Made by a program: the position numbers and the translations under genes. DNA of 64,000 nucleotides from Edaphobacter aggregans (GTDB lineage Bacteria; Acidobacteriota; Terriglobia; Terriglobales; Acidobacteriaceae): positions 110,203 to 174,202 of the forward strand of contig DZDJ01000001.1 of the NCBI GenBank assembly GCA_022736715.1, given 5' to 3'. Of the stretch, positions 1 through 64,000 are shown piece after piece. The notes below the pieces were generated by a model. It made no database searches and was not told where the DNA came from. It worked only from the letters and a program-made list of their open reading frames with translations. Positions within the stretch are counted from its first letter, which is position 1. Each line of letters starts with the position of its first letter.

Positions 1-3000
1 GCGTGGCATTGCCGATGTTCTTCAGCGTCAGCGTCTGCGTTGTAGACTGACCGATAATTGTCGACGAAAAATTCAGGATGGAAGTACCGACCTGCAACTG
101 TGCAGTTTGGCTGATGCCAGTGCCGCTCAGCAATATCGTTGTGGGAGACCTCGGATCGGAACTGGTGATGGTCAACGTACCGTCGCGCGAGCCAGCGGCC
201 GTAGGGGTGAAAGTGACGTTAAAGCTGCATGTGGCCCCAGACATCAGCGTGCCTGCGCAACTGTCTGCGGAAGCAAAATCGCCGACGGTGGCGGCTTGAA
301 TATCCAGTACCGGTGCGGTGCCGGTGTTTTGCAGTTGGATGGTCTGCGTGGAAGATTGGCCCAGCAGTACAGAGTTAAAATTCAGCACGGTTGTGCCAAT
401 CTGCAACTGCCCCTGCGCGCCGATGCCGGTCATGGGCACGGTGAGCGGTAGCGTGGTAGCGGAACTGGGAATGCTTAGCGTCCCGGAGCGGGTGCCAGCC
501 TGCGATGGCTGAAAGGTGATCTGCACAGTGCAGACGCTTCCGGCGGCCAGCGATGTGGGGCAGCCGCTGCTGACGCTGTAGTCGCCTGTAGCGGTGATTC
601 CAGGGAAGGTGATGGCGCCGCTGCTGTTGTTGGTGATCTGCTCCGCAAGTGCTTTATTGCTGCCAAGGTTCACCGTGCCGAAATTCAGCGAAGAAGGCAA
701 AAGCTGCAGGGCCGCGGGTGTGCCGGTGCCCACCAGACTTACAAATTCCAGTGCTGTGCTGCTGTCGGAACTGATTTCAACGGCACTGATGTGTTGCCCG
801 GCAGATTGTGGCGTAAAGCTGACAGAGAAAGTGCAACTGGCTCCGGGAGCAACCGCGTTCAGGCAATTGCCGTTGTCGAGGGTGAAGTCCGGCGTGCTCT
901 GCAGGGAACTGATATGCAGTGTGCTGGTCCCCGTATTGCTGAGTGTGACCTGCTGCAGCGCCGTGTTGTTGCCGATAGAGACACTGGAAAAACTCAGCGA
1001 ACTCTGCGACACGGAGAAGCTGGCCAGCGGGTTGCTATTGTCTGGCGCGCCAGCGGCAACGGCTGCCGCTGTGCCGGTCAGGGTGACGGCCTCCGGACTG
1101 GTGATTGCGTCGCTTTCAACCACCAGCGAGCCGGACATACTTTGCGGAGAGGGCTGTGCAGTGCCGCTGGTGTATTGGTAGACCGGTGCATAGCTGACGG
1201 TGACGGTGCAGGTTGCATTGGCTGCCAGCGCCGCGCCGCAGGTGGTTGTGGTGAAGAACGGCGGCTCGCTGGTGATGCGGCGAATGTGCAGTGGCGCTTG
1301 TCCGCGATTGGTCAGCGTGAGGGTCTGCGCCTGAGACTGGCCGGAGGTGACGAGGCCGAAATCCAAAGCTCCGGTGGGTTGGAAATTACCCGTGATGGCC
1401 AGCGATCCACTGCCTGTGCCATAGCCCAGCAGATACGCAAGGCCATTGATCGCGCCGCTGTTGTCGGTCGGCGCTCCCAATGCCAGAATGGAGCCGGTGA
1501 TGTCTCCGTTGGTGAGCGGCAGGAACTGCATCGTAAAGCTGCAACTGGCATGGGGGGCAAGCCCACTGCACGGTGCACTGGTCAACGCAAACTGTCGAGG
1601 AAGATTCAGGCTGAGTACGATGGATTTTCCGGTGAGATTGCTGATGGTAAAAGCGCGCGTACCTCCGGCAGTGGCCGTCGGCACCGGGCCATAGTCCATC
1701 GCCGTTGGAGTAATAGAAAGGCCAGCATCTTCCGCGGTATAGGTAGTGCTCAACGGCAGGCTGTAGGTGGTGGTATTGCCATTGCTTGTGACAGGAACGA
1801 GCAAGGTTGCGCTCACCAGAGAGCTGGACGGCGTGTATCTCACCTGAATGGTGCAGATGGCGTTTGGGGCCAGCGTTGCGCAAGCAGTGGTTGCCGTATA
1901 TTGCGCATTGCTGGAGGTCAGCGACCCGATCTGCACTGTGGCGGATGAGGTATTGCTGACGGTGATGGATTGCTGCACTGCGGAAGTATCCGCCACATTG
2001 TTGAAGACCAGCCCGGAGGGATTGAAGGCCATACCCGGATCAGTGCTGCCATAGCCCGTCAGGCTGGCAGTGGCCGTGGCAATGCTGGTGGGAATGGAAA
2101 TGGTTCCAGTTCGCGGCCCCAGCACCGTGGGCGCAAACGCAACCTGCAACGTGCAACTGGCTCCGGCAGCCAGCGTGGCCGGACAGGTGTTCTGCACCAG
2201 GCTGAAGTCTCCGGTGAGGGCGGGTGTGCTGACTGTTGCCGCCTGCGTGCTGCCATTGATGAGGGTAAAGCTGTAGTTCTGACTGGAAGAGCGCAGCGGG
2301 ATCGGGCCGAAATCCGTCGAAGCGGGCGTGAGGTAGGTGGTCGTGAGCGGAATCCCTGTTCCGGTGACTGCCAGCAGGTAAGGGTTGCCGCCTGCCACCG
2401 TGGAGAGTTGCACCAGCCCCGTCTGCGCGCCGGTGGATGCAGGTTGGAACTGGATGCCGAGCCAGCAGTTGTTGCAGCTCCCACTCACGCTGCTCTGGAA
2501 AGCTGTGACGGGGGGCTGGCCATGTCCGTAGCCCTGGTCTTCCACCAGAACAACACCATAGGGCGCAGTGGTGGTGGCAGTGAGCGAGGTCAACGGCTGA
2601 TTGAGCTTGATCCACTGCACGGCAGGCTCTCCCACGGGAACCAATCCGAAGCTGAGCGCTCCGTTGTTGACGGGCACAATGCCGGTACCGGTGCCGGAAA
2701 GATCAACATAAGCAGCACTGCCGCCACTGGCGGTAACGCTCAGCAGTCCCTGGCGCAGTCCTGCCTGCGACGGCGCAAAGTCGAGGGATGCCGTGCAACT
2801 GCCTCCGCTGGCCAGCGAGCTGCCGCAGGTGGTGCTGGTCAGGGTAAAATCTCCGGCGATGGCCAGCGAGAGCGTGAAGGCGGCCGTCCCGGTATTTTGT
2901 ATCTGCACGGATTGACTTTCGCTGGAAATGGCCGTGACCGTGACAGGAGAGGCAAAGACGATCTGCGTGGGAGACACGCTCAGATTGGGGTTCGGAGTGC

Positions 3001-5404
3001 TGCCGCTGACGGTTGGCTGGGGCAGCGTCTGCCCGGTGAGTAGAACGGAGAGCGTGCCGTCAATATCCAGCTCGGCCGAATCCGCCGACGGTGCTTTGCT
3101 GGAGAGGTAGCCCACTTCAATCTGGCAAACCATGCCCGCCAGCAGTGAACTGGGACAGCGGTCAATCACCGTAAATGGAGAATTCTCTGGCAGGCTTACA
3201 GCCGTGTGCGCCATCGCGGCATCTGTGTAGTTCGCCAGGTACAGATAGCGTGGCAAATGAAGGCCGCCCGCAAACTGGGTGCCGAAGTCCAGCTCGGACG
3301 AAGAAGCGCTGAGCCCGGCGGCCTGCGTGTAGGCCGTCAGTAGTACGTCGCGCGCGCCAATCTTCCAGAGCGCCTGCACCGGGCCATCGTCCTGCGCATT
3401 GCTGGAGGCGCGAAAACCCAGTGTGATGGTGCAGCTTCCCCCCGGAGCCAGCACTTTGGTGCCAGTGGTGGCGCCCAGGGTACAGTCGCTGCCGCTTTCA
3501 AAAAAACTATAGTCAGTGGAAGTTGCCACGGTCTGGTCCAGCGCAGAGGCAAAGCTCTGGCTCTGCGTCGTCAGGTTGGTGACGGTGATGGTTCGCGTGA
3601 GCGGATCGCTGATGGAACTGACAATGCCGAAGTCGACTTCTCTGGGAGCAAAGGCAACCGGGTCCAGCGCCACATTGTCTGTATTTGCCGGGAGCGAGAT
3701 CACTTCCGGCTGCGCCAGGCTGCTCGATTGGATCGTCAATGTGCCCGGGCCGGTGCCGCTCAAAGCAATGCTGCATCCACTGCCAGCGGAAACGGTGCTG
3801 CCGCAGTTGGAGTTCAGCGTGTAGCCGGTAGCGCTCAGTTGTACGTTCTCCGCATCGGCGGAGCCGAGATTGCGCAGCATCAGGTTTGGCAACGTATTGG
3901 TGGAGACTGCGAGCGCAGCTCCGGGTGCGGTGGCAATCTTCTCCAGATAACCGCCGTAACCAAGGCACTGGCTGCTGTTGCCACAACTGGCAACAGTGGG
4001 CACCAGATCGCTGACGGTCGATGGCAGTGCGGTGGTGGGTGTGTTCAACAGTGGCAGGTCGTATTGCACCGGAGGGCTGGGATCGGCGGCGGAGAGAATC
4101 TGGAAATTGCCAGCCACCAGAGCGTTGCCTGTGCTGTCGACGGCAACAGCTGTTGGATTGATGCTGGCGGCGTAGTAGCTGGGGTCAGAGGTTGGCAGTC
4201 CACCGAGGCGCACAGTCTGCGTCACGTTGCCTTGCCCATCCAAATGGATGGCGTAGCCATTGCCAACATCGGTCAGCGGCGATTGCGGCCATAGAAAACT
4301 GGAAATTTGCCCGGTAGTCCAGACATTGCCGGAGCTGTCCACCGAAAGTGCTGCGGCATTGGCCGGAGCCACCACGCTGGCGTAGCTGACCGCGCTGCCA
4401 TCGGTTGCCATTTTCACAACGCCCTGATAAGCGGCAGGGGAGACCGGCGCGGCAAAGTTGGTGATCGGGAACTGTCCCGCCGCAAGGCCTCCGGCAAGGT
4501 AGAGCGAGCTGCCGGTGGCGTCCAGCGCAACGGCCGTGATACCGCTGCCGCTGACGAAGGTGGAAAACAGGAAACCGTCTCCGGAAGGCATCAGCTTGGT
4601 CAGAAATCCGGACTGCTGCACTGGCCCATTGATGGAGGGAGTATCGATCAGTTCCGGCACCAGCGCATTGAGTGTGGGATAACCCGTGGCCGTGGTGTAG
4701 CCCGCCACGTAGGCATTGTCCGCGGCGTCTACCGCAATGGCCGCCGGGGCCGTATAGCCATTCTCACCGCCAAGATAGGTTGCGTAGAGCAGAGAAGTGC
4801 CATCGAGCGAAAATTTTTCGACAAAGCCATTCTGCATGGTGCCGGATGGCGGTGTCTGCTGAATGCCATTCCCAGTGACCGGCAGGGTTGCGGCAAAGAT
4901 GCTGCCGGTGATGTAAACCGCATCGCTGGAGACGGCAATGGCCGAGGCCGTCATCCGCGACCCACCGGTGAAGGTGACGAAGACCGGTGTCAGACTGCTG
5001 GTGAATTTTGCAACGAAGGAGGTAATCCCGGCGCCAGAGTAGCTGTTGAAGTAAGCACTGCTGGTGGCCGCGAGCGTGCCCGAACCGGTGGTGCCGGTGA
5101 CATAGACATTGCCACTGGCATCGAGCGCCATGGCCAGGCCAATGTCGCCGCGGGCCCCCAGAACGGGAGATTGCGCCAGCAGCGTGGCGGCCGCAGGGTC
5201 AAACTCCAGCACGCGAATGCCGTCGCTTTGATTCAGCAGCAGGTAAAGATCGCCGCTGGCGTTGCGCTCAATTGCGTTGAACTGACCTTGTTGCGCGCTG
5301 CTGCGAAGCCCCGCAAAGACGGGCTGCTGCGCAACTGCCACGGAAAAAGTGACCAAAAGCTGCAAAAAGGCAGAAAAATACACCAACAGAAGTCGTGTCT
5401 TCAT
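1..5404 (-). CDS. Secreted beta-propeller/ASH-repeat (choice-of-anchor D) protein, 3' end outside window
   Basis: One uninterrupted minus-strand frame runs from an ATG at 5404 to the window edge with no stop, giving at least 1801 residues. I translated it by hand and checked the frame at several points. It opens with a Sec signal peptide (MKTRLLLVYF..., cleavage near AVAQQ). Residues of about 30-470 hold propeller-like repeats of the SBBP/NHL type (ASGNVYVTG, DAADNAYVAG, DSSGNVWTTG). From about 490 onward there are roughly twelve ASH/choice-of-anchor D immunoglobulin-like repeats, recognised by recurring LDFG/LNFG strands, TVSNTSS or TLTNRG strands and the LAAGASCT-type cysteine strand. Such proteins are usual in Acidobacteria and are thought to be extracellular or outer-surface structural proteins; the role here is unknown. 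No catalytic domain is visible in the part present. The gene lies 172 nt downstream of the HAD gene on the same strand. Confidence 0.88.
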   Translation of the reverse strand, partial: MKTRLLLVYFSAFLQLLVTFSVAVAQQPVFAGLRSSAQQGQFNAIERNASGDLYLLLNQSDGIRVLEFDPAAATLLAQSPVLGARGDIGLAMALDASGNVYVTGTTGSGTLAATSSAYFNSYSGAGITSFVAKFTSSLTPVFVTFTGGSRMTASAIAVSSDAVYITGSIFAATLPVTGNGIQQTPPSGTMQNGFVEKFSLDGTSLLYATYLGGENGYTAPAAIAVDAADNAYVAGYTTATGYPTLNALVPELIDTPSINGPVQQSGFLTKLMPSGDGFLFSTFVSGSGITAVALDATGSSLYLAGGLAAGQFPITNFAAPVSPAAYQGVVKMATDGSAVSYASVVAPANAAALSVDSSGNVWTTGQISSFLWPQSPLTDVGNGYAIHLDGQGNVTQTVRLGGLPTSDPSYYAASINPTAVAVDSTGNALVAGNFQILSAADPSPPVQYDLPLLNTPTTALPSTVSDLVPTVASCGNSSQCLGYGGYLEKIATAPGAALAVSTNTLPNLMLRNLGSADAENVQLSATGYTLNSNCGSTVSAGSGCSIALSGTGPGTLTIQSSSLAQPEVISLPANTDNVALDPVAFAPREVDFGIVSSISDPLTRTITVTNLTTQSQSFASALDQTVATSTDYSFFESGSDCTLGATTGTKVLAPGGSCTITLGFRASSNAQDDGPVQALWKIGARDVLLTAYTQAAGLSASSSELDFGTQFAGGLHLPRYLYLANYTDAAMAHTAVSLPENSPFTVIDRCPSSLLAGMVCQIEVGYLSSKAPSADSAELDIDGTLSVLLTGQTLPQPTVSGSTPNPNLSVSPTQIVFASPVTVTAISSESQSVQIQNTGTAAFTLSLAIAGDFTLTSTTCGSSLASGGSCTASLDFAPSQAGLRQGLLSVTASGGSAAYVDLSGTGTGIVPVNNGALSFGLVPVGEPAVQWIKLNQPLTSLTATTTAPYGVVLVEDQGYGHGQPPVTAFQSSVSGSCNNCWLGIQFQPASTGAQTGLVQLSTVAGGNPYLLAVTGTGIPLTTTYLTPASTDFGPIPLRSSSQNYSFTLINGSTQAATVSTPALTGDFSLVQNTCPATLAAGASCTLQVAFAPTVLGPRTGTISIPTSIATATASLTGYGSTDPGMAFNPSGLVFNNVADTSAVQQSITVSNTSSATVQIGSLTSSNAQYTATTACATLAPNAICTIQVRYTPSSSLVSATLLVPVTSNGNTTTYSLPLSTTYTAEDAGLSITPTAMDYGPVPTATAGGTRAFTISNLTGKSIVLSLNLPRQFALTSAPCSGLAPHASCSFTMQFLPLTNGDITGSILALGAPTDNSGAINGLAYLLGYGTGSGSLAITGNFQPTGALDFGLVTSGQSQAQTLTLTNRGQAPLHIRRITSEPPFFTTTTCGAALAANATCTVTVSYAPVYQYTSGTAQPSPQSMSGSLVVESDAITSPEAVTLTGTAAAVAAGAPDNSNPLASFSVSQSSLSFSSVSIGNNTALQQVTLSNTGTSTLHISSLQSTPDFTLDNGNCLNAVAPGASCTFSVSFTPQSAGQHISAVEISSDSSTALEFVSLVGTGTPAALQLLPSSLNFGTVNLGSNKALAEQITNNSSGAITFPGITATGDYSVSSGCPTSLAAGSVCTVQITFQPSQAGTRSGTLSIPSSATTLPLTVPMTGIGAQGQLQIGTTVLNFNSVLLGQSSTQTIQLQNTGTAPVLDIQAATVGDFASADSCAGTLMSGATCSFNVTFTPTAAGSRDGTLTITSSDPRSPTTILLSGTGISQTAQLQVGTSILNFSSTIIGQSTTQTLTLKNIGNAT

Positions 5405-5576
5405 AGAAATGGGAAACAGATGCCTGGGGAAAGGTCTGCCACCATTACTACAGGTTTTTGCGCGCCACTTTATGTACTATTTTGAGAATTGTGACTTTGT
5501 AGACTATAGAGGACAATTTTGGGAATGGCTACCGTTACCTAAGTACCAGCACTGGCAAAAGAGTTAAAGGGATTAA

Positions 5577-6203
5577 CTAAACTGTCAACAGTTGCTGGTA
5601 GCCAGCCTCCTGCATTTTCCGTAAAAAATCGGCATGATTGCTGTAGACCACTCCGTGCAACCCCGCGGCTTTGGCTCCGGCAATATTTTCTTCCTTGTCG
5701 TCGATGAAGAGGACCTCTTCCGGCGCGCATTGCAGGCTGGCAACGGCGTGCTCGTAGATGGCGCGCTCCGGCTTGATGAGCCGCAGCTCCCACGACCAGG
5801 TGCAGTGGTAGAAGTGGCGCAGCCAGTCGAAGTTGGCCAGCATCCAGGCGGGGAAGCCGTCGCCAATATTGGACAGGATGCCGGTACGGTATCCTGCCTG
5901 CGGCAGCCGGATTGCCCAGTCGACCATGGGGTGGTTCAGGTCGGTCCACATCCGCAGGTCGGCGGCAATCAGGGCGGCATTTTTTGCCGCATCGAATGCA
6001 AAGCCGGTTTCGGATGCAATGGTTTCCCAGTAGGTGCGGCAGTTCAGCGTGCCACGATCGTACTCCAGGCGGTGCTGCCAGTAGTGCTTCTGAAAGAGGC
6101 TGTTTTCCACGCCGGTAATATAGAGCATCTGCTGCAAGGCTGCTGGATTGGGAGGCGCGGAAAGCACCATGCCGTAGTCAAAGAGGACCGTGCGGATCGC
6201 CAT
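5577..6203 (-). CDS. HAD-superfamily hydrolase (YihX-like)
   Basis: The 208-residue product is a cytosolic HAD phosphatase. All four motifs are visible: motif I FDYGMV with nucleophile Asp9, motif II ILSN with Ser111, motif III Lys144 (LIKPE) and motif IV LFIDD with Asp168/169. Motif I has Gly at the second-Asp position (DYG), as in YihX-type and related enzymes, in place of the usual DxD. A helical cap lies between residues 20 and 95. The natural substrate, probably a small phosphate ester, cannot be read from sequence. The gene is divergent from the aminotransferase, with 116 nt between them. Confidence 0.88.
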   Translation of the reverse strand: MAIRTVLFDYGMVLSAPPNPAALQQMLYITGVENSLFQKHYWQHRLEYDRGTLNCRTYWETIASETGFAFDAAKNAALIAADLRMWTDLNHPMVDWAIRLPQAGYRTGILSNIGDGFPAWMLANFDWLRHFYHCTWSWELRLIKPERAIYEHAVASLQCAPEEVLFIDDKEENIAGAKAAGLHGVVYSNHADFLRKMQEAGYQQLLTV

Positions 6204-6319
6204 TGCGTAAATATACCTGCAAAAAAAGAATGTAGCCTCATTGTAAAAGAAGCTGTCTGCGCAGCGCTATTTGCCATTCGCAGAAGCGCGCCGGTTTCCA
6301 GATTCGATAGCATAGTGCT

Positions 6320-7501
6320 GTGCCACACCGATTCTCCACGCGAACGAACTGGAACACGGCCGAGAGCGCTTATGCTAAAACCATTCGCGAGGCGCGTCTT
6401 GCCGGTAAGACGCTGTACGACCTGACCGCTTCTAACCCAACCATCTGCGGGCTGGCCTATGACCGCGATGCCATCCTGTCTCCGTTATTGCAGCCGGAGG
6501 CGCTGGCTTATGAGCCGGACGCACGCGGGCTGTTGCGCGCGCGGGTAGCGGTGGCTGCCTATTATGCGGAGCACGGTGCGCCGGTGACTGCGGATGTGCT
6601 GCAACTGACGACCAGCACCAGCGAGGCATATAGCTACCTCTTCCGCCTGCTGTGCAATCCGGGAGACGAGGTGCTGGTGGCGCAACCAGGCTATCCGCTC
6701 TTCGAGTTTCTGGCCGATCTGGAGGATGTTCGTCTGCGCCCGTTCCCGCTCTTCTATGACCATGGCTGGTGCATGGATTTTGAGTCGCTGGAGCAGGCGG
6801 TGACTCCGCGCACGCGGGCACTGATGGTGGTGCATCCGAATAATCCAACCGGACATTTCACCACGGCGCAGGAGCGGCTGCGGCTGGAGCAGATTTGCCA
6901 GCGGCATGGACTGGCGCTGATTGTGGATGAGGTTTTTCTGGACTATTCCCTGGAAGAGATTTTACCGGCGTGCAGCTTCGTGAGTGGGGAGCATCCCGTG
7001 CTCACCTTTGTGCTGAGCGGCATGAGCAAGATTGCCGCCTTGCCGCAGATGAAGGTCGGCTGGATTGCCAGTGCTGGGCCGGAAGATCAGTTGCACGAGG
7101 CGCTGGCGCGGCTGGAGGTGGTGGCCGACACCTTCCTTTCGCTGAATGCGCCAGTGCAGCATGCGCTCCCGCATTGGCTGGAGCATCGCGAGGGAATTCA
7201 GCGGCAAATCCGCCAGCGCACGCGAGCGAATCTACTGTTTCTGGATCAGAGCCTGTCTGGCCGGTCCCAGGTTTCGCGGTTACAGGCGCAGGCTGGCTGG
7301 AGCGTGGTGCTGCGGGTTCCGGCGCTGGACGCGGATGAAAGGGCGGTGCTTCGGTTAGCAGTAGAGCAGGGAGTGGTTTGCCATCCCGGTTCGTTCTATG
7401 GGTTTCCGCGGCAGGGCTGGCTGGTGCTGAGTTTGTTGACACCGGAAGCCGAATTTCAGACTGGAGTAAAGCGGCTGATAAGGCATTTTGATACTGAATG
7501 A
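6320..7501 (+). CDS. PLP-dependent aminotransferase, class I/II
   Basis: A 393-residue fold-type I aminotransferase. Visible landmarks are HPNNPTG (172-178), Asp203 in IVDEVF that contacts the PLP ring nitrogen, and the Schiff-base Lys237 in SGMSK. The start is GTG at 6320, because an in-frame TAG lies four codons upstream. The C-terminal strand that in aspartate aminotransferases carries the carboxylate-binding Arg reads WLVLSLLTP here, so the canonical Arg is not obvious and the substrate cannot be assigned. The gene stands alone between a divergent HAD hydrolase and a convergent MBL hydrolase. Confidence 0.9.
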   Translation: MPHRFSTRTNWNTAESAYAKTIREARLAGKTLYDLTASNPTICGLAYDRDAILSPLLQPEALAYEPDARGLLRARVAVAAYYAEHGAPVTADVLQLTTSTSEAYSYLFRLLCNPGDEVLVAQPGYPLFEFLADLEDVRLRPFPLFYDHGWCMDFESLEQAVTPRTRALMVVHPNNPTGHFTTAQERLRLEQICQRHGLALIVDEVFLDYSLEEILPACSFVSGEHPVLTFVLSGMSKIAALPQMKVGWIASAGPEDQLHEALARLEVVADTFLSLNAPVQHALPHWLEHREGIQRQIRQRTRANLLFLDQSLSGRSQVSRLQAQAGWSVVLRVPALDADERAVLRLAVEQGVVCHPGSFYGFPRQGWLVLSLLTPEAEFQTGVKRLIRHFDTE

Positions 7502-7588
7502 TGGGGAACCGCGGAAGTTAACAGTGAGCTGACCTGCATCAACTATTACTTTATGTAATAGATTTCAACCGGTTGATATATATGGTTA

Positions 7589-8218
7589 TTAATCCTGAAG
7601 GAATGGGTTGCTTTCCCGTTCAGTTCCGATGGTCGTTGCCGGTCCATGTCCGGGGATGACGGCGATGTCGTCCGGCAGTTGCATTACTTTGTCTTTGAGG
7701 GATTCGAGGATTTTACGGAAGTCGCCGCCGGGCAGATCAGTGCGTCCAATGGAGCCGGCAAAGAGCGTGTCTCCTGCAATCAGCAGGTGCTGTTCCGGGA
7801 AATGCAGGCAGATGCTGCCTTCTGTGTGTCCAGGGGTATGCAGCACGTAGCCCTGCAGGTGGGGAAGGCCCACTTGCAGCCCTTCTTCGGCGCTGGCATC
7901 CGGAGCGACGGTCTCCGGGGTGGGGATGCCAAGCCAGCCTGCCTGCATGTCCAGCATTTGCAGCAGTTGCATGTCCTGCTGGTTCAGGTAAATGGGCGCG
8001 CCGGTCAGCCGCCGCAGCCGCGCGGCTCCGGCAACATGGTCAATATGGGCATGGGTGAGGAGGATTTGCTGCACCTTGAGTCCATGCTGGTCGAGCACAG
8101 CCTGAATGCGGGGAATTTCATCGCCGGGGTCGATGACGATCGCTTCTCGCGTTGCCTCGTCGCCCAGAATGATGCAGTTGCATTGCAGCATTCCTACGGG
8201 AAGAACTTCACGAATCAT
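7589..8218 (-). CDS. MBL-fold metallo-hydrolase, glyoxalase II-like
   Basis: A 209-residue metallo-beta-lactamase-fold hydrolase. The binuclear metal ligands are all present: THAHIDH (His56, His58, Asp60, His61), His131 in PGHTEGS, Asp150 in AGDTLF and His191 in PGHGP. The length and the GSIGRTDLPGG segment fit the short YcbL/GloB-like group of probable thioester hydrolases (hydroxyacylglutathione hydrolase-like) rather than full-length glyoxalase II with its C-terminal helical domain. It lies downstream of secG on the same strand, separated by a terminator, so it is probably transcribed mainly on its own. Confidence 0.9.
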   Translation of the reverse strand: MIREVLPVGMLQCNCIILGDEATREAIVIDPGDEIPRIQAVLDQHGLKVQQILLTHAHIDHVAGAARLRRLTGAPIYLNQQDMQLLQMLDMQAGWLGIPTPETVAPDASAEEGLQVGLPHLQGYVLHTPGHTEGSICLHFPEQHLLIAGDTLFAGSIGRTDLPGGDFRKILESLKDKVMQLPDDIAVIPGHGPATTIGTERESNPFLQD

Positions 8219-8241
8219 AGCTGGCTCCAGTTTTTAAACGG

Positions 8242-8274
8242 AAAAGAAAATGCGCAAGCCGTACAGCCTGCGCA
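8242..8274 (-). terminator. Rho-independent terminator of secG
   Basis: On the minus strand a 9-bp stem (TGCGCAGGC with GCTTGCGCA, one G-U pair) and a 6-nt loop are followed by TTTTCTTTT. It lies between the secG stop and the MBL hydrolase start. Confidence 0.7.
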
Positions 8275-8297
8275 CTGTGTCCCGCGTTCGAAACAGA

Positions 8298-8591
8298 CTA
8301 TTTTTTCGCTGGCGTCGACTGGCTGGCCGGGGAACCATGCAATACGGAGCGGTCATTGCTGCTGTGGGACATCATGACCGTCAGGCCAATCGAAGTGAGC
8401 ATAAAGATGACGGCGGCCCAGGTGGTGAGGCGCGTGAGCAGGTTGGCAGCGCCGCGCGGGCCGAAGGCTGTCTGCGAACCCTGTCCGCCGAAGGCGCCTG
8501 CGAGATCAGCACTTTTACCCTGCTGCAGCAGGATGACGCCGATCAAAAAGAGACACACGATAACGTGAATTACAGTCAGGAGATAAATCAT
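8298..8591 (-). CDS. secG: Preprotein translocase subunit SecG
   Basis: A 97-residue inner-membrane protein with the SecG plan: first membrane helix (about residues 2-21), the conserved [16 protein letters not shown] loop, then a second helix (about 53-72) and a polar tail. SecG assists SecYE in protein export. The tail after residue 75 is Ser/Pro/Lys-rich and not conserved. A tRNA-Leu gene lies 63 nt upstream on the same strand, a linkage of secG and tRNA-Leu seen in many bacteria. Confidence 0.93.
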
Positions 8592-8654
8592 GCTAACTAC
8601 TTTCAGGAATTGCCCAGGAACCCTCAGGCATCCGTCCTCTTAAAGTTTGGACTA

Positions 8655-8739
8655 TGGTGCGGAGGAGGGGACTTGAACCCCTATGCCTTGCGGCGCTAGC
8701 ACCTCAAGCTAGTGCGTCTGCCAATTTCGCCACCTCCGC
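8655..8739 (-). tRNA. tRNA-Leu (anticodon GAG)
   Basis: Reading the minus strand, a 7-bp acceptor (GCGGAGG with CCTCCGC), a D arm with GGCAGAC, an anticodon arm CTAGC-TTGAGGT-GCTAG with anticodon GAG, a class II variable arm and a T arm with GGTTCAAGTCC are all present. The discriminator is A and CCA is encoded (8655-8657). The 85-nt length fits tRNA-Leu. Confidence 0.95.
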
Positions 8740-9038
8740 GTATCCGGTGAAGCGATCCGGAGAACAGTATAGCATCGAAGACGGTGCCGCCAAACCCGCA
8801 GAAACGGGAAATGATGTGGTTGTGCTTTCAGCGAGATATACGGCGGATGTTCCTTTCATTTGCGTGTGGAAACGCGAACATGCCGCATGTGCAGTTGGCC
8901 GTGTTTAGGGGCTGAGCGGAGTGCATGTAGACAAAGCGAATCAGCTTGTGAAATACCAGTGAAGCGGGTTGGAGTGACTTTTGCTGGCGTGAAGGTCTGC
9001 ACAGTGCATTTCCAGCAATCGCCCAATGGATCTGCTGC

Positions 9039-10229
9039 ATGCAATTACGAAACAACGAATCTTCTGACCGCGCCTTTCCGCTGCTTCTGGTGCATTTCGG
9101 CTTTGCCCTGACGGGTATTGGCACTACGCTGCTGGGGCCGGTTCTGCCAGTCCTTTCCGCGCACTGGATTCTGCGCGACGCGCAGGCCGGCACGCTGATT
9201 CTGCTACAGTTTATCGGCTCGTCGCTGGGGGCAATTGTTGTTTCCAGAAATCTGAGAAAGAGCCTGCTGATGGGTTATCTCTGCTCGGCGGCTGGGCTGG
9301 TTCTGCTGGTGCACTCCGGGTATTACGAGGCATTTGTTTCGCTCTTCCTGTTTGGTCTGGGGTTGGGGCTGTCAATGACGGCCACCAACCTGATCATCGG
9401 CAGGCAATATGCCGAACGGCGGGCCGCGGCGCTTTCGCTGGTGAATTTTTCCTGGAGTGCCGGGGCCATGCTTTCACCGTTGATTGCAGGCTGGAGTTTG
9501 TCTCACAGCACGTTGGGGCACCTGCTCTGGGGATTATGTGCAGCCTTTCTTACAGTGTGGCTGCTGCTGTTTTTCAAGCTGAGCAGGCCGGGCCTGAGTT
9601 ATGCGGCTGCATTGCGTCAGGAAGATGAGGCAGGAAGCGCCGGCGCAAAAGGCGCGCCATTACAGGTGATCTGCTTCTTTGCGGCGCTGCTTTTTCTGTA
9701 TGTTGGCGTAGAGAACTGCATCAACGGATGGCTGACGACCTATGCGCTGCGTTTTGTCCGGTTGGACTTTATGGCCAGCGCAGCAACCACCAGCCTCTTC
9801 TGGGTGGCGCTGACGGTGGGGCGCGGCATTGATTCTTTGCTGCTGAAGGTTATTTCTGAGTCGACAATGCAGCGCTATACGCTGCTGGCTTCGGTGGTGG
9901 GGATTGCCGGCCTGCTGCGCGTTCATAGCGCTCCGGGCATTGTGTTTTTTTCCGTCTGGGTAGGACTGGCGCTGGCTCCGGTGTTTCCGGTGGGGTTGTC
10001 CCTCTTTTTGGGTGGAAAGCCGTTGCCGCGGCAGGCTGGGATTGTGCTGGCGCTTTCCGGCACCGGAGGGGCAGTTCTGCCGTGGGTCACGGGTGTTCTG
10101 TCGACACATCTCGGCTCGCTTCAGGATGCGCTGCTGGTGCCGGTTGCAGCATCCCTGGTTCTGTTTGGCATGAGCTTTGTTTCTGCCGCTCCAGTGCAGA
10201 GCCAGGATGACCTGTCCACCGCGAAATAG
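9039..10229 (+). CDS. Major facilitator superfamily transporter
   Basis: A 396-residue integral membrane protein with about twelve hydrophobic helices in two halves split by a hydrophilic loop (about residues 185-210). The first half has the GIGTTLLGPVLP helix, and a short basic loop (NLRKS) stands where the MFS A-motif is expected. The overall look resembles FucP-like and other sugar/proton symporters, but the substrate cannot be assigned. Some 299 nt without a recognisable gene separate it from the tRNA; that stretch must hold the promoters for both, though I could not pick convincing hexamers. Confidence 0.85.
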   Translation: MQLRNNESSDRAFPLLLVHFGFALTGIGTTLLGPVLPVLSAHWILRDAQAGTLILLQFIGSSLGAIVVSRNLRKSLLMGYLCSAAGLVLLVHSGYYEAFVSLFLFGLGLGLSMTATNLIIGRQYAERRAAALSLVNFSWSAGAMLSPLIAGWSLSHSTLGHLLWGLCAAFLTVWLLLFFKLSRPGLSYAAALRQEDEAGSAGAKGAPLQVICFFAALLFLYVGVENCINGWLTTYALRFVRLDFMASAATTSLFWVALTVGRGIDSLLLKVISESTMQRYTLLASVVGIAGLLRVHSAPGIVFFSVWVGLALAPVFPVGLSLFLGGKPLPRQAGIVLALSGTGGAVLPWVTGVLSTHLGSLQDALLVPVAASLVLFGMSFVSAAPVQSQDDLSTAK

Positions 10230-10456
10230 AGATTTTACGAGGGTCACCGGCGCATTCATCGGGAGTTAACACTGCTGCTGCATAGTAGCAGGAAGCGGCC
10301 CGCTCACAATTGCACATACGATTCGTCTTTATAGATGCGGTCAGCAACTTGTGCAGCGCCTATGCGGATGCGCGGGAACTTCAACAGCCTGTTCATGATC
10401 CGGCATTTGAATGGTAACCTTAGAGCACAAGGGAATCTCAGGACAAAGAGCGATTT

Positions 10457-10846
10457 TTGAAAGATACGTTACAAAATCGGTTGATCTTGTGTGGGTTTGG
10501 CATAGGGCTGCTTTTTCTTTCCTTTGCCGTGTTCGCTTGGGGTCTTGGGTACAAGCTGGCTCTGTATAAGCATGTGGACGGATCGACGAATTTTCCGGAA
10601 GCAAAGCTGCTGATTACCACAGAACAGGTGCGGCATGTCGCAGTCACCGTGCTGCAGGCTGCAAAGCAGGCAGACTGCCAGCAAGTCCTGTTTCTGCTGG
10701 ATGTGCTGGTGCTGGGTGTGGTTTTACATGCAGCATTTTCACTTTCGACTTTTCCTGGACGTTTTCAGCTTTCGGATGCCTGGAAAGCAAGAAGGCTTGT
10801 GTTTTTAAACCCACTTTTTTTTCGCCCTCCGCCTGTTTTGGCTTAA
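10457..10846 (+). CDS. Hypothetical small membrane protein
   Basis: A 129-residue reading frame from a TTG codon at 10457. It has one strong hydrophobic segment near the N terminus (about 10-33), a polar stretch, and a second hydrophobic segment (about 77-96). It matches no family I recognise. It is codirectional with the MFS gene and the efflux operon but 227 nt and 136 nt away from them. It may be a real inner-membrane protein of unknown role; the start is uncertain. Confidence 0.5.
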   Translation: MKDTLQNRLILCGFGIGLLFLSFAVFAWGLGYKLALYKHVDGSTNFPEAKLLITTEQVRHVAVTVLQAAKQADCQQVLFLLDVLVLGVVLHAAFSLSTFPGRFQLSDAWKARRLVFLNPLFFRPPPVLA

Positions 10847-10982
10847 ATCCAGAAGATCAATGGAACCAACCTTTTCCAGCCAGCAGAATGTGTTGCATGC
10901 AGTGCAATGTTTTTTGGCGGAGGAGCAGTTTGGTATGCAGGCAATCTCAGCTTTTTATTTCTGAATTCAGGTGCGTGAATCG

Positions 10983-12230
10983 ATGCGTAAGCGATCTTTA
11001 TTGATAGGTTTCGGTGCGTTGTTACTGGCAATCGTGCTGATTTTCAGCTATGTGCAGGTGCGCAGCAGAGGCGCCTCGGCCAAGAGCGAAACAGCGGCAG
11101 CAGCTCCCACAGCGGCCATTGCGCTGGTGACACGGGGTGATCTGGCGAGCACGCTGAGTGTGGCCGGACAGTTTCAGCCATATCAGGTGGTGGATGTGCA
11201 CGCCAAGGTCTCCGGATACATCCGCAGAATCAATGTGGATATTGGTGATCTGGTGCATCAGGGCGAAGTGCTGGCGGTGCTGGAGATTCCGGAACTGACG
11301 GCGCAACTGGAAGGAACCAAGGCTTCGGTACGTCACAGCCGTTCCGAGATCAGCCGGACCAGGCAGGAGGTGTTGCAGGCAGAAGCGACCCATGCGGCGC
11401 TGCATGCGGACTATGTCCGGTTGCTGCAGGCATCGAAGGCACGTCCTGGCCTGATTGCGCAGCAGGAACTGGATGATGCGCTGGCCAGGGACCAGGCGTC
11501 GGAAGCGCAGATCTCCGCTGCAAAGGCTGCATTGGAAGCAGCGCAGCAGCAACTGGCCGTTTCTTCGGCAGACAGTGACCGCGTGCAGGAGCTCTCGGAT
11601 TACGAGCAGATCACGGCCCCCTTTAATGGTGTTATAACCATGCGTTACGCCGATACCGGCGCATTGATCCCGGCGGGCACCACCAACAACACAGATGCCA
11701 TGCCAGTGGTGCAGGTGGCGCAGAGCGACCTGCTGCGTCTGCGTTTGCCGGTTCCGGAGTCGGATGTGCCATACATCCATATTGGCGGCCAGGTTCAGGT
11801 GACGGTACAGGCTACGGGACATTCTTTTACTGGAAAGATTGTACGTTTTACCCGTCAGCTGAACACCTCTACACGTACCATGCTGACCGAAGTGGATGTT
11901 CCAAATCCTGACCTCACGCTGACCTCTGGCATGTATGCAATGACTGTGGTGCGCCTGAAGCAAAAGGACAATGTGGTAATTGCGCCGATGCCGGGCGTGG
12001 TGCAGGGGGATGGAGCACCGTATGCGCTGGTGGTGGATGCGGACAATCGTGTGCAGCGCCGCAACGTAGTGCTCGGCATTCAGGGATCGAACCGGGTTGA
12101 GGTGGTGAGTGGCCTGCAGCCGGGAGACAAGGTCATTGTGGCCTCGCAGGACAACTTCCAGGCTGGCGAACTTGTACACCCGCAGATTATTGCCACGTCC
12201 TACACTTCGGGCGAACAGGGGGGCAATTAG
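10983..12230 (+). CDS. RND efflux periplasmic adaptor (HlyD/MFP family)
   Basis: A 415-residue membrane-fusion protein linking an RND pump to TolC. An N-terminal anchor helix (about 5-23) precedes a lipoyl half-motif (VSGYIRRINVDIGDLVHQGEVL), a coiled-coil hairpin rich in Ala/Gln/Glu (about 110-200), the second lipoyl half (ITAPFNGVI) and beta-barrel and membrane-proximal domains. ATG 10983 is preferred over the in-frame GTG 10971 because an AGGTG lies about ten bases upstream. It is the first gene of a three-gene operon, with 2 nt before the pump gene. Confidence 0.93.
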   Translation: MRKRSLLIGFGALLLAIVLIFSYVQVRSRGASAKSETAAAAPTAAIALVTRGDLASTLSVAGQFQPYQVVDVHAKVSGYIRRINVDIGDLVHQGEVLAVLEIPELTAQLEGTKASVRHSRSEISRTRQEVLQAEATHAALHADYVRLLQASKARPGLIAQQELDDALARDQASEAQISAAKAALEAAQQQLAVSSADSDRVQELSDYEQITAPFNGVITMRYADTGALIPAGTTNNTDAMPVVQVAQSDLLRLRLPVPESDVPYIHIGGQVQVTVQATGHSFTGKIVRFTRQLNTSTRTMLTEVDVPNPDLTLTSGMYAMTVVRLKQKDNVVIAPMPGVVQGDGAPYALVVDADNRVQRRNVVLGIQGSNRVEVVSGLQPGDKVIVASQDNFQAGELVHPQIIATSYTSGEQGGN

Positions 12231-12232
12231 GA

Positions 12233-15200
12233 ATGTCGTCCTTTTCCCTGAAATACCCGTTTTTTATTCTGATGTTGTGTCTGGTAGTGGTGGTGATGGG
12301 AGTTTCTACGATGGCGAAGATGCCTGTAGATCTCTTTCCTCCCATCAAAATCCCGGTTGTTGTGGTGGCAACGTTCTACTCTGGCATGCCGCCGGAGCAG
12401 ATCGAAGCCGACATCACGGACAGCTATGAACGATTTTTCACCCTTGGCAGCAATATCGATCATATTGAGTCCCGCTCTCTTACCGGCGTCAGCCTGATTA
12501 AGATTTATTTCCAACCGGGAACCGATCCAAACGCAGCGGTCAGTAACATCTCCAATCTGGCAATGGCCAACCTCCGGAGACTGCCGCCAGGAACATTGCC
12601 CCCCATTGTGTTGTCCTTCGACGCCTCCAGCCTGCCAGTGTGCCTGATTACGCTGAAGGGGCAGGGCCTGAACGAAACGCAGTTGAAGGATCTTGCGCAG
12701 TTTGCAGTTCGTAACCAGGTGGCAGGTGTACCGGGTGCATCGGTGCCGCAGCCGTTTGGCGGCCGTTATCGTCAGATTCAGGTGTATGTGGACCCGCTGA
12801 AGCTGGAAGCGCATCAGCTCAGTCTGATGGATGTTGTCCATGCTGTTAATGATTCGAACCTGATTCTGCCGGCAGGGGACGTCCGTATCGGTTCCAAAGA
12901 CTACAACATCTATGCCAACAGTCAGGTGTCGACTCCGGACCGCGTAAACATGATTCCCCTTAAGACGGTCGGGGTGTCCCCGGTACTGGTTGCGGATGTG
13001 GGACATGCCGAGGACTCCGGACAGCTTCAGACCAATATCGTCCGCGTCGACGGACAGAAGTCGGTTTATCTCCCTGTGCTGAAGCAAGGAGGCGACAGCA
13101 ACACGATCAGCATTGTGAATGGCATCAAGGCAAAGCTGAAACATTTGCTGGATGTTCCGGCTGCCTTGAAAACGGCGGTGGTGTTTGACCAGTCGATGGT
13201 GGTAAAGATGGCGATTCATAACCTGATCAACGAAGGCGGTATGGGCCTGCTGTTGACGGCGTTGATGATTCTTATCTTTCTGGGAAGCGTGCGCGCGACA
13301 TTTGCCGTCATGCTCTCCATTCCGCTGTCAGCGCTGGCGGCTTTTATTGCCCTGGGAATGGCCGGAAGCAGTATTAACACCATGGTGCTGGGTGGTCTGG
13401 CACTGGTGTTCTCCCGGCTCATTGATAACTCGGTCATCGTGCTGGAGAACATCTTCCGTCACATGGAAATGGGAGAGTCCCCCGAAGTAGCTGCAGAAAA
13501 AGGGGGTAAAGAGGTACAGCTGGCGGTGCTGGCAGCGACGATAACAACAGCCATCGTCTTTTTCCCGGTCACGTTCCTGTCGGGTGTCAGTAAATATCTG
13601 TTTACTGCCCTGGCGCTGTCTGTGGCCTTTGCGCTTTTTGCATCGTTCTTTGTCGCCATGACCGTGGTGCCGCTCTATTGCGCAAAACTACTGCGTGCGG
13701 AGGATGTGCATTCAGAGGAAAAGTACGAGGAGGAGATTGGCGAGGCAGTGCCTGGCCATATTATCGTTCCTCCCGAGAAGAAGCCGGTTTCTCTCTTCAA
13801 GCGCTTTGTGGGCGCATTCAACCATTACTTTGAAGCCATGCTGGAAAAGTATGACGTTGCAGTCGGCAAAAGCCTGTTGCGTCCGGCTACGACGGTACTC
13901 ACGATTTCCGGAGTGGTGCTGATGAGCTTTGGCCTGTATCCGTTTCTGATGAAGGCGTACTTCCCCAGAACCGATCCAGGGCAGTTCCTGATTGACATCA
14001 ATGCTCCGGCGGGTACGCGGCTGGGCCTGACGAATGACTATATTGCACGCGTGGAACAGGACATTCGCGAGGTTGTTGCTCCGCGTGACCTGAACATCAT
14101 CGTGTCCAACATCGGTATTACACCGGACTTGTCGTCGCTCTATACGACAAACTCCGGTATGAACACCTCGTTTGTGCAGGTCAGCCTGAAAGAAGGCCAT
14201 AAAGTTGGAAGCTACGAGTACATGGATCTTGTGCGTAAAAAGCTTGCGCAGGACATGCCGCAGCTCCAGACGTACTTCCAGTCCGGCGGACTGGTGGATT
14301 CGGTGATCAACATGGGACTGCCGGCTCCGATCGATATTCAGGTGAGCAGCATGAATATGGAGGGTGCCTACAGCATCGCCAACCAACTGGCACTTAAGAT
14401 CAAACAGCAGCCTGGCATCAGCGATGTGCTGATTCCGCAGAGCCTGGCGTATCCGGGACTGGAACTGAACATCAACCGTATTAAGGCCGGGATGATTGGC
14501 CTTACTCCAAAGCAGGTAGTGGACAACGTTATTACGGCGCTGACCTCCGACGGACAGATCGCACCGAGTTACTGGATCGATCCGAAGACGGGCAACAACT
14601 ACATGCTGACGGTGCAGTATTTTGATCAACAGATCAAGCACATGTCGATGGAGGACTTCAAACAGATTCCGCTGCGTTCGCCGGGAAATCCGAACTTTAC
14701 GCCGCTGGAATCGATAGCCGACATTGTTCCTATCAACACGCCCACCGAAGTGGACCATTACCAGTTGCGCCGTGTGATCGATGTATACGTGATGCCATCA
14801 ACGGAGAACCTCGCCGAGGTGGGTACCCGCGTCAGCAAGCTGGTTAATGGTCTAAAGCTGCCGCGCAACACAACCGTTACCATCCGTGGTTCAGTGGTCG
14901 GCATGCAGCAGTCGTTCAAGAGCTTTGGCCTTGGCCTGATTCTGGCCATCATTCTGGTGTATCTGATCCTGATGGCGCAGTTTGCTTCCCTGATGGATCC
15001 GCTGGTCATCCTGCTGGCCATTCCTCCGGGGTTGTCCGGTGTATTGATCTTTCTGCTGGTAACGCATACGACGCTGGACATCATGTCCCTGATGGGAGTG
15101 GTGATGATGACCGGCATCGTGGTGTCCAACAGTATTCTGATTGTGGAATTCACGCGAACTCTGCGGGAACAGGGCATGCCGATACGCAAGGCCGTTGCTG

Positions 15201-15433
15201 AATCGTGCAAGGTGCGTCTGCGTCCTATCCTGATGACCTCACTCGCTACACTGCTTGGCTTGATCCCCATGGCGTTGGCACTGGAAGCGGGCAGTGAACA
15301 GTATGCGCCACTGGCGCGCGCTATTATAGGCGGCCTGGTTGTCTCCGTGGTGGTTACTGTCTTCCTGGTGCCGGCTGCTTATCTGATCGTGCACCGTAAG
15401 GAAGAAGAGCAAGAACATACGGGGGAGGTTTAG
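12233..15433 (+). CDS. RND efflux transporter permease (AcrB/MdtB-like fold)
   Basis: The 1066-residue inner-membrane pump has the RND layout: N-terminal helix, a large periplasmic domain, helices 2-6, a second periplasmic domain and helices 8-12. It ends with the RLRPILMTSL segment that follows helix 10. The helix-4 motif reads LIDNSVIVLENI, with Asp398 and Asn399 where AcrB has Asp407-Asp408. The helix-10 motif reads VVSNSILIVEF, with Ser965 where AcrB has the proton-relay Lys940. So it belongs to an RND subgroup with a different proton relay. The substrate is unknown; drugs or lipophilic compounds are possible. It is flanked by adaptor and TolC genes at 2- and 3-nt spacing. Confidence 0.94.
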   Translation: MSSFSLKYPFFILMLCLVVVVMGVSTMAKMPVDLFPPIKIPVVVVATFYSGMPPEQIEADITDSYERFFTLGSNIDHIESRSLTGVSLIKIYFQPGTDPNAAVSNISNLAMANLRRLPPGTLPPIVLSFDASSLPVCLITLKGQGLNETQLKDLAQFAVRNQVAGVPGASVPQPFGGRYRQIQVYVDPLKLEAHQLSLMDVVHAVNDSNLILPAGDVRIGSKDYNIYANSQVSTPDRVNMIPLKTVGVSPVLVADVGHAEDSGQLQTNIVRVDGQKSVYLPVLKQGGDSNTISIVNGIKAKLKHLLDVPAALKTAVVFDQSMVVKMAIHNLINEGGMGLLLTALMILIFLGSVRATFAVMLSIPLSALAAFIALGMAGSSINTMVLGGLALVFSRLIDNSVIVLENIFRHMEMGESPEVAAEKGGKEVQLAVLAATITTAIVFFPVTFLSGVSKYLFTALALSVAFALFASFFVAMTVVPLYCAKLLRAEDVHSEEKYEEEIGEAVPGHIIVPPEKKPVSLFKRFVGAFNHYFEAMLEKYDVAVGKSLLRPATTVLTISGVVLMSFGLYPFLMKAYFPRTDPGQFLIDINAPAGTRLGLTNDYIARVEQDIREVVAPRDLNIIVSNIGITPDLSSLYTTNSGMNTSFVQVSLKEGHKVGSYEYMDLVRKKLAQDMPQLQTYFQSGGLVDSVINMGLPAPIDIQVSSMNMEGAYSIANQLALKIKQQPGISDVLIPQSLAYPGLELNINRIKAGMIGLTPKQVVDNVITALTSDGQIAPSYWIDPKTGNNYMLTVQYFDQQIKHMSMEDFKQIPLRSPGNPNFTPLESIADIVPINTPTEVDHYQLRRVIDVYVMPSTENLAEVGTRVSKLVNGLKLPRNTTVTIRGSVVGMQQSFKSFGLGLILAIILVYLILMAQFASLMDPLVILLAIPPGLSGVLIFLLVTHTTLDIMSLMGVVMMTGIVVSNSILIVEFTRTLREQGMPIRKAVAESCKVRLRPILMTSLATLLGLIPMALALEAGSEQYAPLARAIIGGLVVSVVVTVFLVPAAYLIVHRKEEEQEHTGEV

Positions 15434-15436
15434 ATC

Positions 15437-16900
15437 ATGGGTAAGTCCCGGAATTACACAATCCGTCTATCGGCGCTTGCCGTTGGATGCTTTTGCCTGT
15501 CCCCACTGCTCAGCGCTCAGGTACTGGGCAGTGGAACGGGTGCTGCACAGTTGCCGTCGGCCCCGGTGCAGCAGGCATTGCAGATCAGCAGCAGTACATC
15601 CTTACAACAACTGGCGCAGGCGGCTGCTCCAGCTGTGCCAACACCTCAGATGGCTGGCACAAACACGGTGGGCAACCTGGTGCTGACGCGCGAACAGGCA
15701 GAACAAATTGCGCTGAAGAACAACCCGCGCATCAGCGTCAGCCAGTTGCTGGCTCTGGCGCAACACCAGGTAGTGCGGGTGACGCGCTCTGGCGAACTGC
15801 CGACATTGACCGGTAATTTGACGGCAGTACAGGCGGATGACGCCAGTCGGCTTTCTGCCGGCTATCTGAGCGCATCGCGTCTGCTGGAGCATGCCGGCAT
15901 GGGCGTGGAACTGGACCAGTTGCTGACCGATTTTGGACGGACACCGAACCTGGTGGCTTCGTCGAAGCTGCAGGAAAAGGCGCAGATCGCCAATTCGGAA
16001 GCCACGCAGCAGGACATTGTGCTGGCGGCCGACATGGCCTTCTATTCCGCCCTGGAGGCACAGGCAACGCTGGCGGTGGCGACACAGACGGTCAACACGC
16101 GCCAGACGGTTGTCGATCAGGTGGGGGCATTGACGAAGAGCAATCTGCGGTCGGTCCTCGACTTGAGCTTTGCGCAGGTAAATCTGTCACAGGCCAAGCT
16201 CTTGCAGTTGGATGCGCAGAACAATCTGGACGCCTCCATGACGCAGTTGAACGCCGTCCTGGGTTATCAGCGGATGCGGATGTATCGCCTGGTGGACAGC
16301 ACCGACCAATTGCCGGTGCCCCCGGCCAGTGTGGATGCGCTGGTTGCGCTGGCCTTCCAGCAGCGTCCGGATTTGCAGGCGCTCACCTACAACCAGCAGT
16401 CCGCACAGAAGTACAGCCGCGCGCAGCACGAGCAATTGCTGCCGAGCATCAGCGCGATGGGTGTAGTTGGTGGCACTCCGGTTGGCTCCAGTCAGTACTT
16501 CAATTCCAACTGGTACGGAGCGGTTGGCGTGAACATGAGCGTACCGGTGTTCAATGGTTTTCGCTATAACGCAGAAGCTTCGCAAGCCAGCCTGGAGGCA
16601 CGGGCGGCGCAGGAGCGGGTGCGCGATATGCAGGACCGCATCGTGCGCGACGTGCGTACTGCGTGGCTGGCGGCGAATGCTGACTTCCTGCGTGTGTCTG
16701 TGACGCAGGAGTTGCTGAAGGAGGCCAATATGGCGCTCAGCCTGGCGCAGACCCGCTATCAACTGGGGTTGAGTTCGATTGTGGAACTGAGCCAGGCACA
16801 GTTGCAGCAGACGCAGGCGGCCATCAGCGATGCCAATGCGCGTTACAGGTATCAGCTTGCTCTGTCGAGCTTGAAGTTCCAGACGGGCACTCGTCCCTGA
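15437..16900 (+). CDS. TolC-family outer membrane efflux protein
   Basis: A 487-residue outer membrane factor that forms the exit duct of the tripartite pump. A signal peptide (LSALAVGCFCLSPLLSAQ) is followed by two repeats of long Ala/Gln-rich helices, each starting with the LTREQAEQIALKNNPRI or VDALVALAFQQRPDLQAL type of sequence, which is the hallmark of the OEP fold. The protein closes with LSLAQTRYQLGLSSIVELSQAQ near the C terminus, another typical TolC signature. It is the last gene of the operon; a strong terminator follows. Confidence 0.93.
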   Translation: MGKSRNYTIRLSALAVGCFCLSPLLSAQVLGSGTGAAQLPSAPVQQALQISSSTSLQQLAQAAAPAVPTPQMAGTNTVGNLVLTREQAEQIALKNNPRISVSQLLALAQHQVVRVTRSGELPTLTGNLTAVQADDASRLSAGYLSASRLLEHAGMGVELDQLLTDFGRTPNLVASSKLQEKAQIANSEATQQDIVLAADMAFYSALEAQATLAVATQTVNTRQTVVDQVGALTKSNLRSVLDLSFAQVNLSQAKLLQLDAQNNLDASMTQLNAVLGYQRMRMYRLVDSTDQLPVPPASVDALVALAFQQRPDLQALTYNQQSAQKYSRAQHEQLLPSISAMGVVGGTPVGSSQYFNSNWYGAVGVNMSVPVFNGFRYNAEASQASLEARAAQERVRDMQDRIVRDVRTAWLAANADFLRVSVTQELLKEANMALSLAQTRYQLGLSSIVELSQAQLQQTQAAISDANARYRYQLALSSLKFQTGTRP

Positions 16901-16935
16901 GGTCGGGTTTTTATCGCTTGTTGTGATTGTTGGGA

Positions 16936-16971
16936 GTCCGGGCGCAGGGGCTGCGTCCGGACATTTTTTTT
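16936..16971 (+). terminator. Rho-independent terminator of the efflux operon
   Basis: A 12-bp stem (GTCCGGGCGCAG with CTGCGTCCGGAC, one G-U pair) and a 3-nt loop are followed by eight T. It lies 35 nt after the TolC stop. Confidence 0.85.
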
Positions 16972-16984
16972 GCGACGAAAAACT

Positions 16985-17293
16985 TCAGATTTCGATCAGG
17001 ATCTCTTCGCCTTCCACCTTCAGCGGGAAGACATCGACGCGGGCCTGGGATGTGTGCTCGGCCTGACCGGTTTTGACGTGAAATGCCCAGGCATGCCACG
17101 GGCACAGAACGGTTTCGCCTTCCACCGTTCCCTGGCCGAGCGGGCCGTGCCGGTGGGGGCACCAGTTGTCCAGAGCAGTAAATTCTCCATTGACGTTGGC
17201 CAGGCAGATTGCCCTGCCATCAGCCCCGAATTCTTTGACGGTGTTCGGGGCGGGGGCCTCTGCAAGAGTACAGAGCCGAACCAGTTGCGCCAT
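16985..17293 (-). CDS. Rieske [2Fe-2S] protein (NirD-like ferredoxin)
   Basis: A 102-residue soluble Rieske domain. The cluster ligands are Cys45-x-His47 (WCPHRHGPL) and Cys64-xx-His67 (LCPWHAW), as in NirD or dioxygenase-type ferredoxins. There is no membrane anchor, so it is probably a cytosolic electron carrier. Its partner (nitrite reductase, oxygenase or other) is not next to it. The gene is convergent with the efflux operon. Confidence 0.9.
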   Translation of the reverse strand: MAQLVRLCTLAEAPAPNTVKEFGADGRAICLANVNGEFTALDNWCPHRHGPLGQGTVEGETVLCPWHAWAFHVKTGQAEHTSQARVDVFPLKVEGEEILIEI

Positions 17294-17457
17294 TCGTTTG
17301 TTCCTCGATCTTCTGCGGCGCGAATAGTAGAATTCAGCGCCGTTCTGTCTTTATTTTAGACACTTTTTTCAGCATCTTTTTGGCTGGTTGCGGCAAACCG
17401 CTGCGGCAGCCTGCGGGGAAGGCCCGTGCTAAAGTCGAAATGGACTGAATTCAGGGC

Positions 17458-18423
17458 ATGACGACGTCGCAGCGCAAAACGCAATCAGAACGTAACAAGC
17501 GGGTTGCTGACCACAGCAATGCCGGAGCACCGGCGGTGGTGAATCCGGCGTGGATTGCCAAGGGTGTTGGCCTGATGTTGCTGCTGGCGCTTGTTTGTGG
17601 ATACCTGACGCTTTGCTGGTTGTTTTATCAGGGTCAATGGCAGCTGGTGCTGCATCCATCGAAGACAATTACAGCGACCCCCGCGGATATCGGGCTGCCC
17701 TTTGAAAACGTGGCATTTGATGTTACGGAAACTGGCCAACCGCGGCTGACGGGATGGTGGGTGAGCGCTGCTCCGGAGGGCCCGTTCAAAGATGTGACTT
17801 TTCTCTACCTGCATAATGGCTGGGGATCGTTGAGCGATACCGTTGCGCAGGTGCGGCAATTGCACGATGCCGGCGGGAGTGTCTTCGTTTTCGATTATCG
17901 CGGCTTTGGCAAAAGTGAGGCCGTGCATCCGAGCGAAAAGAAAATGAATGCGGATGCGGATGCGGCGTGGGCCTACCTGACTGGGACACGCCAGATTCCG
18001 GCAGGGCAGATTGTGCTGTACGGTGACCGGCTGGGCGCGTGGCTGGCTGCATCCGCCGCTTTACGGCATCCGGCTGCGGCCGTGGTGATGGTTTCTCCGT
18101 TTCCCTCGATGCTACCGATTGTGCTGCATGACCCGCGCGGTAATGGGGTTCCGGTGCGGCTGCTTTTTCACAATGCCTTTGATCTGGAAGCGAGGATGGC
18201 GCAGGTAAAACAGCCCAAGCTGGTTATAGAGAAAAAGAGCACCCCATGCGGCAGCGGCACGCTGGACAAAAGTCCTCCTTGTCCGGCCCCGGCAGAGGTG
18301 CGCGCATTGTATGAGCGTGCCGCGCCGCCGAAAGTGTTCTTCGATGGCGCAGGGGCGGACACGCAGTTTCTTCAGCGGTTTCTGCGACAGTATGTCTCGG
18401 CTTCCACAAGGCCGGCCAAGTAG
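17458..18423 (+). CDS. Membrane-anchored alpha/beta-hydrolase-like protein lacking the catalytic Ser and His
   Basis: A 321-residue protein with a membrane helix (about 34-58) and a C-terminal alpha/beta-hydrolase core. The core has the HNG-type oxyanion strand (FLYLHNGWG), the VFDYRGFGKSE loop and the nucleophile elbow. The elbow reads GDRLG (189-193), so Arg191 stands where GxSxG enzymes have serine. The C-terminal region where a catalytic His is expected (VFFDGAGADTQFL) has none. It resembles the BEM46/ABHD13-type anchored hydrolases in layout but is probably not a hydrolase by the usual mechanism. A binding or scaffold role, or a different active site, is possible. The N terminus is basic and cytoplasmic. 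Confidence 0.8.
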   Translation: MTTSQRKTQSERNKRVADHSNAGAPAVVNPAWIAKGVGLMLLLALVCGYLTLCWLFYQGQWQLVLHPSKTITATPADIGLPFENVAFDVTETGQPRLTGWWVSAAPEGPFKDVTFLYLHNGWGSLSDTVAQVRQLHDAGGSVFVFDYRGFGKSEAVHPSEKKMNADADAAWAYLTGTRQIPAGQIVLYGDRLGAWLAASAALRHPAAAVVMVSPFPSMLPIVLHDPRGNGVPVRLLFHNAFDLEARMAQVKQPKLVIEKKSTPCGSGTLDKSPPCPAPAEVRALYERAAPPKVFFDGAGADTQFLQRFLRQYVSASTRPAK

Positions 18424-18540
18424 AATCGCTGCAGCTTTAATGAATCTGCTTGCAAGGTGTGCTGTCCATGTCCATCTGGCTGGCGCACTGGCCATTGACA
18501 GCAAGCTGGGGTGGGAGCAGCGCGGTGGCAAATAGAAGAG

Positions 18541-18562
18541 GGCCCTCGATATGCTGAGGGCC
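18541..18562. repeat. Inverted repeat (possible weak terminator)
   Basis: The arms GGCCCTC and GAGGGCC enclose an 8-nt spacer. It lies in the 261-nt noncoding stretch between two convergent genes (alpha/beta hydrolase-like and DUF1501), where terminators are expected. No clear T-run follows on either strand. I recognise nothing else in this stretch. Confidence 0.35.
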
Positions 18563-18684
18563 TTCGGGGGTACGACTCCTGGGGGAGTGGGTACTGCGGT
18601 CGTCGGATGTCGGTGTCATGGAAGGACTGACCCGACCTGTCTTTTAGGATGCAGTCTCTCCCCAAAAGGGATGCCTGAGCAAAC

Positions 18685-19938
18685 TCAGAGAAAATTCAGG
18701 AAGTTTTGCCGGCTGAGTTGCGCGCCGGGGAAGACGGCGTCCAGACGATGCACGCCGAGGGTTTTCGCGGTCGCTTCTCCCAGCACCTGCCGGAAATCTG
18801 TTGTAACGGCAAGATCGCGGTTCTGGTTCAGCTGTTCCGGCGCGACTCCGGGCCAGCGGCCGTAAACTTTGCCGCCTTTCACCTTTCCACCGAGCACAAA
18901 CATCACATTGGCGTGGCCGTGGTCAGTACCGCCGGTGCCGTTTTGCCGCGCGGTGCGGCCAAATTCGGACATGGTAACCAGCGTGATATTTTCCGCGTCG
19001 TCGCCCATGTCCAGCCAGAATGCGGCAATGGCTCTGCTGAAATCCTGCAGGCGCGCCGCAAGCTGGCCATCCACGCCACCCTGATTTTGATGGGTGTCCC
19101 AGCCGCCAACATCGGTGAAGGCAGCTTCGACGCCAAGACTTGCTTTCAGCAGTTGCGCGATCTGCCGCAGGCTGTTGCCGAACTCTCCATTGGGATAGTT
19201 GACGCCAGCGGCGGGCCGATATTGTGCTGGATTGGCTTCCTTCAGCATCTTGACCGCGTTGAAGGCCTCTTCTCCGGTGCCGTGCAGCAAAGCGTCGGTG
19301 CTTTCGTCATACATGGACTGGAAGGCGCTGTTGATGGGAGCTGCCGAGGGGCCCTGGCCGCCGACGGCGAAGCTCTGAATGTTGCTCATGGCAATGGCAG
19401 GGACGCGGCCCTGTAGCGTGAGCGGCACCTGGGAGCCAAGAGCGATGGCGCGAAATGCGGTGTGATGGGCGGCGTGCTGTTTGTCTTCCGCGCCCAGAGC
19501 ACGGTTCAACCAGCCATCCTGCGTGGCCTTGACGCCGGGTGTGCCGGACTCCATATAGTCCTGCGCGTCGAAGTGGGAACGTGTCATATCGGGCGACCCT
19601 GCGGCATGGACGATGGCGAGATGGCCCTGATCGTAGAGCGGCTTGAAGCTGGCCATGGCGGGATGCAGTCCAAAGTAGCCATTCAGATCCAGCACCCGGT
19701 TCTGTGGGACCGCAATCGTGGGCCGCATCTGGTAGTAGCTGGATTCGGTGTAGGGGACGACGATGTTCAGGCCATCGGCGGCGCCACGCTGAAAGATCAC
19801 AACCAGCTTTTTGCGAGTGGCCGTCGCGCTGGCCACTTCTGCCATGACGGAGCGGGTGAGAAAGCCGGGGATTGCGGAGGTGCCAACGACAGCGAGTGCT
19901 CCGCTCTTCAAAAAAGCACGTCGTGTAATGCTCATCAC
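18685..19938 (-). CDS. DUF1501 domain protein, Tat-exported
   Basis: A 417-residue protein beginning with a twin-arginine signal (SITRRAFLKSG, then a hydrophobic stretch to about residue 32). The DUF1501 signatures are present: VVIFQRGAADGLN near the start, DMTRSHFDAQDYMESG in the middle, WDTHQNQGG and MSEFGRTARQNGTGGTDHGHAN near the end. The fold is related to alkaline phosphatase and sulfatase, but the reaction is unknown. In many bacteria it is coupled to a DUF1800 gene; none is adjacent here. Confidence 0.9.
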   Translation of the reverse strand: MMSITRRAFLKSGALAVVGTSAIPGFLTRSVMAEVASATATRKKLVVIFQRGAADGLNIVVPYTESSYYQMRPTIAVPQNRVLDLNGYFGLHPAMASFKPLYDQGHLAIVHAAGSPDMTRSHFDAQDYMESGTPGVKATQDGWLNRALGAEDKQHAAHHTAFRAIALGSQVPLTLQGRVPAIAMSNIQSFAVGGQGPSAAPINSAFQSMYDESTDALLHGTGEEAFNAVKMLKEANPAQYRPAAGVNYPNGEFGNSLRQIAQLLKASLGVEAAFTDVGGWDTHQNQGGVDGQLAARLQDFSRAIAAFWLDMGDDAENITLVTMSEFGRTARQNGTGGTDHGHANVMFVLGGKVKGGKVYGRWPGVAPEQLNQNRDLAVTTDFRQVLGEATAKTLGVHRLDAVFPGAQLSRQNFLNFL

Positions 19939-20164
19939 GATTCTCCTGGGCCATGAAAGTTATGGGCCGTGATTCTTCGAAAGGCCCTAGCTGCTGCCTT
20001 TTGCGGGCTACAGGTAGAAACGCGCTCTGAAAGGAGAAGTTTCGGCAGAGAGAGGGTTTTGCAGAAAAGCAGGGTGATTGGCTGTAAACAGGCAGAGGTT
20101 CAATGGCCGGAAGCACAGATGCGGAGCCTGGGCTCCGCATTGCGAAACAAGTCTGTTTCAGATT

Positions 20165-22474
20165 TTAGAGTGGCTCGATGACACAGCGGGCGGAGTAGTC
20201 GCCCTCAGGGTCCACCTCAATACCGTGGACTTCGCGCTCAAAGCCGGGGAAACGCTTGCCAAACTCCTGCAGTGCTTTCAGCAGGCGGATGGTGGGGCTT
20301 TCCGGGCCGCCCAGACGTTCGCCGGGCATGCGCACCGGGATTCCCGGTGGGTATGGCACCAGCATGACGCCAGTGATACGGCCAGCCATTTGATCCACGG
20401 GGACCCTCTCTGTACCATTGCGCACCAGCTTCTGGTAGGTCTGCGCCGGGGTCAGCACCGGTTCGTGGTCCACGTCGCAGGCCTCATGCAGCAGGCCGGT
20501 AAGGTTCAACTCCCGCATGGCAGCGTGCATTTCATCACTGAGCTCTTTCAACGTCATGGAGCCGTAGCGGATAGGGTGCTTGGCCACCAGCTCCGGCAGG
20601 GCTTCGTGCAGGGTGCCGTCGTTATCATAAAGGCGTTTGAACTCGAAGAGCGTCTCCAGCAGGCTGCCCCATTTGCCTTTACTGGTGCCGACGGAGAAGA
20701 GAATCAGCACGGTGTAGTCGCCGGTGCGGGCAATTTCCACACGGCGCGCATCCAGAAATTCGGTCAGGATGGCGGCGGGAATGCCCCAGTCGGCAGAGCG
20801 GCCACGCGAGTCGATCCCCGGCATGAGGATGGTGACCTTGGTGGGATCCAGCATGCAGTAGTCGTCGTCGATGTCCTCATCGGCAAAGCCGTGCCAGTCT
20901 TCGCCGGGCTTGAGCGTCCAGCAGGCCGAAGACTGCGAAAGCAGGGAGTCCGGGGCCTGTTCGAAGAGGTAGGTCTGGTCGTCCAGCGGATTGGTGACCT
21001 GATCGGGCTGATAGAGGCGGAAGAACCAGCCGTCGCCGTTGTTGGCGGCCTTCAGCCGGTGCGCGATGGAGGACATGGCCTTGCGGAAGCTGATGGCGTC
21101 CTGAATGGTTTCGGTCATCAGCGTAGGGCCGGCCGGTTCGTCCATCATGGCGGTGGCCACATCCATGGAGGCGATCATGGGATAGAACGGCGATGTGGTG
21201 CCGTGCATCATGAACGACTCATTGAACTGGTCAAACTCCAGCGGCGCACGGTCGCTGAGTTTGATGTGGATCATCGAAGCCATGGAGAATGCGGGAAGCA
21301 TTTTGTGCGTGGACTGCACGGCAAAGATCAACGGGCGGTCCGGCATGTCCTCGGTAACGTCCATCGCAAAGCGGCCGCGATAGATAGGGTGGAACTTGGC
21401 GTAGGCGTACCAGGCTTCGTCGAAGTGAATGCGCGGTACGGACGGCGACAGCTCCTCGACGACACGCTGCACATCGTAACAAAGCCCATCGTAGGTGGAG
21501 TTGGTGACGACAGCGTAGGTCGGCTGCTGCGAGAGGGCGTCTTTGCTGAAAGGGCTTTTGGCGATGAGCTGCTGGATGTGCTCTTTGGTGAAGCGGTGGA
21601 TCGGCACCAGGCCGATCATGCCATAGCCGTTACGGGTCGGCTTGAAGTAAACCGGGCGGGCTCCGGTAACGGTGAGCGAATGGCAGATGGATTTGTGACA
21701 GTTGGCATCGGCAAGTACGATGTCTTCCTGTCCGATGACGCCATGGCCAACGATCTGGTTAGAGGTGGACGACCCGCCCAGAACGTAGAATGTCCAGTCT
21801 GCGCCGAAGACGCGAGCGGCGTTGCGTTCAGACTCGCCTGCCGGGCCGATGTGATCGAGCCAGGAGCCGAGTGGCGCAGTGGAGATGCCCAGGTCGGAGC
21901 GCATGAGGTTTTCGCCAAAGAAGCGATGAAACTCCATGCCAACGGGATGCTTGAGAAAGGCAACGCCGCCCATGTGGCCGGGGGCGTCCCAGGAGTAAGC
22001 TCCCTGGTCGGTGTACTTCTTCAACTCGCGGAAATAGGGCGGCAGCAGTTGCTCGTTGTAGCGCTCCACGGCGAAGTCGACGCGGTTGGCGATGAAGGCC
22101 GGGGTGTCGCCAAAAAGGTGAATGTATTCATGCACCTGCTTGACCACTTCGAGCGGCAGATCGCTGACGAGCGTGCGGTCGGCGATGAGGAAGATTGGCA
22201 CCTTCTTGTTGCGGCGGCGCACGGCGCGGATGATCTTGAGCGCGGCGCGTTCGTCGAACTGGTGGTCTTCAGGCAGGTCCCAATCCAGCAGGATGGCGCT
22301 GTGCGAAGGGTCGGAACGGACGAGAGCGAGCCCGTCTTCCGGAGTGGAGGTGCGAACCACCTCATAGTCTTCCGCCTTGATGGCGTCGCAGAGGCGTTCC
22401 ATGGCGCGGTCAGAAACAGAATCCGTGCCACCATCATCACTTGCAATCAATAGAACCCAACGACCTTCACTCAT
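20165..22474 (-). CDS. Orn/Lys/Arg decarboxylase (biodegradative, AdiA-like)
   Basis: A 769-residue PLP enzyme with the large inducible-decarboxylase layout: an N-terminal receiver-like wing domain (about 1-130), a PLP domain with Schiff-base Lys391 in STHKMLP preceded by HFDEAWY, and a C-terminal domain. It decarboxylates arginine, lysine or ornithine. The length and Lys position (AdiA has Lys386) make arginine most likely, but paralogues cannot be separated by eye. The role could be polyamine synthesis or acid resistance, with a partner antiporter not adjacent. The LVPYPPGIPV segment near the C terminus is typical of the family. Confidence 0.9.
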   Translation of the reverse strand: MSEGRWVLLIASDDGGTDSVSDRAMERLCDAIKAEDYEVVRTSTPEDGLALVRSDPSHSAILLDWDLPEDHQFDERAALKIIRAVRRRNKKVPIFLIADRTLVSDLPLEVVKQVHEYIHLFGDTPAFIANRVDFAVERYNEQLLPPYFRELKKYTDQGAYSWDAPGHMGGVAFLKHPVGMEFHRFFGENLMRSDLGISTAPLGSWLDHIGPAGESERNAARVFGADWTFYVLGGSSTSNQIVGHGVIGQEDIVLADANCHKSICHSLTVTGARPVYFKPTRNGYGMIGLVPIHRFTKEHIQQLIAKSPFSKDALSQQPTYAVVTNSTYDGLCYDVQRVVEELSPSVPRIHFDEAWYAYAKFHPIYRGRFAMDVTEDMPDRPLIFAVQSTHKMLPAFSMASMIHIKLSDRAPLEFDQFNESFMMHGTTSPFYPMIASMDVATAMMDEPAGPTLMTETIQDAISFRKAMSSIAHRLKAANNGDGWFFRLYQPDQVTNPLDDQTYLFEQAPDSLLSQSSACWTLKPGEDWHGFADEDIDDDYCMLDPTKVTILMPGIDSRGRSADWGIPAAILTEFLDARRVEIARTGDYTVLILFSVGTSKGKWGSLLETLFEFKRLYDNDGTLHEALPELVAKHPIRYGSMTLKELSDEMHAAMRELNLTGLLHEACDVDHEPVLTPAQTYQKLVRNGTERVPVDQMAGRITGVMLVPYPPGIPVRMPGERLGGPESPTIRLLKALQEFGKRFPGFEREVHGIEVDPEGDYSARCVIEPL

Positions 22475-22951
22475 GACAACACCGAGTCTCCGTTACGAAT
22501 GTTACAGACGCATTTTAATCGGACAGAATCGCTTGCGGACGCAAGACGTACTCTCCAGAAGCTGAAGCGCACAAAGTGGACAGACAGAAGCGGGGAAGTG
22601 CGCGCGATCAAGTCCGGCGAAAGCTTAAATGCTGCTCCAACCGGAGCCGGACGAGGCCCTACACGGTGGCCGGCTTATGGTTGCGGAAGCCGTAAAACGC
22701 ACTGTTGAGGTGAGACACAGCTAACAGCATATAGGAAAACAACGCTGTCTGGGGGCAGAAGACAGGCCTTCTTTCGTGCGGGAAGACAGGCTTCCTGCGG
22801 CGTGGAAAGAGCATTCGTGTGTGCCTGGAGCTGCCGTGCACTTGTCCGGGAGGAAGGTCGGCAGGGCAGCGTGCGCCAAAACTACCGGGGGAGTGAGCTG
22901 AAGTTTTGCATGGACTTATGCTAACGCAAGCGCTCGTCGTATACTCGTAGT
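22475..22951. other. 477-nt noncoding divergent region
   Basis: It separates the decarboxylase (-) and nuoI (+) and must carry their promoters. Two short stem-loops with similar loops stand in tandem: AGAAG-acaggc-CTTCT (22757-22772) and GGAAG-acagg-CTTCC (22781-22795). I see no convincing open reading frame and no riboswitch I recognise. Confidence 0.5.
22940..22945 (+). promoter_or_regulatory. Possible -10 element of nuoI (leaderless start)
   Basis: TATACT ends 6 nt before the nuoI ATG. No Shine-Dalgarno is seen upstream of that ATG, so transcription could begin at or next to the start codon. The -35 region is not convincing. Confidence 0.3.
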
Positions 22952-23416
22952 ATGTCTATCGTTCGCGACATTACCGGAATCGCCAAGGGAATGAGCATCA
23001 CCTTCAAGGAGATGTTCCAGCCAACAGAAGTTGAAAATTACCCTGACGGGCCGGGTCCAATGCGCGGGGCCATTTTTCAGGAGCGTTTCCGCGGCAAGCA
23101 CGAGTTGCAGCGCGATGAGAACGGTCTGGAAAAGTGCGTGGCCTGCTTCCTGTGCGCAGCGGCTTGCCCTTCCAACTGCATTTACATTGAAGCTGCGGAA
23201 AATACGGAAGAAAAGCGGATCTCCAGTTCGGAGCGCTATGCCAAGGTTTATAACATCGACTATAACCGCTGCATCTTCTGCGGTTATTGCGTGGAAGCCT
23301 GCCCCACAGATGCGATTACGCATGGTCATGGATTTGAATTGGCCAGCCTGAACGCGACGAATCTGGTAATGCGCAAGGAAGACATGCTGGTTCCGGTTTC
23401 CGCATTGACCAAGTAG
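22952..23416 (+). CDS. nuoI: NADH-quinone oxidoreductase subunit I
   Basis: A 154-residue ferredoxin-like subunit of complex I carrying clusters N6a and N6b. Two 4Fe-4S motifs are seen: Cys62, 65, 68, 72 (CVACFLCAAACP) and Cys107, 110, 113, 117 (CIFCGYCVEACP). It passes electrons in the peripheral arm toward quinone. The gene stands alone here, about 36 kb from nuoN, so either this genome has a split nuo set or this is a second copy. There is no Shine-Dalgarno upstream of the ATG. Confidence 0.94.
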   Translation: MSIVRDITGIAKGMSITFKEMFQPTEVENYPDGPGPMRGAIFQERFRGKHELQRDENGLEKCVACFLCAAACPSNCIYIEAAENTEEKRISSSERYAKVYNIDYNRCIFCGYCVEACPTDAITHGHGFELASLNATNLVMRKEDMLVPVSALTK

Positions 23417-23554
23417 TTCCCGACAATTGCAGCGGTAAAAAAAGCACGTTACCGCGCTGGCTGAGTTTTCATCTGAAGTTGCAATAATGGAAGCAACGAA
23501 GGCAGTGCCGCTGGGGGCTGTCTTTTTGCTTTTAAGGCTTCGGAGGAGCAATCG

Positions 23555-24028
23555 ATGTCAGTACAAAGTGATTTTTTGCGCAAGGCGGCAGCCGCTGCGA
23601 GAATGTCAGGGCATGTGTGGCCGGAGTATGCCGCTTGCGAAGCGGCACTGGAGTCGGGCTGGGGACGGTCACTGCTGGCGGTGGAGGCAAACAACTTTTT
23701 TGGGCAGAAACAGAGCCACCCTCCGCTTGGGAATACGGCGACGTTGACGTTGCCAACACGTGAGTTCCTGCACGGAAGCTGGGTGACGGTGCAGGCCAAC
23801 TGGACGAAATTTGCGGATTGGCAGCAGTGCTTTACGGCCCGCATGGAGTTGCTGCGGCGGTTGGGCCGGGCGTATCCGCACTATGCCGCAGCACTGGCGG
23901 CAAAAACGGGAGAGGAGTACGTAGTGGAGGTCTCGAAGAGCTGGTCGACGGATCCGGACCGGGCAGGCAAGGTGCTGGCGGTGTACGACGCGCATCGGGA
24001 TGCGTTTGCGGATGCGTTGGCCGCCTGA
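23555..24028 (+). CDS. Glucosaminidase (GH73/FlgJ-like) domain protein
   Basis: A 157-residue single-domain peptidoglycan hydrolase of the GH73 type. The FLRKAAAAARMSG helix and the AALESGWG motif with the probable catalytic acid Glu33 are followed by NNFFGQK and a DWQQCF segment, all typical of N-acetylglucosaminidase/endolysin domains. There is no signal peptide or wall-binding repeat, so export is unexplained. It could act in the periplasm after atypical export, or descend from a phage lysin. nhaA converges with it 4 nt away. Confidence 0.8.
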   Translation: MSVQSDFLRKAAAAARMSGHVWPEYAACEAALESGWGRSLLAVEANNFFGQKQSHPPLGNTATLTLPTREFLHGSWVTVQANWTKFADWQQCFTARMELLRRLGRAYPHYAAALAAKTGEEYVVEVSKSWSTDPDRAGKVLAVYDAHRDAFADALAA

Positions 24029-24032
24029 GGCG

Positions 24033-25385
24033 TCAGGTCTGGCGGCGGGAAACTTTCAGCAGAAGATAACTGCCGACGATAGCGGCTGTGGTGGAGGCGA
24101 GCAGGATGCTGATGCGGGCGATGGTGTCCAGCTCGCTGTAGCCAAAGGCCAGCGAGGCGATGAAGAGCGACATGGTAAAGCCAATGCCGGCAAGCCATCC
24201 TGCGCCGTGGATATGCGCCCAGCAGACGCCATCGGGGAGTGAAGCCAGCCGGAGCTTGACGGCGATCCAGGAGAAGAGCAGGATGCCGAGAGGCTTGCCG
24301 ATCACCAGTCCGAAATAAATGCCAACCGGCAGGGCGTGCAGCAGGTATGGCAGATGCAGGCCCGACAACGTCACTCCGGCATTGGTGAGCGCAAAGAGCG
24401 GCATGATGCAGAAGCTGACCCACGGTTGCAGATGGTGTTCCATCCGGTCGAGCGGGGGCTCTGCCAACGTGGCAACGGCCTGAATACGCTCCAGCGTGTT
24501 GTGCACGTCGGAGTGGGAAATGCTGTTGGGGTCTTCCTGCAGGCCGGTTCTCAGTTCGCTGAGCTTTTCAACGGTGCCAGAGATGAAGTCCCGCGGTTTT
24601 ACCCGGCTGTTGGAGGGGACCACCATTGCGAGCAGAACTCCGGCCAGAGTGGCGTGAATGCCGGAGCGAAGCATGGCCAGCCACAGAATGACTCCGATGA
24701 CCAGATAAAAGCGCAGATGGTTGATTCCGGCCAGGTTCCCAATCAGCGCAGCCACCAGACAGCCGAATGCAAGCAGAAGCATCCCGTAGTGGATGGTGTC
24801 ACTGTAAAAGACCGCAATGACCAGCACCGCTGCGATGTCGTCGGCAATAGCCAGCGCAGTGAGAAAGATCTTCAATCCCAGAGGAATGCGGCTGCCCAGC
24901 AGGGCAAGAATGCCGAGGGCAAAGGCGATGTCTGTGGCCATGGGAACGCCCCAGCCATTGGCTGTGGGAGTTCCGTGGTTGATGGCCGCATAGATGAGAG
25001 CCGGGAAGAGGACACCGCCGAGTGCAGCCAGAATGGGCAGAGCGGCCTTGCGCACGGAGGCCAGTTCGCCGGTGAGCACCTCACGCTTGATCTCCAGCCC
25101 GACAAGCAGGAAGAAGATGGCCATCAGGCCATCGTTGATCCAGAAGTGTAGCGTGTGCCGCAGCGTATATGGCCCAAGACCGAAGCTGATTTCAAAGTGC
25201 AGCAGAGAGTTGTAAAAATCGCGGAATGGCGAGTTGGCCCAGAGCAGTGCGGCAACGGTGCAGGCCAGCAGCACGATGCCACCGGCAGCCTCAATGCGGG
25301 CAAAGCGGACGAAGGGTCTCACAATGTGGTCAATGGGTTTGGTGGTCGCCAGCGGAATGGTGAGTTGTTCCGGCATCTGGGTCAT
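24033..25385 (-). CDS. nhaA: Na+/H+ antiporter NhaA
   Basis: A 450-residue integral membrane antiporter that expels Na+ in exchange for H+. The key residues of the NhaA family are present: the ATDIAFALGIL segment (E. coli Asp133) and AIADDIAAVLVIA with the paired Asp that binds the ion (E. coli Asp163/164). The hydrophilic loop VVPSNSRVKPRDFI is longer than in E. coli, which fits the common longer NhaA form. Confidence 0.94.
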   Translation of the reverse strand: MTQMPEQLTIPLATTKPIDHIVRPFVRFARIEAAGGIVLLACTVAALLWANSPFRDFYNSLLHFEISFGLGPYTLRHTLHFWINDGLMAIFFLLVGLEIKREVLTGELASVRKAALPILAALGGVLFPALIYAAINHGTPTANGWGVPMATDIAFALGILALLGSRIPLGLKIFLTALAIADDIAAVLVIAVFYSDTIHYGMLLLAFGCLVAALIGNLAGINHLRFYLVIGVILWLAMLRSGIHATLAGVLLAMVVPSNSRVKPRDFISGTVEKLSELRTGLQEDPNSISHSDVHNTLERIQAVATLAEPPLDRMEHHLQPWVSFCIMPLFALTNAGVTLSGLHLPYLLHALPVGIYFGLVIGKPLGILLFSWIAVKLRLASLPDGVCWAHIHGAGWLAGIGFTMSLFIASLAFGYSELDTIARISILLASTTAAIVGSYLLLKVSRRQT

Positions 25386-25629
25386 CTTGAAATACGAACA
25401 CTTTGATTCTATTCATAGAGTGTCTTCATGTCAGGAGGAAACGGCCCCAGTTTTGAGCACAAGCAACAGATGGACGGGACAAGTCCCGGTGCGCGGGAGT
25501 GGGAGCATGGCGGGACAGCCTTCAGAAGGAACTGATGCAGTGTAAACCGGGAGCGAAGCGGCTGCTGATGGGCCGGGTGTTCAAGCTGGCGGAGCAGGAA
25601 AGCGGCGATGATGGCCATGCTGTAGTGAT

Positions 25630-26301
25630 TTATCTATGCTGCAGCATGGTCAACACCAGCGTCTGTAGGCCATTCCAGGCAATCTGAACTCCAATGCAGA
25701 GCAGAATGAAGGCAATCACGCGCTGAATGCCGTGCGCTGTTTGCGGCGAGATTTTTTTGGTGATTGCCGGGGCATAGGCATAGCAGAGATAGACAAGCAG
25801 GCTGAGCGCAATGATTGCCAGCAGCGCGCCAAGATGCGCCAGCAGGCTCTCTGTAAGCAGCTTGCGCGAAGCATGGGCGCTGAGCGTCAGCATAACGACG
25901 ATGGTGCCGGGGCCTGCAGTGATCGGGAACGTATAGGGGTAAAAGGTACGCTGCTGCAAATTGCTAAGTGAAGCTTCTGGAGGAATGTCTTTGCGGGCAG
26001 CATCTGCGCTGGCATCCTTTTCATTCAGCAGTGACCAGCCCATTGCCGCCAGCACAAAGCCGCCTGCAACTTGCAAAATAGGTAAAGAAATGCCGAAAAA
26101 GGATAATAGTGCTGCTCCCAGCAACTCGATAGCCAGCAGAAAAAGAATAGTGTTGAAGGCAATTTTTCTGGCCAGTGTTTTGTAGGTAGCGGATGGGGCG
26201 ATTCCAACCAGGCCCAGGAAAACCAGAGATGAACCAAGCGGGTTGATCAAAGGCAGCAGGGCGCTGAAGACCAGAACGAAATATTTTCCAAGAAGCAACA
26301 T
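25630..26301 (-). CDS. MarC-family integral membrane protein
   Basis: A 223-residue protein with six predicted membrane helices and the MarC/UPF0056 pattern: ALLPLINPLGSSLVFLGL at the start, then AGGFVLAAMGWSLL and PYTFPITAGPGTIVVMLTLS in the middle. The function of the family is not established, and older links to multidrug resistance were not upheld. It is divergent from the SAM-riboswitch operon. Confidence 0.88.
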   Translation of the reverse strand: MLLLGKYFVLVFSALLPLINPLGSSLVFLGLVGIAPSATYKTLARKIAFNTILFLLAIELLGAALLSFFGISLPILQVAGGFVLAAMGWSLLNEKDASADAARKDIPPEASLSNLQQRTFYPYTFPITAGPGTIVVMLTLSAHASRKLLTESLLAHLGALLAIIALSLLVYLCYAYAPAITKKISPQTAHGIQRVIAFILLCIGVQIAWNGLQTLVLTMLQHR

Positions 26302-26427
26302 GTTGATTTCGAAGTGATCCCTCCTCAGTGTAAATCAGGTAACAGAAAATTGGATGCAGATTGATGCTGAATGCAGCCAGCAGGAATCTGTAAATACAAC
26401 TCCCTAAACCATGGGCCGAGAGGTTGC

Positions 26428-26456
26428 TTGATTTGCACAGCCCTGTGTGCTAACTT
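26428..26456 (+). promoter_or_regulatory. Probable sigma-70 promoter of the SAM-riboswitch operon
   Basis: TTGATT and TAACTT are 17 nt apart, about 30 nt upstream of the riboswitch aptamer, which would start transcription near 26463. Confidence 0.4.
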
Positions 26457-26486
26457 CTAACTATTCAAGTTTGCCCGGTGGGCGAG

Positions 26487-26604
26487 CCTGAATTTCATGA
26501 AGAGTGGTTGAGGGACGAGCCCTGTGACGCCACGACAACCGGCCTGAGCAATTCAGGCAACCGGTGTCAACTCTCTCCTGGTAACGGGGAACATGAGATT
26601 CGGG
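26487..26604 (+). promoter_or_regulatory. SAM-I (S-box) riboswitch
   Basis: The S-box aptamer pattern is present in order: P1 (26487-26499 with 26592-26604, about 13 bp with wobbles), AGAGTGGTTGAGGGA, GAGCCC, TGACGCC, GACAACC, a P3 hairpin GCCTGA/TCAGGC, then CCGGTGTCAACTCTC in place of the usual GGTGCCAAnTCC. Binding of S-adenosylmethionine is expected to lower expression. Downstream a 9-bp hairpin with one mismatch (26606-26629) is followed by a modest T-rich run, so it may be a weak terminator; sequestration of the start is also possible. The aptamer call is stronger than the platform call. Confidence 0.85.
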
Positions 26605-26745
26605 GTGCATACTTCTTCTAAAGTAAGCATCTCGCTATTTTCAGATTGTCCTGTGTGGCTGCCGGCCTGATCGGTCGTGCATGTCACTCTACCTGTAGAG
26701 ATACCGTCACAAGCCAGTACTCTGACCGCTCGGAAACGGGTAGCA

Positions 26746-28068
26746 ATGACAACGTCTGTATCCGGAACCGAAGTTAGCTCGAAGCAGCAGGATGGCTGTA
26801 TTTACGAGTTGCGTTGTGTGGAGTGTGGCCGGAGTTTCGGCAATCAACCGCTTTCCATCTGCGATGAATGCTTTGCGCCGCTGGAAGTTTTCCATGATCT
26901 TGAGGCTGTGCGCGGCGTGTTTACCCGCGAAGCCATTGCCAGGGGGCCAAACAACATCTGGCGCTACAAGGCGCTGCTGCCGGTGCCGGAGGGCCATCAA
27001 CCAGACCTGCCGGTGGGCTTTACCCCGCTGATGGAGGCTCCGCGCTTGGCCAGGCGGATTGGCGCAGGTAAGCTGTGGGTGAAGAATGATGCGGTTTGCC
27101 TGCCGACGCTGAGCTTCAAGGACCGCGTGGTTTCTGTGGCGCTGGCGAATGCAAAGTTTTTTGGATTTGAAACGGTCGGCGCGTCTTCGACCGGTAATCT
27201 GGCCAACTCGGTAGCGGCGCAGGCGGCCCGCCTGGGGTTGAAGGCCTGCATTCTGGTGCCGGCAGATCTGGAGCCGGCCAAGATTTTGAATACGCAGGTG
27301 TATGGCGCGCGGCTGGTGCGTATTGATGGCAATTATGACCATGTGAACCGGTTGTGCTCGCAGATTGCCGACCGCTTCCACTGGGGCTTTGTGAACGTGA
27401 ATCTGCGTCCGTACTACGCGGAAGGCTCCAAGACGATGGGCTATGAGATTGCCGAACAACTGGGCTGGCGTTTGCCGGACAACGTTGTGGTGCCGATGGC
27501 AGGCGGCTCGCTGATTCGCAAGATCAAGAAGGCCTTTGACGAACTGATTGAGTTGGGGCTGGTGGAAGCCAAACCGGTGCGCTACTTTGGTGCACAGGCG
27601 ACAGGCTGCTCGCCGATTTCGACGGCGGTGAAGAACAACACGGAGCAGATTGAGCCGCAGCGGCCGAATACGATTGCGCGTTCGCTGGCGATTGGCAATC
27701 CGGCGGATGGGCCGTATGCTTCGCGGGTGATCCGGCAGAGCGGTGGCTGGGCCGAGGATGTGAGCGACATTGAAGTGGTGTCGGGCATTCAGGAACTGGC
27801 CGAGTCGGAAGGCATCTTTACGGAAACGGCTGGCGGGGTAACGACTGCTGTAGCTGCGAAGCTGTATGCGCATGGCCGCATCCGTCCGGATGAGGAAACC
27901 GTGATCTGCATTACGGGCAATGGCCTGAAGACGACGGATGCCCTACAGGACAGGTATGCGCAGGAGCGTGCGGTGCGTCCGCGGCTGGCGGATTTTGAAG
28001 AATATCTGAGGGAACTGGAACTGCCGGCAGAGGCCGCGTTCGTTGGAGGGGGAGTTCATGTCGGTTAG
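26746..28068 (+). CDS. Threonine-synthase-like PLP enzyme with zinc ribbon, under SAM control
   Basis: A fold-type II PLP enzyme of about 440 residues. It has an N-terminal rubredoxin-like ribbon (Cys24, 27, 39, 42), the PLP lysine Lys125 in SFKDR, the Gly-rich PLP-phosphate loop (ASSTGNLANS) and a typical ThrC tail ending in GNGLKTTD. The closest named family is threonine synthase (O-phosphohomoserine to threonine), but the motif reads PTLSFKDRVV instead of the usual PTGSFKDRG. The SAM riboswitch upstream and the overlapping sulfur-carrier gene argue for a sulfur amino acid role, possibly thiocarboxylate-dependent homocysteine or cysteine synthesis. ATG 26746 is chosen because it begins just before the ribbon; GTG 26677 is an in-frame alternative. 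Confidence 0.88.
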   Translation: MTTSVSGTEVSSKQQDGCIYELRCVECGRSFGNQPLSICDECFAPLEVFHDLEAVRGVFTREAIARGPNNIWRYKALLPVPEGHQPDLPVGFTPLMEAPRLARRIGAGKLWVKNDAVCLPTLSFKDRVVSVALANAKFFGFETVGASSTGNLANSVAAQAARLGLKACILVPADLEPAKILNTQVYGARLVRIDGNYDHVNRLCSQIADRFHWGFVNVNLRPYYAEGSKTMGYEIAEQLGWRLPDNVVVPMAGGSLIRKIKKAFDELIELGLVEAKPVRYFGAQATGCSPISTAVKNNTEQIEPQRPNTIARSLAIGNPADGPYASRVIRQSGGWAEDVSDIEVVSGIQELAESEGIFTETAGGVTTAVAAKLYAHGRIRPDEETVICITGNGLKTTDALQDRYAQERAVRPRLADFEEYLRELELPAEAAFVGGGVHVG

Positions 28069-28342
28069 AGTTTTGTTGCCAACAGCGTTTACCAGGCACA
28101 CGGATGGAAAAAAGGAGCTGCAATCGTCTGCAATAGATTTGCCGGGACTGGTGGCAGACATTGAAGCTACGTTTCCTGCACTCGGTGCGCACATCAAGGA
28201 CGAGAACGGCAAGCTGCGCCGCTTTATCAACGTGTATGTGAATGAAGAGGACATCCGCTTCCTGGGCAATGATGCCTACAAGTTTCAGGATGGCGATGAA
28301 GTGATGCTGATTCCGTCGATCGCTGGCGGCTGTGGATGCTAA
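28058..28342 (+). CDS. MoaD/ThiS-family sulfur-carrier protein with GGCGC tail
   Basis: A 94-residue ubiquitin-like protein overlapping the ThrC-like gene by 11 nt. The beta-grasp pattern is clear: VRVLLPTAF at the start, FINVYVNEEDIRF in the middle, DGDEVMLIPSIAGG near the end. The start ATG 28058 has a strong GGAGGGGG ribosome site; the longer TTG-initiated frame is not needed. Carriers of this family end in Gly-Gly, which is adenylated and thiocarboxylated; here Gly90-Gly91 is followed by Cys-Gly-Cys, so trimming by a JAMM-type protease may be required, as for QbsE. It probably feeds sulfur to the enzyme encoded just upstream. No E1-like or JAMM gene is nearby. Confidence 0.88.
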   Translation: MSVRVLLPTAFTRHTDGKKELQSSAIDLPGLVADIEATFPALGAHIKDENGKLRRFINVYVNEEDIRFLGNDAYKFQDGDEVMLIPSIAGGCGC

Positions 28343-28365
28343 GGTAAAACAGGTGTTCGTTGAAG

Positions 28366-28393
28366 AAAAGCGCGAGCTTCGGCTCGCGCTTTT
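28366..28393. terminator. Strong UUCG terminator closing the SAM-controlled operon
   Basis: A perfect 12-bp stem (AAAAGCGCGAGC with GCTCGCGCTTTT) with a TTCG tetraloop, 23 nt after the carrier stop. The A/T ends make it able to act in both directions. It overlaps a possible upstream start of the flavoprotein, which argues for the later start at 28411. Confidence 0.85.
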
Positions 28394-28410
28394 CTGTTGC
28401 GTGGGGAAGC

Positions 28411-29586
28411 GTGAATAAAGACAGGCAGATATGGGATGTGATTGTGCTGGGCGCAGGTGCGGCCGGGCTGATGTGTGCGATCGAGGCCGGCAAGCGTGGC
28501 AGACGGGCGCTGGTGCTGGACCACGCGGAGCGCATTGGGAAAAAGATCTTGATTTCGGGCGGCGGACGGTGCAATTTCACCAACATCCATTGCAAGGCTG
28601 AGAATTTTCTTTCTGCGAACCCGCACTTTGCCAAGTCGGCGCTGGCGCGTTTTCGCCCGGCGGACATGGTGGCTCTGGTGGAGAAGCACGGTATCCGTTA
28701 TCACGAAAAAACACTGGGGCAGCTTTTCTGCGATCGCTCGGCGCATGACATTGTGAATCTGCTGGAGCGGGAGTGCGCAGAGGCTGGCGTGCGTATTCTG
28801 ACGCATACGCGCATGGATGCTATAGAGCATAGCGACTCATTTGTTGTTCGCAGCGGCGAACTGGAGTTTGTGGCTCCGGCGCTGGTAGTGGCGACGGGCG
28901 GCCTGTCGATTCCGAAGATGGGAGCCACGGATTTTGGCTATCGGCTGGCGGCGCAGTTTGGCATTGCGGTGCGGCCCTGCCGTCCGGGGTTGGTGCCGCT
29001 GGTTCTCAGCAGGGCTGAGCAGGAACTGTGGTGCGATCTTGCAGGCGTGTCGGCTGAGGTTGTGGCATCGATGGGCAAACGGCGCTTCCGCGAGAAGATG
29101 CTGATCACGCATCGCGGGCTTAGCGGCCCTGCGATTCTGCAGATTTCCTCGTACTGGGAGCAGGGAAGCAGCATTGCGCTGGATCTGGCGCCGGGTCAGG
29201 ATGTGACGGAGCCGTTGCGGCGACAGATTTCCGGGCGGGAGGAAACAATGTATCGCATGGCGTTGCGGCAAGCGTTGTCGCAGCGGCTGTCGGACCGCTG
29301 GCTGGAGGTGTTTTCGCCGGAAGACTGGAGCAACCGCGCACTGGCAAAGCTGGAGGAGAATCTGCATCGCTGGGAGGTGTTTCCCGCTGGCACAGAGGGA
29401 CATGAAAAGGCCGAGGTGACCGTGGGCGGCGTGGACACGAACGAGCTTTCTGCCCGGACGATGGAGAGCCGGAAGGTGAAGGGCCTGTTTTTTGTTGGTG
29501 AAGTGGTGGACGTTACCGGGCACCTGGGCGGGTTCAATTTTCAGTGGGCGTGGGCCTCTGGATTCAGCGCAGGGCAAGCGGTTTAG
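28411..29586 (+). CDS. FAD-dependent oxidoreductase, YhiN/HI0933 family
   Basis: A 391-residue flavoprotein with an N-terminal dinucleotide fold (VIVLGAGAAGLMCAIEAG), the ISGGGRCNFTN motif and a C-terminal FVGEVVDVTGHLGGFNFQWAWASG segment that binds FAD, all typical of the YhiN/HI0933 (BaiN-like) family. The reaction is not established; reduction of unsaturated compounds has been shown for BaiN. GTG 28411 is preferred because the upstream terminator would interrupt a longer N terminus, and GTGGGGAAGC supplies a ribosome site. Its own promoter should lie near the terminator. Confidence 0.9.
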   Translation: MNKDRQIWDVIVLGAGAAGLMCAIEAGKRGRRALVLDHAERIGKKILISGGGRCNFTNIHCKAENFLSANPHFAKSALARFRPADMVALVEKHGIRYHEKTLGQLFCDRSAHDIVNLLERECAEAGVRILTHTRMDAIEHSDSFVVRSGELEFVAPALVVATGGLSIPKMGATDFGYRLAAQFGIAVRPCRPGLVPLVLSRAEQELWCDLAGVSAEVVASMGKRRFREKMLITHRGLSGPAILQISSYWEQGSSIALDLAPGQDVTEPLRRQISGREETMYRMALRQALSQRLSDRWLEVFSPEDWSNRALAKLEENLHRWEVFPAGTEGHEKAEVTVGGVDTNELSARTMESRKVKGLFFVGEVVDVTGHLGGFNFQWAWASGFSAGQAV

Positions 29587-29646
29587 GGGCGCAAAGTTGA
29601 GCTATGGCTTTCGCATGTAGGGCCAATGTGGTTGCAAAATCAGGTG

Positions 29647-31032
29647 TTAGCGGGCGATCCCTGCAGGCGGAAGTGCCTGGTAAGGCTTGAATCCGGCGCG
29701 CTGCATTCCGAGGCGTGCCTCCGGATTTTGCATGAATGTCTTCCACACAAAGCCGGTGCGCAGGTTTTCGGCCATCAGCAGAGTGATGCCGGTATCAATG
29801 CCAACCACATCCTTGTCATACCAGTTCTTCAACGGGTTGAATGCGTTGACGAATCCATAGCGGCTCCAGGCATTGGGGTAATGCTTGCGGATGTTGCGCA
29901 GAACGCGCAGAGTGGGCTGCGGCATAAATGCGAGCGAGCCGCCGGTGGCACTGGGCACGACGGTTCCATCAATCGGTCCCATGGCAGGAGGCCCGCCCCA
30001 GATGACATAGCCCTGATCGGAATCAGATGCGGTGATGCCCCAGAGATCCTCGCTGTAGTCCGGGAATTTTTTGGCCAGTGCGATGCAGAAGTGGCGGTGA
30101 GCTTCTGTAGCGACGATGGAATTTTCAAAGTAGTCGGCGTAGGCGTCCCGTTTGTTGCGGAAATCAAACCATGCCTGTGAGTACTGGTGAACAAATAACG
30201 GCGCAAAGGAGCCGACGTAGCGCAACCCGTCGTACTCAAAGATGGTGCGCTTCCACGCATTCCAGGCAGCGGCTTTGAGCGGGTGCGTAGCAGAGCCCAG
30301 GCCGAGCAGGTACATCATCATCAATTCACTGTAGTAGTCCCAGTGATACGGGAGAAAGCCCAGTTCCGGCGTCCATCCATGGGGCAGCAGGGATGTATCT
30401 TCCGAGAGCCAGGTCCAATCGACACGATTGAAAATTGCATGTGCCAGACTGGTGATTTCGGTGTGCCTGAAATATTCGCGGCAGGTCAGGATGCCGCACA
30501 GCAACATGGCCGTATCGACCGAAGAGACCTCCGACTCCCATACGCGCTCGCCAGTGTTCATGTTGGCGAAGTGATAAAAGAAACCGCGATGAGTGGGCAG
30601 TTTCTTCCACAGGAAGCGCAAAGCGGACAGAACACGTTGTTCGGCTTCTCGCCGGGAGATGTAGTTGCGGCTTTGTGCAATGCAAATGGCGGTAAGTCCA
30701 AAACCAGTTGCAGCGATGCTGGCCACGGTGCGGCTGTCATTTACTTCAACATTGCCGCGATCTTTGACGAGGCCGGTTTGCGGATTGACCTGCTCCCAGA
30801 AGTAGAGAAAGTTGGCGCGTTCAATCTCATCCAAAAAAAATTCGTCGTCCTGACTGAGCGGCGCCTGCGAGGCCTGCAACAATGCGGGAACGCTGGTAGG
30901 GAGCATGCTTGCCGAAGCGGAAACTGGGAGTAGATGGGAGGTAGCAGTAAAGCCTGCGAATCCGGCCAGCAACCCAAGCATTTCACGGCGAGAGTATGGC
31001 CCACTATCCCTGACCTGACGATCAACACGCAT
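29647..31032 (-). CDS. Glucoamylase-family (PF10091-type) Tat-exported protein
   Basis: A 461-residue exported protein with a twin-arginine signal (YSRREMLGLLAGFAG) near residue 20. The mature part shows the glucoamylase/GH144-related pattern: ERANFLYFWEQVNPQTGLVKDR near the start, WESEVSSVDTAML in the middle, PLFVHQYSQAWFDFR, then WGITASDSDQGY and VVPSATGGSLAFMP toward the end. Known GH144 members hydrolyse beta-1,2-glucan, which fits the nearby GT84-type gene. ATG 31032 is chosen because longer frames add a stretch with no domain and the Tat signal then sits properly at the N terminus. Confidence 0.85.
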   Translation of the reverse strand: MRVDRQVRDSGPYSRREMLGLLAGFAGFTATSHLLPVSASASMLPTSVPALLQASQAPLSQDDEFFLDEIERANFLYFWEQVNPQTGLVKDRGNVEVNDSRTVASIAATGFGLTAICIAQSRNYISRREAEQRVLSALRFLWKKLPTHRGFFYHFANMNTGERVWESEVSSVDTAMLLCGILTCREYFRHTEITSLAHAIFNRVDWTWLSEDTSLLPHGWTPELGFLPYHWDYYSELMMMYLLGLGSATHPLKAAAWNAWKRTIFEYDGLRYVGSFAPLFVHQYSQAWFDFRNKRDAYADYFENSIVATEAHRHFCIALAKKFPDYSEDLWGITASDSDQGYVIWGGPPAMGPIDGTVVPSATGGSLAFMPQPTLRVLRNIRKHYPNAWSRYGFVNAFNPLKNWYDKDVVGIDTGITLLMAENLRTGFVWKTFMQNPEARLGMQRAGFKPYQALPPAGIAR

Positions 31033-31154
31033 TGCAAGTGATTCTAAACCAACAGGGGAGGGATGTCCTCGTATACAATTCCCTTTGCCTGGGCCTGAGG
31101 ACGCAAGAACGGCATGGCCAGGTTTGCGCAACCAGGAGTGCGAGGGCAGGTGCT

Positions 31155-32195
31155 TTGGAAATCGGCTTGAAGCGACGGAAAAAACTTGTAGCGTGGGTGG
31201 CTGCGTTGGTTTTATCGGCCATCGTTTTTGTCGTCTTTCTGCGCATTCGTTTTGATGACACACATCCGCTGTTGCTGGAGGGCGCAGTTGTCCGCAAAGA
31301 TGCCGATCCCCATAAAGAGCTTCCGCTGGAGGGAGCAAAAATTACGGCAAAGGTTGGCCAGACAGTTATCAGCACCACGTCCGATCAATCTGGCTATTTC
31401 CGGCTTGCAATTCCCGGAAAAGCGGGATGGACGCAAAAGCCGACGTTGTCTATTGTGCATGGCGGGTATGTGCCGTTGTTGTTGCCGATCAGCAGGCCCG
31501 CGCAATTGTATGTTGCCAAAATGGAGGAAGAGCGGCCCGCGGTAACAGAGCCAAACCAGCAAATAACGGAAATCTCGGCAATCCGAGCCAGATATACCGT
31601 CGACACGGTTACGAATGTCAATATTGGCAGCGTGGTGAAGACGTTTCAGGTGGTGAACCAGGGAAACGTCCCTTGCACGCGGCAGATGATGTGTTCTCCA
31701 GATAAGAAGTGGAAAGCCAGTGAAGCATCTCTTACCCTCGAAGCAGGGCCGGACAACCATTACCGTCACGCAAGGGCGTCCTGCATTGCTGGCCCGTGTC
31801 CTTTTACATTGACGGAGCTAAAGATTGATGATGCGGCCGCTGACAAAATTACGGTGAAAGCGTTGAATTGGTCTGATACGACAACGATGTTGGTGGAGGC
31901 AGAGGTGTTCCATTCGATGGTGGGCCAGAACATTACGCGCTCCTATCCGGTCATTTTCGGCCGGACGTTGAACTTCACACTTCCTGCAAGCGTTGAGGGG
32001 ATCAGTATTGAAGCAACTGTGGATGAAACTCCGATTGTGTTTCCACTTGGGCCCGATCTGCAACTGAGCTGGGCAGTTTGCACGGAGCGCACAGACACAG
32101 AAAAAACACAGGTGTACCGCTGCGAGCTGAAGCCCGGATATGAGTTCAGGAAGGAATCGCCTCTTCAAAAAACTGCGCCTGACTCCGCTCCATAG
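31155..32195 (+). CDS. Hypothetical membrane-anchored protein with carboxypeptidase-regulatory-like domain
   Basis: About 346 residues from a TTG at 31155 preceded by AGGGCAGG. A basic start (LKRRKK) and one membrane helix (about 10-27) lead to an Ig-like/carboxypeptidase regulatory-type segment (GAKITAKVGQTVISTTSDQSGYF) and a further region with no family I know (from about residue 110). It is probably anchored in the inner membrane and faces the periplasm. It is divergent from the glucoamylase-family gene and ends 8 nt from the convergent synthase stop. It has no visible catalytic motif. Confidence 0.65.
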   Translation: MEIGLKRRKKLVAWVAALVLSAIVFVVFLRIRFDDTHPLLLEGAVVRKDADPHKELPLEGAKITAKVGQTVISTTSDQSGYFRLAIPGKAGWTQKPTLSIVHGGYVPLLLPISRPAQLYVAKMEEERPAVTEPNQQITEISAIRARYTVDTVTNVNIGSVVKTFQVVNQGNVPCTRQMMCSPDKKWKASEASLTLEAGPDNHYRHARASCIAGPCPFTLTELKIDDAAADKITVKALNWSDTTTMLVEAEVFHSMVGQNITRSYPVIFGRTLNFTLPASVEGISIEATVDETPIVFPLGPDLQLSWAVCTERTDTEKTQVYRCELKPGYEFRKESPLQKTAPDSAP

Positions 32196-32202
32196 AGTGC
32201 TT

Positions 32203-35200
32203 TTACCCGGACCATTTTTTTGCTGCAAAGAGTACAGGCCGCTCGTGCAATAGAAGTTCGCAGGCCTGCACGCGCGCGTCCTGATGGAAGTACTTCTGCA
32301 GGATGTTGTCCTGTAGAAGATTGGTGATGGAGAGCAGGCTCATTCCTTGATGGTGTGCCATCCAGGAGCGGACGACGACGCATTCAGCAGGACGTTTGCC
32401 AGGCACCTCTTCCTGATAATCGATCGCTTCATAAAAACCATACCGCCCAAACCATCCTTGTTTTTCCATGCTCGCCAGATTTTGCAGGGCCTGTTCTGTT
32501 GCGACCGGCAATGCCAGAATGCTTGCATACGGTGCAACCACCAGGCGTTCCATGTCGGGTGCGCGTATGGCCAGCTCGGGTATGCCAAACGCGTGATATT
32601 GATACAGACCATCTATATCGGTTGCGCTATAAGCCGACTCCGAAATGCCCCAGGGGACACGGCGCTTTTTCGCGAAGGCCTGCTGAGCAAGCACGGCTCC
32701 CATCATCGCGCGTTGCAATAAAGTGTTCTGGTGAGAATGCATCCACAGGTGCGGCATGAGGTATTCAAACATGGTGCCGGTCCAGGAGATGAGCACGGGA
32801 CGGCCCTTGCTCATCACATGCTCGCGCCCCAGCAAAACCCAGGTTTCCTGCGCAATGTCACCGTTTGCGATGGCCAGGAAGCTGGCAATTCTTGATTCGG
32901 AGCCAAGCATGTCGTAACAGGAAGCATTGAGTGTGTTCGAGTCCACATCAAACCCAATAGACAACAGCTTGCGGCGGGGGTCCAGCAGAAAGTCGAACTG
33001 CATTTCACTCAGCAAAGATTCCGCCTGCTCGATGATCTTTTGTATGTCAGCAATAAGACGAGCTGTATTCTCGCGTGCAGTCGACAGTTGCCGCTGCACA
33101 GACTCTACCTGTGTGTCGTTTAGAGAACGCCCGGCACGGAGCACGATCTTGGCGGTTCCGATGGCTGCAATGAGCGCATCAAGATAAGCAGGCATGTCCT
33201 GCAGCGGAATGTCTCCCTGTGCGACGACATTGCTGTTGGCAAACCATTCGCGCATTGGCTGGAAGGTGTTGGCGAGCCAGGGTTCATAGTCCTGAATGAG
33301 GCCATGTATATGCTTTGAGCGGGAGCTGAGTTCGTTCACAAACCATAGAGCGTCCTGTGAGTTGGTGGCCTTTATCTCTGGTACGGCACTTTCAAAAAGC
33401 TCAGGAAGAAGAAATTTATTCCAGCAGGACTGCTGCATCTCCAGAACGCGATGCAGATCCTGCTCCTGCAATACCCGGTGACGAACGAGCGCACGCAGGA
33501 AGTCAACGTAGCCGTCATACAGGCCACAGTGCAGCAGGGGACTCCGTAACCTGGCAAGACAGCCTTGTTTCAACGTGATGAGGGAAGCGGCCAGGTTGCC
33601 GCTGTCCACCGTCGAGATAAAGTGAGGGGCGAGCGGCTCCTGAGAGCGTGTGTCGTACCAGTTTAGTAAGTGCCCTCTGGCACGCCGTAGTTGTAGAACG
33701 GAATGCAGTGTTTTCAAAGTGAGATCTGCAAATTCAGGCAATGTGAGATACCCAAGCTCGCAGGCGGCCTGCCTGGCGTTCAGCAGAAAGCCAAGGTTGG
33801 TTGGCGAAAGGCGGGAGGCGATGTGGCAGGGTTCGAGTTGAACATTGTCCGGAATAAGCCACCGTTCTTCCGCACTGCTGAATTCTGCAAAGTAACGCCA
33901 GGTGTGCAGGGCAATATTGCGCAGAAAAGCTGCTTCTTTCTCCGAAATATTTTTCTTTGCGGCGCGTGGAGGCAGGTTGAGCCAGAGAGAGAGCGGCTTG
34001 CTGCATGCCCAAAGAAACAGAACAGGAACTGCAATAGTGAGTGCACGGTGATGCAGCAGCACAACCAGTGACCCGATAGCAGCAGCAACTACCGGCATCC
34101 AGTCCAGCACAACATCAAGGAAGGTCCGCTTGCGGACGCCCATTTCAACCTGTGCTGCGCTTTCCCATTCCAGCAAGCGTTGACGTGACATTGTCCGGCG
34201 ATAGAAAGAGCGAAGGATCGCATCCAGAGACAGCATTGCCTGATGTGCGAGAAAGGTAAGTACCAAGAGCGATGAGACAAGTGATGTGCCAAGAGTAGTA
34301 ACGCTTTCACTAACAGCTCCAGGACGATCGGCAAACAGGCCGCGAGCGAATCCAACCACAAATTGAGACAACGATGGCAAAAATAGAAGTAGAAAGACGA
34401 CCAACGTCCAATAAAGAGGCGACCCCGGAAGTACAAGCCAGCCAAGGAGTAGAAAAAGCAAAGTTGCAGGTTCTACCAGGCTGCGGCGCAGGTTGTCCAA
34501 AATCTTCCATCCAGATATGAGCCGGATCGGATTGGCGATGATCCTGCCGGACTCATCGCGCACACGCGGGGACAACCATTCAATAATTTGCCAGTCACCA
34601 CGCAGCCAGCGATGCTTGCGCCGGTTGTAAGCACTGTAGTGAGAAGGGTAATCATCGATCACTTCAATGTCGCTTGTTAGTCCAACTCTGGCATAAGCGC
34701 CCTCAATCAAGTCGTGACTGAGAAGTGCGTTGCGGGGGAAGCGGCGATCAAGGACTCTATGAAAAGTCCCAACTTCATATATGCCTTTTCCTGTAAAAAT
34801 TCCTTCTGCATACAGGTCCTGATAGACATCAGAAACGGCGCGCGAGTAGATGTCAAAACCTGTTTCTCCGGAGTAGATGCTTGCAAGCCGGGAGCGGGAT
34901 GCGCTGAGAACGCTGATGCCGACACGCGGTTGCAGAATGCCGTAGCCTATGGTCACGAGGTTCCGGTGCGGATCAATGATGGCCTGATTCAGCGGGTGCG
35001 CGATGGTCCCAATCAGACGGTGGGCCACTCCGCGTGGCAGTTCTGTGTCGGAATCAAGTGTGATGACATAGCGGACTTTTCTAAGCAAAGAGAGGTCCAC
35101 AATTTTGATGGGAAAACTGTCGTGCTCGCCAAGAACCAGCTTGTTGAAGTCGAGCAGCTTGCCGCGTTTGCGTTCCCAGCCCATCCAGACACCTTCGCGC

Positions 35201-36642
35201 GGATTGAAGATGCGGTGCCGATGGAAAAGTGCAAATGGTGCGCGGCCAGTTGTGGAATATTTCTGATTGAGTTCGCGTATCAGCCGCTCGGCAAGCTCAA
35301 TCAGAGGAGAGTCTTCGCGCGGTCTCACCTCGGAATCCGGGAGGTCTGTGAGCAGTGCAAAGTAAAGATTCCGGTTTTGGTTGCCGATATAGCGTATCTC
35401 AAGATCGGCAGCCAAGTGGTGTACCTGCGATTCACTCAACAGCAATGTGGGCACCACAACCATGGTGGTGCAGTCCTCCGGAATTGCTCCGGAAAAATCG
35501 AGCTTTGGCAGTTTGCCAGGAGGCAGAAATGTGGTGATGAGGAAGTTCATCACTTCCACGGCAGCCTGACTGCAAGGAAAAAGTAAAACAAGAAAAGTAC
35601 AGAGGCCGGCAAGGAACGTATCAAAGTGCTGGATCATTGGTACAAGAATGCCCAGAGTGAATAGTCCTGTAAGAACCTCGATACCGCCTAAATAGAATTC
35701 GTCGGGATGCCTGCGCAGGAATTTTTGTAATTGCGTTACGATCGGCCAACGCACCTGGACTCGTTGCTCGAGTATTGGCAAACCCTCAGCGATGAGATAG
35801 TATCCAACGTGCGATTTACGAAGCAGAAGACGTGGATTTGGCTCATGTTCCTTTGCAGCAGCCCTGGCCAGTCCAATTGCATGTTGCGCTGTTTCGATTT
35901 CACTGCAATCAGAGTTGTGCGAGAGCTTTGCGATGACCTGCCGGTACAGTGACCGGCCATCAAAATCCATGCCGGCATAAGCGCCCGCGGGGTCCTGCAA
36001 CAGAATGGTGTGGCATACCATCAACTCTTCGTTCAACTCTTTAAAGGGGGCCTGAGTTACTGCGCGCAGCGCTGCAACGTTAGTGGCAGTTGTATCGGCC
36101 TTAGGCCCGGACGCAGCCGGGTCATTGGCAACCGCTTCCATCAGAACAAACTGCAACGCTAATGGCAGTGAAAGCAGTTCCTCCATCTGCAACGGCGCTA
36201 CAGCCTGGAATGCTTTAAGGTATGTGCCATAGAACTGATCGGAAAACCGAAATTCTGTTGCCGCTAACAAGTCGGACGCAATTGCAACAATGCGTGGAAC
36301 GACAGAACCATCTTCCAGATGCGCATACGGCAACAGCAATTCTGCGAATTGTTTTGCCGCTGCATGCAGTTCCAGGAGCGTTGCACGCAGTAGGTGGGTG
36401 TTTTCATAGACGCAGCGCATGCGCTGCGTCATCACGGCATGTTCCTGATGGGCCTTTGCTGCTTCCTGCAGGGAATTTTCGATGGTGGATTTTATGGTAG
36501 AAGTTAGTTGCTTCCAATAAGGAGAACCATTTTTCCCAGCGGCCCACAGCAGCTTTTGTGCGCACTGCGTTGCGCGCGCTGCCAGATCTGTGTCCTCTGG
36601 CAGTGAACCTGTTTCTTCAGTTCTTTTTGTTGTCTTGTCCAT
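32203..36642 (-). CDS. Cyclic beta-1,2-glucan synthase-like protein, GT84 and glucoamylase-like domains, no GH94
   Basis: A 1479-residue membrane glycosyltransferase. The N-terminal part (1-300) is the Cgs-like helical region, with membrane helices near 310-370. The GT84 domain (about 370-740) has Asp530-Ser-Asp532 (LDSDTELPRG) and HRWLRGDWQ around residue 680, followed by membrane helices (about 710-870). A glucoamylase-like domain (about 1210-1450) shows SWTGTMFEYLMPH, PWGISESAY, YQYHAFGIPEL and GRYGFYEAIDY. Brucella/Agrobacterium Cgs (NdvB/ChvB) are about 2800 residues with a C-terminal GH94 phosphorylase region that sets ring size; here the protein stops right after MAHHQGMSLLSI and ELLLHERP, where that region should begin. 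The product is probably a beta-1,2-glucan, but linear or differently sized glucans are possible. It lies 45 nt after the ABC exporter gene in an operon. Confidence 0.88.
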   Translation of the reverse strand: MDKTTKRTEETGSLPEDTDLAARATQCAQKLLWAAGKNGSPYWKQLTSTIKSTIENSLQEAAKAHQEHAVMTQRMRCVYENTHLLRATLLELHAAAKQFAELLLPYAHLEDGSVVPRIVAIASDLLAATEFRFSDQFYGTYLKAFQAVAPLQMEELLSLPLALQFVLMEAVANDPAASGPKADTTATNVAALRAVTQAPFKELNEELMVCHTILLQDPAGAYAGMDFDGRSLYRQVIAKLSHNSDCSEIETAQHAIGLARAAAKEHEPNPRLLLRKSHVGYYLIAEGLPILEQRVQVRWPIVTQLQKFLRRHPDEFYLGGIEVLTGLFTLGILVPMIQHFDTFLAGLCTFLVLLFPCSQAAVEVMNFLITTFLPPGKLPKLDFSGAIPEDCTTMVVVPTLLLSESQVHHLAADLEIRYIGNQNRNLYFALLTDLPDSEVRPREDSPLIELAERLIRELNQKYSTTGRAPFALFHRHRIFNPREGVWMGWERKRGKLLDFNKLVLGEHDSFPIKIVDLSLLRKVRYVITLDSDTELPRGVAHRLIGTIAHPLNQAIIDPHRNLVTIGYGILQPRVGISVLSASRSRLASIYSGETGFDIYSRAVSDVYQDLYAEGIFTGKGIYEVGTFHRVLDRRFPRNALLSHDLIEGAYARVGLTSDIEVIDDYPSHYSAYNRRKHRWLRGDWQIIEWLSPRVRDESGRIIANPIRLISGWKILDNLRRSLVEPATLLFLLLGWLVLPGSPLYWTLVVFLLLFLPSLSQFVVGFARGLFADRPGAVSESVTTLGTSLVSSLLVLTFLAHQAMLSLDAILRSFYRRTMSRQRLLEWESAAQVEMGVRKRTFLDVVLDWMPVVAAAIGSLVVLLHHRALTIAVPVLFLWACSKPLSLWLNLPPRAAKKNISEKEAAFLRNIALHTWRYFAEFSSAEERWLIPDNVQLEPCHIASRLSPTNLGFLLNARQAACELGYLTLPEFADLTLKTLHSVLQLRRARGHLLNWYDTRSQEPLAPHFISTVDSGNLAASLITLKQGCLARLRSPLLHCGLYDGYVDFLRALVRHRVLQEQDLHRVLEMQQSCWNKFLLPELFESAVPEIKATNSQDALWFVNELSSRSKHIHGLIQDYEPWLANTFQPMREWFANSNVVAQGDIPLQDMPAYLDALIAAIGTAKIVLRAGRSLNDTQVESVQRQLSTARENTARLIADIQKIIEQAESLLSEMQFDFLLDPRRKLLSIGFDVDSNTLNASCYDMLGSESRIASFLAIANGDIAQETWVLLGREHVMSKGRPVLISWTGTMFEYLMPHLWMHSHQNTLLQRAMMGAVLAQQAFAKKRRVPWGISESAYSATDIDGLYQYHAFGIPELAIRAPDMERLVVAPYASILALPVATEQALQNLASMEKQGWFGRYGFYEAIDYQEEVPGKRPAECVVVRSWMAHHQGMSLLSITNLLQDNILQKYFHQDARVQACELLLHERPVLFAAKKWSG

Positions 36643-36687
36643 GTGCAGTCCATTCTCAAGAAAACCTTCATTTGCAGCAGCGTGGGC

Positions 36688-38514
36688 TCAGCGATAACTC
36701 GATGCCTGTAACTCAAACATTTCCGCGTAACGGCCTTGACGTGACATCAATGCGTCGTGATCGCCTTCTTCGGAGATGCGGCCGCCACTGAGCACGATAA
36801 TGCGGTCTGCGGTGCGTACGGTCGAAAAGCGGTGCGAAATGAACAGCGCCATTTTCCCGGCTGTTAGTTCAGCGAAGCTTTCAAAGACTTCGAACTCACT
36901 CCTTGCGTCGAGGGCCGCAGTTGGCTCATCCAGAATCAGCAGTTGCGCATCCCTCAGGTAGGCCCTTGCAAGCGCGATTTTCTGCCATTCTCCGCCAGAC
37001 AGGTCGACGCCGCCATCAAACCGGCGGCCAAGCATCTGGTCGTATCCCAGGGCCAGTTTGGCAATTACCTGATCAGCATGGCTCTTGGCGGCAGCTAGTT
37101 GCAGCAGATCAGCCCTCTGTATGTCCTGTATTTGTCCAACACCAATGTTCTCAGCCGCCGTCATTTCGTAACGCATGAAGTCCTGAAAGATGACGCTGCT
37201 TTGCCGGTGCAGGTCTTCAAGATCATATTCACGCAGGTCTGTGCCATCGAGCAGTATCTGGCCTTCAACGGGGTCATAAAGACGGGTCATCAGCTTAACG
37301 ATGGTCGTTTTTCCTTCGCCATTTTCCCCAATTAAGGCAACACGCTCTCCTGGTCGCAGAGTGAAATTGAGCTGGTTCAGGATGAGGCGAGAGCTGCCCG
37401 GATAGCGAAACGATACATTGCAAAATTCAAATCCCTGGACAATCGGCCGCGGAGCAGGAAGTGCACCGGGCTTCGACTGGATCGCTGGGCGCATTTCAAA
37501 AAATTCCAGTAGATCAGTAAGGAACAACGCCTGGTCAGCAACACCGGAAAGCGTGGAGAAAATCTGCTGGATGTTGCTGCTCGCCTGCAGGATGGCTCCG
37601 GAAAGAAAGTACAGCGTTCCGATGGAGAGTGCGCCCGCCACAGTTCGCCAAATTACGTAGACATACGCTGCGTAGTAACCGATCGAACTAATGATGGAAA
37701 GCAGTGTGCCAGCGATCAAACGCTGGCGGGAGAGAGCAACATTCTCGTGATGTATCCCGTCTGAGAGTACCGTAAAGCGATCAGTAAAGAACTTGCTGAG
37801 GCCAAAGAGTTTTAATTCTTTGGCAGCTTCGCGGCTGCCACCTATTAGTCGCAGATAATCCAACTGGCGGCGGACAGGCGTCTGCCGGAAGTTTTTCGTA
37901 TATCCAAGAAAGGCGAAGTGGGTCTCTCCGAGAAATGCAGGAACCACACCGGCAACCAGCACCAACAGCAACCAGGGCGAGAAATAGATGATGGACGCGG
38001 AAAGTGAAATCGTGGTGATGACCTGTTGGATGAGCCGTCCGATGGACTGTATCATGCCCAGGCGGTCTGTTGCCTGAACGCGTGCGCGTTCCAGCCTGTC
38101 GTAGTAGACCGGGTCCTCATAAGCGATGAGGTCAAGCTCTGCGGCATGGCGCATGACTTCAATGCTGACATAGCGGGTGTAATTGTCCGCGAGCAGAGAA
38201 TCGAGATAATCAATAATGCGGGCAATCACATTTGTGAGTACGGCCAGACCAAATTCCAGCGCGACGATCCACCAGAATTTAGCCGGAACAGGCTGATGGT
38301 GAGTGATAGCGGCCACAATACCGTCGATGATCAATTTACTGACGGCAAGTAGAGCAATGGGCAAAACTGAGGCGAAAACCCGGAAAAGAACGCCGAGAGA
38401 AACCACGACTCCGCCGGAGTGCCACACGATTTTGAGCACCGGAGGAACATTACGAAGCGCTTTCATGCGCTGCTGCCAACCAGATCGAAAACCCTGCTGT
38501 TCCTGAACCGTCAT
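36688..38514 (-). CDS. ABC exporter (permease fused to ATPase), probable glucan exporter
   Basis: A 608-residue half-transporter. An N-terminal membrane domain with about six helices (25-330) is followed by an ATPase domain with Walker A (GENGEGKTT), Q-loop (VIFQDF), signature LSGGEWQ, Walker B LLILDEP and the switch His in FISHRF. Because the glucan synthase starts 45 nt downstream on the same strand, it may export the glucan, as NdvA/ChvA does with NdvB/ChvB. This is inference from neighbours; the sequence alone shows only an exporter-type ABC protein. Confidence 0.9.
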   Translation of the reverse strand: MTVQEQQGFRSGWQQRMKALRNVPPVLKIVWHSGGVVVSLGVLFRVFASVLPIALLAVSKLIIDGIVAAITHHQPVPAKFWWIVALEFGLAVLTNVIARIIDYLDSLLADNYTRYVSIEVMRHAAELDLIAYEDPVYYDRLERARVQATDRLGMIQSIGRLIQQVITTISLSASIIYFSPWLLLVLVAGVVPAFLGETHFAFLGYTKNFRQTPVRRQLDYLRLIGGSREAAKELKLFGLSKFFTDRFTVLSDGIHHENVALSRQRLIAGTLLSIISSIGYYAAYVYVIWRTVAGALSIGTLYFLSGAILQASSNIQQIFSTLSGVADQALFLTDLLEFFEMRPAIQSKPGALPAPRPIVQGFEFCNVSFRYPGSSRLILNQLNFTLRPGERVALIGENGEGKTTIVKLMTRLYDPVEGQILLDGTDLREYDLEDLHRQSSVIFQDFMRYEMTAAENIGVGQIQDIQRADLLQLAAAKSHADQVIAKLALGYDQMLGRRFDGGVDLSGGEWQKIALARAYLRDAQLLILDEPTAALDARSEFEVFESFAELTAGKMALFISHRFSTVRTADRIIVLSGGRISEEGDHDALMSRQGRYAEMFELQASSYR

Positions 38515-38562
38515 TCTGACTTCGATTCCCCATAAAGTGTTGGTAGGCCGTTTTGGGCGGCA

Positions 38563-38586
38563 ATTATCCTGTCGTGTCAGGATAAT
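38563..38586. promoter_or_regulatory. Perfect inverted repeat, candidate operator
   Basis: The 9-bp arms ATTATCCTG and CAGGATAAT enclose TCGTGT. It lies 49 nt upstream of the ABC/synthase operon start, in the divergent region shared with the LacI gene, so it could bind a regulator of either unit. Confidence 0.45.
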
Positions 38587-38733
38587 CGTTTATTAAACAT
38601 AATGATGCAGAAAATTGAGGGATGGTTTGTTGGTGAGGTGAAGGGCATGTCCATTAGCGGCTGTGGTTTCGAATTGTGATACGAATAATGGTGGTTTGCC
38701 AGGTCTGCTGAGCAGTCGTGCAGGAGAGTGCAA

Positions 38734-39816
38734 TTGCAGGAGAAAAAGGCAGGATCAGGACGGACAACGCTGGCGGATGTTGCGCGGGCAAGTGGATTTT
38801 CTGTATCGACCGTATCGATTGTGCTCAATGAAGCACCGCTGTCGCGTTACGTGGCCGAGCAGACGAAGCAGCTGATCCGGAAGCAGGCAAAGCAAATGGG
38901 TTATCGCCCAGACGCCTTTGCGCGCTCGCTCCGGAAGCAGCGCAGCCAAACGATTGGCATCATGGTGTTCGATATTTCCGACCCATTCTGCACCCTGATT
39001 CTGAAAGGGATTGAAACGGTGCTCGCCCCAACATCCTACCTGCCCGTCATCATGGATGCGCACAATGAGGTGAAGCAGTTTGAACGCTACCTGGAAATGC
39101 TGCTCGAACGCCGCGTTGAAGGGCTCATAGTAGTTGCCAACTGGCTGTTTGTGGACATTCAGCCCCTGGTGAATCTGGAGAAGGAGAGGATTCCAACAAT
39201 CCTTGTGGGACAGAAGATGCAGTCTGGTTCGATGAGCTCCATCATGGTTGACAATGAGGCCGGCGGCTACCTGGCCCTGCAACATCTTTATGAGCTTGGA
39301 CACAGGGAAATTGCCGTGGTGCGTGGCCCGATACACCTGCCAGACAGCAACAAGCGATGGGCCGGGATGAAGCGGTTTGCCCGTGAGGCCAGGCTGAAAC
39401 TGGCGCCAAAACTGATCGTCGATCTGCCAGACAATACAGATCCCAATGCAGGATTTGACGAAGGTTATGCTGCCACACAGACGCTGCTCAACGCAAAACG
39501 GCGATTTACCGCAATTGTGGCATTCGACGATATGACGGCCTTCGGCGTTGTGCGCGCGTTGCGGCAGTCGGGTCTGCGTGTGCCGGAAGATTGTTCGGTG
39601 ATTGGCTTTGATGATGTTCCCCACGCTGCGCTGCTGAGCCCTTCTCTGACAACCATACGGCAACCGATGGCAGAGATGGGAAGACTGGCGGCTAAGCAAC
39701 TGCTGCAGAGAACCGAAGCCATCCAGAACACAGAAATGTTGACGCCACATCACCATCTGACAACTCCCGCACTCATTGCCAGAGAATCCACGGCCAGGCG
39801 GCACCGGGGGAGATAA
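38734..39816 (+). CDS. LacI-family transcriptional regulator
   Basis: About 360 residues. The helix-turn-helix headpiece (TTLADVARASGFSVSTVSIVLN, residues about 10-31) and the hinge (GYRPDAFARSLR) precede a periplasmic-binding-protein core (IGIMVFDISDPFCTLILKGIE, then VIGFDDVP). The core should bind a sugar-type inducer. TTG 38734 is favoured since AGGAG sits 7 nt upstream; GTG 38728 is too close to it. It precedes the GH2-permease-kinase genes and probably regulates them through the AAACGTTT site at 40043-40058. Confidence 0.92.
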   Translation: MQEKKAGSGRTTLADVARASGFSVSTVSIVLNEAPLSRYVAEQTKQLIRKQAKQMGYRPDAFARSLRKQRSQTIGIMVFDISDPFCTLILKGIETVLAPTSYLPVIMDAHNEVKQFERYLEMLLERRVEGLIVVANWLFVDIQPLVNLEKERIPTILVGQKMQSGSMSSIMVDNEAGGYLALQHLYELGHREIAVVRGPIHLPDSNKRWAGMKRFAREARLKLAPKLIVDLPDNTDPNAGFDEGYAATQTLLNAKRRFTAIVAFDDMTAFGVVRALRQSGLRVPEDCSVIGFDDVPHAALLSPSLTTIRQPMAEMGRLAAKQLLQRTEAIQNTEMLTPHHHLTTPALIARESTARRHRGR

Positions 39817-39842
39817 CTTTTCTGGCAGCGGCGGCTGCTTAG

Positions 39843-39952
39843 AGCGGTTCTCCAGTTTTCGTGGAGTTTCCAGGAATATGCAGGACGGCTTTTTCTTGAG
39901 AAAAAAGCCGTTTCAGGGCATCACGTTCCCTCTACACCAACTGGAAACCGCT
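39843..39952. repeat. Long imperfect hairpin of about 110 nt
   Basis: Outer arms AGCGGTTCTCCAGTT (39843-39857) and AACTGGAAACCGCT (39939-39952) pair with one bulge. Intermediate pairing GTGGAG/CTCTAC follows, and an inner perfect 10-bp stem ACGGCTTTTT/AAAAAGCCGT (39885-39894 with 39902-39911) closes a 7-nt loop. It starts 27 nt after the LacI stop. It may be a terminator, a repeat element or a small structured RNA. Confidence 0.55.
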
Positions 39953-40008
39953 ATAGCTGCAACTCAACTCGGGTCCAGAAGAGAATTTCTCCAAGTTTTA
40001 TTTTTTTC

Positions 40009-40058
40009 TTGACAAGGCTGTGATGGCGCTCTGACTATTGATATTCAAACGTTTTAAT
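40009..40058 (+). promoter_or_regulatory. Promoter and LacI-type operator of the GH2 operon
   Basis: A TTGACA (40009-40014) stands upstream of an imperfect 16-bp palindrome ATTC-AAACGTTT-TAAT (40043-40058) with the central CG typical of LacI-family operators. The -10 is not clear. The palindrome would overlap the start of transcription, which fits repression by the LacI protein encoded just upstream. Confidence 0.5.
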
Positions 40059-40424
40059 ATTGCTTTCGCGATGGGCCCTGCAGTGCATTGCATCTCAAGG
40101 TGGCCGAATCCGGATTCTTAGGTGCGAAAAGGACACGGTTGCGGTGCAGGAAGAAAGAAAAATTATGAATGTCGTGAAGCCGCATGAAAATCAAAGGGAG
40201 TGAAAGCAGACATCCTGCAATTGTTTTGGGTTCTTATCTTTCGTTGCACGCAGTAGTGGAACCCCGGCATCCAGAGGCATCTGGGCGCATGGATACAACG
40301 GTGAACGATGGCGCCGCGAATGGTATGGTTACCGGCGCGCACGCCCCGCGTATCATGCATCTGGGGTTGAAGTATAACGTCGGGTAAATAGAAACCGCGG
40401 TTACTGCATTGGAGGCCGGTCCGG

Positions 40425-43097
40425 ATGTTTCGTAATGCTCTCTTTACTCTGTTGCTCGGTACATTGCTAAGTACGGCCCACGCCTTCGCTGGGCCGCCGA
40501 ATGGGTCGTCCGCAGTTCTGGAGTTGAGGCAGGGCTGGCAAGTACAGTCTGCCTGCAGATTGCAGGGCGCTGGGCCGGATTTTTCCGCGCAGGGCTATCA
40601 TCCACAAGGATGGTATGCGGCTACGGTTCCATCGACGGTGCTTGCGGTGCAGGTGGCTGCTGGTGTCTATAAAGATCCCTACTACGGGATGAATCTGCGC
40701 TCGATTCCAGGCACGGATTATCCCATAGGTCAAAATTTCTCTAACCTCGATATGCCCGCGGACAGTCCCTATCGGTGCGGCTGGTGGTATCGCAAGACAT
40801 TCCATCTTCCTGCCAGCGAAAAAGGGAAGGTGCTTTGGCTGCGCTTTGGCGGCATCAACTATCGTGCGAACATCTGGCTCAATGGCCAGAAAATTGCCGA
40901 CAGTGCCGATGTTGCAGGCGCGTACCGGAGCTATGAGTTTGATGTGAGCAAAGCCGCCAGACCAGGGGCAGAGAATGTGCTGGCAGTAGAGACCTTTGCT
41001 CCCACGCCGCAGGATCTTGGCATTAACTGGGTGGACTGGAACCCATGCCCGCCAGACAAGGACATGGGATTGTGGGGAGCGGTATCTTTGACGGAAAGCG
41101 GCCCTGTCACTGTTCGGTCCCCCATGGTGGCAACCCATTTCCCGGACGACTCGTTGAGGACTGCCGATCTCACAGTGGTTTCTGAAGTCCGCAATGCAAC
41201 GAACCATGCAGTGCAGGGAACACTGGAGGGAACTGTCGCAGGCATCCCAATTTCACAACCGGTCACGCTGGCCGCAGGGGAAGAACAATCTGTGGAGTTT
41301 TCTCCCGCGCAATTTTCTCAGTTGCATGTTGAAAATCCGGAGATCTGGTGGCCAGCTTATGTCGGTAAACATCCGCTGGAGAAGCTGACGCTGCGCTTCG
41401 TAGTCAACGGCAGCGTTTCTGACCAGCAGACGATTCAGTTTGGCATCCGTGAAGTTACTTCTAAACTGACGCCGGAAGGGTACCGCTTATTCAGCGTCAA
41501 TTACCATCCAATTTTGATTCGCGGCGCTGGATGGTCACAGGACATGCTGCTGCGGGAGAATCCGAAAAATCTGCGCGAGCAGTTCAGGATGGTGGAGGAC
41601 ATGCACCTGAATGCAATCCGTCTGGAGGGCAAGCTGGAGACGGACGATTTTTTTCACCTTGCTGATGTGCGTGGCATTCTGGTGCTGGCTGGCTGGTGCT
41701 GCTGCGACCAATGGGAGCACTGGGACAAGTGGACTCCGGAGACGTTGAAAATTGCCACAGCTTCACTCCGTTCGCAGGCTCTTCGGTTGCGCAGCCATCC
41801 CAGCCTGCTGGTTTGGCTGAATGGAAGCGATCACACACCTCCTGCCAACGTCGAGGCCGCCTACCTCAATGTTCTAAAAGAGACGCAGTGGCCCAACCCA
41901 ATACTTTCCTCCGCGAACGCGCTGTCTACAACTTTGACCGGTGAGTCCGGGGTGAAGATGACCGGTCCATACGACTATGTGCCGCCATCCTACTGGCTGA
42001 TTGACACGCACCATGGCGGAGCATATGGCTTCAACACAGAAACCAGCCCTGGGCCTGCAATTCCATTGCCGGAGAGCCTGAAAAAAATGCTGCCAGTAAA
42101 GGACATCTGGCCGCAGGGAGAAGTGCTGAACTATCACGCAGGTGGCGGCGGCTTTAAGAATCTGAGCGTCTTCAACGATGCAATGGATGCAATTTATGGC
42201 ACGCCGCAGAATGCAGCGGCCTACAATCGCGTGGCACAAACGATGGCCTACGATGCCGAGCGCGCCATGTTTGAAGCCTATGGCCGCAATAAATATCACT
42301 CCACAGGAGTGATTCAGTGGATGCTGAACAATGCCTGGCCCGGTGTCATCTGGCATTTGTATGACTATTATCTGGATGCAGGCGGGGGCTACTATGGCAC
42401 CAGGAAGGCCTGCGAATTTTTGCACATCCAGTATTCCTATAACGATCACAGTATCTACGTGGTCAACAGCCTGTTCCGGAATGCGCCTTCACTGACGGCC
42501 ACAGCCGAGGTCTATGATGTGCATCTGAAAAAGCTTTTCTCAAAGACCACAACAGTGGATGCAGCTTCCGATGTTTCTATCAAGGCGATGGACATTTCTG
42601 CAAATGTCTTCCAGTCCGGGTCGCAGGTGTACTTTGTGCGCTTGCAGTTGAAGAATGCAGAAGGAAAAGTGATCAGCCGGAATTTCTACTGGGTGCCAGA
42701 GAAGTTATCAGAGTTCGACTGGGGAAAGACCAGGTACACCCATACGCCCGTCAGTGTTTATGAGGACATGCAGAAGCTGCGTACATTGCCGGCGGCCCAC
42801 GTGCAGGCGGTCGCAGCCATTAGAGGAGACACCCTGCACCTGCGAGTGAAGAACACAGGCAGGACGCTTGTATTTCAACTTGCGGTTGATGCCAAAACTG
42901 CGGATGGTAAAAATCTGGTTCCGACGATGTGGAGCGACAACTATATAGAGCTGATGCCGGGCGAAGTGCGAGAGCTGGATGCGCAGCTTCCTGCAGTGTC
43001 CGCCAATGCAAAAGGATTGCAGGTGGCCCTTACAGGATGGAATGTTCCGGCAACACAAATTTCTGTTGTGCAAAACAAGACCGTTGCACGCAGATAG
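40425..43097 (+). CDS. Exo-beta-D-glucosaminidase-like glycoside hydrolase, family 2
   Basis: An exported 890-residue GH2 enzyme with a Sec signal peptide (FRNALFTLLLGTLLSTAHAFA). It has a sugar-binding jelly-roll domain (about 50-215), an Ig-like domain and a catalytic barrel, then C-terminal Ig-like domains (from about 680). Asp469 in WLNGSDHTP is in the acid/base position and Glu539 in FNTETSPGPAIP is the probable nucleophile. Use of Asp in place of Glu as acid/base marks the exo-beta-D-glucosaminidase (CsxA) subgroup, whose CsxA residues are Asp469 and Glu541. It should release glucosamine from the ends of chitosan oligosaccharides in the periplasm or outside. First gene of a putative operon. 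Confidence 0.88.
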   Translation: MFRNALFTLLLGTLLSTAHAFAGPPNGSSAVLELRQGWQVQSACRLQGAGPDFSAQGYHPQGWYAATVPSTVLAVQVAAGVYKDPYYGMNLRSIPGTDYPIGQNFSNLDMPADSPYRCGWWYRKTFHLPASEKGKVLWLRFGGINYRANIWLNGQKIADSADVAGAYRSYEFDVSKAARPGAENVLAVETFAPTPQDLGINWVDWNPCPPDKDMGLWGAVSLTESGPVTVRSPMVATHFPDDSLRTADLTVVSEVRNATNHAVQGTLEGTVAGIPISQPVTLAAGEEQSVEFSPAQFSQLHVENPEIWWPAYVGKHPLEKLTLRFVVNGSVSDQQTIQFGIREVTSKLTPEGYRLFSVNYHPILIRGAGWSQDMLLRENPKNLREQFRMVEDMHLNAIRLEGKLETDDFFHLADVRGILVLAGWCCCDQWEHWDKWTPETLKIATASLRSQALRLRSHPSLLVWLNGSDHTPPANVEAAYLNVLKETQWPNPILSSANALSTTLTGESGVKMTGPYDYVPPSYWLIDTHHGGAYGFNTETSPGPAIPLPESLKKMLPVKDIWPQGEVLNYHAGGGGFKNLSVFNDAMDAIYGTPQNAAAYNRVAQTMAYDAERAMFEAYGRNKYHSTGVIQWMLNNAWPGVIWHLYDYYLDAGGGYYGTRKACEFLHIQYSYNDHSIYVVNSLFRNAPSLTATAEVYDVHLKKLFSKTTTVDAASDVSIKAMDISANVFQSGSQVYFVRLQLKNAEGKVISRNFYWVPEKLSEFDWGKTRYTHTPVSVYEDMQKLRTLPAAHVQAVAAIRGDTLHLRVKNTGRTLVFQLAVDAKTADGKNLVPTMWSDNYIELMPGEVRELDAQLPAVSANAKGLQVALTGWNVPATQISVVQNKTVARR

Positions 43098-43137
43098 GGC
43101 AGCCGGAAATGGCGCTTGAAAGGGGTCAGGGAGAAGC

Positions 43138-44475
43138 ATGTCTGTTGATGCAATGGGCGCAGGCCAGACAGCCACTCTGAAGCGCAGCCTGCGCTTCAGA
43201 GACCTGGTGTTGTACGGAATCATACTCATTCAACCCACAGCGCCAATGCCGGTCTTTGGCGTGATCTATAAAGAGTCGCGCGGCCAAGTTGTCGCCACCA
43301 TCCTCTTCGCCATGGTGGCCATGCTGTTCACCGCGTACAGCTATGGCCGCATGGCGCGCGCATATCCCAAGGGCGGTTCTGCGTTCACCTACGTCAGCAA
43401 AGAACTGCATCCGGGGATGGGCTATATGACGGGCTGGTGCATGGCGATGGATTACATTCTGAATCCGTTGATCTGTACCATCTGGTGCAGCAAGGCCGCG
43501 ATGAACTTCATCCCAGAGGTGCCATATATCGTATGGGTGCTGCTCTTTGCCACGCTCTTCACCGTTCTCAATCTTAGCGGAGTTGAGACTTCTGCAAAGA
43601 TCAATGCTGCAATGGCTGCCGGACTGGGCGTTGTGATTGTGTTGTTTGTAGGGGCCGCATTACGGTATGTGTGGCATTTGCACAATGCGCATGCCGGCTT
43701 CTATCTGCTGCCGTTCTACGATCCGCAGACATTTTCAGCGCATGCGGTCTTTCGCGGCACGTCGATCGCGGTGCTGACGTACATCGGCTTTGATGGCATT
43801 TCTACATTGACCGATGAGGCCCATAATCCGGAGAGCTCCATTCCGCGCGCGATTGTGGTCACTTGTTTCGTTACCGGAGTGCTTGCCACGATTGAAGTGT
43901 ATCTGGGGCAACTGGTGTGGCCGCGGGGCCTGGCCTTTCCTGATCTGGATACGGCATTTGTTCATGTTGCTGGCAGAGCCGGCGGCCCGGTTCTGTTTGC
44001 CATTGTCAATGGTGCATTGCTGGTGGCCACGATTGGTTCTGGGATGGCTTCGCAACTGGGAGCAGCGCGGTTGTTGCTGACGATGGGGCAGGACGGAGCG
44101 TTGCCGAAGAAGTTTTTTGGGGCAGTTCACCCGCAACATCGCATTCCGCGGAATAACGTACTGTTGATTGGCGCGATTGTACTGGCGGGCGCGCTGGCCA
44201 TGTCGTATCAACTGGGAACCGAGTTACTGAACTATGGGGCCCTGCTCGCCTTTATGGGCGTAAATGTTTCTTCTGCTGTGCGAGGGCTGCGCGCAGAAAA
44301 ACGCCAGTGGCTGCCCTCATTGGTTTCGATGGCTGGCTTTGCAGTTTGCTTTTTCCTGTGGGGGAATTTGAGCAGGTTGGCGCTGATTGCCGGCAGCGCC
44401 TGGGCCATCGTTGGTATTGTGTTGTGGATCGTGCGCAGACGCACCATGTCTCTGACAGCACTGGGCGCTATATAA
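43138..44475 (+). CDS. APC-family permease
   Basis: A 445-residue inner-membrane protein with about twelve helices and the APC-family pattern: SLRFRDLVLYGIILIQPTAP at the first helix, AYSYGRMARAYPKGGSAFTYV in helices 2-3 and YIGFDGISTLTDEAHNPE at helix 6, the usual substrate-binding helix. Most relatives carry amino acids, putrescine or other amines. Position between a glucosaminidase and a sugar kinase suggests an amino sugar or related compound. It starts 40 nt after the GH2 stop. Confidence 0.88.
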   Translation: MSVDAMGAGQTATLKRSLRFRDLVLYGIILIQPTAPMPVFGVIYKESRGQVVATILFAMVAMLFTAYSYGRMARAYPKGGSAFTYVSKELHPGMGYMTGWCMAMDYILNPLICTIWCSKAAMNFIPEVPYIVWVLLFATLFTVLNLSGVETSAKINAAMAAGLGVVIVLFVGAALRYVWHLHNAHAGFYLLPFYDPQTFSAHAVFRGTSIAVLTYIGFDGISTLTDEAHNPESSIPRAIVVTCFVTGVLATIEVYLGQLVWPRGLAFPDLDTAFVHVAGRAGGPVLFAIVNGALLVATIGSGMASQLGAARLLLTMGQDGALPKKFFGAVHPQHRIPRNNVLLIGAIVLAGALAMSYQLGTELLNYGALLAFMGVNVSSAVRGLRAEKRQWLPSLVSMAGFAVCFFLWGNLSRLALIAGSAWAIVGIVLWIVRRRTMSLTALGAI

Positions 44476-44517
44476 GCTGGGAAAACATAAGTTGGGGAAG
44501 CCAGGCAGGAGAAAAAA

Positions 44518-45495
44518 TTGAGACGGTTTGATGTAACGTTGGCCGGTGACATCACCTTGGACCTGGTGCTGTACGGTCTTCCAGAAGAGCTTCCGGTGGA
44601 GCGCGAACTGCTTGCTGCGGGAATGGCAATGGAACTTGGCGGTTCGGCGGCCATCACTGCGCACAATCTTGCCCGGTTAGGCAGCAGGGTCGGCTTTATT
44701 CCGCAGTTAGCGGACGATCCATTTACAGAGTTATGCGTAAACGGCCTAAAGGCTGCTGGTGTTGATTTGTCCGCATCTGTCAACCCGAAGCCGGGCATTG
44801 CAACCGGGCTCACGGTGTTGTTGCAGCACGAACAAGTGCGCCGTTCGCTGACCTGTTCCGGAACCATTTCTGCATTGCGTTATGAGGACCTGGACCTGCA
44901 ATATCTTGCACAGGCCAGGCATTTTCATCTTTCTTCGTTTTATCTGCAAAGCGGCCTGCAGCCGGATGTTCCTCGCCTGCTGGCGGCGCTGCGGCATGAG
45001 GGCGTCACAACTTCAATGGACACCAATGATGATCCTTCCGGAGATTGGCAGGGGCCAATCGGGGAGTCGCTGCAGCATCTGGACATCTTAATGCCGAACG
45101 AGCGCGAAGCCTGCAGCTTGAGTGGAGAAGCAGATCTGGAAGCAGCGATTGAAAAGCTGTCAGCAAAGGTCCCGCTGCTGGTGGTGAAGTGCGGAGCCAG
45201 TGGCGCGATAGCTGTTCAAAATGGCAGGAGATACAGTGCTCCCGGCCTGGCAGTGCATGTGGTTGATATGGTCGGTGCGGGTGACACCTTTAATGCTGGC
45301 TTTCTGCACGCTTACGTGAATGGAGCCAGCGTGGAGAAGTGTTTGCAGATGGGAAATCTATGCGGCGCCTATTCGACGACGGCAAGCGGGGGCACCCGCG
45401 CCTTTTGTGAACTCGAACGAAGGGGGCAATTTTTCAAGAAACACGGCTCCGCATACTTCGATGCGGCAAAGCCTGTGACACCAGTAGCGCAATAA
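44518..45495 (+). CDS. PfkB-family carbohydrate kinase
   Basis: A 325-residue ribokinase-fold kinase from a TTG start. The N-terminal GG motif (ELGGSAAITAHNLARLG) and the C-terminal signature DMVGAGDTFNAGFL with the catalytic base Asp256 are present. The substrate could be glucosamine or another sugar released or imported by the neighbours. It starts 42 nt after the permease and is the last gene of this run. Confidence 0.9.
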   Translation: MRRFDVTLAGDITLDLVLYGLPEELPVERELLAAGMAMELGGSAAITAHNLARLGSRVGFIPQLADDPFTELCVNGLKAAGVDLSASVNPKPGIATGLTVLLQHEQVRRSLTCSGTISALRYEDLDLQYLAQARHFHLSSFYLQSGLQPDVPRLLAALRHEGVTTSMDTNDDPSGDWQGPIGESLQHLDILMPNEREACSLSGEADLEAAIEKLSAKVPLLVVKCGASGAIAVQNGRRYSAPGLAVHVVDMVGAGDTFNAGFLHAYVNGASVEKCLQMGNLCGAYSTTASGGTRAFCELERRGQFFKKHGSAYFDAAKPVTPVAQ

Positions 45496-45532
45496 GGTGA
45501 TCAGGGCCAACACCGGCCATTATTCTGCTGAC

Positions 45533-46090
45533 TTATTTGTCACGGGAAAATTCCACATAGTTGCGGCCTTCATAAAGGCGAAATTCTCCGGCCTTCGCGC
45601 CAGTTGCAATCCAGAGTGGCCGGGGGCGATGCACCACTTCGTCATGAGCCCAGTGAGCGCTCAACAGATCGTGTCCGCCAATATCCATCACCACAAACTG
45701 ATTGTTGGCTGTAAAGCCACAACCATAGGTCCCTGGTGCAAGTCGGTGGCCTCCAACTTGCAGAGCGGTTTCGGTAATCAGGTAGGCCTGATATTTCTGC
45801 TGCAGGCCGCTGGAATAGCCGGAAGCATCCACCAGAACCGCCAGCATCTGCAGTCCGTCTGAAAAGCGCACACCACCGGAGTTTCTGGTTTCGATCGTGG
45901 TGCTGTGGCCCTTAAAATAGACCGAGGAGGGCAGAATTTTGGCAGTATCTTCCGGGGTAAGAATCACATCCCCAGTCTGCGTGGCGCTGGCGCCCGCCGC
46001 AGAAGACTGACCCAGAGCACCAGCAGGAGAAGCACAGACGGCTGCCAGTGCAGTGCACAGAACAGCCGAACAGATAAATCGGAATTGCAT
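45533..46090 (-). CDS. Hypothetical exported protein
   Basis: A 185-residue protein with a signal peptide (FRFICSAVLCTALAAVCASPAGA). The ATG at 46090 is chosen because GAGGAGG stands just upstream; a longer frame adds 38 residues without sense. The mature part is a compact beta-rich domain (SVYFKGHSTTIETRNSGGVRF; LAPGTYGCGF; FRLYEGRNYVEF) that I do not recognise. It is probably periplasmic. It is convergent with the kinase and divergent from the cytochrome gene. Confidence 0.7.
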   Translation of the reverse strand: MQFRFICSAVLCTALAAVCASPAGALGQSSAAGASATQTGDVILTPEDTAKILPSSVYFKGHSTTIETRNSGGVRFSDGLQMLAVLVDASGYSSGLQQKYQAYLITETALQVGGHRLAPGTYGCGFTANNQFVVMDIGGHDLLSAHWAHDEVVHRPRPLWIATGAKAGEFRLYEGRNYVEFSRDK

Positions 46091-46301
46091 TTTCCTCCTC
46101 ATTACAGAAAATGAAGCCGTGAACAACTTCCCGAACATAGTACAGGATGTTACGGGTGGTGGGCGCAAAAAGAGTCGGGCAGCTGGAAAATATTCAGAAA
46201 ACAATCGGTTGCATAGTTATCCAGACTCGAAATCAACCTTTCGATGGATGCCGGGGACAGGCAGGCTTGTCTAGTATGTTAGTCGCTGGAAGGCCAGAAA
46301 A

Positions 46302-48563
46302 ATGCAAGCATCTTATAAGTCCAAAGTGGTCAGCCGGGTGGTTCTGTGCCTGGGGTTGGTGTGCGGCATGATGTCGCTCACCCTGGGCGTCCATGCCGAA
46401 AACGGCGCGCAGCCAGCGGATGCGACCACGCAGAACAGCTACAGCCAGCAAATTTCCGCCACCTATAATTGGCGCTTTGGCAAAGGCCATTCCTTTCTGC
46501 CGTCGAATGCGCAATCAGCTACAGGAACTTTTATGGCGCCACAAAGTTTCCCCACGGCACAGTATTGCGGCCATTGCCATCAGGAGACGTATCACCAGTG
46601 GCGGCAGACGGCACACGCCAACTCCTTTCGCGCTCCCTGGTACATCAAAAATGTGAATCTCTTGATGAAGGAAAAGGGAATTGAATATACGCGCCATTGC
46701 GAGGGCTGCCACAACCCAATTGCCCTGATGGGCGGCGTGTTGACGCAGAAGGGGACGACAGATCGCCCGTTTGATCAGGACGGTGTGACCTGCAGCGTTT
46801 GCCACTCCATTCAGCAAGTAAATACCCGTGGCACGGGCAGTTATGTGATGGGCATTCCGGCCGTTTTAGTGGATGCGGATGGCAAGCCGATAACTCGCCC
46901 CGTGAGCGATGCGGAAATTCTGGCGCATCTGGACCGGCACAGCAAAGCGGTCATGAAGGATTTTTATCGCACGTCAGAGTTTTGCGCTGCCTGTCATAAA
47001 GCAGCTCTGCCGCGAATGCTGAACAACTACAAATGGCAGCGGGCCTTTGACGTATACGATGAATGGCACAATACGTCCTATGCCCGGCTTTCGCCGTTGC
47101 CGTTCTATAAAAAGCCGACCGCATCCAGTTGCCAGTCCTGCCACATGCCACGAGAACAGCTCACGGGCACAGACTACGGCGCAAAGAACAACACTCTGGT
47201 TTCGCATCGCTGGTTGGGAGCCAATACTCTGATCCCCGCTTACTATCATTATGAGGAGCAGTTGGACAAAACAATTGCGTTCTTGAAAAACGGCGTCTTC
47301 AATGTCGATATTTTTGGGCTGGAAAAGGACTCTGCACCTGCTACCATTCCGGGCATGTCGGACCTGATTGCGCCGCTCGGAACAACGGATTTCTCACTCA
47401 AGCCAGGGGACGGTATCACTGTCTCCGTTGTCGTGCAGAACAAGGGGACCGGTCACAGCTACGTACCCGAACAACGAGACTTCTACCAGTCCTGGGTCAA
47501 GTTCACAGTGCAGGATTCTCATCACCACATACTGGTGGAGAGTGGCTATCTGAAACCGGATGGTCATCTGGACGAAAGCGCGCACAGTTTTACCAATCGG
47601 CTCATCAACGCTCAAGGCACGCTGAATGATCTGCATCAAGTGTGGGACACGCGCGTGGTGGCCTACAACAACACGATTCAATCTGGCCGCGCACAGGTGG
47701 TGCGCTATCACTTCCAGCTTCCAGAGAATACCAGGGGAGCAATCACGGTTAAGGCAAGTGTGGAGTATCGCCGCTTCAATCAGCACTTCGTTGATTTCGC
47801 CATGGACCAGAAGCATTACCCGGAGCCGCTTGTGCAGGTGGCTTCTGCCAGCCGCATCCTGCAAATTGGCGAAAACCACCCTGTTCCTGCCGGGCCAGAC
47901 GAAAATCCGCTGTGGATGCGCTGGAACAACTACGGCATTGCCATGCTGGATGCGCAGCAATATGCAGCCTCGGTTGAGGCCTTCCGCCACGTTGCCCAGT
48001 TACGGCCGGACTACGCGGATGCTTATGCCAACATGGCCATTGTGCAGACGCAATGGGAACGCTTCGATGATGCGCGCACCAACCTGGCAAAGGCGCTGGC
48101 GTTAGTACCCGGAGATGCCCGCGCGCTGTACTACCTCGCGCTTGTGGAGCGCAATGATGGCACCGTTGACGAGGCCGTACAGAATCTGCAAATGGTCGTC
48201 CAGAAATTTCCACAATCGTTGGATGCTCACCGCGAGCTGGGCTTCTCGTATTATCAGGAGCACAACTATAAACTGGCGATGGAGGAGTACAAAGCCGTGC
48301 AGGGAATTGACCCGGATGATCTTTCTGCGCACTATAACCTTGCGATTCTCTATCGCCGCTTAGGAATGTATCCGCAATCGCGGAAAGAGTCTGAGATGTT
48401 TGCCGATCAGAAGGACGACCCGACTTCCGGCTTATATGCTCTGGAGTTTCTGCGAAAACATCCGGAGGTGCAGGCGGAAAGTGTTTCCTGGCATACGCAC
48501 GATCTGGTAGGAACACCCGCGAGCGCTGCCAAAGGATCCACGCCTACACATGGATCAGAATAG
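46302..48563 (+). CDS. Pentahaem cytochrome c with C-terminal TPR repeats
   Basis: A 753-residue exported protein with a signal peptide (VVSRVVLCLGLVCGMMSLTLGVHA). Five CxxCH haem sites are seen at residues 89-93, 133-137, 164-168, 228-232 and 277-281, in the style of the cytochrome c554/multihaem family. A beta-rich middle (about 360-500) leads to tetratricopeptide repeats (about 520-690), for example QYAASVEAFRHVAQLRPDYADAYANM. It probably acts in periplasmic electron transfer or an unassigned redox reaction. A small cytochrome c gene follows closely. Confidence 0.9.
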   Translation: MQASYKSKVVSRVVLCLGLVCGMMSLTLGVHAENGAQPADATTQNSYSQQISATYNWRFGKGHSFLPSNAQSATGTFMAPQSFPTAQYCGHCHQETYHQWRQTAHANSFRAPWYIKNVNLLMKEKGIEYTRHCEGCHNPIALMGGVLTQKGTTDRPFDQDGVTCSVCHSIQQVNTRGTGSYVMGIPAVLVDADGKPITRPVSDAEILAHLDRHSKAVMKDFYRTSEFCAACHKAALPRMLNNYKWQRAFDVYDEWHNTSYARLSPLPFYKKPTASSCQSCHMPREQLTGTDYGAKNNTLVSHRWLGANTLIPAYYHYEEQLDKTIAFLKNGVFNVDIFGLEKDSAPATIPGMSDLIAPLGTTDFSLKPGDGITVSVVVQNKGTGHSYVPEQRDFYQSWVKFTVQDSHHHILVESGYLKPDGHLDESAHSFTNRLINAQGTLNDLHQVWDTRVVAYNNTIQSGRAQVVRYHFQLPENTRGAITVKASVEYRRFNQHFVDFAMDQKHYPEPLVQVASASRILQIGENHPVPAGPDENPLWMRWNNYGIAMLDAQQYAASVEAFRHVAQLRPDYADAYANMAIVQTQWERFDDARTNLAKALALVPGDARALYYLALVERNDGTVDEAVQNLQMVVQKFPQSLDAHRELGFSYYQEHNYKLAMEEYKAVQGIDPDDLSAHYNLAILYRRLGMYPQSRKESEMFADQKDDPTSGLYALEFLRKHPEVQAESVSWHTHDLVGTPASAAKGSTPTHGSE

Positions 48564-48627
48564 AAGATATGGGCTTTGCAGCCGCCCAGCATATATGAGT
48601 GTGATAGATGTAGAGGGTGGTGTTTCT

Positions 48628-48993
48628 GTGTACAGCTTCGTCTCCCGCATTTATGATCGTTTTCCGATGGTCTGCGTCTTGTTGACTACAGTGTTCTTGT
48701 TTTGCCCATCTTCATTTGCATCGGCTGCTTCACAAGCGAAACTTGTCGCGGCGCGGGAGCGCGGCCGCCAGATTTTTCAAGCGCATGGCTGCGAACATTG
48801 CCACGGCGCGAATGGCTCCGGCGGCCGAGCCCCAGATCTGAGCAATATCGGCCGCCGCTGGTCTAAGCGCAGAATTCGGCATCAGATCACAGTTGGCGGC
48901 AAGAGCATGCCCGGCTTTGCTGACGTGCTTAGCCGCGATCAGATCAACGACCTGGTGATTATGCTGGAGTTTCAACGCGCATCAAAAAAATAG
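48628..48993 (+). CDS. Small monohaem cytochrome c
   Basis: About 121 residues: a signal peptide (MVCVLLTTVFLFCPSSFASA) followed by a class I cytochrome c domain with CEHCH at the start and the later axial methionine in KSMPGF. GTG 48628 is favoured because GAGGGTGG lies 7 nt upstream. ATG 48595 and ATG 48550 are in-frame alternatives, the latter overlapping the previous gene. It is probably cotranscribed with the pentahaem cytochrome and may accept or donate its electrons. Confidence 0.85.
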   Translation: MYSFVSRIYDRFPMVCVLLTTVFLFCPSSFASAASQAKLVAARERGRQIFQAHGCEHCHGANGSGGRAPDLSNIGRRWSKRRIRHQITVGGKSMPGFADVLSRDQINDLVIMLEFQRASKK

Positions 48994-49056
48994 CCATCCT
49001 GCATCATCTTGCCTATCATCAGAAGGGCAACGATTTCTCCCACGGCGGTAGCAGCA

Positions 49057-49836
49057 ATGGCCATTCTGGAGCTTGATGAGGTGCGGCTGCATTATGAGTT
49101 AAGCGGAACGCCAGACAATCCTGTGCTGGTGCTCTCGAACTCTCTCGGAGCAGATCTTTCCATGTGGTTTCCGCAGGTGGCGGAACTTTCGCGCCACTTC
49201 CATTTGCTCCGCTACGACACACGCGGACATGGAGGGTCGTCCACTCCGAGCGGGCCATATTCCATAGCGCAACTTGCAAATGACCTGCTGGACTTGCTCG
49301 ATCATCTGGATATTGAGCGCGCCAGCATCTGCGGCATCTCCATGGGCGGTATGGTGTCGCTCTGGATGGGCATACACGCTGCCGACCGCGTGGACCGCCT
49401 GATCCTGGCCAACACCGCAGCGCATATTGGCACACTGGAAAGTTGGAACACCCGCATTGCCACCGTGGAAGCACAGGGACTGGAGCCTGTCGTCCCTGCC
49501 ATTCTGGAGCGCTGGTACACGCCCGCCTTTCGCACTGCTTCGCCAGAAGTTGTTGAACACACCCGCGCCATGATCGCCGCTACCAGCGTGCCGGGCTACG
49601 TGGCCTGTTGCGCTGCCGTGCGGGACGCTGATTTTCGTCACGAGGCCAACGCGGTTCATGCCCCAGCGCTGGTTCTTTCCGGCGCATACGATCAGGTGAC
49701 AACGCCTGCAGATGGGCACTTTCTGCAATCGCAGATGGCGCACGCAAACTATAGGCAGTTGACCGCCGCGCATCTATCCAATCAGGAAGCAGCAGAGCAG
49801 TTCAATGCCGCTGTTCTACATTTTCTACAGAACTAA
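49057..49836 (+). CDS. Alpha/beta hydrolase, 3-oxoadipate enol-lactonase-like
   Basis: A 259-residue alpha/beta hydrolase with Ser95 (CGISMGGM), Asp212 (GAYDQVTTP) and His239 (AAHLSNQE). The YDTRGHGGSSTPSGPYSIAQLA segment and the AAHLSN end are typical of PcaD. Its usual reaction is hydrolysis of beta-ketoadipate enol-lactone in aromatic degradation. No other pca gene is near, so another ester or lactone is possible. ATG 49057 gives the normal PcaD length; the longer frame adds 16 residues. Confidence 0.87.
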   Translation: MAILELDEVRLHYELSGTPDNPVLVLSNSLGADLSMWFPQVAELSRHFHLLRYDTRGHGGSSTPSGPYSIAQLANDLLDLLDHLDIERASICGISMGGMVSLWMGIHAADRVDRLILANTAAHIGTLESWNTRIATVEAQGLEPVVPAILERWYTPAFRTASPEVVEHTRAMIAATSVPGYVACCAAVRDADFRHEANAVHAPALVLSGAYDQVTTPADGHFLQSQMAHANYRQLTAAHLSNQEAAEQFNAAVLHFLQN

Positions 49837-49924
49837 CCTGAGCGCTCTGTCTGCATCTAAGTAATTGGAGCTGTTGCAAGGCCCAGCAGATTTCATTCCA
49901 CCAAATTTCATTAAGGAGCATCGC

Positions 49925-50692
49925 ATGCAATTGGAAGGGAAGGTTGCCATTGTTACCGGAGCGGCTTCCGGCATAGGAAAAGCAATTGCCATCGCCATGG
50001 CTGCGGCAGGGGCAAGTGTTGTTGTGGATTACGTTGGTGATTCCACGCCGGCCAGCAGCGTTGTGCAGCAGATCACGACCGCTGGCGGCAAGGCACTTGC
50101 CGTGCAGGCGGATGTTTCCAATCCGGAGCAGGTCAACCAGTTAATACAGCAGACCGTCGCTGGCTTTGGCCAGCTCGATATTCTGGTGAACAATGCCGGG
50201 CTGGAATACAAACATCCGTTTACAGAATTTCCCTTTGAATTATGGCAAAAGGTTCTGGCTGTCGATCTTACGGGCCCATTTCTGTGCGCGCAGGCCGCGG
50301 CGCGGCAGATGATCCAGCAACAGCGCGGAGGCCGCATCGTCAATATTTCTTCTGTGCATGAAGATCTGCCCATGGTGACTAACGCGCCGTATTGCGCGGC
50401 CAAGGGCGGCCTGCGCATGTTGATGCGCACCATCGCCGTCGAGCTGGCGCCACACCAGATTACGGTCAACAACATCGCACCCGGGGCCATTTACACGCCG
50501 ATCGATGCCGACGTGCAGGCCAATGCCGCGATGGAAAAACAACTGATGGCAGAAATTCCACTCGGCAGGTGGGGTAAGCCGGAAGAGGTTGCCGGACTGG
50601 CGATTTTTCTGGCCTCCGATGCAGCCGCTTACTGCACGGGAGGCACTTACTTCATTGATGGCGGGATGATTCGCCAGGCGGGCAGCCTCTAA
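49925..50692 (+). CDS. SDR-family oxidoreductase, glucose 1-dehydrogenase-like
   Basis: A 255-residue short-chain dehydrogenase. Cofactor motif TGAASGIG (11-18), NNAG and the catalytic set Ser142, Tyr156 and Lys160 (NISSVHE, YCAAK) are present. The SSVHE stretch is typical of the glucose 1-dehydrogenase group, which oxidises beta-D-glucose with NAD(P). ATG 49925 follows AAGGAG; a longer frame adds 20 residues with no character. It overlaps the convergent yceH-type gene by 4 nt. Confidence 0.9.
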   Translation: MQLEGKVAIVTGAASGIGKAIAIAMAAAGASVVVDYVGDSTPASSVVQQITTAGGKALAVQADVSNPEQVNQLIQQTVAGFGQLDILVNNAGLEYKHPFTEFPFELWQKVLAVDLTGPFLCAQAAARQMIQQQRGGRIVNISSVHEDLPMVTNAPYCAAKGGLRMLMRTIAVELAPHQITVNNIAPGAIYTPIDADVQANAAMEKQLMAEIPLGRWGKPEEVAGLAIFLASDAAAYCTGGTYFIDGGMIRQAGSL

Positions 50693-51348
50693 CTGGGACT
50701 TCCTGCCTGTGTCTGCCGCAGCTCGGCCAGTTGCTGGCGCAGTGTCGCCACTTCCTGCTGCAGCGCTTGCAGTTGCTCCTCCAGCAGGGCCAGTCGAGCG
50801 CTCTCATTGACGATAGAAGACGATGCAACTACCGAGGCTGATGGCTCGCACAGTGCGGCCCCGCCGGAAAGCAGGTGCCGGTAGCGCGTTTCCTTGGTGC
50901 CCGGCTGTCTGGGCAGGGCCTGCGCCAGTGCCGGTTCCCGCTGCATCAGCCGTTGCAGCGCCGATTGCACATCTGCCAGCTCTGCAAAACTATAAAGCCG
51001 TTCGGTGCGGCCGCGCAGTTCTCCCGGAGTCTGCGGCCCACGCAGCAGCAACACGCACAACACGGCCGTCTCCTGTCGTCCGAGGTTAAAAACCTCCTGC
51101 ATGCGATGCTCAAACCTGATCACTCGCCCCTCTGCAATTTGCCGCACCAGGCCCATCTCCACCAGCGAATGCAGCGTCTGCCGCAGAGGGTCCTCGTCCA
51201 GTTCCATCACCGGTTCGCGGTTCGATTTCTGATTGCAGGCAGCGGTCAGCGCATTCAATGAAAGCGGACAGTACTCCGGTGTTGTAATCTCTTTTTCAAT
51301 CAACGCGCCCAGAGCACGCACTGCAACTTCGTCCAGCACCATCTCCAC
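50689..51348 (-). CDS. YceH/DUF480-family protein
   Basis: A 219-residue protein with two winged-helix domains of the DUF480 type: VRALGALIEKEITTPEYCPLSLNAL at the start, NQKSNREPV, then GRQETAVLCVLLLRGPQTPGELRGR. A Gln-rich coiled coil ends the protein (about 180-212). Function is not established; DNA or protein binding is likely. Confidence 0.9.
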   Translation of the reverse strand: MEMVLDEVAVRALGALIEKEITTPEYCPLSLNALTAACNQKSNREPVMELDEDPLRQTLHSLVEMGLVRQIAEGRVIRFEHRMQEVFNLGRQETAVLCVLLLRGPQTPGELRGRTERLYSFAELADVQSALQRLMQREPALAQALPRQPGTKETRYRHLLSGGAALCEPSASVVASSSIVNESARLALLEEQLQALQQEVATLRQQLAELRQTQAGSPS

Positions 51349-51475
51349 GGCAAAGGCCCCGTTCCTTTGATTTTCCTGCCTTTACTATAGACGGTGCCGC
51401 CTCCACGGCATACGGCCGTGCGTTGCCGCAGCGGTTTGCATACAATTAACCCAGAACCTAAAGCCGCGAGGCCCA

Positions 51476-52567
51476 GTGTGCGCTATGTCGACTGAAAACA
51501 ACCATCTTGCTGAGATACAAGCCAAAGTGACCGCAGCAGAACGCATCACCACCACCGATGCGCACTGGCTCTGGAAGAATGCCAGCAATATCCAGATGCA
51601 GCAACTGGCTGCGGCAACGCGCGCCCGTTTTCACGAGCCGCACCATTGCACGTATATGCTGATGCGCATCATCAACTATACGAACGTCTGCGTGGCCCAG
51701 TGTGATTACTGCGCCTTCTATCGCCTTCCCGGACAGGAGGGCGGCTATGTGATGAATCAGCAGGATGTCTTTGCCAAGCTGGACGAACTGCTCATGCTCG
51801 GCGGTGATCTGGCGGCCTTCAACGGCGGCTTCAATCCGCATCTTCCGCTTGACTACTACTGCGATCTCTTCCGGGAAATCCGCACGAAGTATGGTGACAA
51901 GCTGGAGTTCTACGCCCTGACCATCGCCGAATTCATGTACCTGGCCGACCATGCCAAACTGAGCTATGCCGCTGCCGCAGAACGATTCCAGCAGGCTGGC
52001 GTTCGTTGGATCACTGGCGGCGGGTCAGAAATTCTGACCGAGGATTTCCGTGCGCGTCACAGCAAATTCAAGTACACCGTCGCCCAGTATTTCGCGGCAC
52101 AACGCGCTATTGTGGACGCGGGACTGCGCACCACTGCGACCATGGTGATCGGTTTTGATGAAACAATAGAAGAACGCTTGGAGCATCTGGAGCGCACCCG
52201 TCAGTTTCAGGATGAAACCAGCGGCCTGCAAAGTTTCCTCTGCTGGACCTACAAACCATACTTCACGCAGATTGGCGGCATTGAAATCAGTACGGAGGAA
52301 TATCTGCGCCATCTGGCGCTGAGCCGGATTTTCCTCGACAACATCCCGCGCATCCGCACCTCTGTACTCACACAGAATGAGCGTGCGCTGGAAGGGCTTC
52401 TTTATGGCGCGGACGATTTCGATCTGCCCATCGAAGATGAAGTCACGCAGAAGGCCGGAGCCACCATCAGCCTGCAATTCGACCGCATTCTGCAGGTGGC
52501 GCACGAGCTTGGCTTCCAGCCCGAATACCGGCATGTAAGCAATGCACTTGCTGTACAGTCCAACTGA
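51476..52567 (+). CDS. mqnC: Cyclic dehypoxanthinyl futalosine synthase
   Basis: A 363-residue radical SAM enzyme with Cys72-xxx-Cys76-xx-Cys79 (CVAQCDYCAF), followed by YRLPGQEGGYVM and NGGFNPHLPLDYY, which mark MqnC rather than MqnE. It catalyses ring formation from dehypoxanthine futalosine in the futalosine route to menaquinone. The other mqn genes are not in the window. GTG 51476 is placed 5 nt after a GAGG; ATG 51485 is an alternative. A TPR gene follows 15 nt downstream. Confidence 0.9.
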   Translation: MCAMSTENNHLAEIQAKVTAAERITTTDAHWLWKNASNIQMQQLAAATRARFHEPHHCTYMLMRIINYTNVCVAQCDYCAFYRLPGQEGGYVMNQQDVFAKLDELLMLGGDLAAFNGGFNPHLPLDYYCDLFREIRTKYGDKLEFYALTIAEFMYLADHAKLSYAAAAERFQQAGVRWITGGGSEILTEDFRARHSKFKYTVAQYFAAQRAIVDAGLRTTATMVIGFDETIEERLEHLERTRQFQDETSGLQSFLCWTYKPYFTQIGGIEISTEEYLRHLALSRIFLDNIPRIRTSVLTQNERALEGLLYGADDFDLPIEDEVTQKAGATISLQFDRILQVAHELGFQPEYRHVSNALAVQSN

Positions 52568-52582
52568 TGTGGATTAATTGAT

Positions 52583-53809
52583 ATGTGTGATTATTTGCGA
52601 AAAGCTGGTACTGGTTTGGTGCTGCTGATTCTGCTATGCGGTACTGCCGTGGCCCAAAATGGCCTTCAGAAACCATTGCATACCGATCCGCTGAATCTGA
52701 ATCCTGCCGTGCGAGCGGCCTATCAGCACTTCTACAATCTGGACTACGACGGCGCACTCAGTCGCTTCCAGAAGATCCAGCAACAGCATCCGCAGGACCC
52801 CATTGCCGTGGACTACGTCCTGCTGACGACCGTTTTCCATGAGTTGTATCAGCACGATCTGCTGGATACAACGCTCTACGCGCACGAGGGCTTTCTGACC
52901 TCAAAGCGGCTGGTCACGGAAGACCCAAAAGTCCGCCAGCAAATTGAGTCGCTCACGCAGCAGGCCATTGCACTGAGCAACCAGCGGATCAAACAGAATC
53001 CCCAGGACAAGGACGCCTACTTTGCGCGCGGCTATGCCCGCAGCCTTCATGCCACTTACGTCGGCCTGATGGACCACAGTTTTCTTGGCGGCCTGCGCGA
53101 AGCATTGCGGGCCCGCGGCGATGAAGAAAAAGTGTTGCAGCTCGATCCGCAATATATGGATGCCAGGATGATCGTCGGCATTCATTTGTTCGCCGTTGCC
53201 AGCCTGCCGTTCCCGTTGCGTTGGATGGCGGGAATCGCCGGCATCGGCGGTTCCAAAAGCAAGGGGCTGGCGTATCTGCGCGAGTCCGCCGCACATGGTG
53301 TGATTACCAGCGTAGAATCCAAAACTGCGCTCTCCCTGTTTTTGCGCCATGATGCCCGCTATCAGGAGGCGATTGTAGTGCAGCGGCAACTCGCCGACGA
53401 GTATCCGCACGACTATCTGTTCCAGCTTGAAGTGGCAAATCTGCTGAAGGATGCAGGAGAAGGGCAGAGCGCCATCGCGGTTTACCATGTTGTGCTGCAC
53501 GATGCCATGCGGCCGCATTATTTCGTCGAACCGCGCCTGCAACTGTCCTGGTACGGTCTGGCTGAGACCCTTCGAGGACAGCGCGATATACGGGGTGCGG
53601 CAGATGCGTATATGCAGGCCGCCGCTCAACCCACCTGCAGCGACTGGCTAAAGCTCCGCAGCCAGCTGAATGCCGGGAAAATGTTCGATCTGTTGCACGA
53701 GCGCATGCAGGCCATGCAGCAGTACCATCTGGTGATCGCCGCAAATGGAGACTCCCCACAGGCCGATGACGCCAGAAAGTTCCTGAAAACGCCTTTCACC
53801 GGACGCTAA
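52583..53809 (+). CDS. Exported TPR-repeat protein
   Basis: A 408-residue protein with a signal peptide (AGTGLVLLILLCGTAVA) and tetratricopeptide-like repeats through its length (for example DYDGALSRFQKIQQQHPQD and DAYFARGYARSLHATY). A hydrophobic stretch near residue 200 may be a buried helix. No enzymatic motif is seen. It is 15 nt downstream of mqnC and probably shares its transcript. Confidence 0.8.
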   Translation: MCDYLRKAGTGLVLLILLCGTAVAQNGLQKPLHTDPLNLNPAVRAAYQHFYNLDYDGALSRFQKIQQQHPQDPIAVDYVLLTTVFHELYQHDLLDTTLYAHEGFLTSKRLVTEDPKVRQQIESLTQQAIALSNQRIKQNPQDKDAYFARGYARSLHATYVGLMDHSFLGGLREALRARGDEEKVLQLDPQYMDARMIVGIHLFAVASLPFPLRWMAGIAGIGGSKSKGLAYLRESAAHGVITSVESKTALSLFLRHDARYQEAIVVQRQLADEYPHDYLFQLEVANLLKDAGEGQSAIAVYHVVLHDAMRPHYFVEPRLQLSWYGLAETLRGQRDIRGAADAYMQAAAQPTCSDWLKLRSQLNAGKMFDLLHERMQAMQQYHLVIAANGDSPQADDARKFLKTPFTGR

Positions 53810-53898
53810 ATTGTTTGTATTTGCGATAATTTGGGACTATATATTTCATCCATGCGTATGGCAGAATGGACGCACAGTAGTGCTGCAGGAGGAAGACG

Positions 53899-54234
53899 AT
53901 GATCTGCAAAGCATGTGGTAACGAAATTTCTGCCGAATCAAAATTCTGCCCGCTCTGCGGAGCGGCCGTCTCCGGGAGCTCCGGACCGCGTTCCGGCCAG
54001 AACATTGGCGCCAGCCCTGTACAGGGACTGGTTCGGCCGCGCGAGGGGCGCATGATTGCCGGGGTCTGCGCCGGGTTGTCCAGAGCCTATGGATGGGACA
54101 TTTCGATGGTGCGCGTCATTACCGTGCTGGTCACGATTGTGTTGCCGCCGGTCGGTATTCTGGGCTATCCAGCCGCCTGGCTTCTGGTGCCGGGAGAGCC
54201 TTTGCCCGGAACCATCCCCGCCAGAAATCTCTGA
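53899..54234 (+). CDS. Zinc-ribbon/PspC domain protein
   Basis: A 111-residue protein with an N-terminal ribbon (Cys3, 6, 17, 20) and a PspC domain (about 51-100: GRMIAGVCAGLSRAYGWD, then VRVITVLVTIVLPPVGILGY). PspC domains sit in the inner membrane and sense envelope stress in other bacteria. A GGAGGA ribosome site precedes the ATG. Confidence 0.87.
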   Translation: MICKACGNEISAESKFCPLCGAAVSGSSGPRSGQNIGASPVQGLVRPREGRMIAGVCAGLSRAYGWDISMVRVITVLVTIVLPPVGILGYPAAWLLVPGEPLPGTIPARNL

Positions 54235-54254
54235 TGTCTGCTGTGGCGCCCACC

Positions 54255-54288
54255 GATGAAGTTGCTATTCTGGAAGGGCAACTTCATC
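54255..54288. promoter_or_regulatory. Perfect 11-bp hairpin between pspC-like gene and lysA
   Basis: GATGAAGTTGC and GCAACTTCATC enclose a 12-nt loop, ending 25 nt before the lysA start. A T-run (TTTT) comes 10 nt later. It may be a weak terminator or a control element of lysA; no lysine riboswitch was recognised. Confidence 0.45.
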
Positions 54289-54313
54289 TCTCCAGATTTT
54301 GATGTGAGGCACG

Positions 54314-55588
54314 TTGAGTTCATCCAGACCCTTTGCATATATCGCAGGCAGGCAGCAGGTGCTCGCCTGCGGCACACTCCCGCTGCACAAGCTGGCGAGT
54401 CAGTACGGCACTCCGCTGTATGTTTACTCGGCTGACCATATTCTGTACCGGGCAGGCTTGTTTGCTGCTGAATTTACCGGTACGCCACATACGCTTTGCT
54501 ACTCCGTCAAAGCCAATTCCAACCTTTCCATTCTGAAGCTGCTGGCCGGGCAGGGTTCCGGCTTCGACATCGTCTCTGGCGGGGAGTTGGAGCGGGTGCT
54601 GCATGTCGGCAAAGCTGCGGCCCAAAAAGTGGTTTTCTCCGGTGTTGGCAAGCGCGCCGAGGAGATGGACCTGGCCATTCAGTCCGGCATCCTCATCTTC
54701 AATGTGGAAAGCGAAGCGGAGCTGGATCTGTTGGCGCAGCGCGCCAGCAAACTGAAGAAGCGTGTCCGCATGGCGCTGCGCGTCAACCCGGATGTTTTCG
54801 CAGAGACGCATCCTTACATCTCAACCGGGCTGCACGAGCACAAGTTCGGCATCGATATTCGTGCCGCACGCAAGGTCTACGCCAAAGCTGCGAAGTTTAA
54901 ATGGCTGGACCCCGCAGGCGTCAGTGTGCACATTGGCTCGCAGATTCGCAGCGTGGAGCCCTTTGGCGCAGCCCTGGGGCGCGTTGCCAGGCTGGTGCAG
55001 ACCCTGGGCCGGGATGGCCTGAAGATCCGCTACATTGACGCTGGCGGTGGCCTGGGCATTGAATACCACGCCGACCATGCCTTTGACCCCGCCGCCAAGG
55101 TGCACAGCTACGCGCAGGTGCTGCGCAAAGCCATTGCCGGGCTGGATGTGCATCTGCTGCTGGAGCCCGGACGCTTCATCGTGGCCCAGGCCGGAGCGTT
55201 GCTGGCAACAGTGCTTTATGTCAAGAAAAACGGCAGCAAGACCTTTGTGGTCACCGACGCCGGCATGAATGACCTCATCCGTCCAGCGCTCTACCAGGCC
55301 CACCATGAGATTCAGCCGCTGAAAACGGCCGGGAAGAAGACACAAACCGTGGATGTGGTAGGTCCAGTCTGCGAAACCGGCGACTTCTTTGCCCGCGATC
55401 GCAATCTGCCGGTTCTGACAGCCGGGGATCAGGTGGCTCTACTGGATGCGGGTGCGTACGGCATGTCCCAGGCGTCCAACTACAACACCCGCCCGCGTCC
55501 GGCCGAGGTATTAGTGCAAGGAAAAAAAACAACACTCGTCCGGCGCAGAGAATCCGTGCAGGAGTTGCTGCAGCCGGAGATATTCTAA
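54314..55588 (+). CDS. lysA: Diaminopimelate decarboxylase
   Basis: A 424-residue fold-type III PLP enzyme. Schiff-base Lys66 stands in CYSVKANSN, and the HIGSQI, GGGLGI and EPGRFIV motifs are present, as is CETGDFFARDR near the C terminus for substrate binding. It makes lysine from meso-diaminopimelate. The start is TTG 54314; a strong terminator follows 10 nt after the stop. Confidence 0.93.
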   Translation: MSSSRPFAYIAGRQQVLACGTLPLHKLASQYGTPLYVYSADHILYRAGLFAAEFTGTPHTLCYSVKANSNLSILKLLAGQGSGFDIVSGGELERVLHVGKAAAQKVVFSGVGKRAEEMDLAIQSGILIFNVESEAELDLLAQRASKLKKRVRMALRVNPDVFAETHPYISTGLHEHKFGIDIRAARKVYAKAAKFKWLDPAGVSVHIGSQIRSVEPFGAALGRVARLVQTLGRDGLKIRYIDAGGGLGIEYHADHAFDPAAKVHSYAQVLRKAIAGLDVHLLLEPGRFIVAQAGALLATVLYVKKNGSKTFVVTDAGMNDLIRPALYQAHHEIQPLKTAGKKTQTVDVVGPVCETGDFFARDRNLPVLTAGDQVALLDAGAYGMSQASNYNTRPRPAEVLVQGKKTTLVRRRESVQELLQPEIF

Positions 55589-55597
55589 GCCCGGCTT

Positions 55598-55645
55598 AAA
55601 AAGCAAATGGGAGGCGAATCCAGTTCGCCTCCCATTTGCTTTTTT
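55598..55645. terminator. Strong bidirectional terminator after lysA
   Basis: A perfect 16-bp GC-rich stem (GCAAATGGGAGGCGAA with its complement) with a 5-nt loop is flanked by A5 and T6. It serves lysA (+) and the convergent peptidoglycan-binding gene (-). Confidence 0.92.
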
Positions 55646-55660
55646 ACCAGAAAACGGGTC

Positions 55661-56089
55661 TTAATTCGCAGCGCCAACTTCGGCCTGCGTGCTCAATCCA
55701 CCAATACTGCCGGCATTGGCAGCCGTGGGCACACTCGCTGTAGCCGCGTCCTGGGACGGGCCAAGTCCCAGCTTGATCAGCGCGCGTGAGTCCGGCGTAA
55801 TCCTGGTCTGCCAGCCGTTGTCCGCCTGCAGCTTACGCATGGCGGCTTCCGTCTGGGCGTCCCAGTTGCCGCTGGGCGCACCTTGCATGTATCCGGCCTT
55901 GATGAGCGCCTGCTGAATCTGTGTGGCCCGCTGCGGATCGATGGCACGCTGACCGCGCACGCGGCTCACATGCGCCTTGTGGCGGGTCGTGTGATGACGC
56001 CGAACGTGATGGGTGGTTGCAGCCAGGATGGAAGCAGTGCTCAGCAGCAGGGAAGCCAATAATGTCGTGCCAATCAACTTAAACTGCAT
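55661..56089 (-). CDS. Exported peptidoglycan-binding domain protein
   Basis: A 142-residue protein with a signal peptide (KLIGTTLLASLLLSTASILA) and a basic His/Arg-rich linker (THHVRRHHTTRHK). One peptidoglycan-binding-type domain (about 55-100: RATQIQQALIKAGYMQG, then WDAQTEAAMRKLQADNGW) precedes a Ser/Ala-rich tail. ATG 56089 is chosen because GAGGTG stands 11 nt upstream and it gives the signal peptide a normal start. Confidence 0.8.
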   Translation of the reverse strand: MQFKLIGTTLLASLLLSTASILAATTHHVRRHHTTRHKAHVSRVRGQRAIDPQRATQIQQALIKAGYMQGAPSGNWDAQTEAAMRKLQADNGWQTRITPDSRALIKLGLGPSQDAATASVPTAANAGSIGGLSTQAEVGAAN

Positions 56090-56176
56090 CTGCAAAAATA
56101 CACCTCTCATACGAAGAGTTCCGAACCGGACTGGCTTGTCCTAAATAGACTATCGGCGAAATACGCAGAATTGCAA

Positions 56177-56219
56177 GTAAAAGAAGCCGGTGACCGTTAC
56201 AACTTTGGCCACCGGCTTC
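56177..56219 (-). terminator. Rho-independent terminator of the HtrA gene
   Basis: On the minus strand a 10-bp perfect stem (GAAGCCGGTG with CACCGGCTTC) with a 17-nt loop is followed by TTTTAC. It lies 33 nt downstream of the protease stop. Confidence 0.65.
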
Positions 56220-56251
56220 AAGTGATTGATTATCAAGGAGATGGCCTATGC

Positions 56252-57862
56252 TTACGGCAGAGTCCCTCCCAGGTAGGTGCTGCCCCCGCCGCTCACTCGC
56301 GGATCGCGGACCAGGAAGACGATGTCATCGCCGGATTTGATGCTGTCGACAATGGCCTTCAGCTCTTCCGGACTGGTGACCGGCTTGCGGTTGACCTCGG
56401 TGATGATCAGACCCGGAGCCAGCCCAATCTGGTCTGCAAAGGAGCCGGACTTGACGCTGCTGATCTGGACTCCTCCGCTGATACCCAGCTTGGAAGCCAC
56501 AGCAGGCGGAATGGTCTTCACCGCAATGCCTACCCGGCCCTGCATCTGGTCTGGCTGGCTGGGTGCATTGCCGTTGTTGCCTCCGCTCAGAATATTGGCA
56601 AAGAGCTTGCTGCGGTCCGCAATACCAACCGTTGTCGTCGTCTGTTTGCCGTTGCGGAGGTAGCCCAGTTGTACTGTGGTTCCGGGCTTGCAGGCAGAGA
56701 TAATGTCTACCAACTGATCGCCGCCCTTGATCGGCTTCCCGTTGATGGATGTAATGATGTCGCCCTGCTGCAGACCGGCCTTGGCGGCCGGGCCATCCGG
56801 CTGTACGGAGTTGACCAGAACGCCGTTCTTGAAGCCATACACGCGGCTGACGGCCAGCGGCAGTGCTCCCTGGAAGGTGATTCCGATCGAGCCGCGGACC
56901 ACCTTGTGCTCCGGCCCGATTAGATCGTTATAGACCTTGATGACCGTGTTGGAGGGCATCGCAAATCCGATACCCTGATACCCGGCCGATTGCGTATAAA
57001 TCGCCGTGTTGACGCCGATCACCTGGCCATCCATGTTGACCAGCGGGCCACCGGAATTACCCGGGTTGATGGCCGCATCCGTCTGGATGAACTTCTGGAA
57101 CTGGCCGGACGGGCCGCCTTCAATGGTGCGGTCCTTGGCGGAAACAATGCCGGCAGTTACCGTATGCGCCAGGCTAAAGGGGCTGCCGATGGCCTCCACC
57201 CAGTCGCCCACCTGCGCACCATCCGAATTGCCCATCTTCACCGTTGGCAGCGGTTCCCTGGTGTCAATCTTGATGACGGCAAGATCCGTGTCCTTGTCCA
57301 CGCCAACCACCTTGGCGGGGCGGCCCAGATCGCCCGGACCGCCATCCGGATCGGTCGAGAGCTTCACAAAGATCTTGTCGGCCTTATCCACCACGTGATT
57401 ATTGGTGACAATGTAACCGCGCGGATCGACGATAAAGCCCGATCCCAGGGCCTGGCGGATGCCGCCACCACCGCTGGCGTCGCCACCATCTCCGCCGTCA
57501 TCACCACCTGGGCCCTGCTGCCCAAAAAAGCGATTAAAGAAGTCCTGGAAGTTGGGGGCGTTGTCGCTGCCACCCGTCCGCCCGCTGTTTCCACCTGCCT
57601 TCGGAAAGGTCTCCGTGTTGATGTTGACCACAGCAGGAGCAACTTCCTTGGCGATTTTGGTGAAGTCCGTTGCCAGATCAACCGGCGCGGGAATTTTCAA
57701 CGGGGCTGCATCGGAGCTGTCGACCGGGGCCTCTTTGCCAGAGACTCCCCGCGCCAGCACGGAGCCGGCGATAATGCCGCAGGTGAGTGTTACCAGAAGA
57801 GTAAAGGTTGCCGTCAAACGGCGGGTACGGATCTTGTCCAAAAAGGAATTTTGCTTACTCAT
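56252..57862 (-). CDS. Do/HtrA-type periplasmic serine protease
   Basis: A 536-residue DegP/DegQ-like protease with an N-terminal membrane/signal helix (about 17-38). The catalytic triad is His156 (NNHVV), Asp193 (TDLAVI) and Ser270 (GNSGGP). Two PDZ domains follow (about 340-425 and 445-530). A Gly/Asp-rich loop (about 118-135) lies before the catalytic barrel, in the place of the LA loop. It degrades or refolds misfolded envelope proteins. Upstream control sites (CpxR or sigma-E type) were not recognised. Confidence 0.93.
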   Translation of the reverse strand: MSKQNSFLDKIRTRRLTATFTLLVTLTCGIIAGSVLARGVSGKEAPVDSSDAAPLKIPAPVDLATDFTKIAKEVAPAVVNINTETFPKAGGNSGRTGGSDNAPNFQDFFNRFFGQQGPGGDDGGDGGDASGGGGIRQALGSGFIVDPRGYIVTNNHVVDKADKIFVKLSTDPDGGPGDLGRPAKVVGVDKDTDLAVIKIDTREPLPTVKMGNSDGAQVGDWVEAIGSPFSLAHTVTAGIVSAKDRTIEGGPSGQFQKFIQTDAAINPGNSGGPLVNMDGQVIGVNTAIYTQSAGYQGIGFAMPSNTVIKVYNDLIGPEHKVVRGSIGITFQGALPLAVSRVYGFKNGVLVNSVQPDGPAAKAGLQQGDIITSINGKPIKGGDQLVDIISACKPGTTVQLGYLRNGKQTTTTVGIADRSKLFANILSGGNNGNAPSQPDQMQGRVGIAVKTIPPAVASKLGISGGVQISSVKSGSFADQIGLAPGLIITEVNRKPVTSPEELKAIVDSIKSGDDIVFLVRDPRVSGGGSTYLGGTLP

Positions 57863-58044
57863 ATTCAGGGCTTACCTCATTTCGTACTGCCAATAGGATG
57901 GCGCGCACACGTCAATGCGGCACACGCAGTTGATTGACAAAGCAAGTATAGCTGGTTACCCGGCAGAAAGACTGATGCGGAAACCGCCTTTTCCTTACAG
58001 GGGTATAGACGCTCCGAAGTAAAAAAAGTGTCAGCCGGGGCCGA

Positions 58045-58989
58045 TTAACCCAGCTCGTGGGCAGTGTGAACCGGATGCTCTTTCAAATGTGCAGGTTGTA
58101 ACAGCTCTGTCACCAGAATGCCTCCGATTACCAGCATAGCGCCGAAGCCGCCGCGCACTCCGAGGCGCTCATGGAGCACAAGGTAGGACGTGATCCAGGC
58201 AAAAACCGGCTCCAGCGCCAGCAGCAGGGCCGTGTGCGTGGCTGGCAGGTGTTGCTGCGCGTAGGACTGCACGCTGAAAGCCAGCGCCGTGGCCAGAACT
58301 GCCGCAATCAGCAGGGCCGCCACAAGCCTCCCGGTGAGCACCAGGTGGGGATGCTCCAGTACCGGGAGCGTAATTGCCATAAACAAGGCACAGAACCCGA
58401 TCTGCAGCATGGCCAGCGGCGCAAATCCGATACGTGGTGAGGCGTGCGCCAGCGCAATCACATGCAGAGCAAACCCCAGAGCGCATCCAAAGCTCAGGAC
58501 GTCTCCCCGGTTGATTGTGGAAAAGAGCTCCGCCCAGGCGGTATGGGCAGGTGTCGTCAGCAGCAGAATTCCACCAAAGGCCAGCACTGCACCCACCCAG
58601 GAGTTCCAGGCAGGAGCGTGCGCGCCAGCAAGGCGCAATCCTGGAACAGCGGCCAGCAGCGGAACCAGCACGACGACCAGCCCCGTGATAAACGCGGATT
58701 TGGAGGGTGTGGTCAGGGCAAGGCCTGCCGTCTGAAACTGGTATCCCATTGCCAGGCACAGGCCAACCACCGCGCCCGCGGCCCAGGTGCGCGGCGTCAG
58801 CGCCTTCCAGTGCCTGCGATACACCACGGCCAGCACCAGAAATGCCAGAACCATCCGCAACAGGTTGAAGAGCAGCGGAGTAACGTCCTGAAGGGCATTC
58901 TTGACCAGGACAAACGTCGATCCCCAGACAAAAACCACGACCAGCATCCAGAGATGGGCCAACGTGCTGGCGGAGATTTTCCGGGTCAT
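58045..58989 (-). CDS. EamA/DMT-family transporter
   Basis: A 314-residue inner-membrane protein with ten hydrophobic helices in two repeats. Typical EamA features are FVWGSTFVLVKNAL in the first helix and an LLALEPVFAWITSYLVLHERLG motif near the end. The substrate cannot be inferred; relatives export amino acids or metabolites. It is codirectional with nuoLMN but follows that operon's terminator. Confidence 0.9.
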   Translation of the reverse strand: MTRKISASTLAHLWMLVVVFVWGSTFVLVKNALQDVTPLLFNLLRMVLAFLVLAVVYRRHWKALTPRTWAAGAVVGLCLAMGYQFQTAGLALTTPSKSAFITGLVVVLVPLLAAVPGLRLAGAHAPAWNSWVGAVLAFGGILLLTTPAHTAWAELFSTINRGDVLSFGCALGFALHVIALAHASPRIGFAPLAMLQIGFCALFMAITLPVLEHPHLVLTGRLVAALLIAAVLATALAFSVQSYAQQHLPATHTALLLALEPVFAWITSYLVLHERLGVRGGFGAMLVIGGILVTELLQPAHLKEHPVHTAHELG

Positions 58990-59003
58990 CCTTTCAGCCT
59001 AGC

Positions 59004-59039
59004 AAAAAAGAAAGAGCCCGCGCATGGCAGGCCCTTTCT
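59004..59039 (-). terminator. Rho-independent terminator of the nuo operon
   Basis: On the minus strand a 10-bp stem (AGAAAGGGCC with GGCTCTTTCT, one G-U pair) with an 11-nt loop is followed by a T-run. It lies 14 nt after the nuoN stop. Confidence 0.8.
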
Positions 59040-59053
59040 GACAGAAGAGACAT

Positions 59054-60571
59054 TTACTGGCCGCTGATCACCGTCGTGCTCAGCAAGGAGCTTGCACCGG
59101 ACTGGGCCAGTCCAAGGACACGACCCGGCAGGATTCCCAGCACCAGCGTCGCCGCCACTGCCAGCACCAGAGCAATTCCTGCGGGAACAGAAATCCGGCC
59201 CATCGCCGATACCTGCGACTCTTTCCCCGGCTGCGAGTACACCGCCGAAAGGAAGCGCAGGTAGTAGTAGGCCGCAACACCGCTGTTCAGCAGGCCAATG
59301 ATCGTCAGCCAGACCAGCCCGGAGTGCAGCGCGGCCGAGAAGACGTAGAACTTGCCAAAGAAGCCGCCCGTGAAGGGAATGCCGATCAGCGACAGCAGGA
59401 AGAAGGCCAACGCAGCCGCCAGAATCGGAGAACGCTGCGACAGTCCGGAAAAGTCTTCCAGATTCCGCGCCTTTTCTTCATAGCCCCCGACGTGGCTGAT
59501 CACGGCAAATGCTCCCACATTCATCGCCGCATACGCCGCGGTGTAGAAAGCGGCAGCGGCAATGCCGTCTCCGGAAAGCGCCGTAAAGGCGACCAGCAGG
59601 TAACCGGCATGCGCAATGGAAGAATACGCCAGCATCCGCTTGGCGTCCTTCTGCAGCAATGCGCCCAGATTGCCGATTGTCATGGAAACCGCGGCCATAA
59701 TCCAGAGCACTACGAACCAGCGGTGCTCCATCGCAGGGAAGGCGCCGTAAGTAATGCGCAGCAGTACCGCGAAGGCGGCCGCTTTCGGCGCAGTGGACAT
59801 CAGGCCCACTACCGGAGCAGGTGCTCCCTGGTATACATCCGGCGTCCAGACGTGAAAGGGAGCTGCCGACACCTTGAAGCCCAGCCCAATCAGGATCATG
59901 GCCAGCGCCGTGTAGGCCAGCAGCGGAGTGCTGGTCGTGCTCAGCGCCGCTGCAATCGCCGCAATGCTGGTTGTTCCGGTTGCACCGAAGATCAGCGCCA
60001 CGCCATACAGGAAGAAGCCAGTGGCGAAGGAGCCGAGCAGGAAGTACTTCAGGGCCGCTTCGGAACTGGAGGCCTGACTCTTGCGGAAGCCAGCCATGAT
60101 GTACGTCGAAATAGAGGAGATTTCCAGCCCGATGAAGACCATCAGCAGTTCCACCGAACAGGTCATCAGCATCATGCCGACCGCGCCAAACAGCACCAGG
60201 GCAAAATACTCGCCCGCATGCGTCGCATGCCCCTCAAAGTATTCGAGCGAAGTCAGCAACGTGAGCAGCACAATGCCGCCGATCACGAAGTGGAAGAAGA
60301 TGCTGAAGTGGTCCGTCTGCACCGTTCCATAGAAGGCCTGTCCGGCCGGCAGTCCAATCTGGCACCAGGTTGCCGCCAAGGCTGCCAGTGTTCCCAGCAC
60401 GGCCAGCCAGCCCAGTCCTTTGCGGTTGGAACCTGCTGGCAGGAGGGGATCGATCAGCATGATCAGGATGCCGGCCACCGTCAGGATATATTCCGGCAAA
60501 AGCCGCATCATACTGCCATTGAGATTGAGAACCGTTTCCGATAGCAAGTGCATTCCGTTCGGAGAGAGCAT
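59054..60571 (-). CDS. nuoN: NADH-quinone oxidoreductase subunit N
   Basis: A 505-residue antiporter-like subunit of the complex I membrane arm. It has about fourteen helices and the NuoN signatures [36 protein letters not shown] and [13 protein letters not shown]. It pumps protons when quinone is reduced. Its ATG overlaps the nuoM stop by 1 nt (TAATG), and it is the last gene of the operon. Confidence 0.95.
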
Positions 60572-62082
60572 TAGCGTGTCCCTCCCATCACATTGGCGCT
60601 CAGTGTGGTTACAGCAGGCTGGGCCAGTTTGGTTCCGGCCATGTCAATCGCCCGCATCCAGTAGGGCGAAGCCACACCCATCACCAGCATCAGCACCGCC
60701 AGGGGCCACAAAGCCAAATGTTCGCGGCCGTTCATGTCCTTTGCCGTCACTGAAGAGCACTTGGCAGAGAGGTTGCCGTAAAAGGTCTTCTGTACCGCCC
60801 AGAGCATATACGCCGCACTCAGGATCACCCCCAGAGTCGCCACCGTGCCCCATGCCGGATGCACGATAAAGCTGCCGCTCAGGATCAGGAACTCACCTAC
60901 AAATCCGTTCAGAATCGGCAGGCCCACCAGAGACAGCGCCGTCAGCACAAACATCGTTGTGACCCAGGGCAGTTTGGAGGCCAGGCCACCATACTGCGTC
61001 ATGTCGTAGGTGCCATAACGGTCATACAGAATCGCCATCAGGATGAAAAGCGCGCCAGCGGAAATACCATGATTCAACAACTGGTAGATTGTCCCATCCG
61101 TGCTGGCAATCGTGAAACTGAAAATTCCCAGCACGCAGAAGCTCAGATGGCCCAGCGTAGAGTAGGCCGCCAGGCGGCGCATATCTGTCTGCACCAGCGC
61201 CAGCAGCGCGCCGTAGACAATGCCAATCGCACCCAATGCCACCATCAACGGCGCAATGTGGCGGGACTGCTCCGGGAAGAGGCCCAGGCTGAAACGCAGC
61301 ATCGAGTACAGCCCCAGCTTGCCGGCAATCACCATCGCCACTGCGGTCGGCGCATCGCTGATGGAATCACTCAGCCAGCCATGCAGCGGAAACACCGGAA
61401 CCTTGACTGCAAAGGCGAACAGGAACGACAGCGAAACCAGAAACAGCGCGCAACTGGTCCCGCCGATCGCATGCGTCTCTGCCAGCTTCTGCAGCACCGG
61501 AAAATCAAAGGTGCCCGTTTTGGCGTAGAGCCACAGCATGCCCACCAGCAGCAGGGCCGATGGCGGGAAGGTGTACAGGAAATACTTGATGGCAGTCCTG
61601 CGCTTGTTCTCTGTGCGTCCAAAGATGCTCAGCAGCAACATCGTCGGCACCAGAGACAGCTCCCAGAACGCGTAGTACAGGAACAGATCCAGTGAAACGA
61701 AGATGCCAAACATGGCCGTCTGCAGCAGCAGGAAGATGATGTAAAACTCTTTCGTGCGGCTTCGGACACTGCTCCAGGATGTCAGTACGCCAAAGGGGGC
61801 CAGAAATCCGGCCAGCACCACCAGCCACAGCGAAAGCCCATCCACGCCCATGTGGTAGCGGATGGCAGGACTGGCAATCCAGAGGTGGTCCGACTCAAAC
61901 TGGAAGCCCGCAGCGCTGTAGTCATAGTGCGCAGGCAGGTGCAGAGTCAACACAAACGTCACCAGCGTAACCAGCAATGCCGCCCATTGGATCAGCTTGC
62001 CTTTGGCCGGCAGCAGTGCCAGCAGCACTGCGCCCGCCAGCGGGACAAAGGTAATCAGCGTCAATATATATTCGTTCAGCAA
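60571..62082 (-). CDS. nuoM: NADH-quinone oxidoreductase subunit M
   Basis: A 503-residue antiporter-like proton-pumping subunit of complex I. Key sites of NuoM are present: the Glu in [14 protein letters not shown], Lys and His in [13 protein letters not shown], a Lys in [10 protein letters not shown], the His in [12 protein letters not shown] and the Glu in FVGEF. The usual LPDAH after HGW is LSDSI here, a small departure. It lies 34 nt downstream of nuoL. Confidence 0.95.
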
Positions 62083-62116
62083 GGTGCGGTTTCCGTATCT
62101 TTTTCAGTTGCTGTTG

Positions 62117-64000
62117 TTAGTGCGCCCAATGCGATATGCCAAAAACGGTAATCAGCAAAACTGCTGCCGCCCCCGCCGCCAGCCATCCGGCGTAGGAGCG
62201 GATATTGCCGGACTGGATTCTGCGAACCAGCGATCCCAGCCCTTTCGTTCCAAGTCCTATTGCTGCGCCTGTTCCATCCACCACAATGTGGTCAAATCCA
62301 ATCCACAGGATGAAGCGGGAGAAGATCAGCAGCGGCGCAACAATCACCGCGCCATAGATTTCATCCAGCCAGTACTTGTTCACCAGGACCGTATAAACAC
62401 CCTTGATGCTGGCAACAATCTTTGCCGGTTTCTCCGGATTGCGGCGGTACAGCGAATCTGCAATCAACAGACCGATCAACGCAAAGAGCACAGAGACGGC
62501 AGCCAGCAGCCGTTCCGTGCCAAAGCTCTCCGGTGTGCCAGCAGAAACGGCGGCCGTTCCAAAGACGGGATCCAGGAAGTGTTCAAAGCGGTTGCTGCCG
62601 CCCAGCGATGCCGGAATGCCCATCCAGCCGCCAACCACGGAAAGAACAGCCAGAATAGTGAGAGGCAACAGCATGATCCAGGAGCTTTCATGCACGCCAT
62701 GTGCATGGCCATGACCTTGGTCGCCGTGGTGCGCATCGTGGCTTTCTTCAAAGCGCGATTCACCAAAGAACGTCATGTACCACAGGCGGCACATATAAAA
62801 CGAGGTCATCAGCGCCGTCACCAAACCGATGAACCAGAGCACTTTCGCTCCCGGCGTATTCGAGATGAAGGTCTGATACAGAATCTCGTCCTTACTGAAG
62901 AAGCCCGACAGCGGGAAGAAGCCGGAGATGGCAAAGACCGCGGCCGTCATCGTCCAGAACGTGACCGGAATCTTCTTGCGCAGGCCGCCCATCTTGCGCA
63001 TGTCCTGCTCGCCGCTCAGCGCGTGGATCACCGAGCCGGCCGCGAGGAAGAGCAGCGCCTTGAAGAAGGCGTGCGTCACCAGATGGAAGATTGCAGAAGA
63101 GTACGCCGCCACACCGCAGGCCAGGAACATGTATCCAAGCTGCGAAACAGTGGAGTACGCCAGCACGCGCTTGATGTCCGTCTGCACAAACGCAATGCTG
63201 GCGGCAAAGAACGCCGTTGCCGCGCCGATAATCGCAACCACCAGCAGCGCCTCCGGCGAGCGGGCAAACAGCACATGCGACCGGGCCACCATATAAACGC
63301 CAGCCGTCACCATCGTGGCCGCGTGGATGAGCGCCGAAACCGGCGTCGGGCCCTCCATCGCGTCTGGCAACCATACGTACAGCGGCAACTGCGCCGATTT
63401 GCCAGTAGCGCCCAGCACCATGAGCAGCGCAATCGCCGTCAGGAAGCCGCCATGCCATTCCGGGTGCGCCGTAATCTGCGCGAAGACCGTGGAGAAGTCC
63501 AGGCTGCCAAAATGGCCAATCATCAGGAACATCGCCAGCAGAAAACCGAAGTCGCCAATTCTGTTGACGATGAAGGCCTTCTTGCCCGCGTCCGCAGCCG
63601 AGTCCTTGGTGAAATAGAAGCCAATCAGCAGGTACGAGGCCAGACCAACACCTTCCCAGCCGACAAACAGCAACAGGAAGTTGGACGACATCACCAGCGT
63701 GAGCATGAAGAACATGAAGAGGTTCAGATAGGCAAAGAAGCGCCAGAAACCTTCTTCGTGGGCCATGTAGCCCACCGAGTACAGGTGAATGAGAAAGCCC
63801 ACGCCCGTCACCACCATCAGCATGATGAGCGTCAGGTGATCGATATACAGACCGAATTTCACAGTAAAACCGCTGACGGCAATCCACGGGACGCAGGAAA
63901 CCGCCAGGCTCTCCTGCCCAGAGCTGGTCATGCTGGAGAACAGCCAAAGCACCAGCGCAAACGGTGTCGCGGTAAAGACAAGGGCAATCGTGCTCACAAG
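62117..64000 (-). CDS. nuoL: NADH-quinone oxidoreductase subunit L, 5' end outside window
   Basis: At least 627 residues of the largest proton-pumping complex I subunit. The signatures FVGWEGVGLASYLLIGFYF, LPLYVWLPDAMEGPTPVSAL and FFKALLFLAAGSVIHAL are present, and a C-terminal lateral helix region follows a His-rich loop (about 430-445). The frame stays open to the right edge. NuoL normally starts about 20 residues earlier than any internal start here, so the true start lies outside the window. It is followed by nuoM and nuoN. Confidence 0.95.
   Translation of the reverse strand, partial: LVSTIALVFTATPFALVLWLFSSMTSSGQESLAVSCVPWIAVSGFTVKFGLYIDHLTLIMLMVVTGVGFLIHLYSVGYMAHEEGFWRFFAYLNLFMFFMLTLVMSSNFLLLFVGWEGVGLASYLLIGFYFTKDSAADAGKKAFIVNRIGDFGFLLAMFLMIGHFGSLDFSTVFAQITAHPEWHGGFLTAIALLMVLGATGKSAQLPLYVWLPDAMEGPTPVSALIHAATMVTAGVYMVARSHVLFARSPEALLVVAIIGAATAFFAASIAFVQTDIKRVLAYSTVSQLGYMFLACGVAAYSSAIFHLVTHAFFKALLFLAAGSVIHALSGEQDMRKMGGLRKKIPVTFWTMTAAVFAISGFFPLSGFFSKDEILYQTFISNTPGAKVLWFIGLVTALMTSFYMCRLWYMTFFGESRFEESHDAHHGDQGHGHAHGVHESSWIMLLPLTILAVLSVVGGWMGIPASLGGSNRFEHFLDPVFGTAAVSAGTPESFGTERLLAAVSVLFALIGLLIADSLYRRNPEKPAKIVASIKGVYTVLVNKYWLDEIYGAVIVAPLLIFSRFILWIGFDHIVVDGTGAAIGLGTKGLGSLVRRIQSGNIRSYAGWLAAGAAAVLLITVFGISHWAH

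Follow-up and report, generated by a model that had tools for sequence, protein, structure and literature searches.

The DNA studied here is a stretch of 64,000 nucleotides (the window) from Edaphobacter aggregans, assembly GCA_022736715.1, contig DZDJ01000001.1, positions 110,203-174,202 of the forward strand. Within it lies a metM-metO operon, which is real and widespread, and is preceded by a SAM riboswitch. The features of the locus are as follows.

26492-26599, + strand: SAM-I (S-box) riboswitch aptamer (Rfam RF00162, 69.1 bits)
26600-26745, + strand: leader from the aptamer to the metM start, presumed expression platform (leader fold against shuffles)
26746-28068, + strand: metM-like gene for a PLP enzyme of the ThrC family, proposed to make homocysteine from O-phosphohomoserine (TIGR00260, PALP, clade, residues)
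28058-28342, + strand: metO-like gene for a ThiS/MoaD/CysO-type sulfur carrier (PF02597; best PDB match CysO 3dwg)
28364-28395, + strand: 14-bp UUCG hairpin ending the operon, likely terminator (fold energy)

The original prediction, whose start at 26428 sits about 64 nt 5' of the aptamer, described an S-box aptamer heading a ThrC-family PLP gene, an overlapping MoaD/ThiS-type gene and a strong terminator after the pair. The aptamer and the TIGR00260 gene were indeed recovered in this order, and the reading frames of metM and metO share 11 nt. The hairpin that follows has a perfect 14-bp stem and a UUCG loop (-28.9 kcal/mol, z -3.4) and is likely to be the terminator of the operon. A simple terminator scan finds no intrinsic-terminator-like site in 26300-28500, the riboswitch leader included; it misses this hairpin because the U-tract sits within the stem. 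The flanks (24033-26301 and 28411-38514) carry genes that are unrelated by name, including a Na+/H+ antiporter, MarC, an HI0933-like flavoprotein, two glycoamylase-domain proteins and one ABC protein.

The aptamer matches RF00162 along the full length of the model (1-108) with an E-value of 4.6e-14, its 69.1 bits standing against a gathering score of 44.4 bits. It is the only SAM-I match in the 3.56 Mb genome. The whole riboswitch leader was also observed to fold more stably than its shuffles (z -3.7). From the class of the aptamer, plentiful SAM would be expected to lower the expression of metM and metO.

The MetM reading frame encodes 440 aa and scores 274 bits with the thrC model TIGR00260 (cut-off 167), along with a PALP match of 221 bits, which is also over its cut-off. 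Its closest solved structures are threonine synthases, and the fold is taken as settled because of this similarity to solved ThrC. CysK/CysM models were not found among its best 25 profile matches. With its score above the thrC family cut-off, MetM could be read as a second threonine synthase or a threonine-degrading enzyme that is a chance neighbour of a SAM riboswitch and a carrier gene. In line with this, both threonine synthase and deaminase activity have been reported for a cyanobacterial homolog that shares 51.6% identity with MetM: it converts O-phosphohomoserine to threonine and also deaminates threonine, whereas close to methionine no more than an unassigned peak was seen (PMC12172450).

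The tree and the active-site residues speak differently. In the tree, 32 MetM sequences form one clade, separate from 21 ThrC (support 100/99). The Nonomuraea homolog, 54% identical to the MetM studied here, falls inside this clade, and one ThrC-labelled paralog sits on a very long branch. MetM retains the PLP lysine motif of ThrC; unlike ThrC, it carries STGNL (108 of 108 sequences) where 20 of the 21 ThrC have STGNT. Similarly, the motif NSxNPxRxEGQK, present in 20/21 ThrC, occurs in none of the 108 MetM, most of which have NxNxRPYYAEGSK at the same site. The positions aligned with S155, N157 and R160 of Thermus ThrC, which we take to contact the substrate phosphate, are N, R and Y in every MetM sequence. 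Such replacements suggest a rebuilt phosphate pocket, in which the addition of water would be disfavoured and that of sulfur allowed.

Moreover, the genome has a threonine synthase besides MetM; the original prediction had regarded the opposite case, MetM as the sole one with a full conventional methionine route elsewhere, as damaging to its proposal. Two proteins of the host exceed the thrC cut-off, namely MetM and an ordinary ThrC on contig C187, which is directly followed by thrB and clusters with same-family relatives in the tree. With this ordinary pair at hand, the ThrC active-site residues replaced in 108/108 MetM, and the carrier, the SAM-I switch and the absence of MetX all conserved, a threonine-related role of MetM is very improbable.

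The partner of MetM is a protein of 94 aa that matches Pfam ThiS (PF02597) over the cut-off. Its nearest solved structures are the CysO of M. tuberculosis (3dwg, E 2e-19) and a ThiS/MoaD family protein (4n6e). The C-terminus of this MetO reads IAGG followed by CGC; elsewhere, MetO terminates in Gly-Gly in 21 loci, and extra residues beyond it are more common. In other carriers, residues past the Gly-Gly are trimmed by JAMM proteases, and by analogy a protease of this kind would trim the MetO tail. As a JAMM protease is present in 59 of the 61 genomes compared, its presence alone is not diagnostic.

Of 110 loci examined, nearly all have a metO-type carrier gene adjoining metM, that of Nonomuraea included. 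On a deltaproteobacterial contig (L079, 3062-8982), the row of genes reads PALP, metM, NIL-domain gene, a second PALP gene that is cysK/cysM-like, JAMM, carrier, ORF and ATP sulfurylase. Close to metM in a planctomycete are a PAPS reductase and a fusion of carrier, E1 and rhodanese. Both neighbourhoods thus tie MetM to carrier-borne sulfur.

Since CysO is the nearest PDB relative of MetO, and some metM genes adjoin cysK/cysM-like genes, a cysteine synthase of the CysM/CysO type also has to be considered, in which carrier sulfur would pass onto phosphoserine or another serine derivative. The CysM/CysO/Mec system of Mycobacterium tuberculosis employs a PLP enzyme, a thiocarboxylated carrier and a phosphorylated amino acid (PMC12910592). 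However, the host has such a set of genes on another contig, C283.

C283:9627-10598: cysM
C283:10600-11034: JAMM protease
C283:11081-11356: CysO-like carrier, ending in IAGGR
C283:11602-12864: E1-rhodanese of the MoeZ type

This cluster (C283:9627-12864) resembles the mycobacterial cysteine route, and the host therefore has its own CysM/CysO-type route to cysteine as well as parts for the charging and trimming of carriers, besides a cysK-like gene. The production of cysteine by MetM, which the original prediction had kept as an alternative, is less likely because of this separate cluster. MetM itself is ThrC-like and not CysM-like, and the SAM-I switch together with the exclusion of MetX (described below) points to homocysteine as the product. 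A CysM/CysO-type role is, on the whole, exceedingly improbable.

The enzymes that acylate homoserine are missing from the host, for whose genome a completeness of 100% and a contamination of 5.9% are reported. A profile search found no MetX in it (best match 20 bits) and MetA was not found, which bears out the absence of metX and metA that the original prediction had singled out for checking. Seven PF01053 matches are present, of which only two are strong, both scoring highest as cystathionine gamma-lyases; no MetY-type sulfhydrylase was found among the seven. At C89:1-5019, a cysK-like gene lies beside a cystathionine gamma-lyase/synthase-like gene, a pair that probably serves reverse transsulfuration. 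Could the latter enzyme (406 aa, PF01053), with its cysK-like neighbour, be the main maker of homocysteine, using O-phosphohomoserine in the manner of plant cystathionine gamma-synthase and leaving a minor part to MetM? It is best as a cystathionine gamma-lyase/homocysteine desulfhydrase, below every cut-off shown, and these scores fit reverse transsulfuration. Its gene is also not behind the riboswitch, so that such a division of roles is highly improbable. MetH is present in the genome, seemingly over two adjacent reading frames of about 413 and 997 aa (C311:31233-34918).

In Streptomyces, metO reportedly lies downstream of metM and its thiocarboxylated product is said to be the sulfur donor; to our knowledge, Streptomyces is without the canonical homocysteine genes. 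The conversion of O-phospho-L-homoserine to homocysteine by Streptomyces MetM was described by Hasebe et al. in 2024 (doi 10.1128/aem.01247-24), together with cyanobacterial homologs, as relayed by a citing paper (PMC12172450). As given in that citing paper, metO of S. albulus encodes a sulfur carrier, and metM of this species has a SAM riboswitch upstream; it also reports the SAM riboswitch to be absent in Microcystis. Thus, the statement of the original prediction that no description of the exact unit was known has to give way, for metM/metO with a SAM riboswitch had, by the account in PMC12172450, been described for S. albulus in 2024. For the acidobacterial riboswitch-thrC-moaD unit, the literature search found no description.

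The operon studied here belongs to the MetM/MetO kind already described in Streptomyces. Going by the citing paper, the two have in common a ThrC-family enzyme, an adjacent carrier and a SAM riboswitch upstream, the tie to S. albulus running through this paper and through the Nonomuraea homolog as a proxy. They differ in the acidobacterial host and in the CGC after the Gly-Gly of the carrier. O-phosphohomoserine, the substrate relayed for S. albulus MetM, would by analogy also be that of the acidobacterial enzyme. The host itself shows the expected pattern, in that MetX and MetA are missing and separate thrC and thrB genes are kept. Another relative is the HcyS/MetY pair of Wolinella succinogenes, where the sulfur of a protein carrier likewise ends in homocysteine and where HcyS, like MetO, has residues beyond the Gly-Gly. 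The Wolinella route, however, relies on an enzyme of the MetY type (PF01053) acting on acylated homoserine, whereas neither a MetY-type enzyme nor MetX was found in the host.

Taken with the published Streptomyces enzyme, from which we infer the reaction, it is very probable that the SAM-regulated metM-metO operon makes homocysteine from O-phosphohomoserine with carrier sulfur, and the original prediction of this chemistry is very probably right. ThrB would supply the O-phosphohomoserine. MetO, probably cut back to its Gly-Gly, would be adenylated and thiocarboxylated, probably by an E1/rhodanese of the MoeZ type, and would serve as the sulfur donor. MetM would then eliminate the phosphate from O-phosphohomoserine on PLP, and addition of the carrier sulfur at C-gamma would give homocysteine, which MetH would methylate to methionine. 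The riboswitch would turn the pathway down at high levels of SAM.

The distribution of these genes was followed in the host and 60 relatives (61 genomes). Strong MetX was defined as a match over 330 bits, the scores leaving a gap between 332 and 153 bits. Some MetM genomes have weak matches of about 130-150 bits, which were rejected as MetX because of this clear gap and because most of the strong matches have PF01053 genes as neighbours. In tests of co-occurrence that ignore shared ancestry, MetM (39 genomes) and strong MetX (13 genomes) never occur together (Fisher p 8e-8), and the same is seen within the family alone (MetM 19, strong MetX 12; p 1e-5). SAM-I was found in 29/61 genomes, every one of them with MetM (p 3e-9 in the same kind of test); 28 of these matches are directly upstream of metM and one is at a contig end. 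The search gave no SAM-I match in 10 of the 39 MetM genomes. MetA accompanies MetM in seven relatives, and both routes can therefore coexist. Neither MetM nor strong MetX was seen in G001, G007, G010, G020, G023, G025, G046, G050 and G056, some of which are incomplete.

Family models label metM genes as threonine synthase, and bacteria without MetX and MetA can therefore pass for methionine auxotrophs. The riboswitch, the carrier and the active-site motif together identify metM-metO and close this apparent gap in methionine synthesis. The near-fixed residue changes, in turn, offer a direct test of a threonine synthase turning into a homocysteine synthase. What is added here to the Streptomyces precedent is the spread of the pair, its mutual exclusion with MetX, a motif that is diagnostic of the enzyme, and the tails of the carrier; the results also add evidence for MetM/MetO as a main route to homocysteine in Acidobacteriota.

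The link between riboswitch and gene, on whose conservation the original prediction had staked its case, holds well beyond the host: SAM-I lies directly 5' of metM in 63 of 76 testable loci. These come from Acidobacteriota, Planctomycetota (including Kuenenia), Verrucomicrobiota and Kiritimatiellota, and the locus of the actinomycete Nonomuraea also has SAM-I upstream. At the metM loci of Omnitrophota, an upstream SAM-I was looked for and is absent. A wider reading has about even odds: much of the Acidobacteriota would make its homocysteine mainly through MetM/MetO, which would occur with SAM-I also in Planctomycetota, Verrucomicrobiota and Kiritimatiellota; the carrier tail after the Gly-Gly would be removable, cut by a JAMM protease common to the cysteine pathway; and the phosphate pocket of ThrC would have been rebuilt for sulfur at C-gamma. 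As a separate observation, a planctomycete contig (L083) has a SAM-I riboswitch 3' of metM, at 3450-3569, which therefore probably heads another gene.
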